Below are positions 1-64,000 of a DNA stretch of 64,000 nt, one piece after another. Below the pieces are notes generated by a model that had not been told where the DNA came from, did not search any database, and saw only the letters and a list, made by a program, of their open reading frames with translations. The stretch lies in NCBI RefSeq assembly GCF_015773195.1, contig NZ_JADWYK010000001.1, positions 62,001-126,000 on the forward strand, read 5' to 3'. Within the stretch, counting starts at the first letter, position 1, and the number at the start of each line of letters is the position of its first letter. The position numbers and the translations under genes were made by a program. Source of the DNA: Hymenobacter guriensis (GTDB taxonomy: Bacteria > Bacteroidota > Bacteroidia > Cytophagales > Hymenobacteraceae).

Positions 1-1
1 G

Positions 2-1198
2 CGCGACCTGGAAGAAGGCAAATGGACGGGCTCGGTGCTGCAAGTGGCAGACAGCGGCCAGGTGCTGAGCGTGCTGCGCGAAGCCAGCGCCCGGGGCGTG
101 ACGGAAGAGGAAGCGGCCCGTACGGCCGGCTCCAGCGTCTCGTACCAGATGCGCAGCCTCAACGACTCCACTCTCGTGTTCGACAACCACTTCCGTATTG
201 CCGCCGGCTCGCCCTTGCGTGGCCAGGAGCTGCTACTGACCATCCGCCTGCCCCGCGACCGGCGCTACCGCATGAGCCGCGACTTTGCTTACTGGCTCGG
301 CAGCGAGTTCTTCGTAGGTAACAACATCCCCGAAGACGTGGCAGACCGCACCTTCCAGCTGCGCGGCAACAAGCTGGAGTGCATCGGCTGCCCCCCCAGC
401 ACCGATAACGACAACGACGACAACGATAATGATGACTTCGACATCGATGTAGATTCGGACGGCTCGTCCATCAACATCGACCTGGGCAAGCCGGATTTCG
501 ACACCGATCTGAACGGCTACGGCAGCGGCCGCCGCACCTTCAACGTGGATGATTTTAACACCATCGAAGCCAGTGGCGCTTACCGCATTGTGGTACGCCG
601 CGGCGACACCTACCAGATCGAAGCGGCCGGCGAAGAGCGCGACATCAGCCAGCTGCGCATCGAAACAGTAGGCGACGGCTTGCGCATCCGCTCCATCCGC
701 GACGGCCTGTTTGGGTTTTCCGGCACTCGGGAGCCCATTCTGATCCGGGTGCAGATGCCGGAGCTGATTCATCTCGACCTGAGTGGCGCCTGCCGGGCCG
801 ATGTATCAGGTTTCGAAGGCAAAGCCCTGCAAATAGAGCAGAGCGGGGCCAGCACGGCCAAGCTCGACGTGAACGTGCCGCGCCTGGAACTAGATCTGAG
901 TGGGGCCTGCAACACCGCCGTGCGCGGCAAGGCTACGGAGCTGGACATTGATGGCTCGGGCGTGTGCAAAATCGAAGCGCTGAGCCTGCAAACCAACCGT
1001 GCTTCCATCGACCTGTCCGGCGCCAGCCGGGCCCGCGTACGGGTTGCCGAGCGGCTTCAGGCCGAGGTAACGGGCTCCAGCCACGTACACTACGCCGGCA
1101 ACCCCGCCAACGTGCAGAAAGATGAGTCGGGCGGGTCCCGGGTGCGTGCCATCACCTCCGCTGATGCAGATGAGGATACGGCTACTGACGAGGAATAA
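2..1198 (+). CDS. GIN-domain (DUF2807) envelope protein, 5' end missing
   Basis: The frame is open to the left window edge, so the true start is outside; the GTG at 35 is an internal codon, not a convincing start. The visible part has an N-terminal beta-rich segment, an Asp/Asn-rich acidic stretch (about 390-460 in DNA), then a long beta-helical region with the repeated L-D-L-S-G-A-type motifs of the DUF2807/GIN adhesin-like domain (DNA about 530-1130). In this phylum such domains often follow an N-terminal PspC segment and membrane helix, which would lie outside the window. A periplasmic or surface role is inferred from the family. It ends in an acidic tail and converges on the CCA-transferase gene. 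Confidence 0.75.
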   Translation, partial: RDLEEGKWTGSVLQVADSGQVLSVLREASARGVTEEEAARTAGSSVSYQMRSLNDSTLVFDNHFRIAAGSPLRGQELLLTIRLPRDRRYRMSRDFAYWLGSEFFVGNNIPEDVADRTFQLRGNKLECIGCPPSTDNDNDDNDNDDFDIDVDSDGSSINIDLGKPDFDTDLNGYGSGRRTFNVDDFNTIEASGAYRIVVRRGDTYQIEAAGEERDISQLRIETVGDGLRIRSIRDGLFGFSGTREPILIRVQMPELIHLDLSGACRADVSGFEGKALQIEQSGASTAKLDVNVPRLELDLSGACNTAVRGKATELDIDGSGVCKIEALSLQTNRASIDLSGASRARVRVAERLQAEVTGSSHVHYAGNPANVQKDESGGSRVRAITSADADEDTATDEE

Positions 1199-1295
1199 GG
1201 TAGCGAAACCTTAACACGCCGGCTACCGAACGAGCAACTTACAACCAACACCTTTGCAGTCGGTTTGAACAGCGGCTGGTTGAGGCGAAAAAATA

Positions 1296-1335
1296 AGAGG
1301 CGGGCCAGGCAACTAAGCGTACCCGACCCGCCTCT
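1296..1335. terminator. Bidirectional hairpin between convergent genes
   Basis: Arms AGAGGCGGG (1296-1304) and CCCGCCTCT (1327-1335) are perfectly complementary, with A-rich and TATA flanks. It lies between the plus-strand GIN gene and the minus-strand cca gene and could end transcripts from both sides. Confidence 0.6.
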
Positions 1336-1368
1336 ATACAAGCGGTGAATATGAAGTAAGAGTGGGTC

Positions 1369-2799
1369 CTATTTGGTGAGTGAATGATGACCCTGAGGAA
1401 GTCCTTTGGCCTGCCCCTGCTGCAACAGGAAGGCAAAGGCTTCCTCAAACTCGTTTCGGATCTTACCGTCGAGAATAGCTTCCAGCACGGCTTCTTTCAG
1501 CTCGCCCACTTCGCGGGAAGGCTTCAGCCCAAACGTCTGCATAATGACTTCCCCGGTAATCACGGGCTTGAAGTTGCGCAGGTGGTCCTTCTCTTCTACT
1601 TCCTTTAGCTTTTCCTCCACCCGCTCAAAGTTGTGCAGGTAGCGCGCCACGCGCTGGTGGTCCTTGCTGGTGATGTCGGCCTTGCAAAGCAGCATCAGCC
1701 GGTCTATTTCGTCGCCGGCCTCAAACAGCAGGCGGCGCACGGCCGAGTCCGTTACGGTTTCCTTAACCAAGGCAATGGGCCGCAGGTGCAGCCGTACCAG
1801 CTTTTGCACCTGGCGCATTTCCTCGCCCAGGGGCAGCTTCAGCTCGGTGAAAATGGCAGGCGTCCAGCGGGCGCCTTTGTCTTCGTGCCCGTGGAAGGTC
1901 CAGCCAACTTTGGGGTCGAAGCGCTTGGTGGCGGGCTTGGCAATGTCGTGCAGAATGGCGGCCCAGCGCAGCCACAGGTCGCCGCCGGCCTCGGCTACGT
2001 TGTCGAGTACCTGGAGGGTGTGGTAGAAGTTGTCCTTGTGGGCGTGCTGCCCGCGCTTTTCCACGCCCTGCAGCTGGGCCATGCGCGGGAAAATCAGCTG
2101 CAGCAGCCCCGAGCTGAACAGCAGCTTGAAGCCGTAGCTGGGCTTGGGCGCCAGAATCAGCTTGTTCAGCTCGTCGGTTATCCGCTCCTGCGACACAATT
2201 TTGATACGCTCCTTGTTGCGGGCAATGGCATCGAAGGTGTCGGGCTCGATATCGAAGTTGAGTTGAGCCGCAAAGCGCACGGCCCGCATCATGCGCAGCG
2301 GGTCATCGGAAAAGGTAATGTCGGGGTCGAGGGGTGTGCGGATGATCTTGCGGCGCAGGTCGCCCATGCCGTCGTAGCGGTCTACGAGAGTGCCGAAGTC
2401 TTCGGGGTTGAGGCTCAGGCCCAGGGCATTGATGGTGAAGTCGCGGCGGGCCAGGTCTTCTTCCAAAGTGCCGGCTTCCACCTCAGGCTTGCGGCTCTCG
2501 GCCCGGTAGCTTTCCTTGCGGGCCCCTACAAACTCGATTTCCACCTCCGGCGTGGGCAGCATGGCCGTGCCGAAGTTCTTGAACACCGTGACGCGCGGGC
2601 GGGAAGGCAGCCGCTGGCCCACGGCCTGAGCCAGCCGGATACCGTCGCCCACACACACCACGTCTACATCCTTGCTGGGCCGCTCCAGCGCCAGGTCGCG
2701 CACAAAGCCCCCGATAACGTAGGCCGGGTAGCCCAGTTCACCGGCCGCGTCGGCAATGGTACGAAACAAGGGTAAATCGGGAAGCTGGGGAGTTTTCAT
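1369..2799 (-). CDS. cca: tRNA nucleotidyltransferase (CCA-adding), HD-domain type
   Basis: Adds or repairs the 3' CCA end of tRNAs. The nucleotidyltransferase core is seen at residues 30-48 (GGFVRD followed by DVDVV, the metal-binding acidic pair). An HD phosphohydrolase domain follows, with LHDIAKP near residue 285. The length of 476 aa is normal for the CCA+HD architecture. A longer reading to 2829 is possible, but it would overlap the promoter box at 2827-2834, so the ATG at 2799 (MKTPQL) was chosen. CCA-adding and poly(A)-adding enzymes cannot be separated by eye; CCA addition is the safer call for a single-copy bacteroidal gene. Confidence 0.93.
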   Translation of the reverse strand: MKTPQLPDLPLFRTIADAAGELGYPAYVIGGFVRDLALERPSKDVDVVCVGDGIRLAQAVGQRLPSRPRVTVFKNFGTAMLPTPEVEIEFVGARKESYRAESRKPEVEAGTLEEDLARRDFTINALGLSLNPEDFGTLVDRYDGMGDLRRKIIRTPLDPDITFSDDPLRMMRAVRFAAQLNFDIEPDTFDAIARNKERIKIVSQERITDELNKLILAPKPSYGFKLLFSSGLLQLIFPRMAQLQGVEKRGQHAHKDNFYHTLQVLDNVAEAGGDLWLRWAAILHDIAKPATKRFDPKVGWTFHGHEDKGARWTPAIFTELKLPLGEEMRQVQKLVRLHLRPIALVKETVTDSAVRRLLFEAGDEIDRLMLLCKADITSKDHQRVARYLHNFERVEEKLKEVEEKDHLRNFKPVITGEVIMQTFGLKPSREVGELKEAVLEAILDGKIRNEFEEAFAFLLQQGQAKGLPQGHHSLTK

Positions 2800-2826
2800 G
2801 CGCGGTACCGTAAGCCAGACAAGCTG

Positions 2827-2834
2827 CAAAGGTA
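2827..2834 (-). promoter_or_regulatory. -7 promoter box for cca
   Basis: On the minus strand this reads TACCTTTG, a full match to the Bacteroidota -7 consensus TAnnTTTG. It is 27 bases from the chosen cca ATG, giving a predicted leader of about 25 nt. Confidence 0.65.
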
Positions 2835-2895
2835 ACCGCCCCGCTTCGTACTTCCGCCGCCCCGGCAGCTGCCGGCCGCCAGCCTCGCTTATGGC

Positions 2896-3474
2896 TTACT
2901 CGCGCAGAGTTTCGAGCGCGCCGTCGGGCAGCACGCGCACCACCCGCGAGGGCGTGGCCGGTGTTTCATCATCCTGGCGCCAGCTCACCACGTAGTCCAC
3001 GGCCCGCACCAGCGCGGGGCTGATGGCTGAGAAGGTGGCCGCTGTGGGCTCGCCGCTGCGGTTGGCCGAGGTCGACACCAGGGCGTGGCCCAGGCGCTGC
3101 ACCACTTTGTGGGCGAATTCGTCGCGGGGAATGCGCAGGCCGATGGTGCCGTCGGGTGCCACCAGGTTGGCGGCTACACTTGGGGCAGCCGGCACCACGT
3201 AGGTGGTAGGGCGCGTTTCGGCGGCCAGCAGCTCCGGCAGGTTGGGCGGCACCACGGCGGCGTAGCGGGCAAACATCTGCTCATCGGCGACCAGCAGGAT
3301 GCAGGCTTTTTCGGCGGGGCGGTTTTTTAGGGCGTAGATACGGTCAACCACCCGGGGCAGCTCGGCGTCGCAGCCCAGGCCCCACACGGTATCAGTAGGG
3401 TACAGGATAACCTGCTGAAACAACAGTGCATCCACGGCGGAGTCTACTTCCTGGCGAAAAAAATTACTGGCCAT
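2896..3474 (-). CDS. tsaC: L-threonylcarbamoyladenylate synthase (Sua5/YciO/YrdC family)
   Basis: Makes threonylcarbamoyl-AMP from threonine, bicarbonate and ATP, the first step of the universal t6A37 tRNA modification. The YrdC fold is recognised by YPTDTVWGLG at residues 25-34 and STSANRSGEPT at 134-144. At 192 aa it is the short TsaC/YwlC form without the Sua5 C-terminal domain. It begins at ATG 3474 and lies downstream of, and in the same direction as, the methylmalonyl-CoA epimerase gene. Its neighbour cca also serves tRNA maturation. Confidence 0.93.
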   Translation of the reverse strand: MASNFFRQEVDSAVDALLFQQVILYPTDTVWGLGCDAELPRVVDRIYALKNRPAEKACILLVADEQMFARYAAVVPPNLPELLAAETRPTTYVVPAAPSVAANLVAPDGTIGLRIPRDEFAHKVVQRLGHALVSTSANRSGEPTAATFSAISPALVRAVDYVVSWRQDDETPATPSRVVRVLPDGALETLRE

Positions 3475-3620
3475 AGCGGGTTCAGAAATGAAAAAAGACG
3501 GGCGAATGGTTCTGCCGCCTATAGGAGTTACGCGCCCTCAGCAAAAACCTCGGCAGCCTCTGCGGGCTAAAGATGTACGCCTCATTACGCTAAAAGTAGG
3601 CAGGAAAACGCCTCCGGCAG

Positions 3621-4028
3621 TTAGTCCCGGATACTCTGGCAAAGCTCCACCAGTACCCCGGCGGCCGTTTTGGGATGCACAAAGCAGAACAGCTTGTTGT
3701 CGGCCCCGCGCTTGGGTTCCTCATTGAGCAGGGTGAAGCCCTCGGCCCGCAACCGTGCCATTTCCGCCCGGATGTCCTCTACCTCAAAGGCTACGTGATG
3801 AATGCCCTCGGGCTTTTTCTCCAGATACCGCGTGATAGGACTGTCGGGGGAGGTACCGGCCAGCAGCTCAACCTTGGAGCCACCTACCTGAAAAAACACC
3901 GTATCCACGGCCTCGCTGGTTACGTGCTCCTTCTTGTACGGGGCCACGCCGAGCAGGCGCGTGTAGAGGTCAGTGGCGGCGTCCAGGTCGCGAACGGCCA
4001 GGCCCAGGTGCTCCAGATTGATGAACAT
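3621..4028 (-). CDS. mce: Methylmalonyl-CoA epimerase
   Basis: Interconverts (2R)- and (2S)-methylmalonyl-CoA in propionate metabolism. At 135 aa it is a single vicinal-oxygen-chelate domain pair. Likely metal ligands are H7 (LEHLGL), Q47 (FFQVGG), H78 (IHHVAF) and E128 (VLVELC), all in the expected places. The C-terminal VHPKTAAGVLVELCQ is strongly characteristic of the family. No mutase genes are in the window. It reads away from the divergent iscS operon. Confidence 0.93.
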   Translation of the reverse strand: MFINLEHLGLAVRDLDAATDLYTRLLGVAPYKKEHVTSEAVDTVFFQVGGSKVELLAGTSPDSPITRYLEKKPEGIHHVAFEVEDIRAEMARLRAEGFTLLNEEPKRGADNKLFCFVHPKTAAGVLVELCQSIRD

Positions 4029-4155
4029 AGGGGTGGGTGGGAAAAGAGGCAGAACAAAGTAGCCTACCTTGTTTGGATTGTGTCTATTTTTGTGGCGTAA
4101 AAGTAAACCTCCCCGCCGGGTTACGTGTTCTAGGAGAGAATAATTCTCCGCTGGC

Positions 4156-4163
4156 TACCTTTG
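4156..4163 (+). promoter_or_regulatory. -7 promoter box for the isc operon
   Basis: TACCTTTG matches TAnnTTTG and lies 33 bases before the iscS ATG. No clear TTTG-like -33 element was found at the usual spacing. Confidence 0.6.
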
Positions 4164-4196
4164 CCGCTGACTTTCATCCGACGCCCATCAAGCACT

Positions 4197-5411
4197 ATGC
4201 TGAAGCTGCCAATTTACCTCGATAACAACGCCACCACACCCCTGGACCCGCGGGTGCTGGAAGCCATGCTGCCCTACTTCACGGAGCACTTCGGCAACGC
4301 GGCCTCCCGCAACCACCCCTTCGGCTGGCAGGCCGAGGAAGCTGTGGATTACGCCCGTGAGCAGATTGCCGCCCTTATCAGCTGCGACCCCAAGGAAATC
4401 ATCTTCACCTCGGGCGCTACGGAGTCGGATAACCTGGCCATTAAGGGCGTGTATGAGATGTACGCGCAGAAAGGCAACCACATCATCACGGCAACTACCG
4501 AGCACAAAGCAGTGCTGGATACCTGCAAGCACCTAGAGAAGCAGGGTGCCCGCGTAACCTACCTGCCCGTAAATGCCGAGGGCCTCATCAGCCTGGAAGA
4601 GTTGGAAGCGGCCATGACGCCCCAGACCATTCTGGTGACTATCATGTACGGCAATAATGAAACCGGCACTATTCAGCCCATCCGCGAAATTGCCGCCATT
4701 GCTCACAAGCACGGCGCCCTGTTTATGACCGACGGCACCCAGGCCGTGGGCAAGATTCCGGTGGACGTTCTGGCCGACGGCATCGACCTAATGGCCTTCA
4801 CCGGCCACAAGTTTTACGGCCCCAAAGGCATTGGTGCCCTGTACGTGCGCCGCAAGAACCCCCGCGTGAAAGTTACCGCCCAGATGGACGGTGGCGGACA
4901 CGAGCGCGGCATGCGCTCCGGTACGCTCAACGTACCCGGCATTGTGGGCCTGGGCAAAGCCTGCGAGCTGGCCCGCCTGGAAATGGCCGCCGACACCGCC
5001 CGTCTCAGCGCCATGCGCGACCGGCTGGAAAAAGAGCTCCTGACCCTGGAGGAAAGCTATGTGAACGGCTCGGTAACGCACCGCCTGCCCCACGTAACCA
5101 ATATCTCCTTTAAGTATGTGGAAGGCGAAGGCCTGATGATGGGTGTGAAGGACTTGGCAGTATCTTCGGGCTCGGCCTGCACCTCGGCCTCGCTGGAGCC
5201 CTCGTACGTACTGAAGGCACTCGGTTTGAGCGACGACCTGGCGCACTCTTCCCTGCGCTTCGGCCTGTCCCGTTTCACCACCGATGAGCAGATCGACTAC
5301 GCCATCGGCCACGTGAAAGAAGCCGTAACCAAGCTCCGCGAAATGTCCCCGCTCTGGGAGATGTTCAAAGAAGGCATCGACCTCAACTCCATTGAGTGGG
5401 CTGAACATTGA
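4197..5411 (+). CDS. iscS: Cysteine desulfurase, IscS type
   Basis: PLP enzyme that takes sulfur from cysteine as a persulfide for Fe-S clusters and tRNA thiolation. It has 404 aa, the same length as E. coli IscS. The PLP lysine is K205 in [10 protein letters not shown], and the catalytic cysteine is C328 in [13 protein letters not shown], the ISC-type loop. The ATG at 4197 ([15 protein letters not shown]) fits the family start; a longer frame from 4161 would begin inside the promoter box. It is first gene of an operon with iscU, an unknown gene and iscA; no iscR, hscA, hscB or fdx follows. Confidence 0.95.
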
Positions 5412-5415
5412 TTTC

Positions 5416-5512
5416 AATTAGTAATTACTAATTAGGAATGAGTAATTCCCGGTCATCTGGTATCGGCAACGCTCTTCCAAATTTTTAATTACTAATTATT
5501 AATTACTCATTC
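5416..5512. repeat. Spacer inverted repeat A between iscS and iscU
   Basis: A very AT-rich spacer in a GC-rich region. It holds an 18-bp perfect palindrome at 5416-5433 (AATTAGTAATTACTAATT). GAATGAGTAATT (5436-5447) is complementary to AATTACTCATTC (5501-5512). The arms are made of repeated TAATTAC/TAATTA units. The structure starts 4 bases after the iscS stop and ends 16 bases before iscU. Confidence 0.75.
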
Positions 5513-5528
5513 TTTTCAAAGAAAAGTC

Positions 5529-5945
5529 ATGGCTTACTCCGATAAGGTAATCGACCACTACAGCAACCCCCGCAACGTGGGCACGCTGGACAAAAGCAAA
5601 AAGAACGTAGGCACCGGCCTGGTGGGCGCTCCTGAGTGCGGCGACGTAATGCGCCTGCAGATTGAGGTGGACGAGGCGACCAACACCATCACCGACGCCA
5701 AGTTCAAAACCTTCGGCTGCGGCTCGGCCATTGCTTCGTCGTCGCTGGCGACGGAGTGGCTGAAAGGCAAGACCGTGGACGAGGCCCTGGCCATCGACAA
5801 CATGGAGATTGTGGAAGAGCTGGCGCTGCCGCCCGTAAAAATCCACTGCTCGGTGCTGGCCGAAGACGCCATCAAGTCGGCCATCAACGACTACCGCGTG
5901 AAAAACGGCCTTCCCGAGCTGGAAATGGCCAAGTCGCACCACTAG
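5529..5945 (+). CDS. iscU: Fe-S cluster scaffold protein IscU
   Basis: Scaffold on which [2Fe-2S] clusters are built with sulfur from IscS. It has 138 aa. Ligands C37, D39 (ECGD), C64 (FGCGSA) and C107 (HCSV) match the canonical IscU set. The LPPVK motif at 100-104, the docking site for the chaperone HscA, is intact, although no hscA gene is in the window. It lies between two hairpin-filled spacers in the isc operon. Confidence 0.95.
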   Translation: MAYSDKVIDHYSNPRNVGTLDKSKKNVGTGLVGAPECGDVMRLQIEVDEATNTITDAKFKTFGCGSAIASSSLATEWLKGKTVDEALAIDNMEIVEELALPPVKIHCSVLAEDAIKSAINDYRVKNGLPELEMAKSHH

Positions 5946-5947
5946 TA

Positions 5948-6014
5948 GAACTGAGAAACTAGAAGTGAGAAGTTAGATTCCACGTATCGGGGTTGACTTC
6001 TCACTTCTCAGTTC
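5948..6014. repeat. Spacer inverted repeat B downstream of iscU
   Basis: GAACTGAGAA (5948-5957) pairs with TTCTCAGTTC (6005-6014), and AGAAGTGAGAAGT (5961-5973) pairs with ACTTCTCACTTCT (5996-6008). The arms consist of GAGAAGT-like units; a further CTCACTTCT follows at 6021-6029. It fills the spacer between the iscU stop and the next start at 6036. Confidence 0.8.
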
Positions 6015-6035
6015 GAACCTCTCACTTCTATATAC

Positions 6036-6446
6036 ATGGACGTTTCTCAGGATGTGCGCGTGGAAAACGCGCGGATTCAGCGGCAGATCGAGGAGTACCT
6101 GGGGCTGGGCGCCGGCGAGCTGCTGTTTGAGTTCCGACAGCTGGAGCCCGGGCAGGTGCGGCTGGACCTGATTACCGTGAACCCGCGCCACCACCAGAGC
6201 TTCCTGTTTCGCTACGAGGTGGGCTACGACCGGCTCGATGCCCTGCGCAAGATGCTGGCCTACGTGAAGAGCGCCCGCGACAACGAAAGCTCCTATACCA
6301 TCCAGTGGCGGGCCCGCGGCGACAAGGAGCTGCACACCTCCTACTTCCGCGCCCACAACCCCTACGAAGCCCTCGACAAGCTCTACTACGGCCGCGACCA
6401 GACCACGCTCACCGTATTCAGCGTAGTCCTGAATCCTTCTTCGTAG
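6036..6446 (+). CDS. Unknown protein in the isc operon
   Basis: 136 aa, predicted soluble, with no signal peptide or membrane segment and no cysteine at all, so it cannot hold an Fe-S cluster through cysteines. It has an N-terminal helix (RVENARIQRQIEEYLGLG), a beta-rich middle and many aromatic residues near the C-terminus. No family recognised. Its place between iscU and iscA, in the same direction, suggests a role in cluster assembly or delivery, but this rests on context only. Confidence 0.75.
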   Translation: MDVSQDVRVENARIQRQIEEYLGLGAGELLFEFRQLEPGQVRLDLITVNPRHHQSFLFRYEVGYDRLDALRKMLAYVKSARDNESSYTIQWRARGDKELHTSYFRAHNPYEALDKLYYGRDQTTLTVFSVVLNPSS

Positions 6447-6526
6447 TTGATTGTTATCAGGCCGGACGCGCCACTCCCCTGCTGACGTGCCCGCCTGAAA
6501 ACCGGCCACTACAACTGACAACCGAC
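6447..6526. repeat. Spacer inverted repeat F before iscA (weak)
   Basis: The spacer begins with TTGATTGTTATCAGGCCGG and ends with CCGGCCACTACAACTGACAA, which are roughly complementary (best part GGCCGG/CCGGCC plus TTGT/ACAA units). It looks like a decayed member of the spacer-palindrome class. Pairing is poor outside the GC core. Confidence 0.4.
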
Positions 6527-6853
6527 ATGATTACCGTTTCTGATAAAGCCAAAGAAAAAGTAGCCCACCTGATGGCCGACGCCCAGCTCGACGATACGTA
6601 TCGTCTGCGCGCCTCGGTAGCCGGCGGGGGCTGCTCGGGCCTGAGCTACAAGCTCGACTTCGACAACGAAGTGAAGCCTATGGACCAGGAGTTTGAAGAC
6701 AAGGGCGTGCGGGTGGTAGTGGATATGAAAAGCTTCCTCTACCTGGCCGGCACCGAGCTCAACTTCTCCGACGGCCTCAACGGCAAAGGCTTCTACTTCG
6801 ACAACCCCAACGCTTCCCGCACCTGCGGCTGCGGCGAGAGTTTCTCGGTGTAA
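6527..6853 (+). CDS. iscA: Fe-S assembly A-type carrier IscA
   Basis: A-type cluster carrier of the HesB/IscA family that receives clusters from the scaffold and passes them to apo-proteins. It has 108 aa with the three family cysteines at C36 (GGGCSG), C100 and C102 (TCGCG). The ATG at 6527 (MITVSDKAKE) is chosen; the same frame is open further upstream but has no support there. It is the last gene of the isc operon and is followed by a terminator at 6883-6916. Confidence 0.93.
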   Translation: MITVSDKAKEKVAHLMADAQLDDTYRLRASVAGGGCSGLSYKLDFDNEVKPMDQEFEDKGVRVVVDMKSFLYLAGTELNFSDGLNGKGFYFDNPNASRTCGCGESFSV

Positions 6854-6882
6854 GCCACCGGCACAGCCGAATTGAATACAGC

Positions 6883-6916
6883 ACAGGCCGCTCCTTCGGG
6901 GGTGGCCTGTTTTTTA
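6883..6916 (+). terminator. Terminator of the isc operon
   Basis: ACAGGCC (6883-6889) pairs with GGCCTGT (6904-6910) around a TTCG-type apex, followed by a run of T (6911-6915). Classic Rho-independent form 30 bases after the iscA stop. Confidence 0.85.
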
Positions 6917-6928
6917 TGCCTAAGCGTT

Positions 6929-7011
6929 GTAGGATGGGCTTGCCCCTGCTCGGGCCTACAGTACTTTGCCGATTTCGTTTATCGACAGACCAGGGCAAGA
7001 CCTGCTCCTAC
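6929..7011. repeat. Palindromic GTAGGA...TCCTAC intergenic repeat
   Basis: GTAGGATGGGCTTGCCCCTG (6929-6948) is an imperfect inverted copy of CAGGGCAAGACCTGCTCCTA (6991-7010): the ends GTAGGA and the TTGCCC cores match. It has the look of a non-coding palindromic element. The 462-base gap 6854-7315 holds only this, the next repeat and two terminators; the short open frames across it are not credible genes. Confidence 0.6.
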
Positions 7012-7108
7012 GTATGCGCACAAGCATTATTGATTTCTGAAAACACTCGTACACACTTCCCGAGCTATATGGGCAGTAACCGCAAAAGAGGCCTGAACCT
7101 AATAGCCC

Positions 7109-7200
7109 GTCATGCTGAGCTTGTCGAAGCATCTCTACCTCAGACTAATCACTGTTATTGCAACGAAGCGTTAGAGATGCTTCGACAAGCTTAGCATGAC
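7109..7200. repeat. GTCATGC palindromic element, copy 1
   Basis: The arms 7109-7137 and 7172-7200 are inverted copies of 29 bases with one mismatch (GTCATGCTGAGCTTGTCGAA on the left). A loop of about 34 bases lies between. It can fold into one long hairpin. A diverged second copy lies at 43965-44047, so this is a dispersed family. Confidence 0.85.
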
Positions 7201-7250
7201 AGCCGTTTCTTATTAACCACGCCATCTAGAAGCCCTCGGACACCAGTATC

Positions 7251-7294
7251 ACAAACAAAAGGCCTTCCGCACATGCGAAAGGCCTTTTGTTTGT
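7251..7294. terminator. Long hairpin terminator of the giant surface-protein gene
   Basis: 20-base arms (7251-7270 and 7275-7294) pair with one mismatch around a 4-base loop; the stem ends in ACAAACAAAA/TTTTGTTTGT, so it can work in both directions. It lies 21 bases past the stop of the minus-strand gene. Confidence 0.85.
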
Positions 7295-7315
7295 TGACGA
7301 ACCTAGCGCCGTAGG

Positions 7316-10300
7316 CTAGTTCGTCTTCAGGAGCTTGTGCGTGGTGCGCAGCTGCTGGCCTTGCAGCACCAGTACGTAGCTACCCTGGGGCAGCTGCCGC
7401 AGATCCAGCTGCTGCGAGGCGGGCACCTGGGCGCGGTACACTTCGCGGCCGCTCAGGTCGGTGATGGTAGCCTGCACCGGGCCGGCGTGCTCCGGCAGCT
7501 GCACGTACAGCGTGCTGGCCACGGGGTTCGGGTAGATGCCAGCCGTGAAGCTGCTCTGCACCGTACGAATCTCGGAGAAGCTAACCGAGCCATCCTGGTC
7601 TACCTGGCGCAGGCGGTAGTAGGCTACGCCGGCCAGGGGCTGAGCGTCTACGAACAGGTAGGCATTGCGGGAAGTGGCAGTGCCTTTGCCAGCCACGCGG
7701 CCAACCGGGGCGAAATGCACCGCATCGGTGGCGCGCTCTACTACGAAGTAGGAGCTGTTGTGCTCCGAGGCCGTAGCCCAGCGCACATCCACCCGGCCGC
7801 CTTTCCGCTCAGCCACGAAGGAGGTAAGCTCCACGGGCAAGGGGTTGTTGGCGACATCCTCATCGGTGCTGGCCAGTACGAAGTCGCCAAAGGATGTGAA
7901 CGAGCCCGATGTAACGGTGGTAGCTGTGGGGGGTACATCGGCCGACTGGCCGATGTTCACCCAGGGGCTACCATTGTTTGAGCTGGCAATAACCAGGGCA
8001 CCTGCATTGGTTACCGCATCCTTGGCAGCATCATACGACAGCGTGATGGTACCGGCAAAATTGCCTGCGTTAGATGTTACGGTATAGTACCGCAGCTTGG
8101 ATACCCGCTTAAGGTCACCGCTCAACGTCTGGTTGGCCGGGGCTCCCTCATGCTGAACGGCGGTGAATGTGCCAGCATCAGTCTGGCTGATGATGAGCGT
8201 AAGCGGACGATACTCCGTGCCCATGCCAATTGGGAAGGACAGGGTGCCGGCTCCGGCTGCCTTTGCGCGGGCCAGCGGCCCGTTGATGTAGCTGGTGCTG
8301 CTGCCGCCCGTGAGCGTAGACCCCAGCGTGAGCAGGTTGGTCGCATCCGTGGTGAGAATGCCGTTGGTCAGCGTCAGATGACTTACCGAAACTGGGCGGG
8401 CCAGCGTTACGCCAGTCGCGTTGTTGATAGCCAGCGTATATGTAGACGCGAAGGTGAGCGTACCGCCGCCACTAATAGTTTGCGGTGTGGTGCCATTCAG
8501 CGTTAGAGTTTGTGCGGTGCTGGGGTTAAATCCAAGTGATGCACCAGAGCTTACCGTTACGTTGCCCCCGATAGCAATTGAGTTACCGAGGTTCAGGTCT
8601 ACTGTACCACTGGTCACCGTCAGGTTACCAGCAATTATCAATGCCCCACCAGTCGTGGATCTGGCATGGCCGTCAGCGCCCAAATCAAACTCCAGGTTAC
8701 CATAGGTACGCTGGCTGAGCGGCGGTATAGAAGGTTGCCCAATGCCACTGGCTGGAATCGTATACACATAGGTGCTGGTAGGCTCTAGCGTAATAGATGA
8801 ATTCGGAGCCGAAGCGCTGAACACTTGGCCGCCACCGGACTGCTGCACGCGGGAGCCATTGCGGAATACTATCGTGTTATAGTTGGAAGAGGACGTCCCG
8901 AAAGGCTCGCCGCTCATCTGAGTATTCTGCAGGAAGGAACTGCCCGACACAAACTCTACACTATTGGTGCCGTTGCCCAGCAGACGCTGTGCACCGTTGT
9001 TGAATTCCAGATGACCGGCAATAGAGGCTGTAGCTCCGGCCGCCAGTTGTATAGAGAGGCCGGTGGTTGCACCAGCCGAACCGGTAACCGTAAGTGAAGA
9101 TCCAGCCTCAATCACGAAATCCGCTCCGTTGAGGTTGGTGTTGCGCACAGTAAGGGTGCGGTTGTTGGAGGCATTCAGGAAAGTAGCCGCTACGTTGTTA
9201 CGCAGGATCAATTGACCGATAGATTCACCGGTGCCAAAGTCTACCGTAGGAGTAGCCGTGGATGTGGTGAAACCATCGAAGATCAACAAGTCATTGGCAG
9301 TGGCCGTAGTACGGGCCGGCGTCCAGCTGGCCGCAGCAGTCCAGCTAGTGCCGGTGCCGTTCCACACGTAGGTGGGCGGTGCGGCGCCAGTTAGAACGAT
9401 GCGGTAAGGACTCTCGTTGCCGGTTGCATCGTTATTAGCAATGCTGAGCACAGCCGTTTGAGTGGCCGAGCTGCTAGGCGTGAACGTGACGGTGAACGTA
9501 GTGCTACCTGCGCTGGCGATAGGGCCAGTGGGCTGAGCCGTAATCGTGTAGTCGGCCGAAGCGCCGGCCTCAAAGGTAACGGCGGGAGTGCCGTTCAGCG
9601 TCACATCGGTAGTGCCCAGGTTCTCGATGGTGAAGGTAGCTGTAACCGGCGTACCAGTAGGAACCAGTCCAAAGGAGTAACCACCACCACTGGCAATGCG
9701 GGTTCCACCCTGTGTCACGTTGATTTCCGGCCCGGTAATTACCTGGTAATCGGCAATGCCAATATCATCAATATTGAGTCGATTACCGCCCCCGGCCGTT
9801 TTGACAATCCGGATTCTCACATCACCCGAAATAGCCGTGCTGGGAGTGAATGTGTAGGCTGTGAGTGTTGAAGTAACTGTGCCAGAGTTGCCAATAATAG
9901 TCCAGGAGCCTCCTTGGTTTGTGGAGTATTCCACATTAAAAGCACTACCAGTATTTGAGCCGTAATTGGCGGCGTACACAACAACGTTATTTAAGCCGTT
10001 TGCTTTGTCAAAAAGCATAGTCAGCTTACCTGTATTCTGAATACGAGCTGCTTTGGAACCGTTTTTCTTGTCCGAAGCATCCCCACTAATTAAAAGAGCA
10101 TCATTAAACTCCCAGCTACCTGAAGCTAGAGTTGTATTACCTGTTGTATAACTGCCTTTCGTACCTACCTCAAAATCCTCAAACAGACCGGCGAAAGGCT
10201 CTGTCACGGTAAACGTAGCGGGCAGTGAGGTGCCTCCACCCGGGCCGCCCGTAGTAACGGTGACGGCATAGCTTCCGACCGTGGCTATGGCCGTGGCTGG

Positions 10301-13297
10301 AATGGCTATTGTGAGTTTAGTCCCGGAGTTAATAGTTGGCGTGTACTCAACACCGTTGAATGTAACAATAGCTCCGCTCACGAAGCCTGTTCCATTCACG
10401 ACTAGTGAGAAAGCCGCTGAACCAGCAACTTTGGTATTGGGTTCGAGGCTGGTAATAGTGGGTACCGGGTTGTTTACCGTGAAGGTTTCGGTGCTGGTAG
10501 CCGTACCGCCCGGCGTAGTTACGCTGATAGTACCGGTGCTAGCCCCCGTGGGTACGTTAGCCGTAATCTGGCCGGCGTTATCTACCGTGTAGGCCGATGA
10601 GGCCACCGTGGTGCCGTTGAACTTAACACTGATTACGTCCGTGAAGAACGTGCCGGAAATAACTACCCCAACGCCCGGTGCCCCGTTATCAGGCGTGAAG
10701 CTGCTGATGGTGGGCGGAGTGGCCGTTAAGAAACTGACGGTACCTGGTGCAGGCTTGTAGTTATTGAAGCTGGTAGATGTACTGCTTTCGTTGAATACGT
10801 ATACGTCAGCTACGTAGCTGGTACCCTGTGTCAGGCCGGTTACGGTAGCCGTAGTGCCGTTACCGCTTAGTACTACGTAGTTGTTAAGACCGGTAGTGCT
10901 GCCTGAGCCATAAGCCAGATTGGCGCTGTAGCTGGTTTTATCAACAGGCGCCACAGCTGCGGCCGTAGCGGGACGTACGACGATGATGCGTCTGTTGCCC
11001 CCCGAAGTAGAAAGCGAAACGCTGTTATTGGTTGGCGTACCACTCACCGAGATAGTAGGTGTTGCAGTGGGTTCCGCTACTACCGTTGCTGTCGTTGTCC
11101 CACCATTTGTAGTTGACTTAGTTTTCTGTGCTGCACCGGTTGAGTTATGCGTAATGCTGCTATTGAGGTTGCCAGTAGCCGTATTCCCCGTCAAACGAAC
11201 AGACACTGGCACGTTCGACAGCGTACCCGAGCCCATCGGAATAGTAAGGGAGCTAGAGAAAGTGGTACCATCCAACGACACTTCATAGCCTGTTGGAGCT
11301 GCCACATCTACCCCAGCCGTGAGGTTCACCGCACTTACTGTGTACGTTTGGGCAGCCGACGGCTCACCGGTAAGAGTATTGAATGCAGAGAAGGCTGCCG
11401 CTGAGAGGGTGATAACCGGTACTGGCGGCGTTACGGTGCCGCTCATAGTTACGCCTTTCTGGGCTGCACCACCGCCGGTATTGGTTACCGTTTCATTGTT
11501 ATAGTCGCCGGCGGTAAGGCCCGCTTTCAGTCGCACGTAAATCGTTGTCGCCGACAAGGCATTAGCCGTATACAGAACCGCTACTGTGCCACTAAAATCA
11601 ACGTCGTTCAGTGATACTTCATAGTGCGTCGTGCCGGTTACCGTTAAGTTACCAACTGCAGGCGTGAGGTTACTGCCGCTCAGAGTGTATGTACGGGAGG
11701 CCGATGGGCCATTGCCTTGCTCGTAAGTGAAGCCTGTGCGCGAGGCAACGGATGTGGTAAGGGTCGGCAGCAATACCGTACCGCTCACGGTCACATCTTT
11801 CTGATTAGCACTGCCGCCCGTGTTGGCAATGATTTCACTGTTGTAGGTACCAGCAGCCAAGCCGGCTTTTAGGCGTACGTAAATCGGCGTTGCAGCCAAA
11901 GCCCCCCCCGTATAGGCTACCGTTACCGTACCGCTGAAAGTAGAGTTGTCTGTCGAGACTTCATAGTTGGTAGAACCCGTCACCGTTAGGTTGCCGGCAG
12001 CAGGTACTAGGTCGGTAGCGCTCAGGCTATATGTTTTGGAGGCAGAAGGCCCCGCCCCTTGGATATAGCCGAAGCTGGTGAGCGTAGAGGCAGACAGCGT
12101 AATAACCGACGGGTTTGGAGCCGTGGAAGTGCCTGTAGCCGCTACATTTTTAGTTATGGCATTAGTACTAGCATTGGCAATGTTGCCAGTATAGGTACCA
12201 GTAGCCGCACCAGTTAGGCGTACCGTAATGGTTCTTGTAGTTATCGTCCCAGCGGCAGTAGGCGTAAAGCTCAACGAAGTCGCATAAGAAGTACCGCTGT
12301 TGCTAGAAAACTCATATCCAACAAGTGGACCTATCGTTAGGTCTGCCACTAAGTTAGTAGCACTTACGGTGTAGCTCTGGGTAGCGGAAGGCGTACCAGT
12401 GATGGTGCTGAAAGCCGATGGGAAAGCCGTGATAGAGGCCGTGATGGTAGGCGTAGCCGTGGTGAATGAAATCATCCCGCCGTAGCTGGTGCCCGTAGCG
12501 TTGGTGGCATAAGCCTGTACGTAATAGGTAGTGCTTACGGAGAGACCAGTGAAAGCCTTGTTGAACCCGCCGCTGGTTGTCAATCCAGTGGTTCCCACTT
12601 CCGTTTTGGTAGTCCCAGTAGCATCTAGCTTAAGGCCAGCCGCCGTATTTACAGTAGTACTATACACAAATCCATAGGAGCTGCTGGCGCTGGGAGTACC
12701 CAAGTTGCTAACAGAAGCCGCAACAGTTGCAGTATTTGCCCTAACGTTTGTTGCCGTTGACGTAGTCAGAGTCGGCGAAGCTGGTGCATAGCCCAAAAGC
12801 CTCAAGTTCCTTAAACGAATGCCTTTACCTGAAGTAGCGTCTGTAGAGAGCTTTATTTGAACCGATGGACTGGCATTATTTAAGCTGATAGTCTGTGTGG
12901 CATACCCTGAAGCAGCAGCAGTATATGCAGTTTGGGTATAGCTACTGCCACCGTCATAAGATATTTCAACCTTCAGCGTGTTAGTAGTACCACTACCATA
13001 AGTATCTATGTCAACTTTGAATTCCGCAGACGTATAACCTGACAAAGTATAATTCTTTGTTGTTATAACATCTGGAGCAGTAAGGGCTTCAATCAACCAA
13101 TAAGATGATTGATTTATTGCGTTGCTTCCCTTTTCTGTAAAGTTCCAACCAGTTGGAGCAGTCCCACCTCCCGCAAAAATAAATTCCTCTGTCTGTCCCC
13201 ACCCCAGCAGCGGGAACAACAGTAAAGTGAAGGCCACAAAGAAGCCCCGGACACAAAGTGGCGGGGCTACCCGCAGTCGAGTAGAAAATGAGGTCAT
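7316..13297 (-). CDS. Giant T9SS-secreted surface protein with Ig-like, FN3, IPT and beta-helix regions
   Basis: 1993 aa. A signal peptide ends in LLLFPLLGWGQ. The following layout is read by eye: an FN3-like segment (about 170-280); four tandem Ig-like repeats of about 110 aa (about 284-730) with recurring SYTVSA, YEVS and VRLKAGL blocks; an FN3-like segment; two IPT/TIG domains (about 869-1040); a jelly-roll-like segment; a choice-of-anchor-D-like domain (about 1186-1305); a low-complexity beta-helix-like region (about 1310-1750). A module beginning LPVELTSF (about 1820) precedes the T9SS type A sorting domain (IYPNPV from about 1919). It is probably exported and anchored on the cell surface, as adhesin or matrix protein. 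Base composition is lower in GC than neighbours. The next gene upstream is a shorter relative. Confidence 0.9.
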   Translation of the reverse strand: MTSFSTRLRVAPPLCVRGFFVAFTLLLFPLLGWGQTEEFIFAGGGTAPTGWNFTEKGSNAINQSSYWLIEALTAPDVITTKNYTLSGYTSAEFKVDIDTYGSGTTNTLKVEISYDGGSSYTQTAYTAAASGYATQTISLNNASPSVQIKLSTDATSGKGIRLRNLRLLGYAPASPTLTTSTATNVRANTATVAASVSNLGTPSASSSYGFVYSTTVNTAAGLKLDATGTTKTEVGTTGLTTSGGFNKAFTGLSVSTTYYVQAYATNATGTSYGGMISFTTATPTITASITAFPSAFSTITGTPSATQSYTVSATNLVADLTIGPLVGYEFSSNSGTSYATSLSFTPTAAGTITTRTITVRLTGAATGTYTGNIANASTNAITKNVAATGTSTAPNPSVITLSASTLTSFGYIQGAGPSASKTYSLSATDLVPAAGNLTVTGSTNYEVSTDNSTFSGTVTVAYTGGALAATPIYVRLKAGLAAGTYNSEIIANTGGSANQKDVTVSGTVLLPTLTTSVASRTGFTYEQGNGPSASRTYTLSGSNLTPAVGNLTVTGTTHYEVSLNDVDFSGTVAVLYTANALSATTIYVRLKAGLTAGDYNNETVTNTGGGAAQKGVTMSGTVTPPVPVITLSAAAFSAFNTLTGEPSAAQTYTVSAVNLTAGVDVAAPTGYEVSLDGTTFSSSLTIPMGSGTLSNVPVSVRLTGNTATGNLNSSITHNSTGAAQKTKSTTNGGTTTATVVAEPTATPTISVSGTPTNNSVSLSTSGGNRRIIVVRPATAAAVAPVDKTSYSANLAYGSGSTTGLNNYVVLSGNGTTATVTGLTQGTSYVADVYVFNESSTSTSFNNYKPAPGTVSFLTATPPTISSFTPDNGAPGVGVVISGTFFTDVISVKFNGTTVASSAYTVDNAGQITANVPTGASTGTISVTTPGGTATSTETFTVNNPVPTITSLEPNTKVAGSAAFSLVVNGTGFVSGAIVTFNGVEYTPTINSGTKLTIAIPATAIATVGSYAVTVTTGGPGGGTSLPATFTVTEPFAGLFEDFEVGTKGSYTTGNTTLASGSWEFNDALLISGDASDKKNGSKAARIQNTGKLTMLFDKANGLNNVVVYAANYGSNTGSAFNVEYSTNQGGSWTIIGNSGTVTSTLTAYTFTPSTAISGDVRIRIVKTAGGGNRLNIDDIGIADYQVITGPEINVTQGGTRIASGGGYSFGLVPTGTPVTATFTIENLGTTDVTLNGTPAVTFEAGASADYTITAQPTGPIASAGSTTFTVTFTPSSSATQTAVLSIANNDATGNESPYRIVLTGAAPPTYVWNGTGTSWTAAASWTPARTTATANDLLIFDGFTTSTATPTVDFGTGESIGQLILRNNVAATFLNASNNRTLTVRNTNLNGADFVIEAGSSLTVTGSAGATTGLSIQLAAGATASIAGHLEFNNGAQRLLGNGTNSVEFVSGSSFLQNTQMSGEPFGTSSSNYNTIVFRNGSRVQQSGGGQVFSASAPNSSITLEPTSTYVYTIPASGIGQPSIPPLSQRTYGNLEFDLGADGHARSTTGGALIIAGNLTVTSGTVDLNLGNSIAIGGNVTVSSGASLGFNPSTAQTLTLNGTTPQTISGGGTLTFASTYTLAINNATGVTLARPVSVSHLTLTNGILTTDATNLLTLGSTLTGGSSTSYINGPLARAKAAGAGTLSFPIGMGTEYRPLTLIISQTDAGTFTAVQHEGAPANQTLSGDLKRVSKLRYYTVTSNAGNFAGTITLSYDAAKDAVTNAGALVIASSNNGSPWVNIGQSADVPPTATTVTSGSFTSFGDFVLASTDEDVANNPLPVELTSFVAERKGGRVDVRWATASEHNSSYFVVERATDAVHFAPVGRVAGKGTATSRNAYLFVDAQPLAGVAYYRLRQVDQDGSVSFSEIRTVQSSFTAGIYPNPVASTLYVQLPEHAGPVQATITDLSGREVYRAQVPASQQLDLRQLPQGSYVLVLQGQQLRTTHKLLKTN
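11100..12450 (-). repeat. Tandem Ig-like coding repeats within the giant surface protein
   Basis: Four consecutive segments of roughly 330-350 bases encode related domains; two of them (about 11430-11765 and 11770-12110) are similar enough at DNA level that stretches encoding YVRLKAGL and the following Y-N-x-E block are near-copies. This is a potential site of unequal recombination and assembly collapse. Confidence 0.7.
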
Positions 13298-13422
13298 AGA
13301 GAGGTGTGTATGAGAGTTTAGGAAATGCGCGCACTCTGAGAGTCTAAATATAGCGGGTTAGTAGTCTATCTGATGCTATTTCCGGAGTTACAGAATTATT
13401 ACCTGTTCTCGCCCAGGCAATA

Positions 13423-13457
13423 AAAAAGGCCTCCCGAACACCGGGAGGCCTTTTTTT
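13423..13457. terminator. Terminator between the two giant surface-protein genes
   Basis: AAAAAAGGCCTCCCG (13422-13436) pairs with CGGGAGGCCTTTTTTT (13442-13457) around a short loop. The stem with A and T runs on either side is strong; it ends the minus-strand gene whose stop is at 13482. Confidence 0.9.
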
Positions 13458-13481
13458 GGTGGCAGAATAAATCTGCGCTGC

Positions 13482-16400
13482 TTATTGTTTCACGATCTTC
13501 TGCGTCCAGGCTTGGTTACCCTGCTCTACGCGCACCAGGTAGGTGCCACGCTGCAGTTCGCTCAGCTGGAGGTTGCCATCAGCACTCAGCGTGCGGGTCA
13601 GCACCACCCGGCCGGCCAGGTCAAGCACCTGTACGCGGGCGTTCTGAGCAGTGATGGGCAGCGTGATGGTCACGTTGTTCTGCACCGGGTTGGGGTACAC
13701 GCTCAGGGCACCAGCGGCGCCGTTTACCACCGTCTTCACTTCCGAGTAAGCAAACTGGCCGTCGAGGTCAACCTGCTTGAGACGATAGTAAGAGGTGCCA
13801 CTCAGCGGGTTCTTATCGGTCGACTTGTACTCGTGCTTGTTGGTGCTCGAACCGTTGCCAGCTACAAAGTCAATAGTCAGGAAGGTCTTGCCATCGGCCG
13901 AGCGCTGAACTTCAAAGCCTTTGTTGTTTACTTCCGTAGCCGTAGTCCAGCTCAGGTTCACCTGCTTGTTGGCGGCTTTGGCCGAGAAGGCCGTCAGCGT
14001 CACGGGCAGCGGGCTTTCAATCAGGATACCCTGAATGGTTTCCTGCTCCGAGGGCACCAAGAAGTTGGCGGCTCCACCCTGGATGGTGTTTACACCCGGG
14101 TTGTTGCTGTTATAGTCGAACACGAAGATGTAGTAATCCTTAGCCGGGTCCAGACCATTGAAGGTAGCGCTGCCAGTAGTACTTGCATATACTACGTAGA
14201 AGTTCGGGTCGGTTACTCCCGGAGCCGGCGTAGGGTTTGGGGGCAGCTTCGAGCCGCTCTTGTATCCTAAGGTTCCGGGGCTGTAGTCAGTACCGTCAGA
14301 AGGGTTCTGACCCGGAGCTAGCAGCGTTGGGTTTTCACTTACAACTACCATACGCAACTTGCCGTAGCCAGCAGCCTCAGGATCTGTTACGCCTGCAGGG
14401 AAGAAGAAGTTAACCGATGCAGATGCACCATCACTGGTACGGCTAGCCACGAACTGGGTACGTAGCGTAGGCTCCAGGGCCAGACCAAAGCCACTCAGGC
14501 TGCTTTGCACGGGGTTAGCCGTGTTCACGAAGTTGATAGTGGTCGGGCCAGTGTCGCTGCTCTTATAGCGCAGCTTCGAAAGGGGATTACCTACACGAGT
14601 TGGAGCATAGCGCACATACAGCGGACGGTCAACCGAGGCCGTTACTTGGTTCGGCGTCACCACCAGCGAGGTGAAATAGGTGATACCATCCAGTGAAATC
14701 TGGAACTGGGGGGTTTGGCTGGCATTATAACTGTCGCTGGCATCAGGCTGCACCGAGATGGTAATAGGTGCCAATACTCGCTCAGCAAACAACTGGTATG
14801 TTTTGGCCGCCGAGAATTGATTGATTACCACTTTCGTCTCGAATGTAAAGTCCCCCGATATCGTGATAGTAGGCTCGCTGTTGCCCCGTACACTGGCTAG
14901 CACTTCCGTAGCGGGTGAGCTGAAGTTTGAGGTATTCTCGCTGTGCTGCGCCTGTTCCGTAGGGTTATAGCGCACATATACTCGGGTGGCAGCTATATAG
15001 CCATTTACCGGAGCGTACGTGAGCGTATTGCCGTTAGCCGAAGTGCTGGAAGAAATTCCAGTGAACAGAGAATCCTTCGAAATCTGGAAGTTAGCAGGTG
15101 CCGTTACCGTGATAGGACGTACGAGGTTTTCGCCGGTAATCTTGTAGGAAGCGGAACGCGAAGGGCGGCCGAGTACGGTAGAGAAGATCGGCAAGAATGG
15201 TACACCCTGCGAGTTGGTTGTGAGAGCCTGAACCGAAGTATTGGTGTTAGTGCCCGTAAACGGGTTATTGGCCGTGATTTGCACTACTGCGTTCGGAGCT
15301 CCCGTGCTGCTGGCGGTGATGTTGCCAGTGAACGGCCCATTGGGTACGGTGCGTAGCCGCACCTGTATGGTAGTGGCCGGTACTGTACCGTTTACCGGAG
15401 TCAGCGTAATGGACGCGTTGTTGGTGTAAGCCCCGCTGCCGGCTACCCGAAACTGGATAGCGCTGTTGCTGCGCGTAAGTACAATGGGAGCTGTCAGGTT
15501 GCTGCCACCTACTACAAAAGATTCATCTGGCTCGGCTGAACCTGTACCCGATACATCACCAAAGGCTATTGTAGATGGGTTGGCATAAACGTTCGGTCCA
15601 GGAGGCTGCGGCGTAGCCGTACCCGAAACGGCAGCTTCGTCGGTATCATCGGAGCCTGCAGTAGACACGGACACAATTGAGCTACGCAATTCCGGAGCTA
15701 CTACATTGTTCTTAGGGGCAAAACGTACCTGCACCGTCGTATTCAGGCTTGATGCACCACCCGAGTTCAGTACTATATCACTCGTGGTATACGTACCGGT
15801 AGCGGGGTTGAGCAGCTCGAAGTCGTCGCTACCGGAAGATACCACCACAGTACCCGTCAGGTTAGCTCCCGTAACAGTTAGCGACTGAGGAGTAGAGGCG
15901 CTTCCTACCTGAGTATTGGAAAAGGCAAGGCTGGTCTGCACGATATCCACTGTGGGTGGAGCAGGCACCGAGGTACCTGAAACCGTCACCCGACGGGTAG
16001 AAGCTGCGCTGGTAACTCCACCACCGCTTGCAGTGATGTTAGTCGTTAGCGGGTCGCCAATCACTGTCGGCGCAAATTTCACATAGACGGTGTGCGTACC
16101 AGTTGCTTCAGCAATGGTATAGGACAGCGGACCGCTGATGAAAGTACCATTAGCCCCGGTTTTGCTGATTACGAAGTTGGCAGTGCTACCCAACGTAAGA
16201 GCTACATCAGCCGTCAGATTCTGACCAGTGAAAGTAAAGGTCTGCGTTTCCGTAGAGGTAGAACCCACCGTTACATCATCGGCGAAGGCAACCGCACCAG
16301 GGCTAACCGTGAGAGTAGGCGTCATGCTTGCCAGTGCCACATCATCAAGACGGTACAGGGAAGTACCTGATTGACGGGTAAAGCGCAGGCGCAGATTCGC

Positions 16401-16979
16401 AGCAGATGGGACCTCGGAAGACAGGGTATACTGATTCCAAGCAAATCCATTATTCACAGATGCATTGCTGTTCGTATTGGTCGTCAGAGCAGTGTATGCT
16501 ACATCTGTGTACGCAACGCCATCCGTGCTGTAGGCAACTTTGAACTGGGTGTTGAGGGTAGAAATGCTACTTCCGGAAGGAGCAAACAAGCCAAAAGTCA
16601 GACCACGGTATCCTGAAATCCCGGTGGTATTGATGTTGGCTATCTGAAAGTTGTAAGGCGGCGTACCCGGGTCTTGCGCCGAAGTCGCCGGGCCGAAAAA
16701 GATACTGATACTACCGCTGGCACCGGTGTACCCGGTAGAGCTGGCCGCCGTGGCCGTTACCGCAGAACCTGAGTAAACGAAGCCTTTCTCGTTGTCATTA
16801 GAGAAGCCATTGGCAGCATAATAGGACGCCACGGTCTGGCGCGAGCCAGCAGTGGTGCCCATCGTTTCCGTGAACGTCTGGCCCCAGCCCAGAGAGGGCA
16901 AAGAGAACAAAGCCAGTAAAAATACCCAAGCCTTAGCCCACTGGCTTGCCGACTTGGATCGGTTGTACGAGTTTTTCAT
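13482..16979 (-). CDS. Large T9SS-secreted surface protein with repeated Ig-like domains
   Basis: 1165 aa. Start at ATG 16979 (MKNSYNRSK); a TTG 24 bases upstream is less likely. The signal peptide ends in FLLALFSLPSLGWGQ, close to that of the neighbour. After a beta-sandwich N-terminal segment come repeated choice-of-anchor/Ig-like domains with VSGTS-type boundaries (about 220-930). The end is the shared LPVTLTAF module (about 990-1080) and a T9SS type A sorting domain starting SVYPNPVQ (about 1093). Probably a surface adhesin or matrix component, paralogous in its ends to the 1993-aa protein. A 494-base AT-rich region with three dyads lies upstream. Confidence 0.9.
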   Translation of the reverse strand: MKNSYNRSKSASQWAKAWVFLLALFSLPSLGWGQTFTETMGTTAGSRQTVASYYAANGFSNDNEKGFVYSGSAVTATAASSTGYTGASGSISIFFGPATSAQDPGTPPYNFQIANINTTGISGYRGLTFGLFAPSGSSISTLNTQFKVAYSTDGVAYTDVAYTALTTNTNSNASVNNGFAWNQYTLSSEVPSAANLRLRFTRQSGTSLYRLDDVALASMTPTLTVSPGAVAFADDVTVGSTSTETQTFTFTGQNLTADVALTLGSTANFVISKTGANGTFISGPLSYTIAEATGTHTVYVKFAPTVIGDPLTTNITASGGGVTSAASTRRVTVSGTSVPAPPTVDIVQTSLAFSNTQVGSASTPQSLTVTGANLTGTVVVSSGSDDFELLNPATGTYTTSDIVLNSGGASSLNTTVQVRFAPKNNVVAPELRSSIVSVSTAGSDDTDEAAVSGTATPQPPGPNVYANPSTIAFGDVSGTGSAEPDESFVVGGSNLTAPIVLTRSNSAIQFRVAGSGAYTNNASITLTPVNGTVPATTIQVRLRTVPNGPFTGNITASSTGAPNAVVQITANNPFTGTNTNTSVQALTTNSQGVPFLPIFSTVLGRPSRSASYKITGENLVRPITVTAPANFQISKDSLFTGISSSTSANGNTLTYAPVNGYIAATRVYVRYNPTEQAQHSENTSNFSSPATEVLASVRGNSEPTITISGDFTFETKVVINQFSAAKTYQLFAERVLAPITISVQPDASDSYNASQTPQFQISLDGITYFTSLVVTPNQVTASVDRPLYVRYAPTRVGNPLSKLRYKSSDTGPTTINFVNTANPVQSSLSGFGLALEPTLRTQFVASRTSDGASASVNFFFPAGVTDPEAAGYGKLRMVVVSENPTLLAPGQNPSDGTDYSPGTLGYKSGSKLPPNPTPAPGVTDPNFYVVYASTTGSATFNGLDPAKDYYIFVFDYNSNNPGVNTIQGGAANFLVPSEQETIQGILIESPLPVTLTAFSAKAANKQVNLSWTTATEVNNKGFEVQRSADGKTFLTIDFVAGNGSSTNKHEYKSTDKNPLSGTSYYRLKQVDLDGQFAYSEVKTVVNGAAGALSVYPNPVQNNVTITLPITAQNARVQVLDLAGRVVLTRTLSADGNLQLSELQRGTYLVRVEQGNQAWTQKIVKQ

Positions 16980-17163
16980 ATTAAAAGGAAAGCAAGGTTT
17001 CAAAGGAAGTAAGTGACTATTTTGACTTTCAGGGGTTTAGCCAGGATTCAAGTCCAAGCTATTTTAGCTCCTTTTACGCGGCCCATAAGCTACAGTTGAG
17101 TAATTTTTCTGACATTTCATATGATTTTTTCTTATATGTACTTGATTTTATATTTAGTTTCAG

Positions 17164-17298
17164 CTTACTTAGTAAGTTTGCTGCATTTAGACGTCAATTA
17201 TGGTGAAGCCAACACTGTGCAGAACCGACTTACTCCAAAGTAAGACACACATTTCATGCCTAAAAGATTCCATAACGAATATACTTATACGAATAAGT
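17164..17298. promoter_or_regulatory. Three CTTA-type dyads upstream of the surface-protein gene
   Basis: The 494-base gap 16980-17473 is AT-rich and codes nothing credible. It holds three short inverted repeats: CTTACTTAGTAAG (17164-17176), CTTACTCCAAAGTAAG (17229-17244) and ACTTATACGAATAAGT (17283-17298). All share CTTA/TAAG halves and are spaced about 55-65 bases. They lie upstream of the minus-strand start at 16979, so they may be operators, but no clear -7 box was found in the gap. Confidence 0.4.
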
Positions 17299-17473
17299 AG
17301 CATTTTGTGGGTTTACGTCTGGACTATATATGTGAGCCTATAGGCTGTATCGAGCGTTATTTCTAACATTACAGCCTTCTTCATCTTAGCCAACGTTCTT
17401 TTCCAACTACAACATTATCATAGATAACTTAAAATTCAAAAGACTTTCAGACGTGCTGAGCACAGAAACGCTT

Positions 17474-18307
17474 CTACTCCCAGAGCGGATAGTGCTCTAA
17501 GTGAACCTCCTGCTCAAAGAAGATGCGGGTGCTTTCCTCGAATGAGCGGGTGAAATCGGACACGTAGAAGTGGTGTGCCGGAGCAGGCCCGGTGGCCGGA
17601 GCGGCCAGCTGCTGCGCCTGCAGGTACTGCTGCACATGCTGCGCTACCACGTCGGAGGCATCGAGCACTGCCACGCGACCCTTATAGTAGTCGGCAATCT
17701 GCTGCTTGATGAGCGGATAGTGGGTGCAGGCCAGCACGAGGGCCTCAATTCCCTGCAGCACGGGGCTGGACAGGTAGGTTTCGATGATGTTGCCGGAGAT
17801 GGAGTTGTTGAAGAAGCCTTCCTCAATCATTGGGGCCAGCAGCGGGGTAGCTAGGCTGCGTAGCTCTACGCCGGCATCCAGCTCATCTATCTTTTTGCGG
17901 TACACGTTGCTGTTGACCGTTTGCTTGGTGCCGATAAGCCCCACCGTGCGCCCGGCATACGCCTGGCCGATGTGCGCCACAATCGGGTCGATGACGTTCA
18001 GCACCCGGGCTTTGGAGCCCACGTACTCTTTCACCAGCTCGTAAGCCGCCGCCGAAGCCGAGTTGCAGGCAATCAGAATCACCTTGCACTGCTGCTTGAG
18101 TAGCAGGTCGCAGATCTTCACCGAGTAGGCCTGAATAGCAGCCGTGCTTTTGTCACCGTAAGGCAGGTGAGCGGTGTCGCCGAAATAGATCAGCCGCTCC
18201 TGCGGTAATACCCTGCTCACTGCCCGCGCCACTGTCAGGCCCCCAATACCGCTGTCGAACACCCCAATCGGTCGGGCCGCAAGGGGGAAAGAAGCTTCTT
18301 TTCCCAT
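17474..18307 (-). CDS. murI: Glutamate racemase
   Basis: Makes D-glutamate for peptidoglycan. Residues fit the family: D18 (VFDSGIGGL), C81 (IACNSAS) and C194 (LACTHYPLI), the two catalytic cysteines of the two-base mechanism. With the ATG at 18307 (MGKEASF) the protein is 277 aa; a longer reading to 18373 would run through the promoter box at 18316-18323 and is rejected. It is a single gene, divergent from a small unknown gene. Confidence 0.95.
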   Translation of the reverse strand: MGKEASFPLAARPIGVFDSGIGGLTVARAVSRVLPQERLIYFGDTAHLPYGDKSTAAIQAYSVKICDLLLKQQCKVILIACNSASAAAYELVKEYVGSKARVLNVIDPIVAHIGQAYAGRTVGLIGTKQTVNSNVYRKKIDELDAGVELRSLATPLLAPMIEEGFFNNSISGNIIETYLSSPVLQGIEALVLACTHYPLIKQQIADYYKGRVAVLDASDVVAQHVQQYLQAQQLAAPATGPAPAHHFYVSDFTRSFEESTRIFFEQEVHLEHYPLWE

Positions 18308-18315
18308 ATCGGGCG

Positions 18316-18323
18316 CAAAGGTA
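18316..18323 (-). promoter_or_regulatory. -7 promoter box for murI, near-leaderless
   Basis: Reads TACCTTTG on the minus strand. Only 8 bases separate it from the ATG at 18307, so a start about 3 nt beyond the box would give a leader of about 5-6 nt with no room for a Shine-Dalgarno site. This box decides the murI start. Confidence 0.65.
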
Positions 18324-18463
18324 GGATATTTTCCCTGAGAAATTTCACCAGAAGCCGCATTCGGCTTCTGCAACCCGTCGGCAACCTGCAGTGGGGCTTG
18401 CTTGCTGCCTTATTTTCTTCTATATAGTAGCCAGCAATCTTTGGTACCCCCACCCTCCCCGTT

Positions 18464-18697
18464 ATGAGTACGGTTCTGCAAGAAATCGACCAGGCCCTGG
18501 CGTCTTTCAACCCGGCCCGCGGACGCCCCATAGCCATTGAGCTGGGCGAGCGGAAGTACACCCAGCTGATTCTCGACGTAGCCCACCTGCACCAGGCCGG
18601 CGGCGAGCTGACCACCAACACGGGCCGCCCCCTCGCCTACCGGGGCCTCGAAATCCTGCGCGACGAGCTGAACGTGGACCGCGTGCGGGTTATTTGA
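18464..18697 (+). CDS. Small unknown protein (77 aa)
   Basis: Soluble, no cysteine, no membrane segment; MSTVLQEIDQ at the start and a charged C-terminus ending LNVDRVRVI. Codon use matches its GC-rich neighbours, which supports a real gene. Family not recognised. It is divergent from murI and followed, after a hairpin-filled spacer, by the ABC-F gene. Confidence 0.6.
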   Translation: MSTVLQEIDQALASFNPARGRPIAIELGERKYTQLILDVAHLHQAGGELTTNTGRPLAYRGLEILRDELNVDRVRVI

Positions 18698-18807
18698 AGT
18701 GGTGAACTAATGCGTTGGTGAAATGATGAGTTGACGTTCTACCGCGCAAGTGGCGCAGGTAGCGCAAGCAGCACGGCCAACTCCCCATTTCACAATTTCA
18801 CCACTTC
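18696..18807. repeat. Spacer inverted repeat C before the ABC-F gene
   Basis: Three nested complementary blocks: GAAGTGGTGAA (18696-18706) with TTCACCACTTC (18797-18807); GTGAAATG (18718-18725) with CATTTCAC (18786-18793); GAGTTG (18728-18733) with CAACTC (18778-18783). The units are variants of GTGAA. The left arm begins on the stop codon of the 77-aa gene and the right arm ends 16 bases before the next promoter box. Confidence 0.8.
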
Positions 18808-18823
18808 ACAATTCCACCGCCCG

Positions 18824-18831
18824 TACCTTTG
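18824..18831 (+). promoter_or_regulatory. -7 promoter box for the ABC-F gene, predicted leaderless
   Basis: TACCTTTG with only CGGC between it and the ATG at 18836. Transcription starting about 3 nt after the box would leave a leader of 0-2 nt. Confidence 0.65.
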
Positions 18832-18835
18832 CGGC

Positions 18836-20758
18836 ATGAATCTGCTTTCCGCTGAGAACCTTTCGAAGAATTATGCCGACCGGTGGCTGTTCCGGGACCT
18901 GAACTTTGGGCTGCAGCAAGGCCAGCGCGTGGCCTTCGTGGGCATTAATGGCACCGGCAAAACCACGCTGATGCGCATTCTGGCCGGGCTGGAGCAGCCC
19001 GATACCGGCCTGGTAAGTACGCGCAAGGGCATTCGGGTCACCTACCTGGGCCAGAACCCGGAGTTCAATGAAAGCCTGACGGTGGAGGAAACCATCTTCG
19101 CCAGCCAGAACGATACGCTGCGCGCCATTCAGGAGTACGAGCACGTGGTAAATGACCCGGACCACAAGTCCGACGACCTGCAGCGGGTGCTGGAGCGCAT
19201 GGATTCGCTGAATGCCTGGGACTATGAAGCGCAGGTGCAGCAGATCCTGAGCCGGCTGGGCATCCTGGGCGAGCTGCTGACGCGCAACGTAAGCCAGCTT
19301 TCGGGCGGGCAGCGCAAGCGCGTGGCCTTGGCCCGCGTGCTTATTGAGGAACCCGACGTGCTGCTGCTCGACGAACCCACCAACCACCTGGATCTGGCTA
19401 CCATTGAGTGGCTGGAAAACCGCCTCTCCTCCCCCAGCCTTACCCTGCTGATGGTAACCCACGACCGGTATTTCCTGGACAGCGTGGCCAACGAAATTGT
19501 GGAGCTCGACAAAGGCCAGGTGTACCATTACCAAGGCAACTACGCCTACTTCGTGGAGAAGAAGGCCGACCGCGAAATGCGCGAATCGGTGGAAGTGGAG
19601 AAAGCCCGGCAGCTGTTTAAGAAGGAGCTGGACTGGATGCGCCGCATGCCCCAGGCCCGGGGCACCAAGCAGAAGGCCCGCATCGACGCGTTTTACGTGA
19701 CCAAGGAAAAAGCCAGCACCAACCTGAGCAAGCAGCAGGTGGAGCTGAGCGTGAAAACCACCCGCCAGGGCGGTAAAATCATTGAAGCCAGCCACCTCAA
19801 CAAGAAGTTTGGAGACAACGTGGTGCTCGACGACTTCAGCTACGTGTTCAAGAAAAAGGACCGGATTGGCCTCGTGGGTCCGAACGGTGCCGGCAAGTCC
19901 ACGCTGCTGAACATGCTCACGGGCAAGCTCCAGCCCGATTCCGGCACCATTGAGGTTGGGCAGACTACCGTGTTTGGCTACTACACTCAAACGGAGCTGG
20001 AATTCGACCCTTCGCAGCGCGTCATCGACATTGTGAAGGAAGTGGCCGAGGTGGTGGAGCTGGCCAACGGCGACGTGCTGACGGCCAGCCAGTTTCTGAG
20101 CTTGTTTCTGTTTCCGCCGGCCCAGCAGTATACGCTGGTCAGCAAGCTCAGCGGGGGCGAAAAGCGCCGCCTGCAGCTGCTGCGGGTGCTCATCAAAAAC
20201 CCCAACTTCCTGATTCTTGACGAGCCCACCAACGACCTGGACCTGGGCACGCTCAACATCCTGGAAGACTTTCTGCTGCACTTTGGCGGCTGCCTGCTCA
20301 TCGTGAGCCACGACCGGTATTTCCTTGACCAGCTGGCCGAACACCTGTTTGTGCTGGAACCCGGCGGGGCCGTCCTCAACTTCCCCGGCAACTACACCGA
20401 TTACCGCGAGTACCTGGCTGAGCGCGAAACCGAAGCAACCCAGGAAGCTGCCGAAAAGGAAGCCAAAGTAGCCCGCGCCGCCGCCAAAGTAGCCGTAGCC
20501 GCCCCAGCGCCGGCCCCAGCGTCCAAGCCCGCCGAGGCCCTCAAGCGCAAAGCTTCTTTCGCCGAGAAAAAGGAATACGAAACTTTGGAAAAGGAAATCG
20601 GGCAGTTAGAAAGTCGTAAGCAAGAGCTGATCGAAAAGCTGAACTCCGGCTCCGGCTCCCACCAGGAGCTGGCCGACTGGGCCGCCGAGCTGAAGCGCAC
20701 CGAAACCGCCCTCGACAACAAGGGCATGCGCTGGCTGGAACTGGCCGAGCTGGTATAA
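18836..20758 (+). CDS. ABC-F family ATPase, Uup/EttA-like
   Basis: 640 aa with two ATPase domains and no membrane segments, so it is a ribosome-acting ABC-F protein and not a transporter. Walker A sequences are GINGTGKT (36-43) and GPNGAGKS (about 347). Signatures are LSGGQRKR (about 155) and LSGGEKRR (about 438). An Ala/Pro-rich linker leads to a C-terminal coiled coil of about 70 aa (KKEYETLEKEIGQLESRKQE), as in Uup. In the family these proteins act on translation or ribosome-related DNA processes; the exact job cannot be told. A frame open to 18731 lies across the promoter and is not used. Confidence 0.92.
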   Translation: MNLLSAENLSKNYADRWLFRDLNFGLQQGQRVAFVGINGTGKTTLMRILAGLEQPDTGLVSTRKGIRVTYLGQNPEFNESLTVEETIFASQNDTLRAIQEYEHVVNDPDHKSDDLQRVLERMDSLNAWDYEAQVQQILSRLGILGELLTRNVSQLSGGQRKRVALARVLIEEPDVLLLDEPTNHLDLATIEWLENRLSSPSLTLLMVTHDRYFLDSVANEIVELDKGQVYHYQGNYAYFVEKKADREMRESVEVEKARQLFKKELDWMRRMPQARGTKQKARIDAFYVTKEKASTNLSKQQVELSVKTTRQGGKIIEASHLNKKFGDNVVLDDFSYVFKKKDRIGLVGPNGAGKSTLLNMLTGKLQPDSGTIEVGQTTVFGYYTQTELEFDPSQRVIDIVKEVAEVVELANGDVLTASQFLSLFLFPPAQQYTLVSKLSGGEKRRLQLLRVLIKNPNFLILDEPTNDLDLGTLNILEDFLLHFGGCLLIVSHDRYFLDQLAEHLFVLEPGGAVLNFPGNYTDYREYLAERETEATQEAAEKEAKVARAAAKVAVAAPAPAPASKPAEALKRKASFAEKKEYETLEKEIGQLESRKQELIEKLNSGSGSHQELADWAAELKRTETALDNKGMRWLELAELV

Positions 20759-20776
20759 CCCGACTTATCCTCCTAA

Positions 20777-20818
20777 AACAAAGAAGCCTCCTCTGCGCGC
20801 AGAGGAGGCTTCTTTGTT
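20777..20818. terminator. Perfect 42-base palindromic terminator
   Basis: A perfect palindrome: two 21-base arms with no spacer (20777-20797 and 20798-20818). It has AACAAAG/CTTTGTT at its ends and the self-complementary centre CTGCGCGCAG. It lies between the convergent ABC-F and DUF952 genes and would serve both. Confidence 0.9.
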
Positions 20819-20829
20819 AGGTAGCTGGT

Positions 20830-21177
20830 TTACTGCAAGGCGGCCGGTAAGGTAGCTTGGCCCGCTTCATCAACCGGAAAAGGCCAGCTGCGCACTACGG
20901 CGCTTAGCGGAACCGGCGCGAACAGGTGCGGAAAATATGCCTGGCGGCTCTCAGCCCATTCCCGCTCTACCCGCACGTTGGCAGCGGTAAGCGCGGCTTC
21001 ATCGATTTCCAGCAGCACCGCGTCCGGGCTGTTCTGGTAATGCTTGCGGGCGGTTTCCAGCACCTGGCTTAGTTCCGAGGCGTGAATAAAGCCTTCCGCT
21101 TCCAGGTCGGGGCTAACGAAAAAGCCGGTCAGCTGTGCGGCGGCCCAGTCGGCGGGTTGGGCTATGCGGTAGAGCAT
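20830..21177 (-). CDS. DUF952 family protein
   Basis: 115 aa, cytoplasmic. The family pattern is visible: an N-terminal YRI segment, GFIHAS near residue 30, and a PHLFAPVPL segment near 85. The biochemical role of DUF952 is unknown; the fold has been compared with ADP-ribosyl-transfer enzymes, which I cannot test here. It is transcribed with, and downstream of, the gene at 21262-21645, with a long perfect inverted repeat between. Confidence 0.8.
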   Translation of the reverse strand: MLYRIAQPADWAAAQLTGFFVSPDLEAEGFIHASELSQVLETARKHYQNSPDAVLLEIDEAALTAANVRVEREWAESRQAYFPHLFAPVPLSAVVRSWPFPVDEAGQATLPAALQ

Positions 21178-21183
21178 GGTGTT

Positions 21184-21256
21184 AATTCTGCATGTTGAAT
21201 TCTGAATTCGGCGGCAGGAACCTGATGTCTTAATTCAGAATTCAACATGCAGAATT
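21184..21256. repeat. Perfect 25-base spacer inverted repeat E
   Basis: The arms 21184-21208 and 21232-21256 are exact inverted copies (AATTCTGCATGTTGAATTCT begins the left arm), with a 23-base loop. It fills the 84-base spacer between two minus-strand genes and has no T run like the terminators here. The arms contain repeated GAATT units, like the other spacer repeats. Confidence 0.85.
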
Positions 21257-21261
21257 CTTTT

Positions 21262-21645
21262 CTAGGCCTGCCACACTTCCTGTTGCACGGCTTTGCCCAC
21301 CGTGAGTACGAGGCGCGTGGGGTTGGGCACCAGCGTGAGGCGGGCTTCCTTGCCAGAGTATTTCTCGGAATCAATCCAGACGCCTTCCTTGGGCGACGGG
21401 GTGCCGATAGTGGCGGGCAGGTAGGCCGTGGGCAGCAGCACGTCGGTATCCGACACCAGATCGGTGTGTACTTTTTCCAGGGCGGCTTCCAGGAATGCGC
21501 CGTACTCGTCGTTGAAGTCGTCTTCCAGATCGTGTAGCTCTTCCTCCACGTCGTCGTAGCGGGCGTCGTCGTAGGTGAGCTTGTGCAGCTCCTGTTTTTT
21601 CTCAATCAGGGCAACCAGGGCGCGGTTGAGGTCCTCCTTATTCAT
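21262..21645 (-). CDS. Unknown acidic protein (127 aa)
   Basis: No family recognised. The N-terminal half is a long, strongly acidic helix with likely coiled-coil character (about residues 1-60; repeated E-E-L, DDVEEELHDLEDD). The C-terminal half is beta-rich and ends GKAVQQEVWQA. No signal peptide or membrane segment. Start at ATG 21645; a TTG nine bases upstream is less likely. Confidence 0.7.
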   Translation of the reverse strand: MNKEDLNRALVALIEKKQELHKLTYDDARYDDVEEELHDLEDDFNDEYGAFLEAALEKVHTDLVSDTDVLLPTAYLPATIGTPSPKEGVWIDSEKYSGKEARLTLVPNPTRLVLTVGKAVQQEVWQA

Positions 21646-21815
21646 GCGACTCAAAGTAATAGGTGATGCAGGCCGTAAAGGTGCGCAGGATTCCGTTATT
21701 TGTCGAGAGTCAGGCGGTGCAAATTAGCCTTTCCCCGGCATGACTCAACTGAATCCCGTATTTTTACCACCTCCCAACCCCGCTTTTTCCACCCGCTTTA
21801 CTTGTTCTCCCACCC

Positions 21816-22949
21816 ATGGAAACCATGACCTCGCCCGCCGTGCAGGCTCACCCCGCCCACGACTTTCTGCCCCTCAACGGCACCGACCACCTGGAGCTCT
21901 ACGTGGGCAATGCCAAGCAGTCGGCGTACTTCTACCAGGCCGCATTTGGCTTTGAGCTGGTAGCCTACTCCGGTCCTGAAACCGGGATGCGCGACCGGGC
22001 CTCCTACGTGCTGCAACAAAACAAAATCCGCCTCGTCCTCACCACTTCCCTCCTGCCCGACTCCGACATCACGCGCCACGTGGCCAAGCACGGCGACGGC
22101 GTGAAGGTGATGGCGCTGTGGGTGGATGATGCCCGCAAGAGCTTCGAGGAAACCACCAGTCGCGGCGCCAAACCGGCCTTCGAGCCTTATACCATTCAGG
22201 ACGCGCACGGCTCCGTGACGCTGGCCGGCATCTATACCTACGGCGAAACCATCCACACCTTCGTAGAGCGCAGCAACTACACCGGGCCCTTTCTGCCCGG
22301 CTACGTCGCCAAAACCAGCAACGTGCCCCAGGGCGCGCCGGTAGGTTTGCAGTACGTAGACCACTGCGTGGGCAATGTGGGCTGGGGCCAGATGAACCAG
22401 TGGGTAAAGTTTTACGAAGACGTCATGGGCTTCAAGCTGCTCATTACCTTCGACGACGACGACATCAGCACCGAGTACTCGGCCCTGATGAGCAAGGTGG
22501 TGAGCAATGGCAACGGCTTCGTGAAGTTCCCCATCAACGAGCCCGCCGAAGGCAAGAAGAAAAGCCAGATTGAGGAGTACCTCGACTTCTACCACGATGC
22601 CGGCGTGCAGCACATTGCCATCATCACTCACGACATCCGGTCAACCGTAGCCGAGCTGCGCCGCCGTGGCGTGGAGTTCCTCACAGTGCCCGGCACTTAT
22701 TATGATGACCTGCTGGAGCGCGTAGGCCACATCGACGAGGAGTTGGAAAGCATCAAGGAGCTGAACCTGCTGGTCGACCGCGACGAGGAAGGCTATCTGC
22801 TGCAGATTTTCACCAAGCCGGTGGAAGACCGCCCCACGGTGTTCTTCGAAATCATCCAGCGCAAGGGCGCCAAGTCGTTCGGTAAAGGCAACTTCAAGGC
22901 CTTGTTTGAAGCCATCGAGCGGGAACAGGCATTGCGCGGCAATCTGTAA
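21816..22949 (+). CDS. hpd: 4-hydroxyphenylpyruvate dioxygenase
   Basis: Fe(II) dioxygenase turning 4-hydroxyphenylpyruvate into homogentisate in tyrosine breakdown. It has 377 aa in two vicinal-oxygen-chelate halves. The iron ligands are in place: H183 (VDHCVG), H266 (VQHIAI) and E345 (FFEIIQ). The C-terminal gate region RKGAKSFGKGNFKALFEAIE is diagnostic. ATG at 21816 was used; 21825 is also possible. No other gene of the pathway is next to it. Confidence 0.96.
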   Translation: METMTSPAVQAHPAHDFLPLNGTDHLELYVGNAKQSAYFYQAAFGFELVAYSGPETGMRDRASYVLQQNKIRLVLTTSLLPDSDITRHVAKHGDGVKVMALWVDDARKSFEETTSRGAKPAFEPYTIQDAHGSVTLAGIYTYGETIHTFVERSNYTGPFLPGYVAKTSNVPQGAPVGLQYVDHCVGNVGWGQMNQWVKFYEDVMGFKLLITFDDDDISTEYSALMSKVVSNGNGFVKFPINEPAEGKKKSQIEEYLDFYHDAGVQHIAIITHDIRSTVAELRRRGVEFLTVPGTYYDDLLERVGHIDEELESIKELNLLVDRDEEGYLLQIFTKPVEDRPTVFFEIIQRKGAKSFGKGNFKALFEAIEREQALRGNL

Positions 22950-22987
22950 GCCTGCCGCTTTCTAATTTTCTCGGACTACCAGCATTT

Positions 22988-23037
22988 CCGAAACGCAAAG
23001 CGCCCCGGCCAGAAGGTCGGGGCGCTTTGCGTTTCGG
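22988..23037. terminator. Perfect 20-bp hairpin after hpd
   Basis: Arms 22988-23007 and 23018-23037 are exact complements (CCGAAACGCAAAGCGCCCCG on the left) around a 10-base loop, 39 bases after the hpd stop. It lacks a long T run but is placed as a terminator. Confidence 0.7.
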
Positions 23038-23046
23038 CCCACCATC

Positions 23047-23062
23047 TCACACGATGATGTGA
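23047..23062. promoter_or_regulatory. TCACA...TGTGA dyad upstream of the LamG gene
   Basis: TCACACGATGATGTGA is a 16-base imperfect dyad in the 368-base gap 22950-23317. Its form is close to TCACATCAAGATGTGA at 63102-63117. Apart from this and the hpd hairpin, nothing recognisable is seen in the gap; no clear -7 box was found before the gene at 23318. Confidence 0.35.
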
Positions 23063-23317
23063 GTAGGGTTTATTCCGACCTCTGCGGGTCTATAGCTACC
23101 CCGCCAGTATACTTTCCCTCAGGCTGCCAGGCATAATGCCACAGCGCTCAATTGCCTTGCTGAAAGGGAGAACTAGCCGGCAGGCTATCCTAGCGGCTCT
23201 AAAGTCTCACCCAATTATGGGATTGATTGCCTACAATTTATCCCCTTGGTTTGCCGGTGCAATAGCCCAAATCAGCTTTCGGATTATTGCACAACTACCT
23301 GTCACTTTTCTACACGC

Positions 23318-24307
23318 ATGAAAGCAAACTTTTTACGCAAAGCCAGCCTGCTTACCTTGTTAGGCGCAGGCCTCACCTTCAGCAGCCAGGCCCAGCGGGG
23401 CGGCCATTTTCTGAGCTTCACCAGCCAGCAGGATGATCAGGTAACAGTGCCCAACTTCACCTTGCCGGCTTCGGGGCCGTTTTCCCTTGAAGCCTGGGTG
23501 TACTACAATGGCTCTGCCTTCAGCACGGCCGGCTCCTTTAATACCGTGCTGGAGTTTGGCAATGATAACCCTTGGTTTGGTGTAAACTCCGATAGCCAAG
23601 TGGAGTTTTACTCAGGTCTGGAAGGCGGCACCGTGCCGGTCCGTACCTGGGCACACCTAGCCTATACCTGGGACGGCACTACCGGCACCGTCTACCTGAA
23701 TGGCGAAGCTGTTGGCACCTCTACCGCCACCCCCGACCGCCTGGGCAGCAGCCTGGGCATCGGCTTCGGCTCCAGCGACACCGGCTGGCAAGGCTATATC
23801 GACGAGGTGATGGTATGGAATGTGGCGCGCACACAGGCCCAGATCAAGAGCGAACAAGCAAACGGTCCGGGCAACTCTCCTGTCGGACTATTGGCGTATT
23901 TCCGGTTCAATGAAACCTCGGGCCAAACCGTGCTGAACCAGGCCAATCCGACGCTGAATGGAGTACTGGGCTCTACCAGCGCTGCCGAAGCCAACGACCC
24001 GGTCTGGACCAACGAGGTATCCACCGCCAACCGCCTCCCCACTACCCTGACGGCGCGGCTGCAACCAAACTTTCCCAACCCTTTCGTCCAGGCTACCACT
24101 ATTCCATTTGTGCTGAGCCGCCCGGGCCACGTAGAGCTACGAGTGCTCGACGTGACCGGACGCGCAGTGGCTACGCTTGTAAATGAGCCCCGCCCCGCGG
24201 GCACCTACACCATACCTTTCACCCACTCCAAGCTGGCCGCGGGTGTCTACTATACCCAGCTCACCCTCGACGGTCAGAGTACGACGCAACGGATGGTGGT
24301 ACAGTAA
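23318..24307 (+). CDS. LamG-like secreted protein with T9SS sorting domain
   Basis: 329 aa. A signal peptide ends near SSQAQ (ATG at 23318). A concanavalin A-like/LamG jelly-roll domain runs from about 25 to 215, shown by FSLEAWVYYNG, WAHLAYTWDGTTGTVYLNG and GYIDEVMVWN. The last 85 residues form a T9SS type A sorting domain of the NFPNPF subtype with LRVLDVTGRAV and LAAGVYYTQL. Likely secreted or surface-bound; carbohydrate binding is possible from the fold but not shown. Confidence 0.88.
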   Translation: MKANFLRKASLLTLLGAGLTFSSQAQRGGHFLSFTSQQDDQVTVPNFTLPASGPFSLEAWVYYNGSAFSTAGSFNTVLEFGNDNPWFGVNSDSQVEFYSGLEGGTVPVRTWAHLAYTWDGTTGTVYLNGEAVGTSTATPDRLGSSLGIGFGSSDTGWQGYIDEVMVWNVARTQAQIKSEQANGPGNSPVGLLAYFRFNETSGQTVLNQANPTLNGVLGSTSAAEANDPVWTNEVSTANRLPTTLTARLQPNFPNPFVQATTIPFVLSRPGHVELRVLDVTGRAVATLVNEPRPAGTYTIPFTHSKLAAGVYYTQLTLDGQSTTQRMVVQ

Positions 24308-24327
24308 CAGTTGTCCTTCATTAATAC

Positions 24328-24361
24328 AAAGAGCCCCGGCCGAAACAGCCAGGGCTCTTTT
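24328..24361. terminator. Terminator after the LamG gene
   Basis: AAAGAGCCC (24328-24336) pairs with GGGCTCTTT (24352-24360), extended by a T; it lies 20 bases after the stop and between convergent genes, so it may serve both. Confidence 0.8.
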
Positions 24362-24409
24362 ATGTGGTATGGCTTACACGTGGTTGCGGGACGACTTAAC
24401 CAGGGGCCT

Positions 24410-26101
24410 TTACTTTGAGCCCACCAGGATGCCGCTCACGAAGTAGTTGCCAGATTCGGTGCGCAGGTTGTACACGGCTGGAGTGGTACCCGCATCCTGC
24501 CGGTCAGTGAGGTGGGTGGGCGCTACGGTTGCAGCCTGCAGTTGCAACAGGTCGTCGGTAGTTTGCAAGGTATCGGCGCGGCGGGTTTGCTGATTTCCTA
24601 GTACTAGAGGATGGTTAGGAGTGAGCAGCAACTCGGTAGCGGGCAGACCGGATGCCAGTGTAGGTTCCACTGATGCATACACGGCGGATGCTCCAATCGT
24701 GAGCTGTACCAGCGGGTAAGCGGCTTCCGTGTGCTCGTCGAGGCGCAGAACGCGGGTGGGCACCACGGCACCGGCAGCGGCATCGTAGCCCAGCACCACG
24801 TCGCCGGCCCGCACCTGCTCTATCGGCAGCTGCCGGCCACCGGGCAGGGCTACCATAGCCGTAGCAGGAAAGCAGGTAGCCAGGTGGCAGCTGAAGGGTT
24901 GGTCGTAAGCCTGCTGCAGGCTGCAGTACTGCTGGTTTAGGTCATACACGGCGGAGGTGAAATCTACCAGGCTCTGCACTTCCAGCAACATCTGCTGCTG
25001 GCCGCCAGCCAACGGGGCAATGTTTGCTTTCTCATCTTCCCGCTTGATATCATCGGTATAGTGAATAGCGGCCAGTTCCTTCTGAAAGGGAGCTACGCGG
25101 GCTTTCAGCTGGGCTTTGTGCGCCGTCCAGGCCGCTGTGAGCCTGGGCAGGTACTGGCGCATCAGCTCCTGGCGCCGCTTGAAGAACTGCCGGTTTTGCT
25201 CATACACCCGCTGCTGGCCGGCGCAGTCGCCATCTTTCGCCTCGGGCAGACGCTGGGCCTGCTGGCTTTGTTCCAGCGCCATCATGTCGGTGTGCAGAGC
25301 CGTAGTCAGGCGCTGCAGGGCCGAAGGCTGCTGGCTGCTGGAAGCCAGAGCGGTGCTCATCGTGCTGTAGGCTTCAAGGGCGGCTTTGGTTACCAGCGGC
25401 CCGAGCGGGGCGGCAGGCGTTTTACCGGCTACGCTCTTCACACTGGCCTCGTTCAGGCCGTGCTTGCGCATCAGCTGCTCCGTGTAGGCATCCTGCTCGG
25501 CTTCCGACTTTTTGGCCCAGGCTTTCTGAAAGGCCGGGTCACGCATTTGCTGCATAAAGTCGGCCTGCGCAGCCTGGTAGGCCGGGTTGGCGGTCAGGCG
25601 CTGCTGCGCGGAGCCGGGCGCGGCCATTTGCTGCTGCAGAAACTGGGCTTTTTCCGCGTCGCTCATCTTGGCTAGCTTGGCCTGAAACGCCGGATCCTGC
25701 ATCTGCTGGGCCAACTGCATGGTCTGGGCATTAGAGCCCGGCATACCCGTGCCCTGCTGCAGGTACGCCATTTTCTGCTGATCGGTCATGTGTTCTATCC
25801 CGTCGGCGGAAGCCTGCGCGCCAAAGGCCTGCATAGTTTCTGCGGCGCGGCTTTGCTCGGGAGTGCGGGCGGTGGTAATAGCCACCATGTGCTGGCCGAT
25901 CTGCTTTTCCAGCGCGGCCAGCTCGGCCGGGCGCTGCAGCGCGCAGCCAAAGGCTGCGGGCGGGGCCGGAACTTTATCAAACAGAAGAGTGACGTCCGTT
26001 TTGATGGGCTTCTGAGCCAGCGCTACGCCGGCAATAAGCAGGAATGCGGAAAGCAAAACCAGAAACATCAGGAAGCTGACAGCGCGATGAGCAGAGTGCA
26101 T
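24410..26101 (-). CDS. Secreted helical protein with C-terminal Hint (hedgehog/intein-type) domain
   Basis: 563 aa. Start at ATG 26101 gives a clear signal peptide ending GVALAQ. The middle (about 30-400) is Gln/Ala-rich and helical, with repeated M-x-D-P-A-F-Q-A-like segments and coiled-coil character. From C410 comes a Hint domain: CFPATAMVALPGG, the block B motif TPNHP (H497), and a terminal segment ending NYFVSGILVGSK. There is no extein after it, so any self-cleavage would act at C410. Hint domains of this kind occur in polymorphic toxins and other secreted bacterial proteins; no toxin domain is recognised here. It is divergent from pgm. Confidence 0.8.
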   Translation of the reverse strand: MHSAHRAVSFLMFLVLLSAFLLIAGVALAQKPIKTDVTLLFDKVPAPPAAFGCALQRPAELAALEKQIGQHMVAITTARTPEQSRAAETMQAFGAQASADGIEHMTDQQKMAYLQQGTGMPGSNAQTMQLAQQMQDPAFQAKLAKMSDAEKAQFLQQQMAAPGSAQQRLTANPAYQAAQADFMQQMRDPAFQKAWAKKSEAEQDAYTEQLMRKHGLNEASVKSVAGKTPAAPLGPLVTKAALEAYSTMSTALASSSQQPSALQRLTTALHTDMMALEQSQQAQRLPEAKDGDCAGQQRVYEQNRQFFKRRQELMRQYLPRLTAAWTAHKAQLKARVAPFQKELAAIHYTDDIKREDEKANIAPLAGGQQQMLLEVQSLVDFTSAVYDLNQQYCSLQQAYDQPFSCHLATCFPATAMVALPGGRQLPIEQVRAGDVVLGYDAAAGAVVPTRVLRLDEHTEAAYPLVQLTIGASAVYASVEPTLASGLPATELLLTPNHPLVLGNQQTRRADTLQTTDDLLQLQAATVAPTHLTDRQDAGTTPAVYNLRTESGNYFVSGILVGSK

Positions 26102-26359
26102 AGTAGCGGCAGTAGTGAAAAGGATTGACGCAACCCGCTCCGCCGCCCCCGTGGCTCCGCAGCAGATTGCGGCCGCAAGTGCGCCAAAAAACGGCCACCC
26201 GTCAATCACATTATCGGGCCTTCAGCCTCGCATATTGATGTGAAACCGGGCAACACTCCCGATTATTTCCCACTTTGCCGGCCGCCCGGCCGCCGCTGAT
26301 TTTCATAACTTCTTTTTCTTTGGCCCGTCAATAGCGTTTTCGCAACCTCCCACCAGTTT

Positions 26360-28096
26360 ATGGCCCTCTCAACCGACCTCCAACAGAAAATCAACACTTG
26401 GCTGACCGGCAACTACGACGCGGACACCAAAGCCAACATCCGGCAGCTGCTCGACTCCGACCAGGAAGAAGCGCTGAGCGACGCCTTCTACCGCAACCTG
26501 GAGTTTGGCACCGGCGGGCTGCGCGGCATCATGGGCGCGGGCTCCAACCGCATGAACCGCTACACCCTGGGCATGGCCACGCAGGGGTTGAGCAACTACC
26601 TTGTGCAGCAGTTTCCCGGCCAGGAAATCAAGGTGGCCGTGGCCCACGACTCGCGTAACAACAGCGCGGAGTTTGCGCGCATTGCCGCCGATATCTTCTC
26701 GGCCAACGGCATCACGGTGTACCTGTTTGAGGCGCTGCGGCCTACCCCGGAGCTGTCGTTTGCCATTCGGCACCTGGGCTGCCAGAGCGGCTGCGTGGTC
26801 ACGGCCTCGCACAACCCCAAGGAGTACAATGGCTTCAAGGTGTACTGGAACGACGGGGCCCAGGTGGTTGCGCCCCACGACAAGAACATCATCACGGAAG
26901 TAAACGCCATTCAGAGCGTGGACGACGTGCGCTTTCAGGCCGACGCTTCGCGCGTGCATCTGATTGGCGTGGAGCTGGACGCGGCCTATCTGGCCAAAGT
27001 AAAGGAACTCAGCATCAACCCCGAAGCTATCCGCCGCCAGCACGATCTGAAAATTGTGTACACGCCCCTGCACGGCACGGGCATTACGCTGGTGCCACAG
27101 GCGCTGGCCCAGTTGGGCTTCAGCAACGTGCACATCGTGGAGGCCCAGGCCACGCCCGATGGCAACTTCCCCACCGTGCTGTCGCCCAACCCCGAGGAGA
27201 AAGTAGCCATGCAGCTGGCTCTCGACCAAGCCAAGGCCCTGGACGCCGACCTGGTGCTGGCCACCGACCCCGACTCGGACCGCGTGGGCATGGCCGTGAA
27301 AGACAACCACGGGGAATGGGTGCTGGTGAACGGCAACCAGACGGCCGCGCTCCTCACCCACTACCTGCTCTCAGCCCGGGCCCGCGCCGGCAAAATGACG
27401 GAGCAGGACTTCATCGTGTACACCATTGTGACGAGCGACGTGCTGGGTGATATTGCCCGCCGCCACGGCGTGAAGGCCTATCAGACGCTGACGGGGTTCA
27501 AGTACATTGCCGGCATCATTCGGGAGCTGGAGGGCCAGGAAAACTACATCGGCGGCGGTGAGGAAAGCTACGGCTACATGATTGGCGACTTCGTGCGCGA
27601 CAAGGACGCTATTTCGGCCTGCGCGCTCATTGCCGAAATGGCCGCCGTAGCCAAAGACCAGGGCCACTCGCTCTACCAGGAAATGCAGCGCATGTACGCC
27701 ACCTACGGCCTGTACAAGGAGCACCTGATTTCGCTCACCAAGAAAGGCCAGCGCGGAGCCGAGGAAATCCAGGAAATGATGCGCGAGCTGCGGGCCAACC
27801 CGCCCCGTACCATTGCCGGCCTGGCCGTGACCGAGCTGCGCGACTACGGGCAGGGCGTCATCCGGAACCTACATACTGGAGCGGAGCTTCCTACCGGCCT
27901 GGAAAGCTCCAACGTGCTGCAGTTTATCCTCGAAGACGGCAGCAAGATTTCCGCCCGCCCTTCCGGCACCGAGCCCAAAATCAAGTTCTACTTCAGCGTA
28001 AAGCAGCCCTTAGCATCCGTAGTGGACTTCGACCTGGCCAACCGCCGCGCCGACGAGAAGATTCAGGCCATCATTTCGGATATGCAGTTGCAGTAA
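26360..28096 (+). CDS. Phospho-sugar mutase (phosphoglucomutase/phosphomannomutase family)
   Basis: Moves phosphate between C1 and C6 of hexose phosphates, linking glycolysis to polysaccharide and nucleotide-sugar synthesis. It has 578 aa, the length of the PgcA-type phosphoglucomutases. The phosphoserine is S150 in TASHNPKEYNG; the metal loop is DPDSDRVG (D303); the C-terminal phosphate-binding loop RPSGTEPKIKFY is intact. Substrate preference (glucose, mannose or both) cannot be read from sequence. Confidence 0.93.
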   Translation: MALSTDLQQKINTWLTGNYDADTKANIRQLLDSDQEEALSDAFYRNLEFGTGGLRGIMGAGSNRMNRYTLGMATQGLSNYLVQQFPGQEIKVAVAHDSRNNSAEFARIAADIFSANGITVYLFEALRPTPELSFAIRHLGCQSGCVVTASHNPKEYNGFKVYWNDGAQVVAPHDKNIITEVNAIQSVDDVRFQADASRVHLIGVELDAAYLAKVKELSINPEAIRRQHDLKIVYTPLHGTGITLVPQALAQLGFSNVHIVEAQATPDGNFPTVLSPNPEEKVAMQLALDQAKALDADLVLATDPDSDRVGMAVKDNHGEWVLVNGNQTAALLTHYLLSARARAGKMTEQDFIVYTIVTSDVLGDIARRHGVKAYQTLTGFKYIAGIIRELEGQENYIGGGEESYGYMIGDFVRDKDAISACALIAEMAAVAKDQGHSLYQEMQRMYATYGLYKEHLISLTKKGQRGAEEIQEMMRELRANPPRTIAGLAVTELRDYGQGVIRNLHTGAELPTGLESSNVLQFILEDGSKISARPSGTEPKIKFYFSVKQPLASVVDFDLANRRADEKIQAIISDMQLQ

Positions 28097-28120
28097 AATT
28101 GGACTTTCTATAAAAGTAAA

Positions 28121-28148
28121 GCGCCCGGGCTATATCAGTCCGGGTATT
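28121..28148 (+). terminator. Weak hairpin after the mutase gene
   Basis: GCCCGG (28122-28127) faces CCGGGT (28140-28145) with an AT-rich loop, followed by ATTTTATTT. Short stem; a plausible terminator. Confidence 0.45.
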
Positions 28149-28213
28149 TTATTTAGTTTCGGGTCATTATCTGGTTTTTTCACCTCTGGATTATCTTTCT
28201 TATCTCCTCGTTT

Positions 28214-29335
28214 ATGTGGCGAATCAGTATTCTGTGCACGTTGCTGCTGAGCAGCTTTTCAAGCATGGCGCAGGGCCTGCCTGGTTACGTGGTTACACTG
28301 GCTGGTGACACGCTACGGGGCACAGTAGCTGAAAAGCGTGCCGAGCAATTGGAGTTTTACGCCGATGCCGCCGGTCCCGCTCAGGTATTTCAGGCCAGCC
28401 AGCTGCGTGGGTATGGCTTGCAGGGGCAGCCGCTCATTGCCAGCCGGCTGGTAAAGCACGCCGACCATAGCACGACTGTGCACTTTGTACTTCCCTCTAG
28501 CATCGGCCCCGCCAGCCTCTATACCCTGGTGGAGAAGGCCCAACTGCTCCTGCAACCCACCGCATCGGCAGATACGCTCTACGAGTTGACGGCTACCAAC
28601 TGGCATTTGCTGTTCAACCGCCACCTTACCCAGTGCCCTGCTGTGTCGCAATCCAGCCAGAGAGTATTGGATATGCCCTTCTCTGATACAAACGTGAAGC
28701 AACTGATCTATCAGTATAATCTGTGCGTGCAGCCCGCCTGGAAGCCAACAAGCACTGCCAAACCTGCCAACTGGCAGCGGGGCTATACCTTAAAGCTAGC
28801 CGGCTTTTATGTTTATGAAAAAGGCCTGGGACCTTATGGTGAAAAATTCCGGGGAGCTAGCGGAACGTTGGCTATGGAGTGGACTGCGGTGCGGGCCAGC
28901 GGATTTTTGGTTGGTTTTCAGGTTGAATATGGCCTCGTGCAGGTACGTTCCACACCGTATAAGCTTGCGCCATCAAGCGAAATAGAATTTCGCGAGCAGG
29001 AGCAAACGAATATGCTAAGCGGTACGCTGGCGCTAGGGCACCGTTTTGGTCGTTCCGATAAAGCAGGCTTCTACCTTATGGGCGGTCTGGGCCCAACAGC
29101 TCTGCTGCACGACCGCACCGAAACCCAGGAACGAGTAACGGGTGCCAAGGATTTTCAAACATCCTATTCAAATAGCTCGAACGCCTTTACCTGGCATTTC
29201 GAAGCCCGGGCGGGAGCTTATATTCCGCTGCCCAATGGTAAGCAGTTACAGTTAGGCCTCGTCGGTCGACGGTTCAATGGTGGGGATATCCGGTTTATTG
29301 GTATTCAGACCGGTTACTGCTGGAATCGGAAGTAG
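28214..29335 (+). CDS. Predicted outer-membrane protein, unknown family
   Basis: 373 aa with a signal peptide (MWRISILCTLLLSSFSSMAQ). The N-terminal third resembles a periplasmic domain (TLAGDTLRGTVAEKR). The C-terminal half has alternating polar and hydrophobic strands (GTLAMEW, GFLVGFQVEYGLV, GFYLMGGLGP, FIGIQTGY) as expected of a small beta-barrel. No family named with confidence. GC is lower than in neighbouring enzymes, usual for surface proteins. Confidence 0.75.
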   Translation: MWRISILCTLLLSSFSSMAQGLPGYVVTLAGDTLRGTVAEKRAEQLEFYADAAGPAQVFQASQLRGYGLQGQPLIASRLVKHADHSTTVHFVLPSSIGPASLYTLVEKAQLLLQPTASADTLYELTATNWHLLFNRHLTQCPAVSQSSQRVLDMPFSDTNVKQLIYQYNLCVQPAWKPTSTAKPANWQRGYTLKLAGFYVYEKGLGPYGEKFRGASGTLAMEWTAVRASGFLVGFQVEYGLVQVRSTPYKLAPSSEIEFREQEQTNMLSGTLALGHRFGRSDKAGFYLMGGLGPTALLHDRTETQERVTGAKDFQTSYSNSSNAFTWHFEARAGAYIPLPNGKQLQLGLVGRRFNGGDIRFIGIQTGYCWNRK

Positions 29336-29356
29336 TGTTTTTGGCAGAGTAGCTCT

Positions 29357-30646
29357 TCATTCCTCTCCGCTGCCCTGCTGCCGCGCCGGCCACCGGTGCT
29401 TCACCTCACCGATAACCTGCGCCGAATAAATGCCCCGGTGACCCGAAAACAGGTACGCCACCACGCAGGCCAAGCCCAGGTATACGCCCGCCTCCGCTCC
29501 AAACAGCTCCAGGCCCATCAGCGTGCAGGCCAGCGGGGTGTTGGCTGCCCCCGCAAAAACGGCCACGAAACCCATAGCAGCCAGCAGCGCCACCGGCAGC
29601 GGCAGCACCAAGGCCAGGGCACTACCCAGTGCGGCCCCCATAAAAAACAGCGGGGTTACTTCGCCTCCCTTGAAGCCGCAGCCCAGCGTCAGAGCCGTCA
29701 GCAGCAGCTTCCAGGCGAAATCCTGCGGCGGCAGCGGCCGCTGGAAGGCTTCGACAATTACCGGAATACCTAGCCCCTGGTAACGGGTCGTACCCAGGCC
29801 CCAAAGAATAAGCAGCAACAGCAACCCTCCTGCTACTGGCCGCAGCGGCGCATACTGCAGGCGAGTGAACTGCCGGGTTATCCAGTGCGTGAGCGTGGCG
29901 AAGCTGCGGGCCGTGAGCCCAAACAGGGCGCCGGCCAGCAGCGTACAGCCCAGCCCCAGCGGCGTGAGCGGTAAAGCCGCCAGCTGCGGATAGGCCGTGT
30001 GGCCCACGCCCCAGCTTCGCGTCACAAAATCGGCTGCCACGGCGGCCAGAAAGGCGGGCAGCACGGCTTCGTACCGGATAGAGCCCAGCAGAAACACTTC
30101 CAACCCGAAAACGGCCCCGGCCAGGGGCGTGCCGAACACCGAGGCAAAGCCGGCACTCATGCCCGCAATCAGCAGCAGGCGCCGGTTGTGGGGGCGCAGG
30201 CGAAACAGGCGGGTGAGCTGGTCGGCCAGGGCGCTGCCCATCTGCATGGCGGTACCCTCGCGGCCCGCCGAGCCACCTGCCAGGTGCGTGAGCAGCGTGC
30301 TGCCCAGCACTAGGGGCACCAGCCGCAACGGCAGCCGGGCGCTGGGCTGGTGTATCTCATCTAAAATAAGGTTGTTGCCGCGTGCGGCCCGCCCACCCCA
30401 ATAGTGGTACACCAGGCCGATGCCTAACCCCGCTACGGGCAGCAACAGCAGTACTTCTGGGTGCAACTCCCGCCAGCGCGTCACCCAGTCCAGCGCCACC
30501 AGAAACAGCGCTGAAGCCGAACCAGCCATAAGCCCAATCAGCCCGCAGATCAGCAGCCAGCGCAGCAGGAAAATCAGCGCCGCGGGCGTATCAGCAGTGC
30601 GCAGCCGAAGCGGCAACCGGCGCAGAGAGGGAAACATACGAGCCAT
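29357..30646 (-). CDS. CLC family anion transporter, possibly the fluoride-type (CLC-F) subgroup
   Basis: 429 aa, about ten or more hydrophobic helices. Start set at ATG 30646 (MARMFPSL); 30637 is also possible and a longer frame is open upstream. Seen motifs: GGSAGREGTAMQMG (about residues 124-137) and GGEVTPLFFMGAALG near the C-terminus. The chloride-coordinating GSGIP of ordinary CLCs is not present; that position reads RGNNLILDEIH. From memory of the family this pattern fits fluoride/proton antiporters, which would make it a fluoride-resistance protein; that is an inference. The gene lies downstream of the ubiB-like gene on the same strand. Confidence 0.82.
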   Translation of the reverse strand: MARMFPSLRRLPLRLRTADTPAALIFLLRWLLICGLIGLMAGSASALFLVALDWVTRWRELHPEVLLLLPVAGLGIGLVYHYWGGRAARGNNLILDEIHQPSARLPLRLVPLVLGSTLLTHLAGGSAGREGTAMQMGSALADQLTRLFRLRPHNRRLLLIAGMSAGFASVFGTPLAGAVFGLEVFLLGSIRYEAVLPAFLAAVAADFVTRSWGVGHTAYPQLAALPLTPLGLGCTLLAGALFGLTARSFATLTHWITRQFTRLQYAPLRPVAGGLLLLLILWGLGTTRYQGLGIPVIVEAFQRPLPPQDFAWKLLLTALTLGCGFKGGEVTPLFFMGAALGSALALVLPLPVALLAAMGFVAVFAGAANTPLACTLMGLELFGAEAGVYLGLACVVAYLFSGHRGIYSAQVIGEVKHRWPARQQGSGEE

Positions 30647-30840
30647 AAACCGCACACTACGATGAAGCACCCAAGCTGCCGCAATGGCCGCCGGTTCAGT
30701 AGGAATCATCTGCGCAGAGCAGGCAGCTCCGGCGGTTCGCCCTGGAAACCCATCACCGTAGGCGGCTCCAAGATACACAGCGAGCCAGATCTTCAGCCTG
30801 CACCCCGCAAACAGTAGGCGAATACCTCCGAAAAGCGACG

Positions 30841-32526
30841 TTAGTCTTTCCGCTCGCGCCGCGTGCCCAGGATCAGCAGCACCAGAAACAGGAAGGCAGT
30901 AATACCCAGGCTCCACCAGGTAAGCACGGGAATGCCCTGCACGTAGCGCATTTCCGGGGAGTAGTGCCCCAGCAAACTCAGCCCCGAAAACAGCAGAAAC
31001 GCCACCGCCAGCAAAGCCACAATGGTGCGCGAGACCAGCTGGTCGGCCTTGCGCAGCAGCAGCAGGTAGCCACTCAGCTCCACCTTCATGCGCAAGTCGC
31101 CGCGCGAAACCTTGCGCATGATCTGGCGGATATCGGCCGGGAACGTCTGCAGCAGGGCCAGCAGTTGCGTGCCCGTATACTCGGCTTCGCTGAGGATGTT
31201 CTCGGGCGAGTATTGTTCGGCAATGATGCGCGCCCCGTAAGGCCGCACGAACTCAAAGGTATTGAAGCGCGGGTGCAACACCTTACCAATGCCTTCCAGA
31301 ATCACCAGGGCCCGCAAAATCAGGAACACCGCGCCCGGCACCTGCAGCTTGTACCTGTAGATGATATCCTGCAGGGAGTCGGCCAGGTCGCTCATGCTCA
31401 TATCCTGCACGTCGAGGGTCGAGAAGTCCTCAATCAGGTCGCTCAGGTCGGCCTCGAAGGCGCGCATGTCGGGAATGTCGCTGGTGAGGGCCAGGCGGCG
31501 GAAGTTGAGCGCCATACCGCGGGCATCCTGCCGGGCCATGCCGATAAACACCCCCGCGAAGGCATATTTCTGCTGCTTGGTGAGCTTGCCCACCATGCCA
31601 AAATCAATGAGCACGATGGTGCCATCGGGCCGCACCAGCACGTTGCCGGGGTGCGGGTCGGCGTGAAACCGCCCGAACTCGAATATCTGCGTGAGGTAGA
31701 TATCCATGCCGGTTTCGGCAACTTTCTCGGGGCTCAGGTCCCAGGCCAGCAACTGCGCCTTGTCCGTGATTTTGCAGCCCGCCACAAACTCAATCACCAG
31801 CACTTTGGTGGTGCTTACCTCCCGGAAGGGCTTCGGAATGTAGAAGCTTTCGTACTTCTCGTAGAGTTGGCGGAACTGCTCCAGGTTGCGGGCCTCAGAG
31901 GTGTAGTCCATTTCGCGCGTCATGCTGCGCTCGAAGGCATCCACGATATCCTCCGGGTTGGCCAGTCCCTGCTTGCGCAGGAAGCCGCCCGTCAGGCGCA
32001 CCAACTCATGCAGCAAACTCAGGTCGGTGCGCACCTTTTCCTGTACGTCGGGGCGCTGCACTTTCACTACCACCTCCTCGCCCGTGAGCAGCCTGGCCTT
32101 GTGCACCTGCCCGATGCTGGCCGAGCCCAGCGGCACTTCCTCAAAATCACTGAACACGGTTTCGAGCGGCTGGCCCAGCTCCTGCTCGATAATCTGGCGG
32201 GCCAGGGCAACCGGAAAGGGCGGCACGTTGCTCTGGAGCTTCTCAAACTCGTCGATCAGCGGTTGAGGCAGCAAATCGGCGCGGTTGCTCAGGGCCTGGG
32301 CCAGCTTGATGAACGTAGGCCCCAGTTCCTCGATAATCATGCGAATCCGTTCCCAGCGCGTGGTTTCGAACACGGGCCGCTCGGCGTGCTGCCACGTGAG
32401 GCGGCGCTTGCTCGACACCAGGCGGCGCAGGGCGGTGCTCGTCACCACGTCTTCAAAACCGTAGCGCACCAGTACTTCCACTACCTGCCGGATGCGGCTC
32501 AGGTTTGATATCGTGTTTTTGAACAT
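30841..32526 (-). CDS. AarF/UbiB (ABC1) family atypical kinase
   Basis: 561 aa. Kinase-like core with the family features: FIKLAQALSNRADLLP near residue 72 (the KxGQ-type helix, here KLAQ), VVKVQRPDV (nucleotide-binding lysine), EFVAGCK, HADPHPGNVLV and IDFGMVG. Two hydrophobic segments close the protein (IVALLAVAFLLFSGLSLLG and the last 30 residues), so it is membrane-tethered. Family members support quinone synthesis and lipid homeostasis; in this menaquinone-using phylum the exact target is unknown. Transcribed from ATG 32526. Confidence 0.9.
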   Translation of the reverse strand: MFKNTISNLSRIRQVVEVLVRYGFEDVVTSTALRRLVSSKRRLTWQHAERPVFETTRWERIRMIIEELGPTFIKLAQALSNRADLLPQPLIDEFEKLQSNVPPFPVALARQIIEQELGQPLETVFSDFEEVPLGSASIGQVHKARLLTGEEVVVKVQRPDVQEKVRTDLSLLHELVRLTGGFLRKQGLANPEDIVDAFERSMTREMDYTSEARNLEQFRQLYEKYESFYIPKPFREVSTTKVLVIEFVAGCKITDKAQLLAWDLSPEKVAETGMDIYLTQIFEFGRFHADPHPGNVLVRPDGTIVLIDFGMVGKLTKQQKYAFAGVFIGMARQDARGMALNFRRLALTSDIPDMRAFEADLSDLIEDFSTLDVQDMSMSDLADSLQDIIYRYKLQVPGAVFLILRALVILEGIGKVLHPRFNTFEFVRPYGARIIAEQYSPENILSEAEYTGTQLLALLQTFPADIRQIMRKVSRGDLRMKVELSGYLLLLRKADQLVSRTIVALLAVAFLLFSGLSLLGHYSPEMRYVQGIPVLTWWSLGITAFLFLVLLILGTRRERKD

Positions 32527-32589
32527 GCCAGGGAAACGGGCCAGAAAACGTTACGAAACTGCAAAATACGGAGGGCCTGCGGCCCGGCA

Positions 32590-32632
32590 ACAGAAAAGCC
32601 AGCTCCCCGCAGGCGGTGGTGCTGGCTTTTCT
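32590..32632. terminator. Terminator of the phasin-like gene
   Basis: CAGAAAAGCCAGC (32590-32602) is exactly complementary to GCTGGCTTTTCTG (32620-32632), with A and T runs on the two sides of the stem, 37 bases past the stop at 32670. Confidence 0.8.
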
Positions 32633-32669
32633 GATAGCTGGACGGCGCGGGCGCCGTGCGGCAAGTAGC

Positions 32670-33182
32670 TTACGAAGCCGAGGCCTCGCTGCTGCCTTCC
32701 GACGTTTTCTTGGCGGCACCAGCCGTAGCAGCAGCCGATTTCTGCGTTTTGCCCGCGGCGGCGCTGGTTTTGTCAGCGGCTTTCTTCACCGTGCCGGCGG
32801 CTTTGCCGGCCGTGCTGCCAGCGGCAGCCTTAGCCGGAGCAGCTTTCTTGCCGGCTGTAGAGGTGGACGAAGCGGCAGTTGATTTCGAGGATGTAGCCGA
32901 CGACTTGCTGCCTTTCACAGTGCGCTTCAGATCTTCCAGATCGGAGTTGGGAGCCACGCCCACGCCTTTAAGCACTTTGGCGGCCACACCCGAAATCTGC
33001 TTTTCAAACTCCTTGCGCTTGGTATCGGCGTTTTTCTTCAGGTCGTCCATGATCTTGCGGCCTTCCTGCTCCGACAGCTTGCTGTCCTGCACCAGCTTGT
33101 CGATGGTGGTTTGCACCCGGTCGGTGGTGAGCGAAACAAAGCCTACGCCGGCGTTGATGACCTTTTTAAACAGATCTTCCAT
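32670..33182 (-). CDS. Phasin-like protein with Lys/Ala-rich histone-like tail
   Basis: 170 aa in two parts. Residues 1-90 (MEDLFKKVINAGVG onward) form an amphipathic helical segment like the phasin/PhaF-type polyester-granule proteins. Residues 93-170 are a low-complexity tail rich in Lys, Ala, Ser and Thr (AAPAKAAAGSTAGKAAG), resembling histone H1 and PhaF tails that bind DNA. A role on granules, nucleoid or both is inference; no PHA synthase is in the window. ATG 33182 is chosen: a frame open to 33254 has a poor start. A promoter box lies at 33268-33275. Confidence 0.75.
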   Translation of the reverse strand: MEDLFKKVINAGVGFVSLTTDRVQTTIDKLVQDSKLSEQEGRKIMDDLKKNADTKRKEFEKQISGVAAKVLKGVGVAPNSDLEDLKRTVKGSKSSATSSKSTAASSTSTAGKKAAPAKAAAGSTAGKAAGTVKKAADKTSAAAGKTQKSAAATAGAAKKTSEGSSEASAS

Positions 33183-33267
33183 GGGAATGTGGGGGTTGGA
33201 GAAGATGAAAATGACAACTATCCGAGCAACGGCCCCGCATAGAATAGTATGCAAGCCGACTACTTTG

Positions 33268-33275
33268 CAAACCTA
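33268..33275 (-). promoter_or_regulatory. -7 promoter box for the phasin-like gene
   Basis: Reads TAGGTTTG on the minus strand, a match to TAnnTTTG; 85 bases upstream of the ATG at 33182. Confidence 0.5.
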
Positions 33276-33348
33276 CGAAAAGAACCCTATATAGTTGGAA
33301 GTGAGTGAAAACATTTTTTCATCTTCCCTCTCATTCCTGGTCAAAACC

Positions 33349-34341
33349 TCACCCGTGTGCCCGTAGCCGTGCGCTGGCGGCGGTATTGCGCCCTACCCGC
33401 TGCCCGGCCCGGCGCACGGCATCGGCCGCGGCGGCCTGGGCCGCCCATACGCCGCGCACGAAGCCCGCCGCGTCGTCCAGGGCCTGACGCGCCTCGGGCA
33501 GCACCCGCCAGAACAAATGCCACCAGTGCACCAGGCCCTGGTAGCTTTGCAGCGTAACGGGCACCCCGGCCCGGCGGGCTTTCTCCACGAAACTCAGGCC
33601 ATCGTCGCAGAGCACCTCGGCATCGGAAAGCTGAATAAGCAAGGGCGGCAAACCGCGTAGCTCAGCCTGGCCCGGCGACACCAGCGGGTGCGTGAGCGGG
33701 GTGTTGCCCGCATAGTGCGTGCCCCAGTTGCGGATCTGCAGGGCCTCCAGCAGCTGGGTTTCCTGCTTACAGACATCGCGCAGCACCTTTTCCGGCAGCA
33801 CCAGGTCCGTCCAGGGCGAAAGGCCCATGACGGCGGCGGGTAGGGCCTCACCCGCCTCGCGCAAAGCCAGCGTCAGGGCCAGGGCCAGCCCGCCCCCGGC
33901 CGAGTCGCCGGCCACTAGGATATTTTCGGCGGGGTAGCCCTTGGCGCGGAGCCAGCGGTACGCCACCAGCGCATCTTCCAGCGCGGCCGGAAATGGGTAC
34001 TCGGGGGCTTTGCGGTAGTCAATGGTGAAAGCGGGTAGTCCGCAGCGCTGGGCCAGGGAGCCGATAAGGCCGCGGTGCGTGTTGAGGGAGCCCAGCACAT
34101 AGCCACCCCCGTGCAGGTAGAGCAGCACCCGGCTTTCATCGGTATGGGCTGGTCGAATCCACTCGGCGGCCAGGCCATCCAGGTCTACATCTTCCAGAAA
34201 CACGTTCCAGGGCATGAACTGCAGCAAAGAGCCGAACTCGGCGGCCAGGCGCACGTGGGCCAGGCGCGGGCGCGAGGAAGCCAGCGCGGGCGTGGCCGCC
34301 GTGAGGAGCTGCTTGAGCAGCAGATGTTGGGTGGAGGGCAT
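33349..34341 (-). CDS. Alpha/beta hydrolase, hormone-sensitive-lipase family esterase
   Basis: 330 aa, cytoplasmic. HGGGYVLGS (oxyanion hole, near residue 78) and GDSAGGGLALAL (nucleophile serine, near 147) identify the HSL/bacterial carboxylesterase family. A later Asp (SDAEVLCDD) and His (GLVHWWHLF) complete the triad. Substrate unknown; short-chain acyl esters are usual for the family. The 262-base gap to the acyltransferase gene upstream shows no clear feature. Confidence 0.88.
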   Translation of the reverse strand: MPSTQHLLLKQLLTAATPALASSRPRLAHVRLAAEFGSLLQFMPWNVFLEDVDLDGLAAEWIRPAHTDESRVLLYLHGGGYVLGSLNTHRGLIGSLAQRCGLPAFTIDYRKAPEYPFPAALEDALVAYRWLRAKGYPAENILVAGDSAGGGLALALTLALREAGEALPAAVMGLSPWTDLVLPEKVLRDVCKQETQLLEALQIRNWGTHYAGNTPLTHPLVSPGQAELRGLPPLLIQLSDAEVLCDDGLSFVEKARRAGVPVTLQSYQGLVHWWHLFWRVLPEARQALDDAAGFVRGVWAAQAAAADAVRRAGQRVGRNTAASARLRAHG

Positions 34342-34603
34342 GCGGGAAGTGGGAGTTTGGCCGGCCTAAGCGAGAAGCTAAGCAGCCGGGCAGGAGCATC
34401 GGAGAGCGGAAACAGCCTATGCGGCTGCAAAAAATACGCATTTGCCGGCAGCTTCCCTACCCTATACGCAACCGGCTTTTTTTTGTCCGGCACCGGCTGC
34501 GGAAATTGGCAGTAGATCAGCCCGGCTGGCGGCGGTGGTCCGCTAATTTTTCGGTTAGAGAAGGCGGCGCAACCAGTATAGTAAGCTTTCCTGCGGAAGG
34601 GCG

Positions 34604-35779
34604 CTAGGCGTTTGGCTTTGGGGCTCTTTTGCCCAGGCGGTGGCCCCGGTAGCCCCGGATGGCAATAGGAATCCAGCCCAGAATGGGAATAAAAAAGGCC
34701 AGCGAAAGCGGATTGCGCCACACCATACGCCACCATGCCCCGGGCTTGTCGAGGTCGAGCCGGAAGTTGCGGCGGCCCTGGTACACGTACTGGCGCTCAA
34801 ACTCCTGATACAGCGCCGGCCAGGCCCAGGGCAGGAAAAACGGAAAGTAGCGGCGGTTTTCCTTCATGCGCTGCCACAGCTGCCGCCACTGGTAGGGCTT
34901 CTGCCCGTGGGTTTGCACGGCGGCGTCCAACTCCCGCTGCATGCGCTGGCGCACCTGCTCGCTTAAGGCCAGATAATCTTCGCGGGTCAGATCTTCGGGG
35001 GCTTTGTCGGTCAGCTCGTAGGGACGGATGCGCTGGCCGAGCACGAAGGTAAGCTGGGCCGGAAACGCCATATAGAAGCACCAGGGCTGGAGCAGGACCA
35101 GCAGGATAATGGGCCCGAGCGGCAGAAACGGAATGCCTATTTTCTTGCTCAGGTTGTTTATCCAGTCCCAGCTGTAGGCGTAGGGGTTCAGGTACTCGCC
35201 GTTGATGGTATAGAACGGCACGATGTCGGTGCGGTGCTGAATGCCTAGGCGCACGATGCTGGTAGCCAGGCGCTGCAGCTGGTACTTGCGGTTGAAGCCC
35301 TTGCCGATGCCCGGCACGCCCTCGGGGTACAGCATCAGGTTATGGTCCTGATAGTACATCATGGTTTCGAAGTTGAGCGTGGTGGCATCCACGCAGCCGC
35401 ACTTCTTCCAGAAGTCCTTGACCAGAAACGGATTCATGAGCACCGACTGCGACAGCAGGGGCGCCGACAACGGGCGAGGCAGGTCGCTGGGCTTGCGCAA
35501 CTCCCGCAGCAAGTGCGCCAGGGCCACCATGGCATCCCAGGGGAAAGCCATGCCAGAGTGGTTGGAAGCGAAGATGAGGGGCCGCTCGGGGTTGTTGGGC
35601 TGCGGAAAATCCTCAAATCCTACCAGCTTGGAGCGAAACCACACCCGGTCGAGCAGCTGCATGATGTTCTCGTCGAGGGTGCGGGCAAACTCCTCGTCGA
35701 AATAATCGGAGTAGATGTGCTGGTTGGCCTGGATGGCGGGCGGCGGCTGGGGCGGCGTGGTAGTAGAGGCCGTGGGCAT
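34604..35779 (-). CDS. PlsC-like acyltransferase
   Basis: 391 aa. Acyltransferase block with NHSGMAFPWD (near residue 74), a variant of the HX4D site with a longer spacing, and YPEGVPGIGKGF (near 155), the glycerol-phosphate-binding EG motif. A hydrophobic stretch (PLGPIILLVLLQPWCFYMAF) and a C-terminal one (LAFFIPILGWIPIAI) suggest membrane association. It could act in phospholipid or other lipid acylation; the altered spacing leaves the substrate open. Upstream lies the separate retropepsin gene. Confidence 0.8.
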   Translation of the reverse strand: MPTASTTTPPQPPPAIQANQHIYSDYFDEEFARTLDENIMQLLDRVWFRSKLVGFEDFPQPNNPERPLIFASNHSGMAFPWDAMVALAHLLRELRKPSDLPRPLSAPLLSQSVLMNPFLVKDFWKKCGCVDATTLNFETMMYYQDHNLMLYPEGVPGIGKGFNRKYQLQRLATSIVRLGIQHRTDIVPFYTINGEYLNPYAYSWDWINNLSKKIGIPFLPLGPIILLVLLQPWCFYMAFPAQLTFVLGQRIRPYELTDKAPEDLTREDYLALSEQVRQRMQRELDAAVQTHGQKPYQWRQLWQRMKENRRYFPFFLPWAWPALYQEFERQYVYQGRRNFRLDLDKPGAWWRMVWRNPLSLAFFIPILGWIPIAIRGYRGHRLGKRAPKPNA

Positions 35780-35845
35780 CGGGCGGGCAGAGCAGGCGAA
35801 GGTGGGCTGGTAAGGTAGCGAAATTGCCGAAAGTAGCCGCCGGGC

Positions 35846-37129
35846 TCAGATCTGACGCTTCAGCTGAATTCTGGCCGAGTGTAGTTCCCCATCGGGCCGG
35901 CGCACCAGCAGCAGAACCTGCCGGCCATTCTCTGAGTGCAACAGGCGGCTGATCTGGGTAAGAGACAACGCGTTGGCGGGCAGCAAATTCACGGACACCA
36001 GCTGGTCACCGGGAGCCAGCTTGGCTAAAGCCGCGGGAGAATCGGGCTGGATCTTCAGGATGATGTAGGTTCGATAATCTTCGCCGGTGGCCAGCAGCTC
36101 CAGGCCGCACATATCATGCTCAAACGGGTCTTTGTACAGCTCATTGGGCTTTAGCAGCAGCCGGTTGTGCGGGTAGTCGATAATGACGGTAAAGCGTTTG
36201 AGCAGCTCGAACCCCAGGTTGCCGTTGCGCTCGGAGTTGGTGCGCTGGTACACCTCAGAATTGTCGGGAAACGAGGTGAGCATGTTGGGAATATGATAGC
36301 GCCCGAGCTGCAGGCTGGATACGCGGCCCAGATAGCCGTTGATAAACCCGCTCAGGCCCCGCCCCAGCTGGGAACGAAGGCGCTTCTGGGGCACCTGCAG
36401 GCGCGGATCCGAGCCGGTTTCGATGGACAGCGCGTGGCCCGCTCCGGTATCGAGCACCAACTTCAGGGGCAGCTGCAGGGAATCGGTGAGAGCCACGCTG
36501 GTAGTAATGTACGACTTACTGCCTTCCATCGACAAGGGCATACTGGCCCAGCGGCGGCCATGCGGTGCGCGGTAGCGGGTGGGCTCGTAGGCAATCAGGC
36601 GTGACTCCGTGGGCCTCACTTCTATCACGAGGCTGCGAAACACATCGGCCCCCAGAATACCGTGGATAGGCATGCCCACATAACTGGAGAGGTCCAGAAC
36701 ATCATCCGATAAGACCATAACGGACAGGGCCGGGGCCATAATTCCCCCGACTTCTACCCGCACACTATCGGATATGTAGGCTTCCAGCGCGGTTTCTTCG
36801 CCTACGCCCATCACCTGAAAGCGCGGGCCGGCTTTCAGGCGCAGCTCGGCTTGTAGATAGGGGTCCGTCAGCAGGCTCACTCCTATCCCCGTGTCGAGCA
36901 TGAAATTGTACGGGCCGCTGCCGTTCAGCTTTACCTGTACGATAATCAAGTTGCGCTGCAGCTGAAACGGGATGATGGTGTGCCGGGTCCGGGGCTTGCT
37001 TAAGGCAAATGAGGTATAGGCCTGACTAAACGCATCCGCTTCAGCTAAACCACACAATAGGACACACCCCAGCAGGCGAATTAGCCATGCCGAGCGCAAA
37101 AGTGTACGGGGGGAGCAACGGGTGGGCAT
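35846..37129 (-). CDS. Retropepsin-like aspartyl protease with PDZ domain
   Basis: 427 aa with a signal peptide (LLGCVLLCGLAEADAFS). Two pepsin-type active-site sequences occur in one chain, LDTGIG (near residue 79) and LDTGAG (near 215), so it can form an active site without dimerising. A PDZ domain closes the protein (IQPDSPAALAKLAPGDQLVSV). Predicted periplasmic or secreted protease of the kind found widely in Bacteroidota; substrate unknown. Confidence 0.87.
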   Translation of the reverse strand: MPTRCSPRTLLRSAWLIRLLGCVLLCGLAEADAFSQAYTSFALSKPRTRHTIIPFQLQRNLIIVQVKLNGSGPYNFMLDTGIGVSLLTDPYLQAELRLKAGPRFQVMGVGEETALEAYISDSVRVEVGGIMAPALSVMVLSDDVLDLSSYVGMPIHGILGADVFRSLVIEVRPTESRLIAYEPTRYRAPHGRRWASMPLSMEGSKSYITTSVALTDSLQLPLKLVLDTGAGHALSIETGSDPRLQVPQKRLRSQLGRGLSGFINGYLGRVSSLQLGRYHIPNMLTSFPDNSEVYQRTNSERNGNLGFELLKRFTVIIDYPHNRLLLKPNELYKDPFEHDMCGLELLATGEDYRTYIILKIQPDSPAALAKLAPGDQLVSVNLLPANALSLTQISRLLHSENGRQVLLLVRRPDGELHSARIQLKRQI

Positions 37130-37197
37130 TTTCGGGAACGTGCGGGCCGGGTAATATAGGAAAAAAACCCTTTGATTGCCAGCTCATTCTCCATAAT

Positions 37198-38271
37198 TTA
37201 CGTTGGTAACTCCCACGCACCGCGGGGCGCATACCACAGGAGGCCCGCCTCAATGCGGAGCGGGGCCGTCACGTTGTTGTGGTACAGCTGGCCGGTGCCC
37301 AGGCCCTGGGGCATGGCTCCGGTGTTTTGTTGGGCGGTGAACTGGCTGATGGCGTTCAGCCCCACGTTGGATTCCAAGGCCGAAGTAATCCACCAGCCAA
37401 GGCCGTGCTCCTGGGCCAGGGCCAGCCACTGGCTGGTAGCCGCCAGGCCGCCGACCAGCGTAGGCTTGAGCACAAGGTAGGCGGGCTGCACCACCTGCAG
37501 CAGGTGGCGCTGGCGGGCAGGGTCGGTTACGCCAATCAGCTCCTCGTCCAGGGCAATGGGTACCGGCGAGCTGCGGCACAGCGCGGCCAGCGCCTCCCAC
37601 TGCCCGGCCCGGATGGGCTGTTCGATGGAGTGCAGGTCGAAAGCGGCCAGCTGGTCGAGCTTAGACGGCGCTTCGGCGGGCGAGAAGGCCCCGTTGGCGT
37701 CCACGCGCAACGTCAGCTCGGCGGGGCCGGCTTCGTGGCGAATCAGGCGCAGCAGCTCCAGCTCGGCGGCAAAGTCGATACCCCCGATTTTCAGCTTCAG
37801 GCAGCCGTAGCCTTCGGTGAGTTTCTTTCGGATCTGGGCGCGCATGAAGTCGGCGTCGCCCATCCACACCAGCCCGTTGATGGGAATGCCCCCTTCGCCC
37901 CGGCTGAAGGAGTTATCGAACAGCTGACGGCGGCCACCGTGCTGCCAGTCGAGCAAGGCCGTTTCGAGGCCGAAGCGCAACGCGGGCCATTCAGGTTCCA
38001 GCAGCTGGTTGATCTTAGGCTCATCGACGGAAGAAAAGCCAGCGGCGTTGAACGTATGGCAAAGCTGCCGCAGCCGGTCTTCAACGTCGGGACGGAAGTC
38101 GGGACTGAGGCCGGCCAGGGGCGCAGCTTCGCCCAGGCCAAGCTGGCCGGGCCGGGCAGCGTCGGTCAGGTGCAGGTACCAGGCCACGTGCTCGGTGAGG
38201 GCCCCGCGGGACGTGCGGGCCGGAAAGTTGAACCGCAGCGCGCGGTGCGAGTAGTGCAGGTGCAGAGCCAT
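37198..38271 (-). CDS. menC: o-Succinylbenzoate synthase
   Basis: Enolase-superfamily enzyme of menaquinone synthesis, dehydrating SHCHC to o-succinylbenzoate. It has 357 aa with ATG at 38271 (MALHLHYSH). The catalytic KxK is in CLKLKIGG; metal ligands lie in LRVDANGAF, SIEQPI and ALDEEL; the second lysine is in LVLKPTLVGG. The SALESNVGLNAISQFTA segment is typical of MenC. Other men genes are not in the window. Confidence 0.93.
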   Translation of the reverse strand: MALHLHYSHRALRFNFPARTSRGALTEHVAWYLHLTDAARPGQLGLGEAAPLAGLSPDFRPDVEDRLRQLCHTFNAAGFSSVDEPKINQLLEPEWPALRFGLETALLDWQHGGRRQLFDNSFSRGEGGIPINGLVWMGDADFMRAQIRKKLTEGYGCLKLKIGGIDFAAELELLRLIRHEAGPAELTLRVDANGAFSPAEAPSKLDQLAAFDLHSIEQPIRAGQWEALAALCRSSPVPIALDEELIGVTDPARQRHLLQVVQPAYLVLKPTLVGGLAATSQWLALAQEHGLGWWITSALESNVGLNAISQFTAQQNTGAMPQGLGTGQLYHNNVTAPLRIEAGLLWYAPRGAWELPT

Positions 38272-38307
38272 AGAAAGCAGGTGAACAGGCCGGGCCGCCG
38301 GCCGCGG

Positions 38308-38315
38308 CAAAGGTA
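38308..38315 (-). promoter_or_regulatory. -7 promoter box for menC
   Basis: Reads TACCTTTG on the minus strand, 36 bases from the menC ATG. Confidence 0.65.
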
Positions 38316-38406
38316 GCCGGCCGGACCGGGCCGCTTCAGCGCTAAAACCCGTTCCGGCCTTTCGGAGTTACATGCCCGTACCGAACTCCTCCGTGTGCCC
38401 GTCGTT

Positions 38407-39753
38407 ATGCCTGAGCTTGCCGCCGTTTCTGCCTTTCCTTCCGCTGCCCTTGCCGCCCGCTACGCGCAGGTGCGCCAGCAAACCGAGGCCATCTGCCGGC
38501 CGCTGCTGCCCGAAGACACCGTGGTGCAGCCCATCATCGACGTGAGCCCGCCGAAGTGGCACCTGGCGCACACCACCTGGTTTTTTGAAACGTTTATTCT
38601 GCAGGAATACCAGCCCGGCTACACGGTGCATCACCCCGACTATGCCTTTCTATTCAACTCCTACTACAACTCCCTGGGCTCCCGCGTGAACCGCGCCGAC
38701 CGGGGTACCCTCTCCCGACCCGCGCTGGCCGACGTGTACGCCTACCGCGCCGCCGTGGATGACGCCGTGCGCCGCCTGCTCCAGGACCGCGCCGATGAGC
38801 TGCCGGCCGTTTTCCACGAGGTATTTGAGCTGGGTTTGCAGCACGAGCAGCAGCACCAGGAGCTGCTTATCACCGACATCAAGTACATTCTCAGCACCAG
38901 CCCGCTGGCTCCCAGCTATTTCAAGGAGGAATTGGGAGAGAGGATTGAAAAATTGCCTTCCACAGATTTTCCTGCGAAAACAGAGGACAATCATTCCTCA
39001 TTCCCCAAAGCGTCCTGGCTGGCGGTGCCGGGCGGGGTGCACACCATCGGGCTGCAGGAAGATGGGTTCAGCTTCGACAATGAGCTGCCGGCCCACCAGG
39101 TGTACGTGGCCGATTTTGAACTGCAGAACCGACTGGTAACCAACGCCGAATTCCTGGAGTTTGTGGAGGCCGGCGGCTACCAGAATTTCCGGTACTGGAT
39201 GGGCGAAGGCTGGGACCTGGCCCAGCGTGAGCAGTGGCAGGCCCCATTGTACTGGGTACCGGATGCGGCGGGCTGGCAGCGCTTTACCATGCGCGGCTTG
39301 CAGCCTCTGGAGCTGAACGCGCCCGTCACGCACCTGAGCTTTTACGAAGCCGATGCCTACGCCCAATGGGCCGGGGCCCGGCTGCCCACCGAAGCCGAGT
39401 GGGAAATTGCTGCCCGCTTTTTTCAGCCTGATGCCGCCGAAGGGAATTTCCAGGAAAGCAACCTGTTTGACACCCGCCCGCTGCCCACCGATGCCGACCC
39501 CGCCCGCTGCCACCAGCTGCTGGGCGACGCCTGGGAGTGGACGTACTCGGCCTACCACGCCTACCCCGGCTACGCCCGCGCGGCCGGAGCCCTGGGCGAG
39601 TACAATGGCAAGTTCATGGTGAATCAGCTGGTGCTGCGCGGGGGCTCCTGCGCCACGCCGGCCAGCCACATCCGCCTGAGCTACCGCAACTTCTTCCACG
39701 CCGATAAGCGCTGGCAGTTCACCGGCCTGCGCCTGGCCCGCGCCAGAAGTTAA
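38407..39753 (+). CDS. egtB: Ergothioneine biosynthesis protein EgtB (sulfoxide synthase)
   Basis: Non-heme iron enzyme joining hercynine to a cysteine-type thiol with oxygen. It has 448 aa: an N-terminal DinB-like domain with WHLAHTTWFFE (near residue 52) and the iron site HEQQHQE (146-152, the HX3HXE motif), then a formylglycine-generating-enzyme-like domain ending LSYRNFFHADKRWQFTGLRLA. A non-conserved linker at about residues 173-201 is encoded by an AT-rich inverted repeat. ATG at 38407; an in-frame GTG lies 12 bases upstream. The thiol donor (cysteine or glutamylcysteine) is not known, and no egtA is present. Followed by egtD. Confidence 0.93.
   Translation: MPELAAVSAFPSAALAARYAQVRQQTEAICRPLLPEDTVVQPIIDVSPPKWHLAHTTWFFETFILQEYQPGYTVHHPDYAFLFNSYYNSLGSRVNRADRGTLSRPALADVYAYRAAVDDAVRRLLQDRADELPAVFHEVFELGLQHEQQHQELLITDIKYILSTSPLAPSYFKEELGERIEKLPSTDFPAKTEDNHSSFPKASWLAVPGGVHTIGLQEDGFSFDNELPAHQVYVADFELQNRLVTNAEFLEFVEAGGYQNFRYWMGEGWDLAQREQWQAPLYWVPDAAGWQRFTMRGLQPLELNAPVTHLSFYEADAYAQWAGARLPTEAEWEIAARFFQPDAAEGNFQESNLFDTRPLPTDADPARCHQLLGDAWEWTYSAYHAYPGYARAAGALGEYNGKFMVNQLVLRGGSCATPASHIRLSYRNFFHADKRWQFTGLRLARARS
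38932..39008 (+). repeat. Inverted repeat inside the egtB coding sequence
   Basis: Left arm 38932-38955 (begins TTGGGAGAGAGGATTG) and right arm 38988-39008 (CAATCATTCCTCATTCCCCA) are imperfectly complementary, with GGAAT/GGATTG-like units. The stretch is AT-richer than the rest of egtB and encodes a linker between the two domains, without a frameshift. Confidence 0.5.
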
Positions 39754-39804
39754 GGGCTGTTGCCCGCCTGGCTATTCTTTCTTTCCGACTTCGCGCTGAT
39801 TTGT

Positions 39805-40818
39805 ATGCCCCGCTCTTCCGAAACGCCTACCTCCTTGCTTGCCGATACGTTTCCTTCCCCCGATGACCAGGCCACTGCCCAGTTGCTGGCCCACGTACGG
39901 GAGGGTCTCAGCCGCCAGCCCAAAACGCTGTCGTCTATGTACTTCTACGATGACGAGGGCAGCCGGCTGTTTCAGCAAATCATGCAGCTGCCGGAGTACT
40001 ATCCTACCCGCACCGAGTTCGGGATTTTCACGGAGCAGGGCGCAGCCATTGGTGCGGCGCTGGCCCCAGCGGCGGGTACGCCGTTCCGGCTGGTGGAGCT
40101 GGGCGCCGGCGACGGCACCAAAACCATGCTGCTGCTGCGCGAGCTGCTGAGCCAGGGCGCCGACTTCACCTATGTGCCCGTCGATATATCGGGCGGGGCG
40201 CTGGCCGGGCTGGCCGAGAGCCTGCGGCGGGAGTTGCCCGAACTGCGCGTGGAGCCCATTGAGGCCGACTACTTTGCGGCGCTGGCCGGCCTGCGCGACG
40301 ATGAGCCTAAAGTGGTGCTGTTTCTGGGCTCCAACATCGGCAACTTCCTGCCCCAGGACCGGCAGGAGTTTCTGCAGCAGCTGGCCAGCCACCTCACTTC
40401 CGCCGACCGCCTCCTCATCGGTTTCGACCTGCAGAAAGACCCGCGCATCATCCGGGCCGCCTACGATGACAGCCAGGGCGTGACGGCGGCCTTCAACCTC
40501 AACCTGCTCCGCCGCCTGAACCGCGAGCTGGGTGCTGATTTCGACCTGACGGCCTGGGAGCATTACACCGATTACGACCCGCTCAGCGGGGCCGTGCGCT
40601 CCTACCTCGTCAGCCGCCGGGCCCAGACGGTGCAGTTTGCCGGCGCCGGCTTCAGCTGCGGGTTTGCGGCCTGGGAAGTTATTCATACCGAAAACTCCTA
40701 TAAGTTTACCCGCCCACAGATTGAGGCCCTGGCGCGTCCGGCCGGCCTGCGGGTGCAGCACTTCTTCACCGATGCCCGGCAGTACTTTGCCGATGTGGTG
40801 CTGATGCCGCAGGGCTGA
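39805..40818 (+). CDS. egtD: L-histidine N-alpha-methyltransferase EgtD
   Basis: SAM-dependent enzyme that trimethylates histidine to hercynine, the substrate of EgtB. It has 337 aa with ATG at 39805 (MPRSSETP). Family marks: LSSMYFYDDEGSRLFQQIMQLPEYYPTR-type N-terminus (quoted in part), VELGAGDGTKT (SAM loop), FLGSNIGNF, and GFDLQKDPRIIRAAYDD. It is 51 bases after egtB and 25 bases before the aminotransferase gene, so one operon is likely. Confidence 0.95.
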   Translation: MPRSSETPTSLLADTFPSPDDQATAQLLAHVREGLSRQPKTLSSMYFYDDEGSRLFQQIMQLPEYYPTRTEFGIFTEQGAAIGAALAPAAGTPFRLVELGAGDGTKTMLLLRELLSQGADFTYVPVDISGGALAGLAESLRRELPELRVEPIEADYFAALAGLRDDEPKVVLFLGSNIGNFLPQDRQEFLQQLASHLTSADRLLIGFDLQKDPRIIRAAYDDSQGVTAAFNLNLLRRLNRELGADFDLTAWEHYTDYDPLSGAVRSYLVSRRAQTVQFAGAGFSCGFAAWEVIHTENSYKFTRPQIEALARPAGLRVQHFFTDARQYFADVVLMPQG

Positions 40819-40843
40819 TTGCAAGACGCTTTAAGGCTCACGG

Positions 40844-41935
40844 ATGAATTCTCCTTCGCTTATTTCACTGGCTTCCGGGTACGTTTCGTTTCCTACCCCG
40901 GCCGTAGTAGTAAGACAGCTGCAGGAAACTCTAGCTCAGCCGCTGACTTTCGCGAGTCCGGTGGCGGGCTTGCCGGAGCTGCGCATGGCCCTGGCTGGCC
41001 GCTACCCAAACGTGACGCCCGAGCAGGTGCTCGTTACGCCCGGTGCAAAGGCGGCCCTCTATACGCTTCTGCGCACCGTGCTGCAACCCGGCGACGAAGT
41101 GCTGCTGCCTACACCCAGCTGGTTTGGCTTTGATGAGCTGGTGCGGCAGGCCGGCGGCACGTTGCGCCTGCTACCGCTGAGCCCCGAAAACAACTACGCC
41201 CTGGAGCCCGCCGCGGTAGCGCAGGCTCTCACCCCCCGCACGCGGGTCTTTTTGTTTTCGAACCCCAACAACCCTACCGGCCGCATCTATTCCGCGCCCG
41301 AGCTGGAAACCGTGCTCGACGTATTGGCCACCCGCCCCGACGTGCTGGTCGTCAGCGACGAAATCTACGAGCGGATATCCTTTGGGACGCCGGTACCTTC
41401 CCTGCTTGATTTCCCGGACCGCGCTGAGCGACACGTGCTGGTACACGGCTTCTCCAAGTCGCTGGGGCTGGTGGGCTGGGGCGTGGGCTACCTCATAGCT
41501 CCCCCGGCCCTGACCGCGGCCTGTACGCACTGGCAGCATATGACGGCTGGTGCCGTGGCTGTACCCAGCCAGCTGGCCGCCCTGGCCGCCACCGAAGCCG
41601 CCGATGCCATTGCGGCTGAGCTGGTGGGTGAGCTGGCTCCCCGGCGCTGCCAGCTGTTGTCCGGCCTCACAAACTTAGGGCTGCCCTGTGCTTTTACCGA
41701 GGGCACCTACTACGCATTTCCCGATTTGCGCGCTTATCTGGACCCTACACTGCCACGTGTCGAAGCTGCGGCCTCTTTGGTGAAACAGTTGCGGGACGGC
41801 GGAGTAGAGGTAGTGGATGGTGCCACCTGCCACGCCCCGGGCTACGCCCGGCTTTCCTGCGCCGTACCGGAGCCAGAGCTAGTCACGGCGCTGAACCGGC
41901 TAAGCCAGGTACTGGCAACACTTCGGCCCGAATAA
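40844..41935 (+). CDS. Class I/II pyridoxal-phosphate aminotransferase in the egt unit
   Basis: 363 aa of the aspartate-aminotransferase fold. NPNNPTGRIY and the PLP lysine K205 in HGFSKSLGLVGWG are clear; VSDEIYERI precedes. It sits 25 bases after egtD. The final ergothioneine step is a C-S lyase done by a PLP enzyme (EgtE in mycobacteria), so this protein is a candidate for that job, though it belongs to another PLP subfamily and may be an ordinary amino-acid transaminase. Confidence 0.9.
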   Translation: MNSPSLISLASGYVSFPTPAVVVRQLQETLAQPLTFASPVAGLPELRMALAGRYPNVTPEQVLVTPGAKAALYTLLRTVLQPGDEVLLPTPSWFGFDELVRQAGGTLRLLPLSPENNYALEPAAVAQALTPRTRVFLFSNPNNPTGRIYSAPELETVLDVLATRPDVLVVSDEIYERISFGTPVPSLLDFPDRAERHVLVHGFSKSLGLVGWGVGYLIAPPALTAACTHWQHMTAGAVAVPSQLAALAATEAADAIAAELVGELAPRRCQLLSGLTNLGLPCAFTEGTYYAFPDLRAYLDPTLPRVEAAASLVKQLRDGGVEVVDGATCHAPGYARLSCAVPEPELVTALNRLSQVLATLRPE

Positions 41936-41957
41936 GCACCGGGGCGGCCGGGGGTTG

Positions 41958-41965
41958 TACCTTTG
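41958..41965 (+). promoter_or_regulatory. -7 promoter box for the MATE gene
   Basis: TACCTTTG, 21 bases before the ATG at 41987; gives the MATE gene its own promoter in addition to any read-through from the egt unit. Confidence 0.6.
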
Positions 41966-41986
41966 CGGCTGATTTTTCCGCTGCTC

Positions 41987-43348
41987 ATGTCGCTTGCTTC
42001 CCTCCGCCCGCATTTCAAACCCACTCTTTTACTGGCTTACCCGGTTGTTATCAGTCAGCTGGGGCACGTACTCGTGAATGTGTGCGACAGTATGGTGGTG
42101 GGTCAGCTGGGCATCGTTCCGCTGGCGGCCGTGTCGTTGGGCGTGAGCGTGAGTACGGTAGTGCTGGTGTTTGGTCTGGGTTTGTCGATGGGCATTACGC
42201 CCCTGGTAGCCGCCGCCGACGGCCAGCGCGACGTGGCCCGTATCGGGCAGCTGCTCGTGAATGGCGTACTGCTGTGCACGCTGGCGGGTGTGATGCTGGC
42301 CCTGGCCGGGCTGGTGGTGCCGTGGGGGCTGCAGTTTCTTCGGCAGCCGGCCGCCGTAGTGGCACTGGCCGCGCCGTGGGTGCGCATCATGTTTATGTCC
42401 TTGCTGCCGCTGATGGTGTTTCAGGGCTTCCGGCAGTTTGCCGAGGGCCTGGGCCTCACCCGCCAGGCTATGTATCTGTCGGTGCTGGCCAATGTGCTCA
42501 ATGCCCTGCTGTGCTATGCTTTGGTATTCGGCAACTGGGGCGCGCCGCGCCTGGGTATGGTGGGCTCGGCCTGGGCCACGCTCATTTCCCGGGTGCTGAT
42601 GGCTATTCTGATGGCTACCTACGTGCTGCGGGCCCGACGTCTGCAGCCTTACCGCGCGGCGGTGGGAGCCTGGCGGCCTTCCGGGGCCGTGCTGCGCAAG
42701 CTCACCGACCTTGGAGCGCCCATTGGAGTACAGATGATGTTTGAGGTAGGCGCCTTCAGCGTGTCGGCCATTATGATTGGCTGGCTGGGCGCTACCGCGC
42801 TGGCTGCGCACCAAATTGCCATCAACGTGGCCTCGGTTACCTACATGGCGGCCAGCGGCATCGCGGCAGCGGCTACCATCCGGGTGGGGCGGCAGCGCGG
42901 GCTGGGTAATGCCTTAGGCAGCCGCCACGCGGGCTATACGGCTTACCTGCTCACGTTTGCTTTCATGAGCGGGATGGGGCTGGTGCTTGTTTTTGGCCGG
43001 TTTTTTATTCCCACGCTCTACAATCACAACCCCGAAGTGGTAGGGCAGGCAGCTTCCCTGTTGCTCATTGCCGCGCTGTTTCAGGTGTCGGATGGGGTGC
43101 AGGTGGTGGGGCTGGGCGCATTGCGCGGGCTGGAGGACGTGAAGTGGCCCTCGGTGGTGGCGCTGCTGGCGTACTGGGCCGTGGCGCTGCCGCTGGGCTA
43201 CGTGCTGGGTTTTGTATTTAAGCTGGGTGCTATGGGCGTCTGGACGGGACTACTCACGGGCCTTTCGCTGGTGGCCGGCGTGCTGCTGTGGCGTTTCAAC
43301 CGCTTTAGTGCCGTAGCAGTGAACGAACCCGCCGCCGTGCTGCGTTAG
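41987..43348 (+). CDS. MATE family efflux transporter
   Basis: 453 aa with about twelve hydrophobic segments in two similar halves, as in MATE/NorM pumps. Typical starts of the two halves are YPVVISQLGHVLVNVCDSMVVGQLG-type (quoted in part; near residue 17) and GAPIGVQMMFEVGAFSVSA (near 243). Exports cationic drugs or metabolites using Na+ or H+ gradients; the substrate is unknown. ATG 41987 is set by the promoter box; a TTG upstream falls inside it. Confidence 0.92.
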   Translation: MSLASLRPHFKPTLLLAYPVVISQLGHVLVNVCDSMVVGQLGIVPLAAVSLGVSVSTVVLVFGLGLSMGITPLVAAADGQRDVARIGQLLVNGVLLCTLAGVMLALAGLVVPWGLQFLRQPAAVVALAAPWVRIMFMSLLPLMVFQGFRQFAEGLGLTRQAMYLSVLANVLNALLCYALVFGNWGAPRLGMVGSAWATLISRVLMAILMATYVLRARRLQPYRAAVGAWRPSGAVLRKLTDLGAPIGVQMMFEVGAFSVSAIMIGWLGATALAAHQIAINVASVTYMAASGIAAAATIRVGRQRGLGNALGSRHAGYTAYLLTFAFMSGMGLVLVFGRFFIPTLYNHNPEVVGQAASLLLIAALFQVSDGVQVVGLGALRGLEDVKWPSVVALLAYWAVALPLGYVLGFVFKLGAMGVWTGLLTGLSLVAGVLLWRFNRFSAVAVNEPAAVLR

Positions 43349-43380
43349 CCCCGGAACAGACTTATTCCGCTGTACCCGCT

Positions 43381-43953
43381 ATGCTACTTTCCTTGATTTC
43401 CGTGCTGCCGCTGTGGCTGAACTGGTTGAGCCCAGTCGCTCCTACCCCGCCGATGGCGGCAAAGCTGGCTCCAGCTCCTGCCCTGGCATGGTCGGCCAGC
43501 CGGCCGCTGAGCTGGGCCGACTTCCAGGCCCAACCCGGCGCGCCCTCCAATATTGCGGCCCTCACTTCGGCCAACATTAGTGTAAACGTCGGCTGTACCG
43601 ATTTCAAGTTCAACGCGGCCGTGAAAGCCGTATTTACGCCCTCCGAATCCTGGGTGCGCGAGCCGGGCAAAGCCAAGCCCGAGTTGCTGCGCCACGAGCA
43701 GGCACATTTCGACCTTACCGAAGTACATGCCCGCCAGATGCGCCAGAAGCTGGCACTGATGCAGTTCGACTGCGACAAGCTACAGCCGGCTTTGAACAAC
43801 TACACCAAGGTAGCTTTTATGATATGGCAACGGGATATGTCCCGCTACGATCAAGAAACCAACCACGGCCTGAATGCCGAACGGCAGCAGCAATGGGAAG
43901 CTGCCGTAAAGCAGCGCCTAGAGAAGCTCAGCGCCTACGCATTGCCGGAGTGA
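43381..43953 (+). CDS. DUF922 family predicted secreted zinc protease
   Basis: 190 aa with an N-terminal hydrophobic signal (MLLSLISVLPLWLNWLS). The HExxH zinc motif is present as HEQAH at residues 105-109, and a further HARQ follows. DUF922 proteins have been proposed as Zn-dependent proteases from this motif; activity is unproven. Other visible family marks are PLSWADFQA near residue 40. It lies 32 bases after the MATE stop. Confidence 0.82.
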   Translation: MLLSLISVLPLWLNWLSPVAPTPPMAAKLAPAPALAWSASRPLSWADFQAQPGAPSNIAALTSANISVNVGCTDFKFNAAVKAVFTPSESWVREPGKAKPELLRHEQAHFDLTEVHARQMRQKLALMQFDCDKLQPALNNYTKVAFMIWQRDMSRYDQETNHGLNAERQQQWEAAVKQRLEKLSAYALPE

Positions 43954-44075
43954 GTTGGCTGGTTGTCATGCTGAGCGCAGCCGAAGCATCTCTACCGCTT
44001 CGTTAGGATACTACACTATCCAGACGCTTCGACAAGCCCAGCATGACCATTTACGACCAACCGCTAACAGCCAAC
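43954..44075. repeat. Nested spacer repeat H with GTCATGC element copy 2
   Basis: Outer arms GTTGGCTGGTTG (43954-43965) and CAACCGCTAACAGCCAAC (44058-44075) are imperfect inverted copies. Between them, 43965-44047 is a diverged GTCATGC element: GTCATGCTGAGCGCAGCCGA at the left end and GCTTCGACAAGCCCAGCATGAC-type sequence at the right (RC begins GTCATGCTGGGC). It looks like a dispersed element inside an older hairpin. Confidence 0.7.
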
Positions 44076-44114
44076 TACCAACTTATCCCGTAGCTTGGGC
44101 CGCAAAAAAGCCCT

Positions 44115-44465
44115 ATGGAAACGACAGGCACCCCACTTAGCTGGGCGGAGTTTGAACGCGTGGAGCTGCGCGTAGGTACTATCGTAGAGGCACGGGAGTT
44201 TCCCCAGGCCCGCAAGCCGGCATTTCAGCTGCTGATTGATTTTGGCCCCGAAATCGGCCGCAAGCGCTCCAGCGCCCAGATTACCCTACGCTATCAGCCA
44301 CAGGATCTGGTTGGGCGGCAGGTGGTGGCCGTGGTCAATTTTCCGCCTCGCCAGATCGGGCCATTCATGTCGGAGGTGCTGGTCACAGGTTTTTCGGATA
44401 CCGACGGCGCCATCGTGCTCATCGGGCCCGATACGCCCGTGCCAAACGGGCAGCGGCTGCACTAG
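44115..44465 (+). CDS. csaA: CsaA-type tRNA-binding-domain protein
   Basis: 116 aa, a single OB-fold of the EMAP-II/Arc1p tRNA-binding type. ELRVGTIVEAREFPQARKPA and SSAQITLRY are diagnostic of the CsaA subfamily, described in Bacillus as a secretion-related chaperone dimer. Its last 4 bases overlap the stop of the convergent lipoprotein gene. Confidence 0.92.
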   Translation: METTGTPLSWAEFERVELRVGTIVEAREFPQARKPAFQLLIDFGPEIGRKRSSAQITLRYQPQDLVGRQVVAVVNFPPRQIGPFMSEVLVTGFSDTDGAIVLIGPDTPVPNGQRLH

Positions 44466-44872
44466 CGGCCGCGCCGGTACAGTTGGTGGGGCGGTGGTGG
44501 AGAAGAAGGCGCCGGCGCTCCGGGGGGCCGGTACTTGGCGCCCCGGGCCGTGAGGGAGTCCAGTACTAAGTCGTATACTTCCTGCAGGTCTTTGTCGTGG
44601 AGGGTGTAGTAGCGGTAGCTCCGGGCGAAAGCCGAGTCGCTGACCTGATTGCGGCGCAACACACTATCCTGCAGCTGCATGTACAGGGCCTGCGCCGAGT
44701 CGGTGGTCAGGCGCGAGGCATCTACCCGGGCTTCGGCCAGATGCAGGTCGGTGAGCAGGCGGGCCATTTGGGGCTTGGGCACCAGCGGCTGGGGCGGCGC
44801 TATTTCATCGGAGCGCTGGCAGCCAGCCAGCAGCGTGAAAGCCACGCCGGCACAAACGGAAAGAAGTTTCAC
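44462..44872 (-). CDS. DUF4296 lipoprotein
   Basis: 136 aa. The lipobox LLAGC (C18) marks a lipoprotein. ADLHLAEA-like MARLLTDLHLAEARV and the LHDKDLQEVYDLVLDSL segment fit DUF4296, a Bacteroidota-specific family of unknown role. Start is a GTG at 44872, supported by a -7 box 4 bases upstream. The Pro-rich C-terminus overlaps csaA tail to tail. Confidence 0.8.
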   Translation of the reverse strand: MKLLSVCAGVAFTLLAGCQRSDEIAPPQPLVPKPQMARLLTDLHLAEARVDASRLTTDSAQALYMQLQDSVLRRNQVSDSAFARSYRYYTLHDKDLQEVYDLVLDSLTARGAKYRPPGAPAPSSPPPPHQLYRRGR

Positions 44873-44876
44873 GCGG

Positions 44877-44884
44877 CAAAGTTA
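44877..44884 (-). promoter_or_regulatory. -7 promoter box for the DUF4296 gene, predicted leaderless
   Basis: Reads TAACTTTG on the minus strand; only 4 bases separate it from the GTG start, so the transcript would be leaderless or nearly so. Confidence 0.6.
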
Positions 44885-44908
44885 GGAAGATGCGTTAGTT
44901 TAGCCGGA

Positions 44909-45808
44909 ATGAAGGCCGCCGAAGCCACCCCACTGCAGCAGCTTATACGCAAGCTGCGCCAGTTCGAGATTCGCATTCGTCATGCCGTCGACGCGCAGCT
45001 GCAGGGCAACTTCCATTCCGTGTTCAAGGGCACGGGGCTGGAGTTCGACGACGTGCGCCTCTACCAGTACGGCGACGAGGTGCGGGCCATCGACTGGGCC
45101 GTATCGAGCAAGGGCCACGGCACCTTCGTGAAAACCTATAAGGAAGAGCGTGAACAGCAGGTACTGCTGCTGCTGGATGTGAGTGCCTCCCAGCGCGTGG
45201 GCGCGGCCGGCCGTCGCAAGATTGACGTGGGCCGCGAAGTATGTGGATTGCTGGCCCTCACAGCCGCCCGCCAGAGTGCCCAGCTCGGCATACTGGCTTT
45301 TTCCGACCAGAAAGAGCTGTATCTGCCGCCGGGCAAAGGCATCCGGCACGCCTACGCCCTCATCAAAGGCCTGTTCGATCTTACACCTCGCTCCCCACAC
45401 ACCGCCGTAGCGGCCGGCATCAAGCAGGCGCTAGGCCTCATCAAGCGTCGCAGCCTGGTCATTCTGCTGTCTGATTTTATCGATACCGGCTACGAGCGGG
45501 AGCTGACGATGCTGGCCCGCAAGCACGACCTGATTGTGGTGCAGCTGCTCGACCAGCGGGAGCGGGAGTTCCCCCCCCTGGGCATCGTGCCCCTGCTCGA
45601 CCAGGAATCAGGTCGTACGGTGTGGGTGAATACGTCCTCAGCCGCCTTCCGGGCCCGCTACCGGGCCACCTACGAGCAAAACCGGGAGCAGATCGGGCAG
45701 ATCTGCCGCCGCCACCGCACCGAGTTCGTGTCCATTGCCACCGATGCCGACTACGTGCCGCAGCTGGTGAACCTGTTTCGGCGGCGCAACCAACGCAGTC
45801 GTGGGTAG
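44909..45808 (+). CDS. DUF58 domain protein of the Bat (aerotolerance) locus
   Basis: 299 aa, cytoplasmic, with a degenerate von Willebrand A fold. The DUF58 sequence YQYGDEVRAIDWAVSSK (near residue 55) and LLLLDVSASQRVG (near 90) are typical. In Bacteroidota this gene normally follows a MoxR ATPase gene and precedes Bat genes; here moxR is not adjacent. Start at ATG 44909 (MKAAEATP). It overlaps the next gene by 8 bases. Confidence 0.92.
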   Translation: MKAAEATPLQQLIRKLRQFEIRIRHAVDAQLQGNFHSVFKGTGLEFDDVRLYQYGDEVRAIDWAVSSKGHGTFVKTYKEEREQQVLLLLDVSASQRVGAAGRRKIDVGREVCGLLALTAARQSAQLGILAFSDQKELYLPPGKGIRHAYALIKGLFDLTPRSPHTAVAAGIKQALGLIKRRSLVILLSDFIDTGYERELTMLARKHDLIVVQLLDQREREFPPLGIVPLLDQESGRTVWVNTSSAAFRARYRATYEQNREQIGQICRRHRTEFVSIATDADYVPQLVNLFRRRNQRSRG

Positions 45809-46709
45809 CCGCTGGGTGGCGCGCCTTGGCCTGGCGCTGTTGCCGCTGGTGGCCCTGGCGCAGCAGCCGGAGCCCGTCGGCCGGTTCCGGCAGCCCACCA
45901 CGCAGGTAGGCGACGTAGTGGAGTTTGAGCTGACGTTCCGGCACCCGGCCGCGCTGGAAGTGGTCTTTCCCGATTCCACGGCTGATTTCCGGCCGTTTGA
46001 GTACGTGGGGCGCCGCTACTCCCCTACCCGCACCCTCCAGGGCCAGAGCCTCGACCGCGCCGTATACCGTCTGCGCACCTTCGCCCTCGACTCGGTGCAG
46101 CAACTGAGCTTGCCCGTAATGGTGCTGCGCGGCCGCGACTCCGTGTTGCTGCCCACGGCCCCGGCGGCGGTGCGGCTGCGCTTTCTGGCTCCGGCCGCCA
46201 CGGCTTCTCCGCCCGCACTGCGCGCTACCACTACCCTGCTGCCGGTGGAGGCCCGCTTCAACTACCCCTACTGGCTGACGGCCCTGGGCGGGCTGATGGT
46301 GCTGAGCGGCGGGCTGGTGCTGCTGTTTCGAAGGCGCCTGCGCCGCCGCTACCAGCGCTACAAGCTCCGGAAAAACCACGCTTACTTTCTGGCCCAGTAT
46401 GCTCGCCACATCGAGCGGTTTGAGTTGTCGCGCTCGGCTACCAATATGGAGCGGGCCATTACGCTCTGGAAAAACTACCTCACCCGCCTCGAAGACAGCA
46501 ACCTCAACTCGCTTACGACCCGCGAGGTGGAAGCCCACTACCAGCACCACCCGGCCATGAGTAGTGCCCTGCGCGTAGCCGACCGGGTGGTGTATGGCAA
46601 CCTGCTGGCCGAGGACGAAACGCCGGAAATAGACCAGGCCTTTGCGCAGCTGCGCGAGTTTGCTGAGCAGCGCTACCAGCTGGCGGGCGCCCGGGTGCAG
46701 GCGGCGTAA
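45801..46709 (+). CDS. Membrane protein of the Bat locus
   Basis: 302 aa. Starts with GTG inside the end of the DUF58 gene (8-base overlap), suggesting translational coupling. A signal peptide (LALLPLVALAQ) leads a periplasmic beta-rich domain (GDVVEFELTF), then one membrane helix at about 152-178 (WLTALGGLMVLSGGLVLLF), then a basic, helical cytoplasmic tail. The gene order DUF58, this protein, BatA is usual in the phylum, but its role is unknown. Confidence 0.82.
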   Translation: MGSRWVARLGLALLPLVALAQQPEPVGRFRQPTTQVGDVVEFELTFRHPAALEVVFPDSTADFRPFEYVGRRYSPTRTLQGQSLDRAVYRLRTFALDSVQQLSLPVMVLRGRDSVLLPTAPAAVRLRFLAPAATASPPALRATTTLLPVEARFNYPYWLTALGGLMVLSGGLVLLFRRRLRRRYQRYKLRKNHAYFLAQYARHIERFELSRSATNMERAITLWKNYLTRLEDSNLNSLTTREVEAHYQHHPAMSSALRVADRVVYGNLLAEDETPEIDQAFAQLREFAEQRYQLAGARVQAA

Positions 46710-46753
46710 GCGGCCGGCTCGCGGCCACGGTGCCACATTCCCGGCTGGGGCCG

Positions 46754-46761
46754 TAGCTTTG
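46754..46761 (+). promoter_or_regulatory. -7 promoter box before batA
   Basis: TAGCTTTG matches TAnnTTTG, 37 bases before the ATG at 46799, within the 89-base spacer after the membrane-protein gene. Confidence 0.55.
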
Positions 46762-46798
46762 CTTTCTTCCCGGCCCGACTTTTTTTCCCACCGCCTTC

Positions 46799-47824
46799 AT
46801 GCTCACGTTGCTGGACGGCCTGCGCTACTCTACCCTCACCAGCTATTCCTGGGAGTGGCCGCGCGTGCTGCTGCTGCTGCCGGCCCTGCTGCTGCTGCCG
46901 GCCCTGCGGTGGCTGCTGGCACACCGGTGGCGCACCCGGCTGGGGGTAGCCTTCGTGGCGGGCCGGCTGCGCACGGACTGGTCGGCGCTGCTGCGGTTTC
47001 TGCCCGATCTGGTGCTGCTGCTCTGCCTGGCCTTTGCGGTGCTAGCCCTGGCCCGCCCCCAGCGCACCGACGAGCGGGTGGTGCAAACCGGCGAAGGCAT
47101 CGATATTCTGCTGGTGCTGGACGTGTCGGGCTCCATGGAGCTGCAGGACCTGCAGCCCAACCGCCTGGAAGCCGCCAAGCGGGTAGCCCGCGAGTTTGTG
47201 GCCGGCCGTGCCGGCGACCGGATCGGGCTGGTGGCGTTTGCCGGCGACGCCTACTCCCTGGCCCCGCTTACCACTGACTATGACCTGCTGCGCGAAAACC
47301 TGGGCGAGCTACGCCTGGGCATGATTGCCAACGACGGCACCGCCATTGGCACGGCCCTGGGCGTGGCCACCAACCGCCTGCGCGACTCCCGTAGCCGCAC
47401 CAAAGTCTGCATTCTGCTTTCCGACGGCGAAAACACGGCCGGCAACCTCGACCCGCTGCTGGCGGCCCAACTGGCGCACGCCTACGGGCTGCGGCTTTAT
47501 ACCATTGGCGTGGGCCAGGATGGTACCGTGCCCTTCGGCAAGGACGAGTTTGGCCGCCCGCGCTACGTGGAAACCCGCCTCGACGAAACGGCCATGCGCC
47601 AGCTGGCTACGGCCGGCGGCGGCCAGTTCTTCCGTGCCACCGACACCGAAGCCCTGCGCGAAGTCTTCGACCAGATCAACCGCCTGGAAAAGTCGGAAAT
47701 CAAGCAGACCCGCTACCGCAACACCACCGACCACTACCGCTACTACCTGGCCTGGAGCATAGCCTTCTGGCTACTATGGCTGGCCCTTAAAAACACCTTT
47801 CTCACCAACTCACTGGAAGACTAA
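46799..47824 (+). CDS. batA: BatA-like von Willebrand factor A protein
   Basis: 341 aa: an N-terminal helix pair (LLLLPALLLLPALRWLLA and FLPDLVLLLCLAFAVLALA), a VWA domain with the metal site DVSGSM (D108) and LLSDGENTAG, and a last helix (YLAWSIAFWLLWLALKN). This is the BatA layout; Bat proteins were linked to aerotolerance in Bacteroides. No batB, batC or batD follows, so the locus is short or split. Confidence 0.88.
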   Translation: MLTLLDGLRYSTLTSYSWEWPRVLLLLPALLLLPALRWLLAHRWRTRLGVAFVAGRLRTDWSALLRFLPDLVLLLCLAFAVLALARPQRTDERVVQTGEGIDILLVLDVSGSMELQDLQPNRLEAAKRVAREFVAGRAGDRIGLVAFAGDAYSLAPLTTDYDLLRENLGELRLGMIANDGTAIGTALGVATNRLRDSRSRTKVCILLSDGENTAGNLDPLLAAQLAHAYGLRLYTIGVGQDGTVPFGKDEFGRPRYVETRLDETAMRQLATAGGGQFFRATDTEALREVFDQINRLEKSEIKQTRYRNTTDHYRYYLAWSIAFWLLWLALKNTFLTNSLED

Positions 47825-47970
47825 CGCTTCGCTTAATGTGCTAATTTGGAAAATGTGCTGATGTGCTGAGTACGTCCCTCAACACATAAGAGAAACCCAG
47901 CCCTTTCTCTTAACATTAGCGAAGTAAGGTGCATTAGCACATTTTTCACATTCTCCACCTTAGCGAAGCG
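47825..47970. repeat. Spacer inverted repeat D before yggS
   Basis: Nested blocks: CGCTTCGCT (47825-47833) with AGCGAAGCG (47962-47970); GAAAATGTGCTGATG (47849-47863) with GCATTAGCACATTTTTC (47931-47947); and an inner perfect stem TAAGAGAAA (47887-47895) with TTTCTCTTA (47904-47912). Units are variants of AATGTGCT. The left arm begins at the first base after the batA stop; further CAGCACATTA units run up to the yggS start. Confidence 0.85.
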
Positions 47971-47985
47971 CAGCACATTAAAAAC

Positions 47986-48654
47986 ATGTCCATAGCCGAG
48001 AACATTCGTTTTTTTGAGGAGCAGCTGGCTGGCACCGGCGCTAGGTTGGTGGTCGTCACGAAAACGCACCCCGTGGAGCGGCTGCGAGAGGCCTACGAGG
48101 CCGGTGCCCGCATCTTCGGCGAAAACCGCGTGCAGGAAATGACGGCCAAGCAGCCCGAGCTGCCCAATGACGTGGAGTGGCACCTTATTGGGCACCTGCA
48201 AACCAACAAGGTGAAGTACATAGCGCCCTTTGTACACACCGTGCAGAGCCTCGACAGCCTGAAGCTGCTGGAGGAGTTGGAAAAGCAGGCGGCCAAACAC
48301 AACCGGGTTATCGACGCCCTGCTACAGTTTCATATTGGCGAGGAAGCCACCAAAACCGGCCTCACCCTGCCCGAAGCGGAGAACCTGCTAACGTCTGATA
48401 CTTTCCGTCAGCTGCGCCACGTGCGCATTGTGGGCGTGATGGGCGTGGCTACGTTTACGGATGACGAAGCCCAGCTCCGCCGCGAGTTCCAGACGCTGCG
48501 CGGCTACTTCGAGCAGCTGCAGGTGCGGTATTTCATGGATCAGCCAGCTTTCCGGGAGCTTTCCATGGGTATGAGCTCCGACTACTCCTTGGCTTTGCAG
48601 GAAGGCAGCACGCTTATCCGGGTAGGCAGCGCTATTTTTGGCGCCCGGGGTTGA
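47986..48654 (+). CDS. yggS: YggS/PLPBP family pyridoxal-phosphate homeostasis protein
   Basis: 222 aa, a single alanine-racemase-like TIM barrel without the second domain. The PLP lysine is K26 in VVTKTHPVERL; GENRVQEM, WHLIGHLQTNKVKY and MGMSSDYSLALQEGSTLIRVG are all diagnostic. Binds PLP without known catalysis and keeps free PLP and amino acid pools balanced. Confidence 0.94.
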   Translation: MSIAENIRFFEEQLAGTGARLVVVTKTHPVERLREAYEAGARIFGENRVQEMTAKQPELPNDVEWHLIGHLQTNKVKYIAPFVHTVQSLDSLKLLEELEKQAAKHNRVIDALLQFHIGEEATKTGLTLPEAENLLTSDTFRQLRHVRIVGVMGVATFTDDEAQLRREFQTLRGYFEQLQVRYFMDQPAFRELSMGMSSDYSLALQEGSTLIRVGSAIFGARG

Positions 48655-48656
48655 CT

Positions 48657-48682
48657 GGTTTGATGGTTGTCTTGTTGAATGG
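48657..48682 (+). repeat. Spacer repeat G, left arm
   Basis: A 26-base segment (GGTTTGATGGTTGTCTTGTT and 6 more) right after yggS. It is an inverted copy of 49344-49369, matching at 19 of 26 positions without gaps. The two arms enclose the lipoprotein gene 48720-49337. Confidence 0.65.
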
Positions 48683-48719
48683 CTGTGTTGTCATCAACTA
48701 GGTAGTTCCTTTTGAGAAT

Positions 48720-49337
48720 ATGCGGTACATTTTTACTTTTTTGCCGCTTCTACTGCTGCTGGCGTGCCAGGGTTCTTCTGAGAAAGCGGCTCATGCTTCC
48801 GCCAAAGTGGCCGAGTCTTCCCGCATAGCACCTGCTTATTCAGCTGATTCGATGCGTGCGGCCCGGCTGGCAGCCCAACGCTACGTAATCGATACTATGG
48901 CAATCCTGACCAAAAAGCGGTTGCCGGCCTTACTGGAAAAACTGCAGCGTACCAAGCTCAGAACGTACACTTCTGCCCAGGCACTGCCGCCGGTAGTAGC
49001 CGCCTTCCTAGCGTTGAAGACCGGGGCTAATGGCCCCCCTGAAATAGCCGACCGCGGAGCACCCTTTGAGGCAACAGATGTTGTTTATGATAACTCCTTA
49101 CCAATTCGGCAGTTGATCTATCTGGGGCAGGGTGATGATATGGTGTTGCTGGCCTACTATCAGGGAGGCTTTGGTCTGTCTGTGCACGTTGCCATTTTTC
49201 AGTTGAGGCATAACAAGATTCAGGATATGTGGTCTGGCTGTTTAACCGGTGACCCTACTGCCAAGGAAGACCTTATACAACAATTGCACGAGCTACCCCT
49301 CGAAAGAACCATAACCGGCTGCGGTCTATGCTTTTAG
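48720..49337 (+). CDS. Lipoprotein of unknown function, enclosed by inverted repeats
   Basis: 205 aa. The signal peptide and lipobox (FLPLLLLLACQG; C16) mark a lipoprotein. The mature part is mixed helix and sheet with no family recognised; it ends in ERTITGCGLCF. GC is visibly lower than in yggS or the DUF423 gene. It sits exactly between the two arms of an inverted repeat, as if inserted into the loop of a spacer hairpin. Confidence 0.75.
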   Translation: MRYIFTFLPLLLLLACQGSSEKAAHASAKVAESSRIAPAYSADSMRAARLAAQRYVIDTMAILTKKRLPALLEKLQRTKLRTYTSAQALPPVVAAFLALKTGANGPPEIADRGAPFEATDVVYDNSLPIRQLIYLGQGDDMVLLAYYQGGFGLSVHVAIFQLRHNKIQDMWSGCLTGDPTAKEDLIQQLHELPLERTITGCGLCF

Positions 49338-49343
49338 CAAAAG

Positions 49344-49369
49344 CCAGTCAACCACTTAACAATCCAACC
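49344..49369 (+). repeat. Spacer repeat G, right arm
   Basis: CCAGTCAACCACTTAACAAT and 6 more bases, ending directly before the ATG at 49370. Inverted copy of 48657-48682 (19 of 26 matches). Confidence 0.65.
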
Positions 49370-49753
49370 ATGCACCTAACTGCCCGCGTTATTCTTCAAC
49401 TGGCCGCCGTGCTGGGCTTGCTCAGCGTTGGCATCGGCGCGTTTGCTGCCCACGGCCTGCACGACATGCTCCAGCGCACCAACCGCCTCGACACGTTTGA
49501 AACCGCCGTGCGCTACCAATTCTACCACACTTTGGCCCTGGTGGCGGTGGGCGTGCTGCTGGCCGCCCGACCCGAGCTGCAGGGCCTGGGCCGCACCGCC
49601 GGGCTGTGGCTGGGCGGCATTGTGCTGTTCAGCGGCTCCTTGTATTTGCTCTGCTTTACGGGCTACACCAAGCTGGGTGCCGTCACCCCCATCGGCGGGC
49701 TGCTGTTTATTGCGGGCTGGATCAGCCTGCTGCTGGTCGCCCGGCAGCTGTAG
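49370..49753 (+). CDS. DUF423 family membrane protein
   Basis: 127 aa, four hydrophobic helices. GIGAFAAHGLHDML near residue 21, AVRYQFYHTLALVAVG and the GYTKLGAVTPIGGLLFIAGW end are typical of DUF423 (YgdD-like). Function unknown. ATG 49370 was chosen over an overlapping ATG at 49328 because the family starts here. Its stop is 4 bases from the convergent hutI stop. Confidence 0.9.
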   Translation: MHLTARVILQLAAVLGLLSVGIGAFAAHGLHDMLQRTNRLDTFETAVRYQFYHTLALVAVGVLLAARPELQGLGRTAGLWLGGIVLFSGSLYLLCFTGYTKLGAVTPIGGLLFIAGWISLLLVARQL

Positions 49754-49757
49754 CTGC

Positions 49758-51011
49758 TTACGCGGGCTGCACCTGCCCGCCAATGATGACCTGTCGAACT
49801 GGGTTTTCGCCAAGCCAGTAGGGTAATTCCTCGTAGCTGCGCACGTCCAGCACCAGCACGTCGGCGCGCTTGCCGGGCTCCAGCGAGCCGCAGTCGTGCT
49901 GGCGGTTGATGGCCCAGGCGGCGTTGATAGTCACGGCAGCCAGCGCCTCCCGGGGGGTGAAGCCCATATTCAGGCACGCCACCGACTGCGCCAGCCAGAG
50001 GTTCTTGCTGGGGCAGGAACCGGGGTTGAAATCGGTGCTGAGAGCTACGGGCACACCCTGCTCGATTAGCTGCCGGCCGGGTGCGTACTGCTGCTGCCGC
50101 AGAAACAGGGGCACCAGCGGCAGCAGCACGGCTACCGTAAGCTCCTGTGCGGCCACCCGTGCCGCATCGGCGGCCGATAGATAGTCGCAGTGGTCTACAC
50201 TCACGGCGCCCAGTTCGGCGGCCATGGCGCTGCCGCCCAGGTCGTGGAGCTGCTCGGCGTGGATTTTCAGGCCGAAGCCCAGCGCCTGTGCTTTTTCCAG
50301 GTAGCGGCGCGAATCGGCTACGCTGAAGGCGCCTTCCTCGCAGAAAATATCCACGAACTCGGCTTCGCCTTGTAGCTCCGGCAGCACTTCTTCGGCCAGA
50401 AAGTTAAGGTAGTCGGCGGGGCGGCCCTTGAACTCGGGCGGCACCACGTGGGCGCCCAGAAAGGTGGGCACCACGCGCACGGTCTGCTGCCGGCCTGCTT
50501 CCCGCGCCACCCGCACCAGCCGCAGCTCGGTTTCGCGGTCCAGGCCGTAGCCGCTCTTGGCTTCCAGCGTGGTGATGCCGTAGCGCCGGAAGCCTTCCAG
50601 GTGGTATAGGGCATTAGCCAGCAGCTCCTCTTCCGCCGCCGCCCGCGTGGCGCGCACGGTGCTCAGAATACCCCCGCCCGAAGCCAGGATATCGAGGTAG
50701 GACTCGCCGCGCAGCTTGCGCTGAAACTCGTGGGCGCGGTTGCCGGCAAACACCAGGTGCGTATGGCACTCCACCAGTCCCGGCATTACTACCCTCCCGG
50801 CAGCATCAATCACCTGAGTTTCGGGCCCGATGAAACCGGCCGGCAACTCACTCATAGGGCCGACAGACACAATAACTCCGTCCTGGCAGGCCAGAAATGC
50901 GTCTTCAAGCACTTCCCAGTTGCTCAACTGCGCCCCGCGCAACGGGCCTGGGCCAACACTACCCATGGTGAGCAGTTGACCACAATTTTGGATAAGCAGG
51001 GTGCAGTACAT
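49758..51011 (-). CDS. hutI: Imidazolonepropionase
   Basis: Zn/Fe amidohydrolase of histidine breakdown, opening imidazolone propionate to formiminoglutamate. It has 417 aa with ATG at 51011 (MYCTLLIQN). The HTHLVFAGNRAHEF segment (first metal site), EAKSGYGL, KIHAEQLHD, DHCDYLS and STDFNPGSCPSKNL are all diagnostic. No hutH, hutU or hutG is near. Divergent from a T9SS protein gene. Confidence 0.95.
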   Translation of the reverse strand: MYCTLLIQNCGQLLTMGSVGPGPLRGAQLSNWEVLEDAFLACQDGVIVSVGPMSELPAGFIGPETQVIDAAGRVVMPGLVECHTHLVFAGNRAHEFQRKLRGESYLDILASGGGILSTVRATRAAAEEELLANALYHLEGFRRYGITTLEAKSGYGLDRETELRLVRVAREAGRQQTVRVVPTFLGAHVVPPEFKGRPADYLNFLAEEVLPELQGEAEFVDIFCEEGAFSVADSRRYLEKAQALGFGLKIHAEQLHDLGGSAMAAELGAVSVDHCDYLSAADAARVAAQELTVAVLLPLVPLFLRQQQYAPGRQLIEQGVPVALSTDFNPGSCPSKNLWLAQSVACLNMGFTPREALAAVTINAAWAINRQHDCGSLEPGKRADVLVLDVRSYEELPYWLGENPVRQVIIGGQVQPA

Positions 51012-51135
51012 AGCAGGCAATAAATGTAAAAAATCAGGGCTTTATTTGGACTTAGCCGCCTCAAGTGTGACCTTTACTAAAGCCACGCAAGGCTTTTGGG
51101 CATCACCTTACGCTCAGCAGCCTTACGGGGCGGCT

Positions 51136-51143
51136 CAAAGGTA
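51136..51143 (-). promoter_or_regulatory. -7 promoter box pointing to hutI
   Basis: Reads TACCTTTG on the minus strand, 124 bases from the hutI ATG. It lies 26 bases before the divergent plus-strand ATG at 51169. Confidence 0.5.
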
Positions 51144-51168
51144 TTGTTGTTTTTCACTCTGCTTCGCC

Positions 51169-52725
51169 ATGAAAAAACTTTCTACTACCCTGACATTGGG
51201 CCTGTTTACCCTGTTGCACGCTGGCAGCACCCACGCCCAGCTGCCCACAGACAGCTATGCCGTGACGCGCGGCTGCAACGTGGGCACCACTACTGGCTCT
51301 ACCTTGCAAAGCATCAATGTGGATGGCTCCCTGACGCCCATTGGCCCGGTGTACGTGGCGGGCACTACCACACCACTCATTCTCAACGCCCTGGGCTACG
51401 ATGAGGACAACGAAGCCGTGGTGTATGCCATGGACGTGCCGGAGCAGGTCAACTTCGACAACTTTGATACGCCGCCTTCTCTCTACCGTATCGACCTGAG
51501 CACCGCCGAGGCCACTAACCTAGGCAGCGTAACGCCCCCACCTGCGCCCCCATCCGGAACGTCGGGGCTTAATCCGGGTTTTCGCGTGACGCTCAACTTC
51601 ATTGGTGATGGGGAGGAAGATGAGGATGCCGTTTCCCTGTACTATGTGGGCGGCATTTCATTCCGCTTCAACTACTTAGGCGCACCCGGTGCCCGCATCA
51701 ACGACTTCCATTTCTACGTGGGTACGGTGCAGCTCAACCAGGCCGGTACTTTCAACGCTGCTCCTACCTGGCATGAGCTGGACATCAGCGACCCGGCCAC
51801 GACGCTGGTCATCAATGGCTATAAAGCGCAGGTGGAGGCTTATTTGGCGGCCGGCGCTACTGGCCCGGCCCCGGAGGGCGGCATTCAGGACTGGGTGTAT
51901 GACCCCGCCTCCGACAACCTGGTCAGCTACCTGGGCAAGGAAGACAAGTACCTGACCATTGTGAACCCGGCCACGGCACCCGTAGCGTCTACCGTGGTAG
52001 TGGCCAACCCGGTACCTACCAACGAAAACGTGGGCGGCATGTTCCGCGACAACCTCAACCAGGTGTATACCATCGACGCCGACCACGGCCTGATTCACCG
52101 CATCGACCGCGAAACCGGCGAGTACACCGGCGAATCGTTCGGGGCCGCGTTTGGCTGCTCGCGCGGGGATGCCATGTCGTTTGCCGGGGCCCTGCCGCTG
52201 CCGGTTACGCTTACCCGGTTTGACGTGCGGCCCGATGGCGCCCGGGTGGCCGTGGAGTGGACTACCGCCTCGGAGCAGCTGGCCGAGGAGTTTCGGGTGG
52301 AGCGCAGCGCCGATGGGCGCCACTGGGTTACGCTGCACGAGGAGCCGGCCACCAATACGGCTCAGCTTCGTCAGTACCGGTTCACGGATGCCTCCCCGGC
52401 CCCGGGCCTCAGCTACTACCGCCTTGCCATGCAGGATCTGGATGGTACCCTCAAGCACTCCGAAATCCGGCAGGTGACGCGAACCGCCGGGGCTGCTTAC
52501 CTACGAGCTTACCCCGTGCCCGCGTACGACAAACTCACGGTGGAGATGAACGCCGCGCCCTCAGCCCCACTCACCCTTACCAACAGCCTGGGTCAGGTAG
52601 TGCGGCGACAGGTGGCCGCCACGGCTACCACGCAGCTTTCCACGGCCGGGCTGCCCGCCGGGGTGTATTTCCTAAGCGCCCAGACAGGTTCCCAGACCAC
52701 CACGCAACGGGTGCTTATCCGCTAA
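51169..52725 (+). CDS. T9SS-secreted protein with beta-propeller-like N-terminal part
   Basis: 518 aa. ATG at 51169 (MKKLSTTLTLGLFTLLHAGSTHAQ) gives a standard signal peptide; the frame is open further upstream but without one. The first 310 residues track a summary-type domain (STLQSINVDGSLTPIGPVY, LNALGYDEDNEAVVYAMD, PPSLYRIDLSTAEATNLGSV) like the DUF6923 family. The LPVTLTRF module follows, then a T9SS sorting domain (YPVPAYDKLTVEM) with GVYFLSAQTG. Surface or secreted protein of unknown role. Confidence 0.85.
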   Translation: MKKLSTTLTLGLFTLLHAGSTHAQLPTDSYAVTRGCNVGTTTGSTLQSINVDGSLTPIGPVYVAGTTTPLILNALGYDEDNEAVVYAMDVPEQVNFDNFDTPPSLYRIDLSTAEATNLGSVTPPPAPPSGTSGLNPGFRVTLNFIGDGEEDEDAVSLYYVGGISFRFNYLGAPGARINDFHFYVGTVQLNQAGTFNAAPTWHELDISDPATTLVINGYKAQVEAYLAAGATGPAPEGGIQDWVYDPASDNLVSYLGKEDKYLTIVNPATAPVASTVVVANPVPTNENVGGMFRDNLNQVYTIDADHGLIHRIDRETGEYTGESFGAAFGCSRGDAMSFAGALPLPVTLTRFDVRPDGARVAVEWTTASEQLAEEFRVERSADGRHWVTLHEEPATNTAQLRQYRFTDASPAPGLSYYRLAMQDLDGTLKHSEIRQVTRTAGAAYLRAYPVPAYDKLTVEMNAAPSAPLTLTNSLGQVVRRQVAATATTQLSTAGLPAGVYFLSAQTGSQTTTQRVLIR

Positions 52726-52734
52726 AGCCAACCC

Positions 52735-53268
52735 ATGCCCGAGCTGCCCGAAGCACCCCTGATCCTGACGCTCACCCTCGATGCGACTTCGCAGGCGTAC
52801 TTCGATGAGCTGCGGCGGCAGCATTTTCCGCCGGCCCGCAACTTTCTGGCCGCTCACCTCACCCTGTTTCATCATTTATCCGGCAATGCTCTGCCCCAGC
52901 TTACGAATCAGCTAACCGACGTTGCTCAAAGCACCGCTCCGCTGCCGCTGGCCGTAACTGGCCTGCAGTTTCTGGGCCAGGGCGTAGCTTTTCGGCTGGA
53001 AAATGAGGAATTGCGCACCCTGCACCGGCGCCTGCAGCAGGTGTGGCAAGAAACACTCACGCCCCAGGACCGCCAGCCGCTCCGGCCGCACGTCACGGTT
53101 CAGAACAAAGTAGCTCCCGCCGAGGCCCGCACCCTGCACGAGCAGCTTTCCGCTGGCTTTACGCCCTTCGGCACTACGGGCACCGGACTGCATCTTTGGG
53201 CCTACCGCAACGGCCCCTGGGAAAGCCTGGCGGAATTTGTCTTTACGGGAGCCTCAGACCTCCGGTAA
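52735..53268 (+). CDS. 2'-5' RNA ligase family protein
   Basis: 177 aa with the two H-x-T-type motifs of the 2H phosphoesterase superfamily: HLTLFHH (near residue 42) and HVTVQNK (near 119). In the family these act as cyclic phosphodiesterases or RNA ligases; the true substrate is unknown. It starts 9 bases after the stop of the T9SS gene, so co-transcription is likely. Confidence 0.85.
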   Translation: MPELPEAPLILTLTLDATSQAYFDELRRQHFPPARNFLAAHLTLFHHLSGNALPQLTNQLTDVAQSTAPLPLAVTGLQFLGQGVAFRLENEELRTLHRRLQQVWQETLTPQDRQPLRPHVTVQNKVAPAEARTLHEQLSAGFTPFGTTGTGLHLWAYRNGPWESLAEFVFTGASDLR

Positions 53269-53352
53269 ATTCCTCGGGCTTTGGCTATAGAGCTGCCCAA
53301 CGTATTCTCCCAAGGCTGATAAAGCACCTTCCAAACCAATACGTAGCCACCG

Positions 53353-54279
53353 CTAGGGTTTGCGGCGGGGCTTTATGGTATGCGTCAGGGCTTTGAATTG
53401 GGTGAGCGTAGCTTCCACGTCGTCGTGGGCCAGGCCCAGCATGGACACCGCCGTGTTGCCGATAATCGACACCTGCTGGTAGAGCAACACCCGCTGGCCG
53501 TTGAGCTGGGCGAAGCCTTCGGTTTCGTAAGTGAGCAGGTCGTTTACCTTGGCAGAGGATATTTTGCGGGCCGTGAAGCCCTGCAGCGTGGGGTAGCGCC
53601 CCAGCATCTGCTGGCTTACGTCGGCGGCTGTGATGCCGGGGTTGTAGTCGGCCAGGCGGACGGCTACGGTGGGGGCGCTGCCGGTGGCGGGTTGACCGCC
53701 TAGGGTGTAGTAGTACGTGCCGCCCTCGGCCCGCGCAAACCGGAACGTTGACTTGCTTTCGTCGAAGGCAAAGAGGGCGGTGGCCGGCGCATCGGCAGCG
53801 GAAGCTTTCTGATAAGTGGCCGAAAGCAGGCTGCGCCGCAAAACCCGGGCGGTAGCCGTGTCGGAAGCCGGGTAGCGGGCCTCCAGCAGTACGGCAAACG
53901 TAGAATCACCGAACAGTACCTGCGCCGACTCCTGCGCCGGCGACAGGCGCACCCGGGCCAGCCGGGCCGGATAGGCCGCGCCGGCTATTTCCTGCAACTC
54001 CAGTACCTGCCCACCCCGGGCCGCAAACCGCGCCGCCGTGAAGCCCGCCGCCTGCCGGTAGTAGTTGCCGCCCTGCCCGTCGAATACCTGCAGCACGGCC
54101 GCCTCGCGCCGCAGCCCCGTGAGGCCGGGCGCCGGCGTGAAGCCAGCCGGGGGCACCAGCCACACGTGCGTACCGGCAATACGCTGAGCGCCGGGCGCAC
54201 TCTGGGCCTGACTAGCCAGCGGCATCATCCCCAAACTCAGCAGCAGGCCCGTAATGCGTATCCCAATTGTTGCCTTCAT
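53353..54279 (-). CDS. Secreted protein of unknown function
   Basis: 308 aa with a signal peptide (LLSLGMMPLASQAQ). It is Ala/Thr-rich and beta-rich, with no recognised family. Near-regular segments are VWLVPPAGFTPAPGLTGLRR at the N-terminus and LTQFKALTHTIKPRRKP at the end. Likely periplasmic. It converges on the RNA-ligase gene and is divergent from pncA. Confidence 0.7.
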   Translation of the reverse strand: MKATIGIRITGLLLSLGMMPLASQAQSAPGAQRIAGTHVWLVPPAGFTPAPGLTGLRREAAVLQVFDGQGGNYYRQAAGFTAARFAARGGQVLELQEIAGAAYPARLARVRLSPAQESAQVLFGDSTFAVLLEARYPASDTATARVLRRSLLSATYQKASAADAPATALFAFDESKSTFRFARAEGGTYYYTLGGQPATGSAPTVAVRLADYNPGITAADVSQQMLGRYPTLQGFTARKISSAKVNDLLTYETEGFAQLNGQRVLLYQQVSIIGNTAVSMLGLAHDDVEATLTQFKALTHTIKPRRKP

Positions 54280-54386
54280 GCGTACTGGAAGCTACTTTAT
54301 ACTGAAACCTGGGCAATGCTGGCTCTTTCTGGCGACCTGAGCCGCCCGGAGCCGCCGCCCGCTCCTGCAAATATGGCGGGGTTCGG

Positions 54387-54394
54387 TAGCTTTG
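54387..54394 (+). promoter_or_regulatory. -7 promoter box for pncA
   Basis: TAGCTTTG, 47 bases before the pncA ATG. Confidence 0.55.
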
Positions 54395-54441
54395 CCGCTG
54401 CCGGGGCACGGTCTTTTTTCGTTGAAGCTGATTTTCCGCCT

Positions 54442-55056
54442 ATGAAAGCGTTGCTGCTGATTGATATTCAACCCGATTTCCTGCCCGGCGGCCGGCTGGC
54501 CGTACCCGAGGGCGACGCCATCATTCCGCTGGCCAACGCGCTGCAGCCGCACTTTCCGCTGGTAGTGGCCACCCAGGACTGGCACCCGGCCCGGCACCAG
54601 AGCTTTGCCAGTCAGCACGCGGGCCAGCAGCCCTTCAACCGCATCGATTTGCACGGCCTGGACCAAGTGCTCTGGCCTGACCACTGCGTGCAGGGCAGCG
54701 CCGGCGCCGAGCTGGCCGCAGGGCTGGACACCAGCCGCGTGGAAGTTATTTTCCGTAAGGGCACGGAGGTGGAAATTGATTCGTACAGCGCCTTTTTCGA
54801 CAATGGCCACCGCAAAAGCACTGGCCTGGCCGACTACCTGCGCGGCCGGGGCGTACGACAGGTGTATGTGGCCGGCCTGGCCGCCGATTACTGCGTGTAC
54901 TTCACCGCCAAAGACGCCCTGCAGGAAGGCTTCGAAACCTACGTGGTAGAAGATGCCACCCGCCCCATTTCGACTGAAGGCTTTGAGCAGGCCAAGGAAG
55001 ATTTGCGTCAGCGGGGCGGCCACCTTGTTACCACGGCGCAGGTACTGGCCGGCTGA
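54442..55056 (+). CDS. pncA: Nicotinamidase
   Basis: Deamidates nicotinamide to nicotinate for NAD salvage. It has 204 aa; the catalytic triad is in LIDIQPDF (Asp), FRKGT (Lys) and AADYCVYFTAKDA (C151), and the metal site is QDWHPARHQSF. ATG 54442 (MKALLLIDIQ) is typical of the family; the longer open frame upstream contains the promoter box. Confidence 0.95.
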   Translation: MKALLLIDIQPDFLPGGRLAVPEGDAIIPLANALQPHFPLVVATQDWHPARHQSFASQHAGQQPFNRIDLHGLDQVLWPDHCVQGSAGAELAAGLDTSRVEVIFRKGTEVEIDSYSAFFDNGHRKSTGLADYLRGRGVRQVYVAGLAADYCVYFTAKDALQEGFETYVVEDATRPISTEGFEQAKEDLRQRGGHLVTTAQVLAG

Positions 55057-55108
55057 CTTCTTTGTGTAGACGCACCTTGCTTTCTTCCGCTGACGTTTTC
55101 GTAGTCTG

Positions 55109-55849
55109 TTGAACTCCATACCCGATAGCCGCCCGCCGGCCGCCGCTACGGTCAGCATCATCATTCCTACCTACAACGAAGCCGCGCAGATTGGGGCGCT
55201 GGTGGCTTATCTGCGCGCACACGGAGCCGCCGAAGCCAGTGTGGAAATCCTGGTGGCCGATGCACAAAGCCCCGATGGAACCGCTGGTGTGGCTGCCGCT
55301 GCCGGGGCCCGCGTACTACAGTGCCCGCGCAAAGGCCGGGCAGCCCAGCTCAACCACGGCGCCCGGCAAGCGAGCAGCCAACTGCTTTACTTTCTGCACG
55401 CCGATACCCTGCCACCCCCTGATTTTCTGGCTCAAATCCGACAAGCCTTAGCGGATGAGAAGATGGGTAGCGGCTGCTTCCGCCTGCGCTTCGACTACCC
55501 GCACTGGTTTCTGCGCCTGAGCGCCTGGTTTACGCGCTTCGACATGGACCTCTTGCGCTTCGGCGACCAGAGCCTGTTTGTACGTGCCGAGGTGTTCTGG
55601 CAGGCGGGGGGATTCCGGGAAGAGCTGCTGGTGCTCGAAGACCAGGAAATAATCGGGCGGCTGCGGCGGCACGGGCGGTTTCGGCTGCTGCCGCTTGCCG
55701 TTACCACTTCGGCCCGCAAGTACCGGGAAAATGGGGTTTTTCGGCTGCAGTTCACGTTTGGGCTGCTCTGCGCGCTCTACTACCTGCGGGTGCCGCAGCC
55801 GGTGCTGGTGCGCACCTACCGCCGCCTCATCCGCCAGGACAAGCTGTAG
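55109..55849 (+). CDS. Glycosyltransferase, TIGR04283 family
   Basis: 246 aa GT2-type enzyme. VSIIIPTYNEAAQIGALVAYL, VADAQSPDGT, RKGRAAQLNHGA and YFLHADTLPP match the family named TIGR04283, associated elsewhere with arsenosugar synthesis but broadly spread. Start is a TTG at 55109 (MNSIPDS); no ATG or GTG is available before the fold begins. The C-terminal VPQPVLVRTYRRLIRQDKL is family-like. It is downstream of pncA. Confidence 0.86.
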   Translation: MNSIPDSRPPAAATVSIIIPTYNEAAQIGALVAYLRAHGAAEASVEILVADAQSPDGTAGVAAAAGARVLQCPRKGRAAQLNHGARQASSQLLYFLHADTLPPPDFLAQIRQALADEKMGSGCFRLRFDYPHWFLRLSAWFTRFDMDLLRFGDQSLFVRAEVFWQAGGFREELLVLEDQEIIGRLRRHGRFRLLPLAVTTSARKYRENGVFRLQFTFGLLCALYYLRVPQPVLVRTYRRLIRQDKL

Positions 55850-55871
55850 CTTAGAGGTGAGACCAGGGCAT

Positions 55872-55910
55872 AAAAAAAGCAGCCTGCCACGGAAGGCAGG
55901 CTGCTTTTCT
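55872..55910. terminator. Bidirectional terminator between glycosyltransferase and csp genes
   Basis: AAAAGCAGCCTGCC (55875-55888) pairs with GGCAGGCTGCTTTT (55895-55908), with A and T runs on either side. Lies between convergent genes. Confidence 0.9.
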
Positions 55911-55936
55911 TCTCAGGCCCGAAGGCCTGGCGCGAA

Positions 55937-56128
55937 CTAAGCGCGACGTACTTTCACGGCGTTCAAGCCTTTGCGGCCTTCCTGCACGTCAAATTCTACT
56001 TTGTCGTTGTCACGGATTTCGTCGATCAGACCGGTCACGTGCACGAAGATGTCTTCGCCGGTTTGGTCGTTTTTGATGAAACCGAAGCCTTTGGTTTCGT
56101 TGAAGAATTTTACAGTTCCCGTCTGCAT
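55937..56128 (-). CDS. Cold-shock-domain protein
   Basis: 63 aa, a single cold-shock domain. RNA-binding motifs KGFGFI (RNP1) and IFVHVT (RNP2) are intact, and the sequence starts MQTGTVKFFNE. Acts as a single-stranded RNA/DNA chaperone. The upstream region 56129-56251 has a one-mismatch -7 box (TACCTTTA, minus strand, 56235-56242). Confidence 0.95.
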   Translation of the reverse strand: MQTGTVKFFNETKGFGFIKNDQTGEDIFVHVTGLIDEIRDNDKVEFDVQEGRKGLNAVKVRRA

Positions 56129-56251
56129 GGTAATTGGAAGTGAAAAAAGGTAGTCAGTTAAGCAAATGTCAGCGGAACCCTACCAACATTCAGCACGCGA
56201 ATCGGGAGTAGTGGTACGAAGCAAATTGCCGGGGTAAAGGTAATATTTTTT

Positions 56252-56824
56252 TCAAGTTTGTATACCCTGCGTAGCCTGATACGCAGAATTAGTAGTATTT
56301 CCGGCCTGTGCCAGCGCTGCTACGGCCGTTCGCAGGCTTTCTGCCAGCTCCTTATCCGTAATTTCCCCCTGCGCATTCACCTTGCCCGAAACCTGCCCTA
56401 CCTGCAGGGCTGCCCCCTCATTTACAGCTGCTTCCATCACGCGCAGCATAGCCGTCAGGCCGGCGTGGGCCTGGTCGGCGCCGGTAGTGCTGGGCGAGGC
56501 GCTCCACACGGCCACGGGCTTGTGGTACAGCTCGCCGGAGGGCACCAGCCATTCCAGCGCATTCTTGAGCACGCCGGGCATGCTGAACACGTATTCCGGG
56601 GTGCAGAACAGGACGGCATCGGCGCGGCGCACCTGTTCGCGGAAGGCCGCCACGGCCGGGGCGCCGGGCTCGTCGTAGTTGCCAGGCTGAAAGTAGGGCA
56701 GCTCGGCCAGACTTGTGCTTAGGCTGATGACTACGCCCACGGGCGCCAGCACCGCCGCGGCCCGCAGCAGGGCGGTATTGGAAGAAGCAGCGCGGAGGCT
56801 GCCGGAAATGGCCAGAATATGCAT
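56252..56824 (-). CDS. NADPH-dependent FMN reductase family protein
   Basis: 190 aa flavodoxin-like fold. The FMN phosphate loop is ISGSLRAASSNTALL at the N-terminus, and YVFSMPGVLKNALEWL is the second signature. Family members are quinone, azo or chromate reductases. ATG 56824 (MHILAISGS) chosen; the frame open upstream runs through the divergent mqo promoter region. Confidence 0.92.
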   Translation of the reverse strand: MHILAISGSLRAASSNTALLRAAAVLAPVGVVISLSTSLAELPYFQPGNYDEPGAPAVAAFREQVRRADAVLFCTPEYVFSMPGVLKNALEWLVPSGELYHKPVAVWSASPSTTGADQAHAGLTAMLRVMEAAVNEGAALQVGQVSGKVNAQGEITDKELAESLRTAVAALAQAGNTTNSAYQATQGIQT

Positions 56825-56951
56825 GGTAGATACAGCTGAAACGTGGAGCAAAGTACGCGGAATAAACCGGCGCCACGGCTCAGCTTGCGCAAACAACCCT
56901 CACCTTTTACCGCTTTCCTGCGTACTTCGTGAGTCTCTTCCTGAACTACGC

Positions 56952-58472
56952 ATGACTACGACCGAACCTTCTGCTTCCGCCACGGCCGACGTGGTGCTGA
57001 TTGGCGCTGGCATTATGAGCGCCACGCTGGGCCTGATGCTCAAAGAGCTGCAGCCTGACCTGACTATAACCATTTTCGAGCGGCTCGACGTGGCCGCCGC
57101 CGAAAGCTCCGACGCTTGGAACAACGCCGGTACCGGCCACTCGGCCTTCTGCGAGCTGAACTACACCCCCGAAAAGCCCGACGGCTCCATCGACATCAGC
57201 AAGGCCATCAAGATTGCCGAGCAGTTTGAAGAGTCGAAGCAGTTCTGGTCGTACCTGGCCGAAACTTATCAGGTAAAGGAGCTCACGCGCTTTATCAATC
57301 ATATTCCGCACCTGAGCTTTGTGTGGGGCCCCAAGAATGTGGAGTTCCTGCGCAAGCGCCACGCGGCCCTCACCCAGTCGCCTTTGTTCCAGGGCATGGA
57401 GTACACCGAAAACCGCGAAACGCTGGAAAGCTGGATGCCGCTGGTGATGCACGGCCGCGACCCGCAGCAGCCCGTGGCGGCCACCCGTATGGACCTGGGA
57501 ACCGACGTGAACTTCGGCTCCCTCACCCGCGGTATGTTCAACCTGCTGCAGCAGAAGCCCGGCGTGACCATCCATTTCCACCACGACGTGGAGAAGCTCC
57601 GGCAGAAAGAGGACGGCCTCTGGCGCATCAAAGCCAAGGACCTGGCTACCGGGGAAGAAAAGAAAATCCGAGCGCCGTTCGTGTTCATCGGGGCTGGCGG
57701 AGGCTCGTTGCCGCTGCTAATCAAGTCGGGCATTCCGGAGGGCGCGGGCTTTGGCGGCTTTCCCGTAAGCGGGCAGTGGCTGAAGTGCGTAAACCCTGCC
57801 GTTATTGCCCAGCACCACGCCAAAGTGTACGGTAAGGCGGCCGTAGGGTCCCCACCTATGTCGGTGCCCCACCTCGATACCCGCGTTATCAACGGCAAGC
57901 AGGAGCTGCTGTTCGGGCCGTACGCAGGCTTCAGTACCAAGTTTCTCAAGCAGGGCTCCTACCTGGATCTGCCCCTTTCGGTGAAGCTGAGCAACATGCG
58001 ACCCATGATTATTGCCGGCCTCAAGAATATTCCGCTTACCAAGTATCTGGTCAACCAGGTTCGTCAGTCGCCGGAAGACCGACTGGCGGCGCTGCGTGAG
58101 TACCTGCCCGAAGCGCAGGGCCAGGACTGGCAACTTGAAACGGCTGGTCAGCGCGTGCAGGTTATCAAGAAAGACGAAAAGGAAGGCGGCATCCTGGAAT
58201 TTGGCACCGAGGTAGTAGCTGCCAAGGACGGCTCCATTGCCGCTTTGCTGGGCGCCTCGCCGGGTGCTTCCACGGCCGTCAGCATCATGGTGGGCCTTAT
58301 CCAGCGGTGCTACCCGCAGCAGTCGGCCACGCCGCAGTGGCAGGCCAAGTTTCGGGAAATGATTCCCTCCTTCGGGCACCACCTCAGCGAGGAGCCGCAG
58401 CTACTGGCCGAGTTGCGCGCCCACACCAGCCAGGTGCTGGGCCTGACGGAAACTACCCCGGCGGCGCGCTAA
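56952..58472 (+). CDS. mqo: Malate:quinone oxidoreductase
   Basis: FAD enzyme that oxidises malate to oxaloacetate and passes electrons to menaquinone, bypassing the NAD enzyme. It has 506 aa. VVLIGAGIMSATLGLMLKEL (FAD loop), NNAGTGHSAFCELNYTP and GASPGASTAVSIM are diagnostic of Mqo. Peripheral membrane protein in the family. Divergent from the FMN reductase and followed by a terminator. Confidence 0.95.
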   Translation: MTTTEPSASATADVVLIGAGIMSATLGLMLKELQPDLTITIFERLDVAAAESSDAWNNAGTGHSAFCELNYTPEKPDGSIDISKAIKIAEQFEESKQFWSYLAETYQVKELTRFINHIPHLSFVWGPKNVEFLRKRHAALTQSPLFQGMEYTENRETLESWMPLVMHGRDPQQPVAATRMDLGTDVNFGSLTRGMFNLLQQKPGVTIHFHHDVEKLRQKEDGLWRIKAKDLATGEEKKIRAPFVFIGAGGGSLPLLIKSGIPEGAGFGGFPVSGQWLKCVNPAVIAQHHAKVYGKAAVGSPPMSVPHLDTRVINGKQELLFGPYAGFSTKFLKQGSYLDLPLSVKLSNMRPMIIAGLKNIPLTKYLVNQVRQSPEDRLAALREYLPEAQGQDWQLETAGQRVQVIKKDEKEGGILEFGTEVVAAKDGSIAALLGASPGASTAVSIMVGLIQRCYPQQSATPQWQAKFREMIPSFGHHLSEEPQLLAELRAHTSQVLGLTETTPAAR

Positions 58473-58494
58473 ACCCAGCGCGAAAAGTCAGTGG

Positions 58495-58532
58495 AAAAGC
58501 CACGCTGCCGCAACCCGGGGCGTGGCTTTTTT
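58495..58532 (+). terminator. Terminator of mqo
   Basis: AAAAGCCACG (58495-58504) pairs with CGTGGCTTTT (58521-58530) and is followed by more T, 22 bases after the stop. Confidence 0.85.
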
Positions 58533-58562
58533 CTGCGCGTGCGCCGCTGTTTTGCGTTAGGG

Positions 58563-58593
58563 TTTGATGCCTTGCAAAGGCTGCCTACTTTTG
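58563..58593 (+). promoter_or_regulatory. Full promoter of tal-pgi
   Basis: TTTG at 58563-58566 and TACTTTTG at 58586-58593 with a 19-base spacer, the Bacteroidota sigma-ABfr arrangement. It gives a leader of about 88 nt before the ATG at 58684. Confidence 0.65.
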
Positions 58594-58683
58594 CGCCGCC
58601 AGTGGCCCTGCCTTTTCGGTTTCGGCCCGCCACTTCTTTCGACTCATTTTCGCGCGCCCCGGGCGCTTCCCAGCCATTTGCCT

Positions 58684-61515
58684 ATGAACCCATTAGCCAG
58701 CGTCCGTCAGTTCAACCAAAGCATCTGGCTGGATTATATCCGCCGCAACATTTTAGTGAACGGGGAGTTGCAGCGCCTGCTCACGGAAGACGGCCTGCGC
58801 GGGGTGACGTCGAACCCAGCCATCTTCGAAAAGGCCATCGGCGGCAGTGCTGACTACGACGCCAGCATTCAGGCCCTGGCCCTGCAAGGCCTCTCGGCCG
58901 AGCAGATCTACGAGCAGTTGGCCGTACAAGACGTGCAGCACGCCTGCGACCTGCTGCGCCCGCTCTACGATGCTGCCGACAGCGGCGGCGACGGCTACGT
59001 GAGTCTGGAAGTCTCTCCCACCCTGATCCACGACACCGAGGGCACCGTGCAGGAGGGCCTGCGCTTCTGGCAGCAGGTGAATCGGCCCAACGTGATGATC
59101 AAAGTGCCCGCTACGGTGGAAGGCCTACCTGCCATCCGCCAGCTCATTGCCGCCGGGGTGAACGTGAATGTGACTCTGATCTTCGGTTTGGAACGGTATA
59201 AGGCAGTAGCTGAGGCTTACCTGCAGGGGCTGGAAGACCGGGCCGCCGCCGGCTTGCCGTTTTCGCGCATCGACTCGGTGGCCAGCTTTTTCTTATCGCG
59301 CATCGATGTGCTGCTGGACCCGCAGCTGGAGCAGCTGGCCCAGCAGGGCGGGGAAAAAGGCGCCCTGGCGCAGTCGTTGGTGGGTGAGGTAGCGTTGGCC
59401 AGTGCCAAGCAGGCCTATCAGTTCTACAAAAGTATCTTCTCCGGCCCGCGCTGGCAGGCCTTGCAGCAGCAGGGCGCGGCTGTGCAGCGGCTCTTGTGGG
59501 CCAGCACGGGCAACAAGAACCCCCAGTACGACAACCTCAAGTACGTCGAGCACCTGATCGGCCCCGAGACGGTGAATACCATTCCCGTCGAGACGCTGGA
59601 CCTCTACCGCCTGAGTGGACAGCCGCAGAGCCGCCTGGAAGAAGGCACCGAGCAGGCAGCCCAGGTACTGGCGCGCTTGTCCGAGCTGGGCATCGACCTG
59701 AATCAGGTTAGTCAGCAGCTCGAAGACGAAGGCGCCCAGAAGTTCAATGAGCCTTTTGCCAAACTCCTGACGGTGCTGGAGCAAAAGCGCCAGCAGGCTC
59801 TGCAGGCCCCAGTCGTACCCGCCGAGCTGCACCTGGGTCAGTACCAGGCCGCCGTGGACACCAAGGTAGCCGAGCTCAACGCTCAAAACTTCACCGCAGG
59901 CTTCTGGAACAAGCAGGCCGATTTGTGGGTGGAGGATGCTACCGCCCAGCAGAGCGTACGCTCCTTCATGGGCTGGCTGCGCGTGGCCGAAACCATGGTA
60001 GGCGCCGTGCCCGAAATCGAGCAGTTCGTGCACGAAGTGAAAGCCGCCGGCTTCAGGCACGTGGTGGTGATGGGCATGGGCGGCAGCAGCATGACGCCCA
60101 TTGTGTTCAAGCAGGCGTTTGCTGGGCAGGTCCATGGGTTGCCGCTGTCGGTGCTGGACACCACCAACCCGGGCTCGGTGCGTGAGATTGAAGAAGCCGT
60201 GCCACTGGCCGAAACCCTGTTCGTGGTAGCCAGCAAATCGGGCACCACGGCCGAGCCCCTGGCCTTCGGCGACTATTTCTACAACCGCCTCCGGGAAATC
60301 AAGGGTGAGCGGGCCGGCGAAAACTTCGTGGCCATTACCGACCCGGGCTCCAAGTTTGTGACGCAGGCCACGCAGGAGGGCTACCTCCGCATCTTTCTGA
60401 ACTTTGCCGAAGTGGGTGGCCGCTTCTCGGCCCTCTCCTACTTCGGGCTGGTGCCGGCTGCGCTCTACGGCCTTCCCATCGGCGACATTCTGGCCCGGGC
60501 CGTGCGCATGATGCGCGCCTGCGGCGCCTACGGCCCCGTGAGCCACAACCCCGGCCTGGAGTTGGGTGCAGCCCTGGGCGTACTGGCCCAGCACGGCCGC
60601 GACAAGCTCACGCTGGTAGTGCCCGATTCCCTGAGCGACCTGGGCCTCTGGCTGGAGCAGCTCATTGCCGAAAGCACCGGCAAAGAAGGCAAAGGCGTGT
60701 TGCCCCTGGCCGGCGAACCGCTAACGTCGATAAGCTCCTACGGCTCGGACCGCGTGTTTGTGTACGTAGGCTACCAGGACCAGGCCGATGCCGTGAATGA
60801 GCAGCACCTGGCCGCGCTGGAAGCCGCCGGCCACCCCGTAGTGCGCATTCTGATGGAAGATGCCCGCGACCTGGGCTCGGAGTTTTTCCGCTGGGAAGTA
60901 GCCACGGCCGTGGCTAGCGCCGTGCTGCGCATCAACCCCTTCGACCAGCCCAACGTGCAGGCCGCCAAAACCGCCACCGACCAGCTGATGAAGGTAGTGG
61001 TAGAAAAAGGTGCTCTGCCTCAGACTTCGGAGCCAGTAGTACGGGCGCAGGACGCTGCTTACTACTCCAACGTGCCCGGCCGCAACGCCGAGGAAGTGCT
61101 TCGGAGCTTCTTTGGGCAAACCAAGCCCGGCGACTTCCTGTGCATTCAGGCTTACCTGATGGAAACGCCGGCGCTGAACGAAGAGCTGCAGCAGGTGCGC
61201 GCTCTGGTGCAGGAGCAGCTGCACATTGCCACCGCTTCGGGCTATGGTCCCCGCTTTCTGCACTCCACCGGTCAATACCACAAAGGCGGCCCCGACACCG
61301 GCCTCTACCTGCAGCTAACCACCGACCACGCCCAGGACCTGCCCCTGCCCGGCCGCCCCTACACCTTCGGCACCTTCCAGAATGCCCAGGCCGCCGGCGA
61401 CCTGCAGGCTCTCCAGGATTACAACCGCCGCACCCTGCGCATCCACTTCAACGGCAACCCTACCCAGGGTGTGGCTGATTTGCTGGCGCAGCTGCGCACC
61501 GTGCTGGCGAAGTAG
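58684..61515 (+). CDS. Bifunctional transaldolase / glucose-6-phosphate isomerase
   Basis: 943 aa fusion of two pathway enzymes. The N-terminal transaldolase has the Schiff-base lysine K140 (NRPNVMIKVPAT) and SRIDSVASFFLSRID. The C-terminal isomerase has VVMGMGGSSMTP, SKSGTTAEP (near residue 516) and a ligand-binding end. It links the pentose-phosphate pathway to glycolysis. Such Tal-Pgi fusions are known in several bacterial groups. ATG 58684 (MNPLASVRQFNQ) chosen; the frame upstream crosses the promoter. Confidence 0.95.
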   Translation: MNPLASVRQFNQSIWLDYIRRNILVNGELQRLLTEDGLRGVTSNPAIFEKAIGGSADYDASIQALALQGLSAEQIYEQLAVQDVQHACDLLRPLYDAADSGGDGYVSLEVSPTLIHDTEGTVQEGLRFWQQVNRPNVMIKVPATVEGLPAIRQLIAAGVNVNVTLIFGLERYKAVAEAYLQGLEDRAAAGLPFSRIDSVASFFLSRIDVLLDPQLEQLAQQGGEKGALAQSLVGEVALASAKQAYQFYKSIFSGPRWQALQQQGAAVQRLLWASTGNKNPQYDNLKYVEHLIGPETVNTIPVETLDLYRLSGQPQSRLEEGTEQAAQVLARLSELGIDLNQVSQQLEDEGAQKFNEPFAKLLTVLEQKRQQALQAPVVPAELHLGQYQAAVDTKVAELNAQNFTAGFWNKQADLWVEDATAQQSVRSFMGWLRVAETMVGAVPEIEQFVHEVKAAGFRHVVVMGMGGSSMTPIVFKQAFAGQVHGLPLSVLDTTNPGSVREIEEAVPLAETLFVVASKSGTTAEPLAFGDYFYNRLREIKGERAGENFVAITDPGSKFVTQATQEGYLRIFLNFAEVGGRFSALSYFGLVPAALYGLPIGDILARAVRMMRACGAYGPVSHNPGLELGAALGVLAQHGRDKLTLVVPDSLSDLGLWLEQLIAESTGKEGKGVLPLAGEPLTSISSYGSDRVFVYVGYQDQADAVNEQHLAALEAAGHPVVRILMEDARDLGSEFFRWEVATAVASAVLRINPFDQPNVQAAKTATDQLMKVVVEKGALPQTSEPVVRAQDAAYYSNVPGRNAEEVLRSFFGQTKPGDFLCIQAYLMETPALNEELQQVRALVQEQLHIATASGYGPRFLHSTGQYHKGGPDTGLYLQLTTDHAQDLPLPGRPYTFGTFQNAQAAGDLQALQDYNRRTLRIHFNGNPTQGVADLLAQLRTVLAK

Positions 61516-61525
61516 CTTCCTTCCG

Positions 61526-61583
61526 GTTGAGTAAGTCAAACGGCCCGCCATCCAACGATGGCGGGCCGTTTGACTTACTCAAC
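61526..61583. terminator. Perfect 27-bp hairpin terminator after tal-pgi
   Basis: Arms 61526-61552 and 61557-61583 are exact complements around the loop CAAC (right arm begins GATGGCGGGCCGTTTGACTT). One of the longest perfect stems in the window; it lies 10 bases past the stop and may serve both strands. Confidence 0.9.
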
Positions 61584-61616
61584 AAAGGCTTTTTGTGTAG
61601 AGTAGATTACTATTTA

Positions 61617-62018
61617 TTACCAGAAGCCTCCTGGTGAGAACAAAAAATCAATTGGAGTATCAAGATCATAAAGCCATTGATAGCCGCTGGTTTCAGTATC
61701 GCAAAATGGCCTCAGTAAGCGAATCATTTCTCTGTACTTATCAATCGTCATGTCACAAACAAAACTTTGTGTGTCAATCATCAATATCCCTTTATCTGTA
61801 TCAGAAATTCTAAGCATTAGGTTACAGTTTACCACTTGTATGAAATTAAGTCTCGAAAGATCAAGACTCCTTCCTGAATCAATAATTACCTCCTGAATTA
61901 TCTGTCTTAGCTGACTGGCTTGTAGCTTATCAAAATCAAACAGCCGAACAAGCCTAGTTGAATCAGCTTGAGGAAATTTTCCTCCGTCAGTCAAATCATC
62001 AAGAAACTCTATTCTCAT
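61617..62018 (-). CDS. AT-rich orphan gene, unknown protein
   Basis: 133 aa, soluble, no recognised family. Visible: an N-terminal RIEFLDDLTD, a central LSRLNFIQVVNCNLMLRI and a C-terminal aromatic GYQWLYDLDTP. Base composition and codon use are markedly AT-rich compared with both neighbours, pointing to recent acquisition. Start set at ATG 62018; a TTG at 62030 is less likely. No toxin, phage or transposase signature seen. Confidence 0.65.
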   Translation of the reverse strand: MRIEFLDDLTDGGKFPQADSTRLVRLFDFDKLQASQLRQIIQEVIIDSGRSLDLSRLNFIQVVNCNLMLRISDTDKGILMIDTQSFVCDMTIDKYREMIRLLRPFCDTETSGYQWLYDLDTPIDFLFSPGGFW

Positions 62019-62064
62019 TTTTCTATTCAAAATAAGTTACTGTAACGATATACAACGCAATCAA

Positions 62065-62991
62065 TTATACCATTTTCTCCGGCAGAAAGACCTCCGCGAG
62101 CATGCAGCGGGCACTGCCACCTCCAATGGTTTCGATGGTGGGAATGGGCAGCGGCAGCAGGTCGCAGTACTGCGCTAGGGTGGTGCGCTGGGCGGGCGTG
62201 AGGGCGTCGTGGGCACTCTGCGACATAGCCAGCAGCTCGCGGGCGGTGGCAGGCTGCAGGGTGAGCATGTTGCCGGCAAACCGAGAAACCTGCGCCAGGG
62301 AAATGTCGATGATTTCGTGCCCGGTGGCCGTGAGAGAATCTACCACCACTGCCTGCTCGGCGGCATTCCGGATGCTTTCTAGGCACACTACCGCAAATCG
62401 GGCGCCGACGCACATCATCACGTTGGTATGGTAGATTTCCTGGCCCTGGGCGTCATGAGCGTGAAAGGCTACGGCGCGGTAGCACAGCTGCTGAGCAACT
62501 TCTTGGAACAGTGCCGCGTCGGTGCGGGGCGACAGGCAGGCGTAGGCCACGCGGTGCAGGTGGTCGAAGATGATGCTGCCGGTGCCTTCCAGAAAACGGT
62601 TTTGCCGCTCGGAGCCCGATAAATCAATGACCTCTGTTACGGCAAACTGCTCCTGGAGCGCGGCCAAGATATCGGGGCGGCGCTCCAGGCGGCGGTTGGG
62701 CGCACACATAGGGTAGAGCAGCACGCGGCCGTCAGGGTGTAGGGTAAGCCAGTTGTTGGGGAAGATGGAATCGGGCGTGTGCGGCGCGGGCGTATCCTCA
62801 AACACCAGCACCCGCACGCCGTGGGCCCGGAGCGCAGCTACCACGCCATCGAACTCGGCCCGGGCCCGGCGCTGGATTTCCTCCCCCGAAGCCTCCCTTA
62901 TTGCGTTCTGGAAATAGTTGGATTCGGCGGTTTCGGTGTTGAAGCCGAAGCGTGCGGGGCGAACCATGAAAACGGTACGGGCTGATTGCAT
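62065..62991 (-). CDS. ctlX: Citrulline-hydrolase/amidinotransferase family protein (CtlX-like)
   Basis: 308 aa of the guanidine-modifying superfamily. FPNNWLTLHPDG, EGTGSIIFDH, HTNVMMCVG and GGGSARCMLAEVFLP with the catalytic C296 identify it. CtlX-type members hydrolyse citrulline to ornithine; others in the family act on arginine or dimethylarginine. ATG 62991 (MQSARTVFMVRPARFG) chosen. Divergent from the flavin monooxygenase gene. Confidence 0.87.
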   Translation of the reverse strand: MQSARTVFMVRPARFGFNTETAESNYFQNAIREASGEEIQRRARAEFDGVVAALRAHGVRVLVFEDTPAPHTPDSIFPNNWLTLHPDGRVLLYPMCAPNRRLERRPDILAALQEQFAVTEVIDLSGSERQNRFLEGTGSIIFDHLHRVAYACLSPRTDAALFQEVAQQLCYRAVAFHAHDAQGQEIYHTNVMMCVGARFAVVCLESIRNAAEQAVVVDSLTATGHEIIDISLAQVSRFAGNMLTLQPATARELLAMSQSAHDALTPAQRTTLAQYCDLLPLPIPTIETIGGGSARCMLAEVFLPEKMV

Positions 62992-63101
62992 GAGCGAGGA
63001 CGGGTGAAGGCCGCAAAGAAACGCCCCCGGCGCAACTATTGCGCAAATGCCCTTGCCCTCACCCATATTTTCCGCCTGTTTGTGCCTACTATCCTCCTGG
63101 T

Positions 63102-63117
63102 TCACATCAAGATGTGA
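63102..63117. promoter_or_regulatory. Perfect TCACATC/GATGTGA dyad between ctlX and the monooxygenase
   Basis: TCACATCAAGATGTGA has two exact 7-base arms around AA, in the middle of the 220-base divergent spacer. It is well placed as an operator for one or both genes. A one-mismatch -7 box (CAACTTTG) for the plus-strand gene lies at 63140-63147. Confidence 0.45.
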
Positions 63118-63211
63118 TGCAAACCGGCCCGGCTGTTGCGCAACTTTGCAGCGCGGCTGGCTCAACTACCTGCTTCGGCCTGCACTCCGCTTCTTCCAAC
63201 CTTCTTGCGCT

Positions 63212-64000
63212 ATGAAAATGACCTTATCAAACGGCAGAATTGCCATCATTGGAGCCGGGCCGTCGGGGCTGGCGGCCTGCAAATCGGCCCTGGAGGCGGG
63301 CCTGGAGCCGGTGCTCTTCGAGCAGAGCGGCCACCTGGGCGGCCAGTGGAACCAGGGCGCGCCACACAGCGGCGTGTGGAAAGCCATGCACACGAATACC
63401 AGCGCCATCAACACCCGGTTTTCCGACTTCCCGCACACGCCCGGCCTCCCGCTTTTTCCCAACAACCAGGACATTCTGGCGTACCTCGAAAGGTACGCGG
63501 CCCACTTCAATCTGCTCCCGCACCTGCGCCGGCATACGCGCATCAACAAGGTAGCCCGCGGCCCCAAAGGTCAGTTTATTGTGTGGTCGGTGGATGGGCA
63601 GGGTGCGCAGCGGGCCGAGCTGTTTCAGTACGTAATCGTGGCCTCGGGGCGCTACAACAAGCCGCGCTACGCCCAACTGCCGGGCCTCCCGGAGTTTGAA
63701 GGGATGGTGCTACACTCCTTCCATTACCGCCGCAGCGCCGACTTTGCAGGCCAGCGCGTACTCGTCGTTGGCAACAGCATCAGTGGGCTGGAAATTGCCA
63801 GTGAGCTAGCTCAGCGCGCTGATGTGACGGTGCTTTCCTCCTGTCGCAAGCCGCGCTATATCCTCCGAAAAACCCTGAACGGCCGCCCTTCCGACTGCGT
63901 GGCCTTTACGCGGGCCGCCGCTTATACCGGCCAGGCCCTGCCGCCCGCCCAGGCCGCCGAAGGCCTGAAGCAGCTGATTCTGCGCACCTGCGGCAACCCT
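63212..64000 (+). CDS. Flavin-containing monooxygenase, 3' end outside the window
   Basis: At least 263 aa, open to the window end. An FAD loop is at the N-terminus (IAIIGAGPSGLAACKSAL); GGQWNQG, IVASGRYNKPRYAQLPG and the NADP loop VVGNSISGLEIASELA follow, in FMO order. The first ATG at 63212 gives MKMTLSNGR. Family members oxygenate N- or S-containing small molecules; the substrate is unknown. Divergent from ctlX with a dyad between. Confidence 0.88.
   Translation, partial: MKMTLSNGRIAIIGAGPSGLAACKSALEAGLEPVLFEQSGHLGGQWNQGAPHSGVWKAMHTNTSAINTRFSDFPHTPGLPLFPNNQDILAYLERYAAHFNLLPHLRRHTRINKVARGPKGQFIVWSVDGQGAQRAELFQYVIVASGRYNKPRYAQLPGLPEFEGMVLHSFHYRRSADFAGQRVLVVGNSISGLEIASELAQRADVTVLSSCRKPRYILRKTLNGRPSDCVAFTRAAAYTGQALPPAQAAEGLKQLILRTCGNP

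Follow-up and report, generated by a model that had tools for sequence, protein, structure and literature searches.

A low-GC lipoprotein gene probably gained inside the loop of a spacer hairpin in Hymenobacter guriensis and a sister genome

REP, REPIN and BIME elements, which include the GTAG and CGTC superfamilies, are short palindromes dispersed between genes, and two of them facing each other may fold into a larger hairpin. According to the part of PMC3733652 available for this comparison, REP-type palindromes prefer the spacers between tandem and convergent genes, and the CGTC REPs apparently have no dedicated transposase. Short units are also known as direct repeats, such as the heptamer TAACTGA, which the available part of PMC4679880 describes in Beggiatoaceae, Cyanobacteria, and five Bacteroidetes. 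A gene-carrying segment inside a repetitive palindrome is known from ISPpu9, which is found in REP sequences (PMC8450116, in its available part). Spacer hairpins of Hymenobacter are not described among the open-licence PMC matches listed, a scope outside which preprints fall, and none of the Bacteroidetes terms tried is present in PMC2267715.

The locus considered here lies in a window of 64,000 nucleotides (the whole stretch of DNA that was analysed) from the genome of Hymenobacter guriensis (G000), one of the 120 genomes of the genus that were compared. Three genes follow one another on the plus strand: yggS (47986-48654), encoding a PLP-binding protein (TIGR00044, 168 bits) and matched in 120 of the 120 genomes; a lipoprotein gene of an unnamed family (48720-49337, 205 aa), with the reading frame that the earlier note had described; and a DUF423 gene (49370-49753; PF04241, 96.8 bits), matched in 119 of the 120. 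The left spacer holds a GT-rich, octamer-built hairpin arm on the plus strand (about 48649-48686), which begins just ahead of the yggS stop codon. Facing it, the right spacer holds an AC-rich arm on the minus strand (about 49338-49371), which is abutted by the DUF423 start codon. Both extents are fuller than the arms at 48657-48682 and 49344-49369 given in the earlier note. A leader (48687-48719, plus strand), putatively the former loop of the hairpin, separates the left arm from the start codon of the lipoprotein gene; the left arm and this leader are identical in the sister genome G092. The spacer 5' of yggS (47825-47985) contains another octamer-like facing repeat (AATGTGCT / AGCACATT), which represents a second hairpin motif.

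Seen from the H. guriensis genome alone, the pairing of the two arms is modest, and it is the wider repeat family together with the sister genome that lift the match above chance. The count of 19 matches in 26 ungapped positions, with one arm inverted, was obtained again, and an ungapped 26-mer scoring at least as high occurs in 5 of 2000 dinucleotide shuffles of the two spacers; the gapped local score of the match is equalled in 62 of 5000. When the last 6 nt of yggS are added, the facing score has a z of 5.05 and is reached by none of 200 shuffles. Ranked by its facing flanks, the lipoprotein gene stands 5th among the 135 genes with spacers on both sides in 224 kb of G000. The register of the pairing is not unique, with coordinate sums of 98002, 98018, and 98034 besides the 98026 that corresponds to the earlier alignment. 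These registers lie multiples of 8 apart because both arms are composed of degenerate octamers (GGTTGACT GGTTTGAT GGTTGTCT TGTTGAAT GGCT). An arm profile was built from 15 family arms, a seed that includes the left arm of this locus (33.3 bits) and excludes its right arm, which nevertheless scores 12.1 bits (E 0.039 in 224 kb). Over those 224 kb of G000 the profile finds both arms at the lipoprotein gene, one other hairpin, and one intragenic match at chance level (E 4).

The arms are members of a dispersed, lineage-specific family of REP-like spacer hairpins present in G000, G092, and, more distantly, G074. A search of the 120 genomes with the left junction returned many short, arm-only matches in these three genomes, several of them paired on opposite strands at distances of 15 to 50 nt. 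A 21-nt core of the arm, which matches the left arm of the locus with 0 mismatches in both G000 and G092, is found with up to 3 mismatches 6 times on the plus and 4 times on the minus strand of G000, 12 and 7 times in G092, and 6 and 4 times in G074. At least one such match occurs in 19 of the 120 genomes, while a reversed control pattern gives 0 in G000, G092, and G074 and 2 over all 120. All other core matches in the three genomes were fetched together with 9 loci from other genomes, giving 40 loci, 39 of which contain an arm recognized by the profile. Since 8 of these 39 spacers are orthologous repeats of others, the independent sample is about 31; gene boundaries come from a simple caller, with two of them set by hand.

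The members of this family occupy their spacers in a regular manner. Of the 36 spacers with a GT-rich arm, 30 have it no more than 15 nt from the left gene, and of the 30 with an AC-rich arm, 23 have it at most 15 nt from the right gene. By profile, 27 of the 39 spacers carry both arms and 12 a single one (9 left, 3 right). The flanking genes are oriented -- in 16 cases, ++ in 14, +- in 9, and -+ in none; for comparison, 28 of 135 spacers of at least 60 nt in the 224 kb of G000 are divergent, so that the chance of finding 0 in 30 is 9e-4. In none of the 39 other family loci do the arms enclose a called gene, within about 2.5 kb on each side. Loops can hold other material: GTCAT occurs within 45 nt after the left arm in 5 of 37 loci, against 2.9% of background spacer windows, and in L158, L161, and L175 only, the loop contains a REP-like element starting with GTCAT that is clear by eye, a precedent for other content inside the loop. 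Over 30 elements, own arms outpair swapped arms on average (20.3 vs 16.2). L191 and L197 are orthologous hairpins of two species with, by eye, an apparent compensated change in the stem (GACTTG/CAAGTC vs GAATTG/TAATTC).

The sister genome G092 is 91.4% identical to G000 over 57.6 kb of DNA and has the lipoprotein gene at the same junction, with a protein 86% identical. Its left spacer is identical to that of G000, and its right spacer is quite different. The right arm of G092 (713880-713900) was found both by the genome-wide core pattern and by the profile (24.0 bits). The empty site was modelled by joining left and right spacers, and in 151 control joins the left spacer was combined with the ends of other G000 spacers. 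Joined in this way, the flanks of G092 fold into a single hairpin (-44.6 kcal/mol, z -6.4) that has 29 left-right pairs, an energy reached by 0 of the 151 control joins and a pair count reached by 2. By its facing flanks the lipoprotein gene comes 1st (z 10.3) among the 65 G092 genes with spacers on both sides. The joined flanks of G000 give -27.9 kcal/mol and 21 left-right pairs, a fold that is not distinctive, with its energy equalled by 17 of the 151 control joins and its pair count by 35. The pairing of the right arm has decayed in G000. The left arm of the locus is no better a partner for it than the left arms of other copies (rank 17 of 30 in G000, 9 of 30 in G092), and arm co-evolution at the locus in G000 was dropped as a candidate on the strength of that rank of 17. 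A stretch of 124 nt identical between G000 and G092 (48646-48769) was likewise set aside as a special feature, being only the 14th longest identical run in the 57.6-kb alignment. Beside the enclosed gene in G092, DUF423 (G092:C1:713917-714298) is split over two frames, matching model positions 1-67 and 61-127, either by a frameshift or by a sequencing error.

The low GC content that the earlier note had remarked upon holds, the lipoprotein gene having 0.526 vs 0.593 for yggS and 0.654 for DUF423. Its GC3 of 0.549 compares with a mean of 0.769 (SD 0.059) and is the second lowest of 171 called genes; the dN/dS between G000 and G092 is 0.32, which indicates purifying selection. On these two grounds the gene looks acquired and maintained. 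By coordinates, a lipoprotein gene next to yggS is present only in G000 and G092 and in none of the other 118 genomes of the genus. Of 24 yggS-DUF423 junctions that were read, 22 are empty, with spacers of 41-193 nt, and 11 more are empty by coordinates (31-140 nt). The nearest empty relative is G037 (Hymenobacter sp. BT18), in which the pieces flanking the locus are 76.5 and 80.9% identical. Homologues of the protein are found in 10 of the 120 genus genomes, those other than the G000 and G092 copies being 33-42% identical and standing at other loci; across the taxonomic family 11 of 204 genomes have one, a single one of them outside the genus. In the flanks of the 8 other homologues in the genus the arm profile scores at most 5.1 bits (E 1.1), and the facing repeats there do not clearly exceed those of shuffles; the best of them, at L009, is equalled in 14 of 200. 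Five of these 8 (L005, L006, L007, L010, and L011) precede what by eye appears to be the same convergent gene, a neighbourhood that is perhaps the older home of the lipoprotein family. Assemblies labelled Acidobacteria, Terriglobia, and Alphaproteobacteria also contain distant relatives.

Judged by its sequence, the protein qualifies as a bacterial lipoprotein, with a hydrophobic signal peptide followed by a lipobox cysteine (Cys16) that is invariant in 10 aligned homologues, and its lipidation is predicted. It has no Pfam or NCBIfam match at E 0.1, and its structural model (pLDDT 77.4) has no Foldseek match at E 0.001. The best VIA-align result for that model reaches a Z of 6.0 with an rmsd of 3.4 over 69 residues, and its matches to NTF2-like proteins are only weak or middling. 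No Rfam match was found at E 1 across 47800-49450.

The reading that we consider probable is that the ancestor shared by G000 and G092 gained the low-GC lipoprotein gene within the loop of a spacer hairpin. In the lineage of G000, G092, and G074, hairpins of degenerate octamers fill some of the spacers that separate tandem or convergent genes. Their GT-rich arm mostly begins 15 nt or less from one gene and their AC-rich arm mostly ends 15 nt or less from the next, with a loop of variable length. A lipoprotein gene from elsewhere would have entered the loop of the hairpin between yggS and DUF423 and then been kept; afterwards the right arm would have drifted in G000, leaving that of G092 still able to pair well. 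Each flanking spacer would have just one inward-facing arm, abutting the outer gene, because a single hairpin was split by the gene. Judged from its position only, the hairpin probably acts as is proposed for other REP-like elements, folding within the 3' part of the upstream transcript and affecting termination or mRNA decay. The earlier note's proposal, that the loop of a spacer palindrome took in a gene, is strengthened by the family arms, by the fold of G092, and by the lack of the gene at this junction in the other 118 genomes; that the hairpin preceded the gene is, however, an order that we infer. The comparison that the note had recommended, with a relative having both arms and no gene, led to G037, which is indeed empty but whose junction ends are only weakly arm-like (facing score 11, fold z -0.2). 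Loss of the gene in G037 may have taken place instead, an event compatible with the two sister genomes alone. Read as a gain, the locus shows a spacer hairpin taking up a gene, and both a sister genome with the gene and many relatives with an empty junction are at hand.

An alternative that is unlikely, but serious enough to be weighed closely, reverses the order: the gene would have entered a plain spacer, after which each of the two new spacers independently gained one arm, or gained a hairpin that lost one. The 12 single-armed spacers among the 39 of the family make this conceivable and weaken the case that one arm per side means one split hairpin. The arms of G000 fit each other only at the level of the family, and among the 24 junctions read no relative has arms of this family without the gene. 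Other species carry different hairpins at the junction, so the content of this spacer does turn over. It speaks against this order, however, that the left spacer has only a GT-rich arm and the right one only an AC-rich arm, each abutting the outer gene as whole hairpins do, and that the joined flanks of G092 are lower in energy than every one of the 151 control joins. A far less probable account treats the lipoprotein gene as the cargo of a small element whose terminal inverted repeats are the arms, as the earlier note had also suggested. Inverted ends enclosing a single low-GC gene would suit such a cassette, and short GIY-YIG genes do lie between inverted repeats in the same genomes. Against it, the arrangement is known from a single locus common to two sister genomes, the other family loci enclose no called gene (0 of 39), and the 8 other homologues of the genus are armless; the protein has no known domain, and the search for a target-site duplication yielded, in the 15 nt next to the outer ends of the arms, no shared direct word longer than 4 nt.

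That the arms match by chance, through the composition of a GT-rich trailer and an AC-rich leader, is scarcely credible. Spacers that begin GT-rich and end AC-rich do recur in the genus, and both the gapped match of G000 and its joined fold are within reach of their controls (62 of 5000 shuffles and 17 of 151 joins). Composition accounts poorly, however, for a right arm that is matched by a profile made from other copies, or for G092, where strong pairing is achieved through a different right arm, at the first rank of 65 genes and with an energy that no control join matches. Hairpin first and gene second remains the order that we prefer for these two genomes.

Facing repeats of another type enclose genes in the same genomes. 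Among 27 PF01541 matches in six genomes, 14 short ones were tested, and in 12 of these the GIY-YIG nuclease gene lies between inverted REP-like repeats starting with GTCAT; 11 of the 14 have their arms within 350 nt, and in the twelfth case the arms are further out. The first two cases, G000:C11:245223-245519 and 212627-212917 (L243 and L248, outside the window), have near-perfect arms; the remaining loci are L242, L245-L247, L249-L251, L254, L255, and L260. The repeats fall into several subfamilies (GTCATGCTGAGC, GTCATTGCGAGC, GTCATCCTGAGC, and GTCATTCCGAAC). A facing-flank score of 25 or more is reached by just 1 of 176 genes of G000, which is a GIY-YIG gene. In a sample across the order, 6 of 26 short GIY-YIG genes with loci have inverted arms: two within the genus, three repeat-like ones outside it, and one that resembles a terminator. 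Short GIY-YIG nucleases could be the mobiliser of the repeats starting with GTCAT. These repeats resemble the CGTC REPs in the available part of PMC3733652. In the window, facing GTCAT-type REP-like pairs are found at 7109-7200 and 43965-44047, where GTCATGCTGAGC is paired with GCTTAGCATGAC and with GCCCAGCATGAC. For the octamer-built family, RAYT was rejected as a mobiliser: PF01797 (Y1_Tnp) has no match in G000 at E 0.001, 3 in G092, and 2 in G074, and the 4 of these 5 that could be placed have no arm-profile match within about 1.5 kb.

Lineage-specific spacer hairpins of other sequence are suggested across the genus. In the 21 empty yggS-DUF423 spacers compared, each 70 nt or longer, a spacer's own ends outpair ends swapped between species (mean 11.6 vs 7.2), and the fold z is below -2 in 14 of the 21, with motifs that differ by species; at least 3 of these spacers (L026, L030, and L048) hold GTCAT-type REPs, not short-unit arms. 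For a heptamer motif derived from G016, G117 gives 45 plus and 44 minus matches and G053 gives 20 and 15, with no control matches in either; in G094, G097, and G075 the control amounts to a third of the signal or more. G117, G053, G016, and G015 have many short-unit spacer repeats of the GTTGTTAGTTGTC type, with 89 core matches in G117. As a tentative and rather doubtful generalization, these hairpins might form a fast-evolving class whose arms line the ends of spacers and whose motif is set per lineage (octamers here, GTTGTTAGTTGTC-type heptamers in G016, G015, G053, and G117). A junction would keep its hairpin while the sequence is replaced, loops would serve as landing places for genes and other elements, and the generator in G000 would be something other than RAYT. 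The result is a candidate class of lineage-specific, tag-less spacer hairpins in Hymenobacter, undescribed among the literature matches listed. If the place is indeed kept while the motif is rewritten, the class would offer a natural system for studying how bacterial spacers are made and homogenised.

Compared with the known systems, the octamer-built family shares with the REP, REPIN, and BIME elements of PMC3733652, as its available part presents them, the form of short dispersed intergenic palindromes whose facing pairs may fold into a larger hairpin. The preference for spacers between tandem or convergent genes is likewise that of the REPs in this source, with 0 of 39 family spacers being divergent against 28 of 135 in the background. 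The family differs from REP, REPIN, and BIME elements in that its arms are octamer-built, its copy number is low (10 core matches in G000 and 19 in G092), its arms stand near both ends of the spacer, and its loop is variable; no GTAG or CGTC tag was found in the family arms, and elements starting with GTCAT occur only nested in some of the loops. With the TAACTGA repeats, as far as the available part of PMC4679880 describes them, the arms have in common a short intergenic unit, a position near start codons in some species, and a patchy distribution across species. Those repeats are direct copies of one fixed heptamer, whereas the Hymenobacter arms consist of degenerate octamers that face each other in one hairpin. 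The cargo of the H. guriensis locus is a lipoprotein gene with no transposase, unlike that of ISPpu9 as presented in the available part of PMC8450116; like ISPpu9 in its REP sequences, however, the locus would represent a gene-carrying segment lodged inside a repetitive palindrome.
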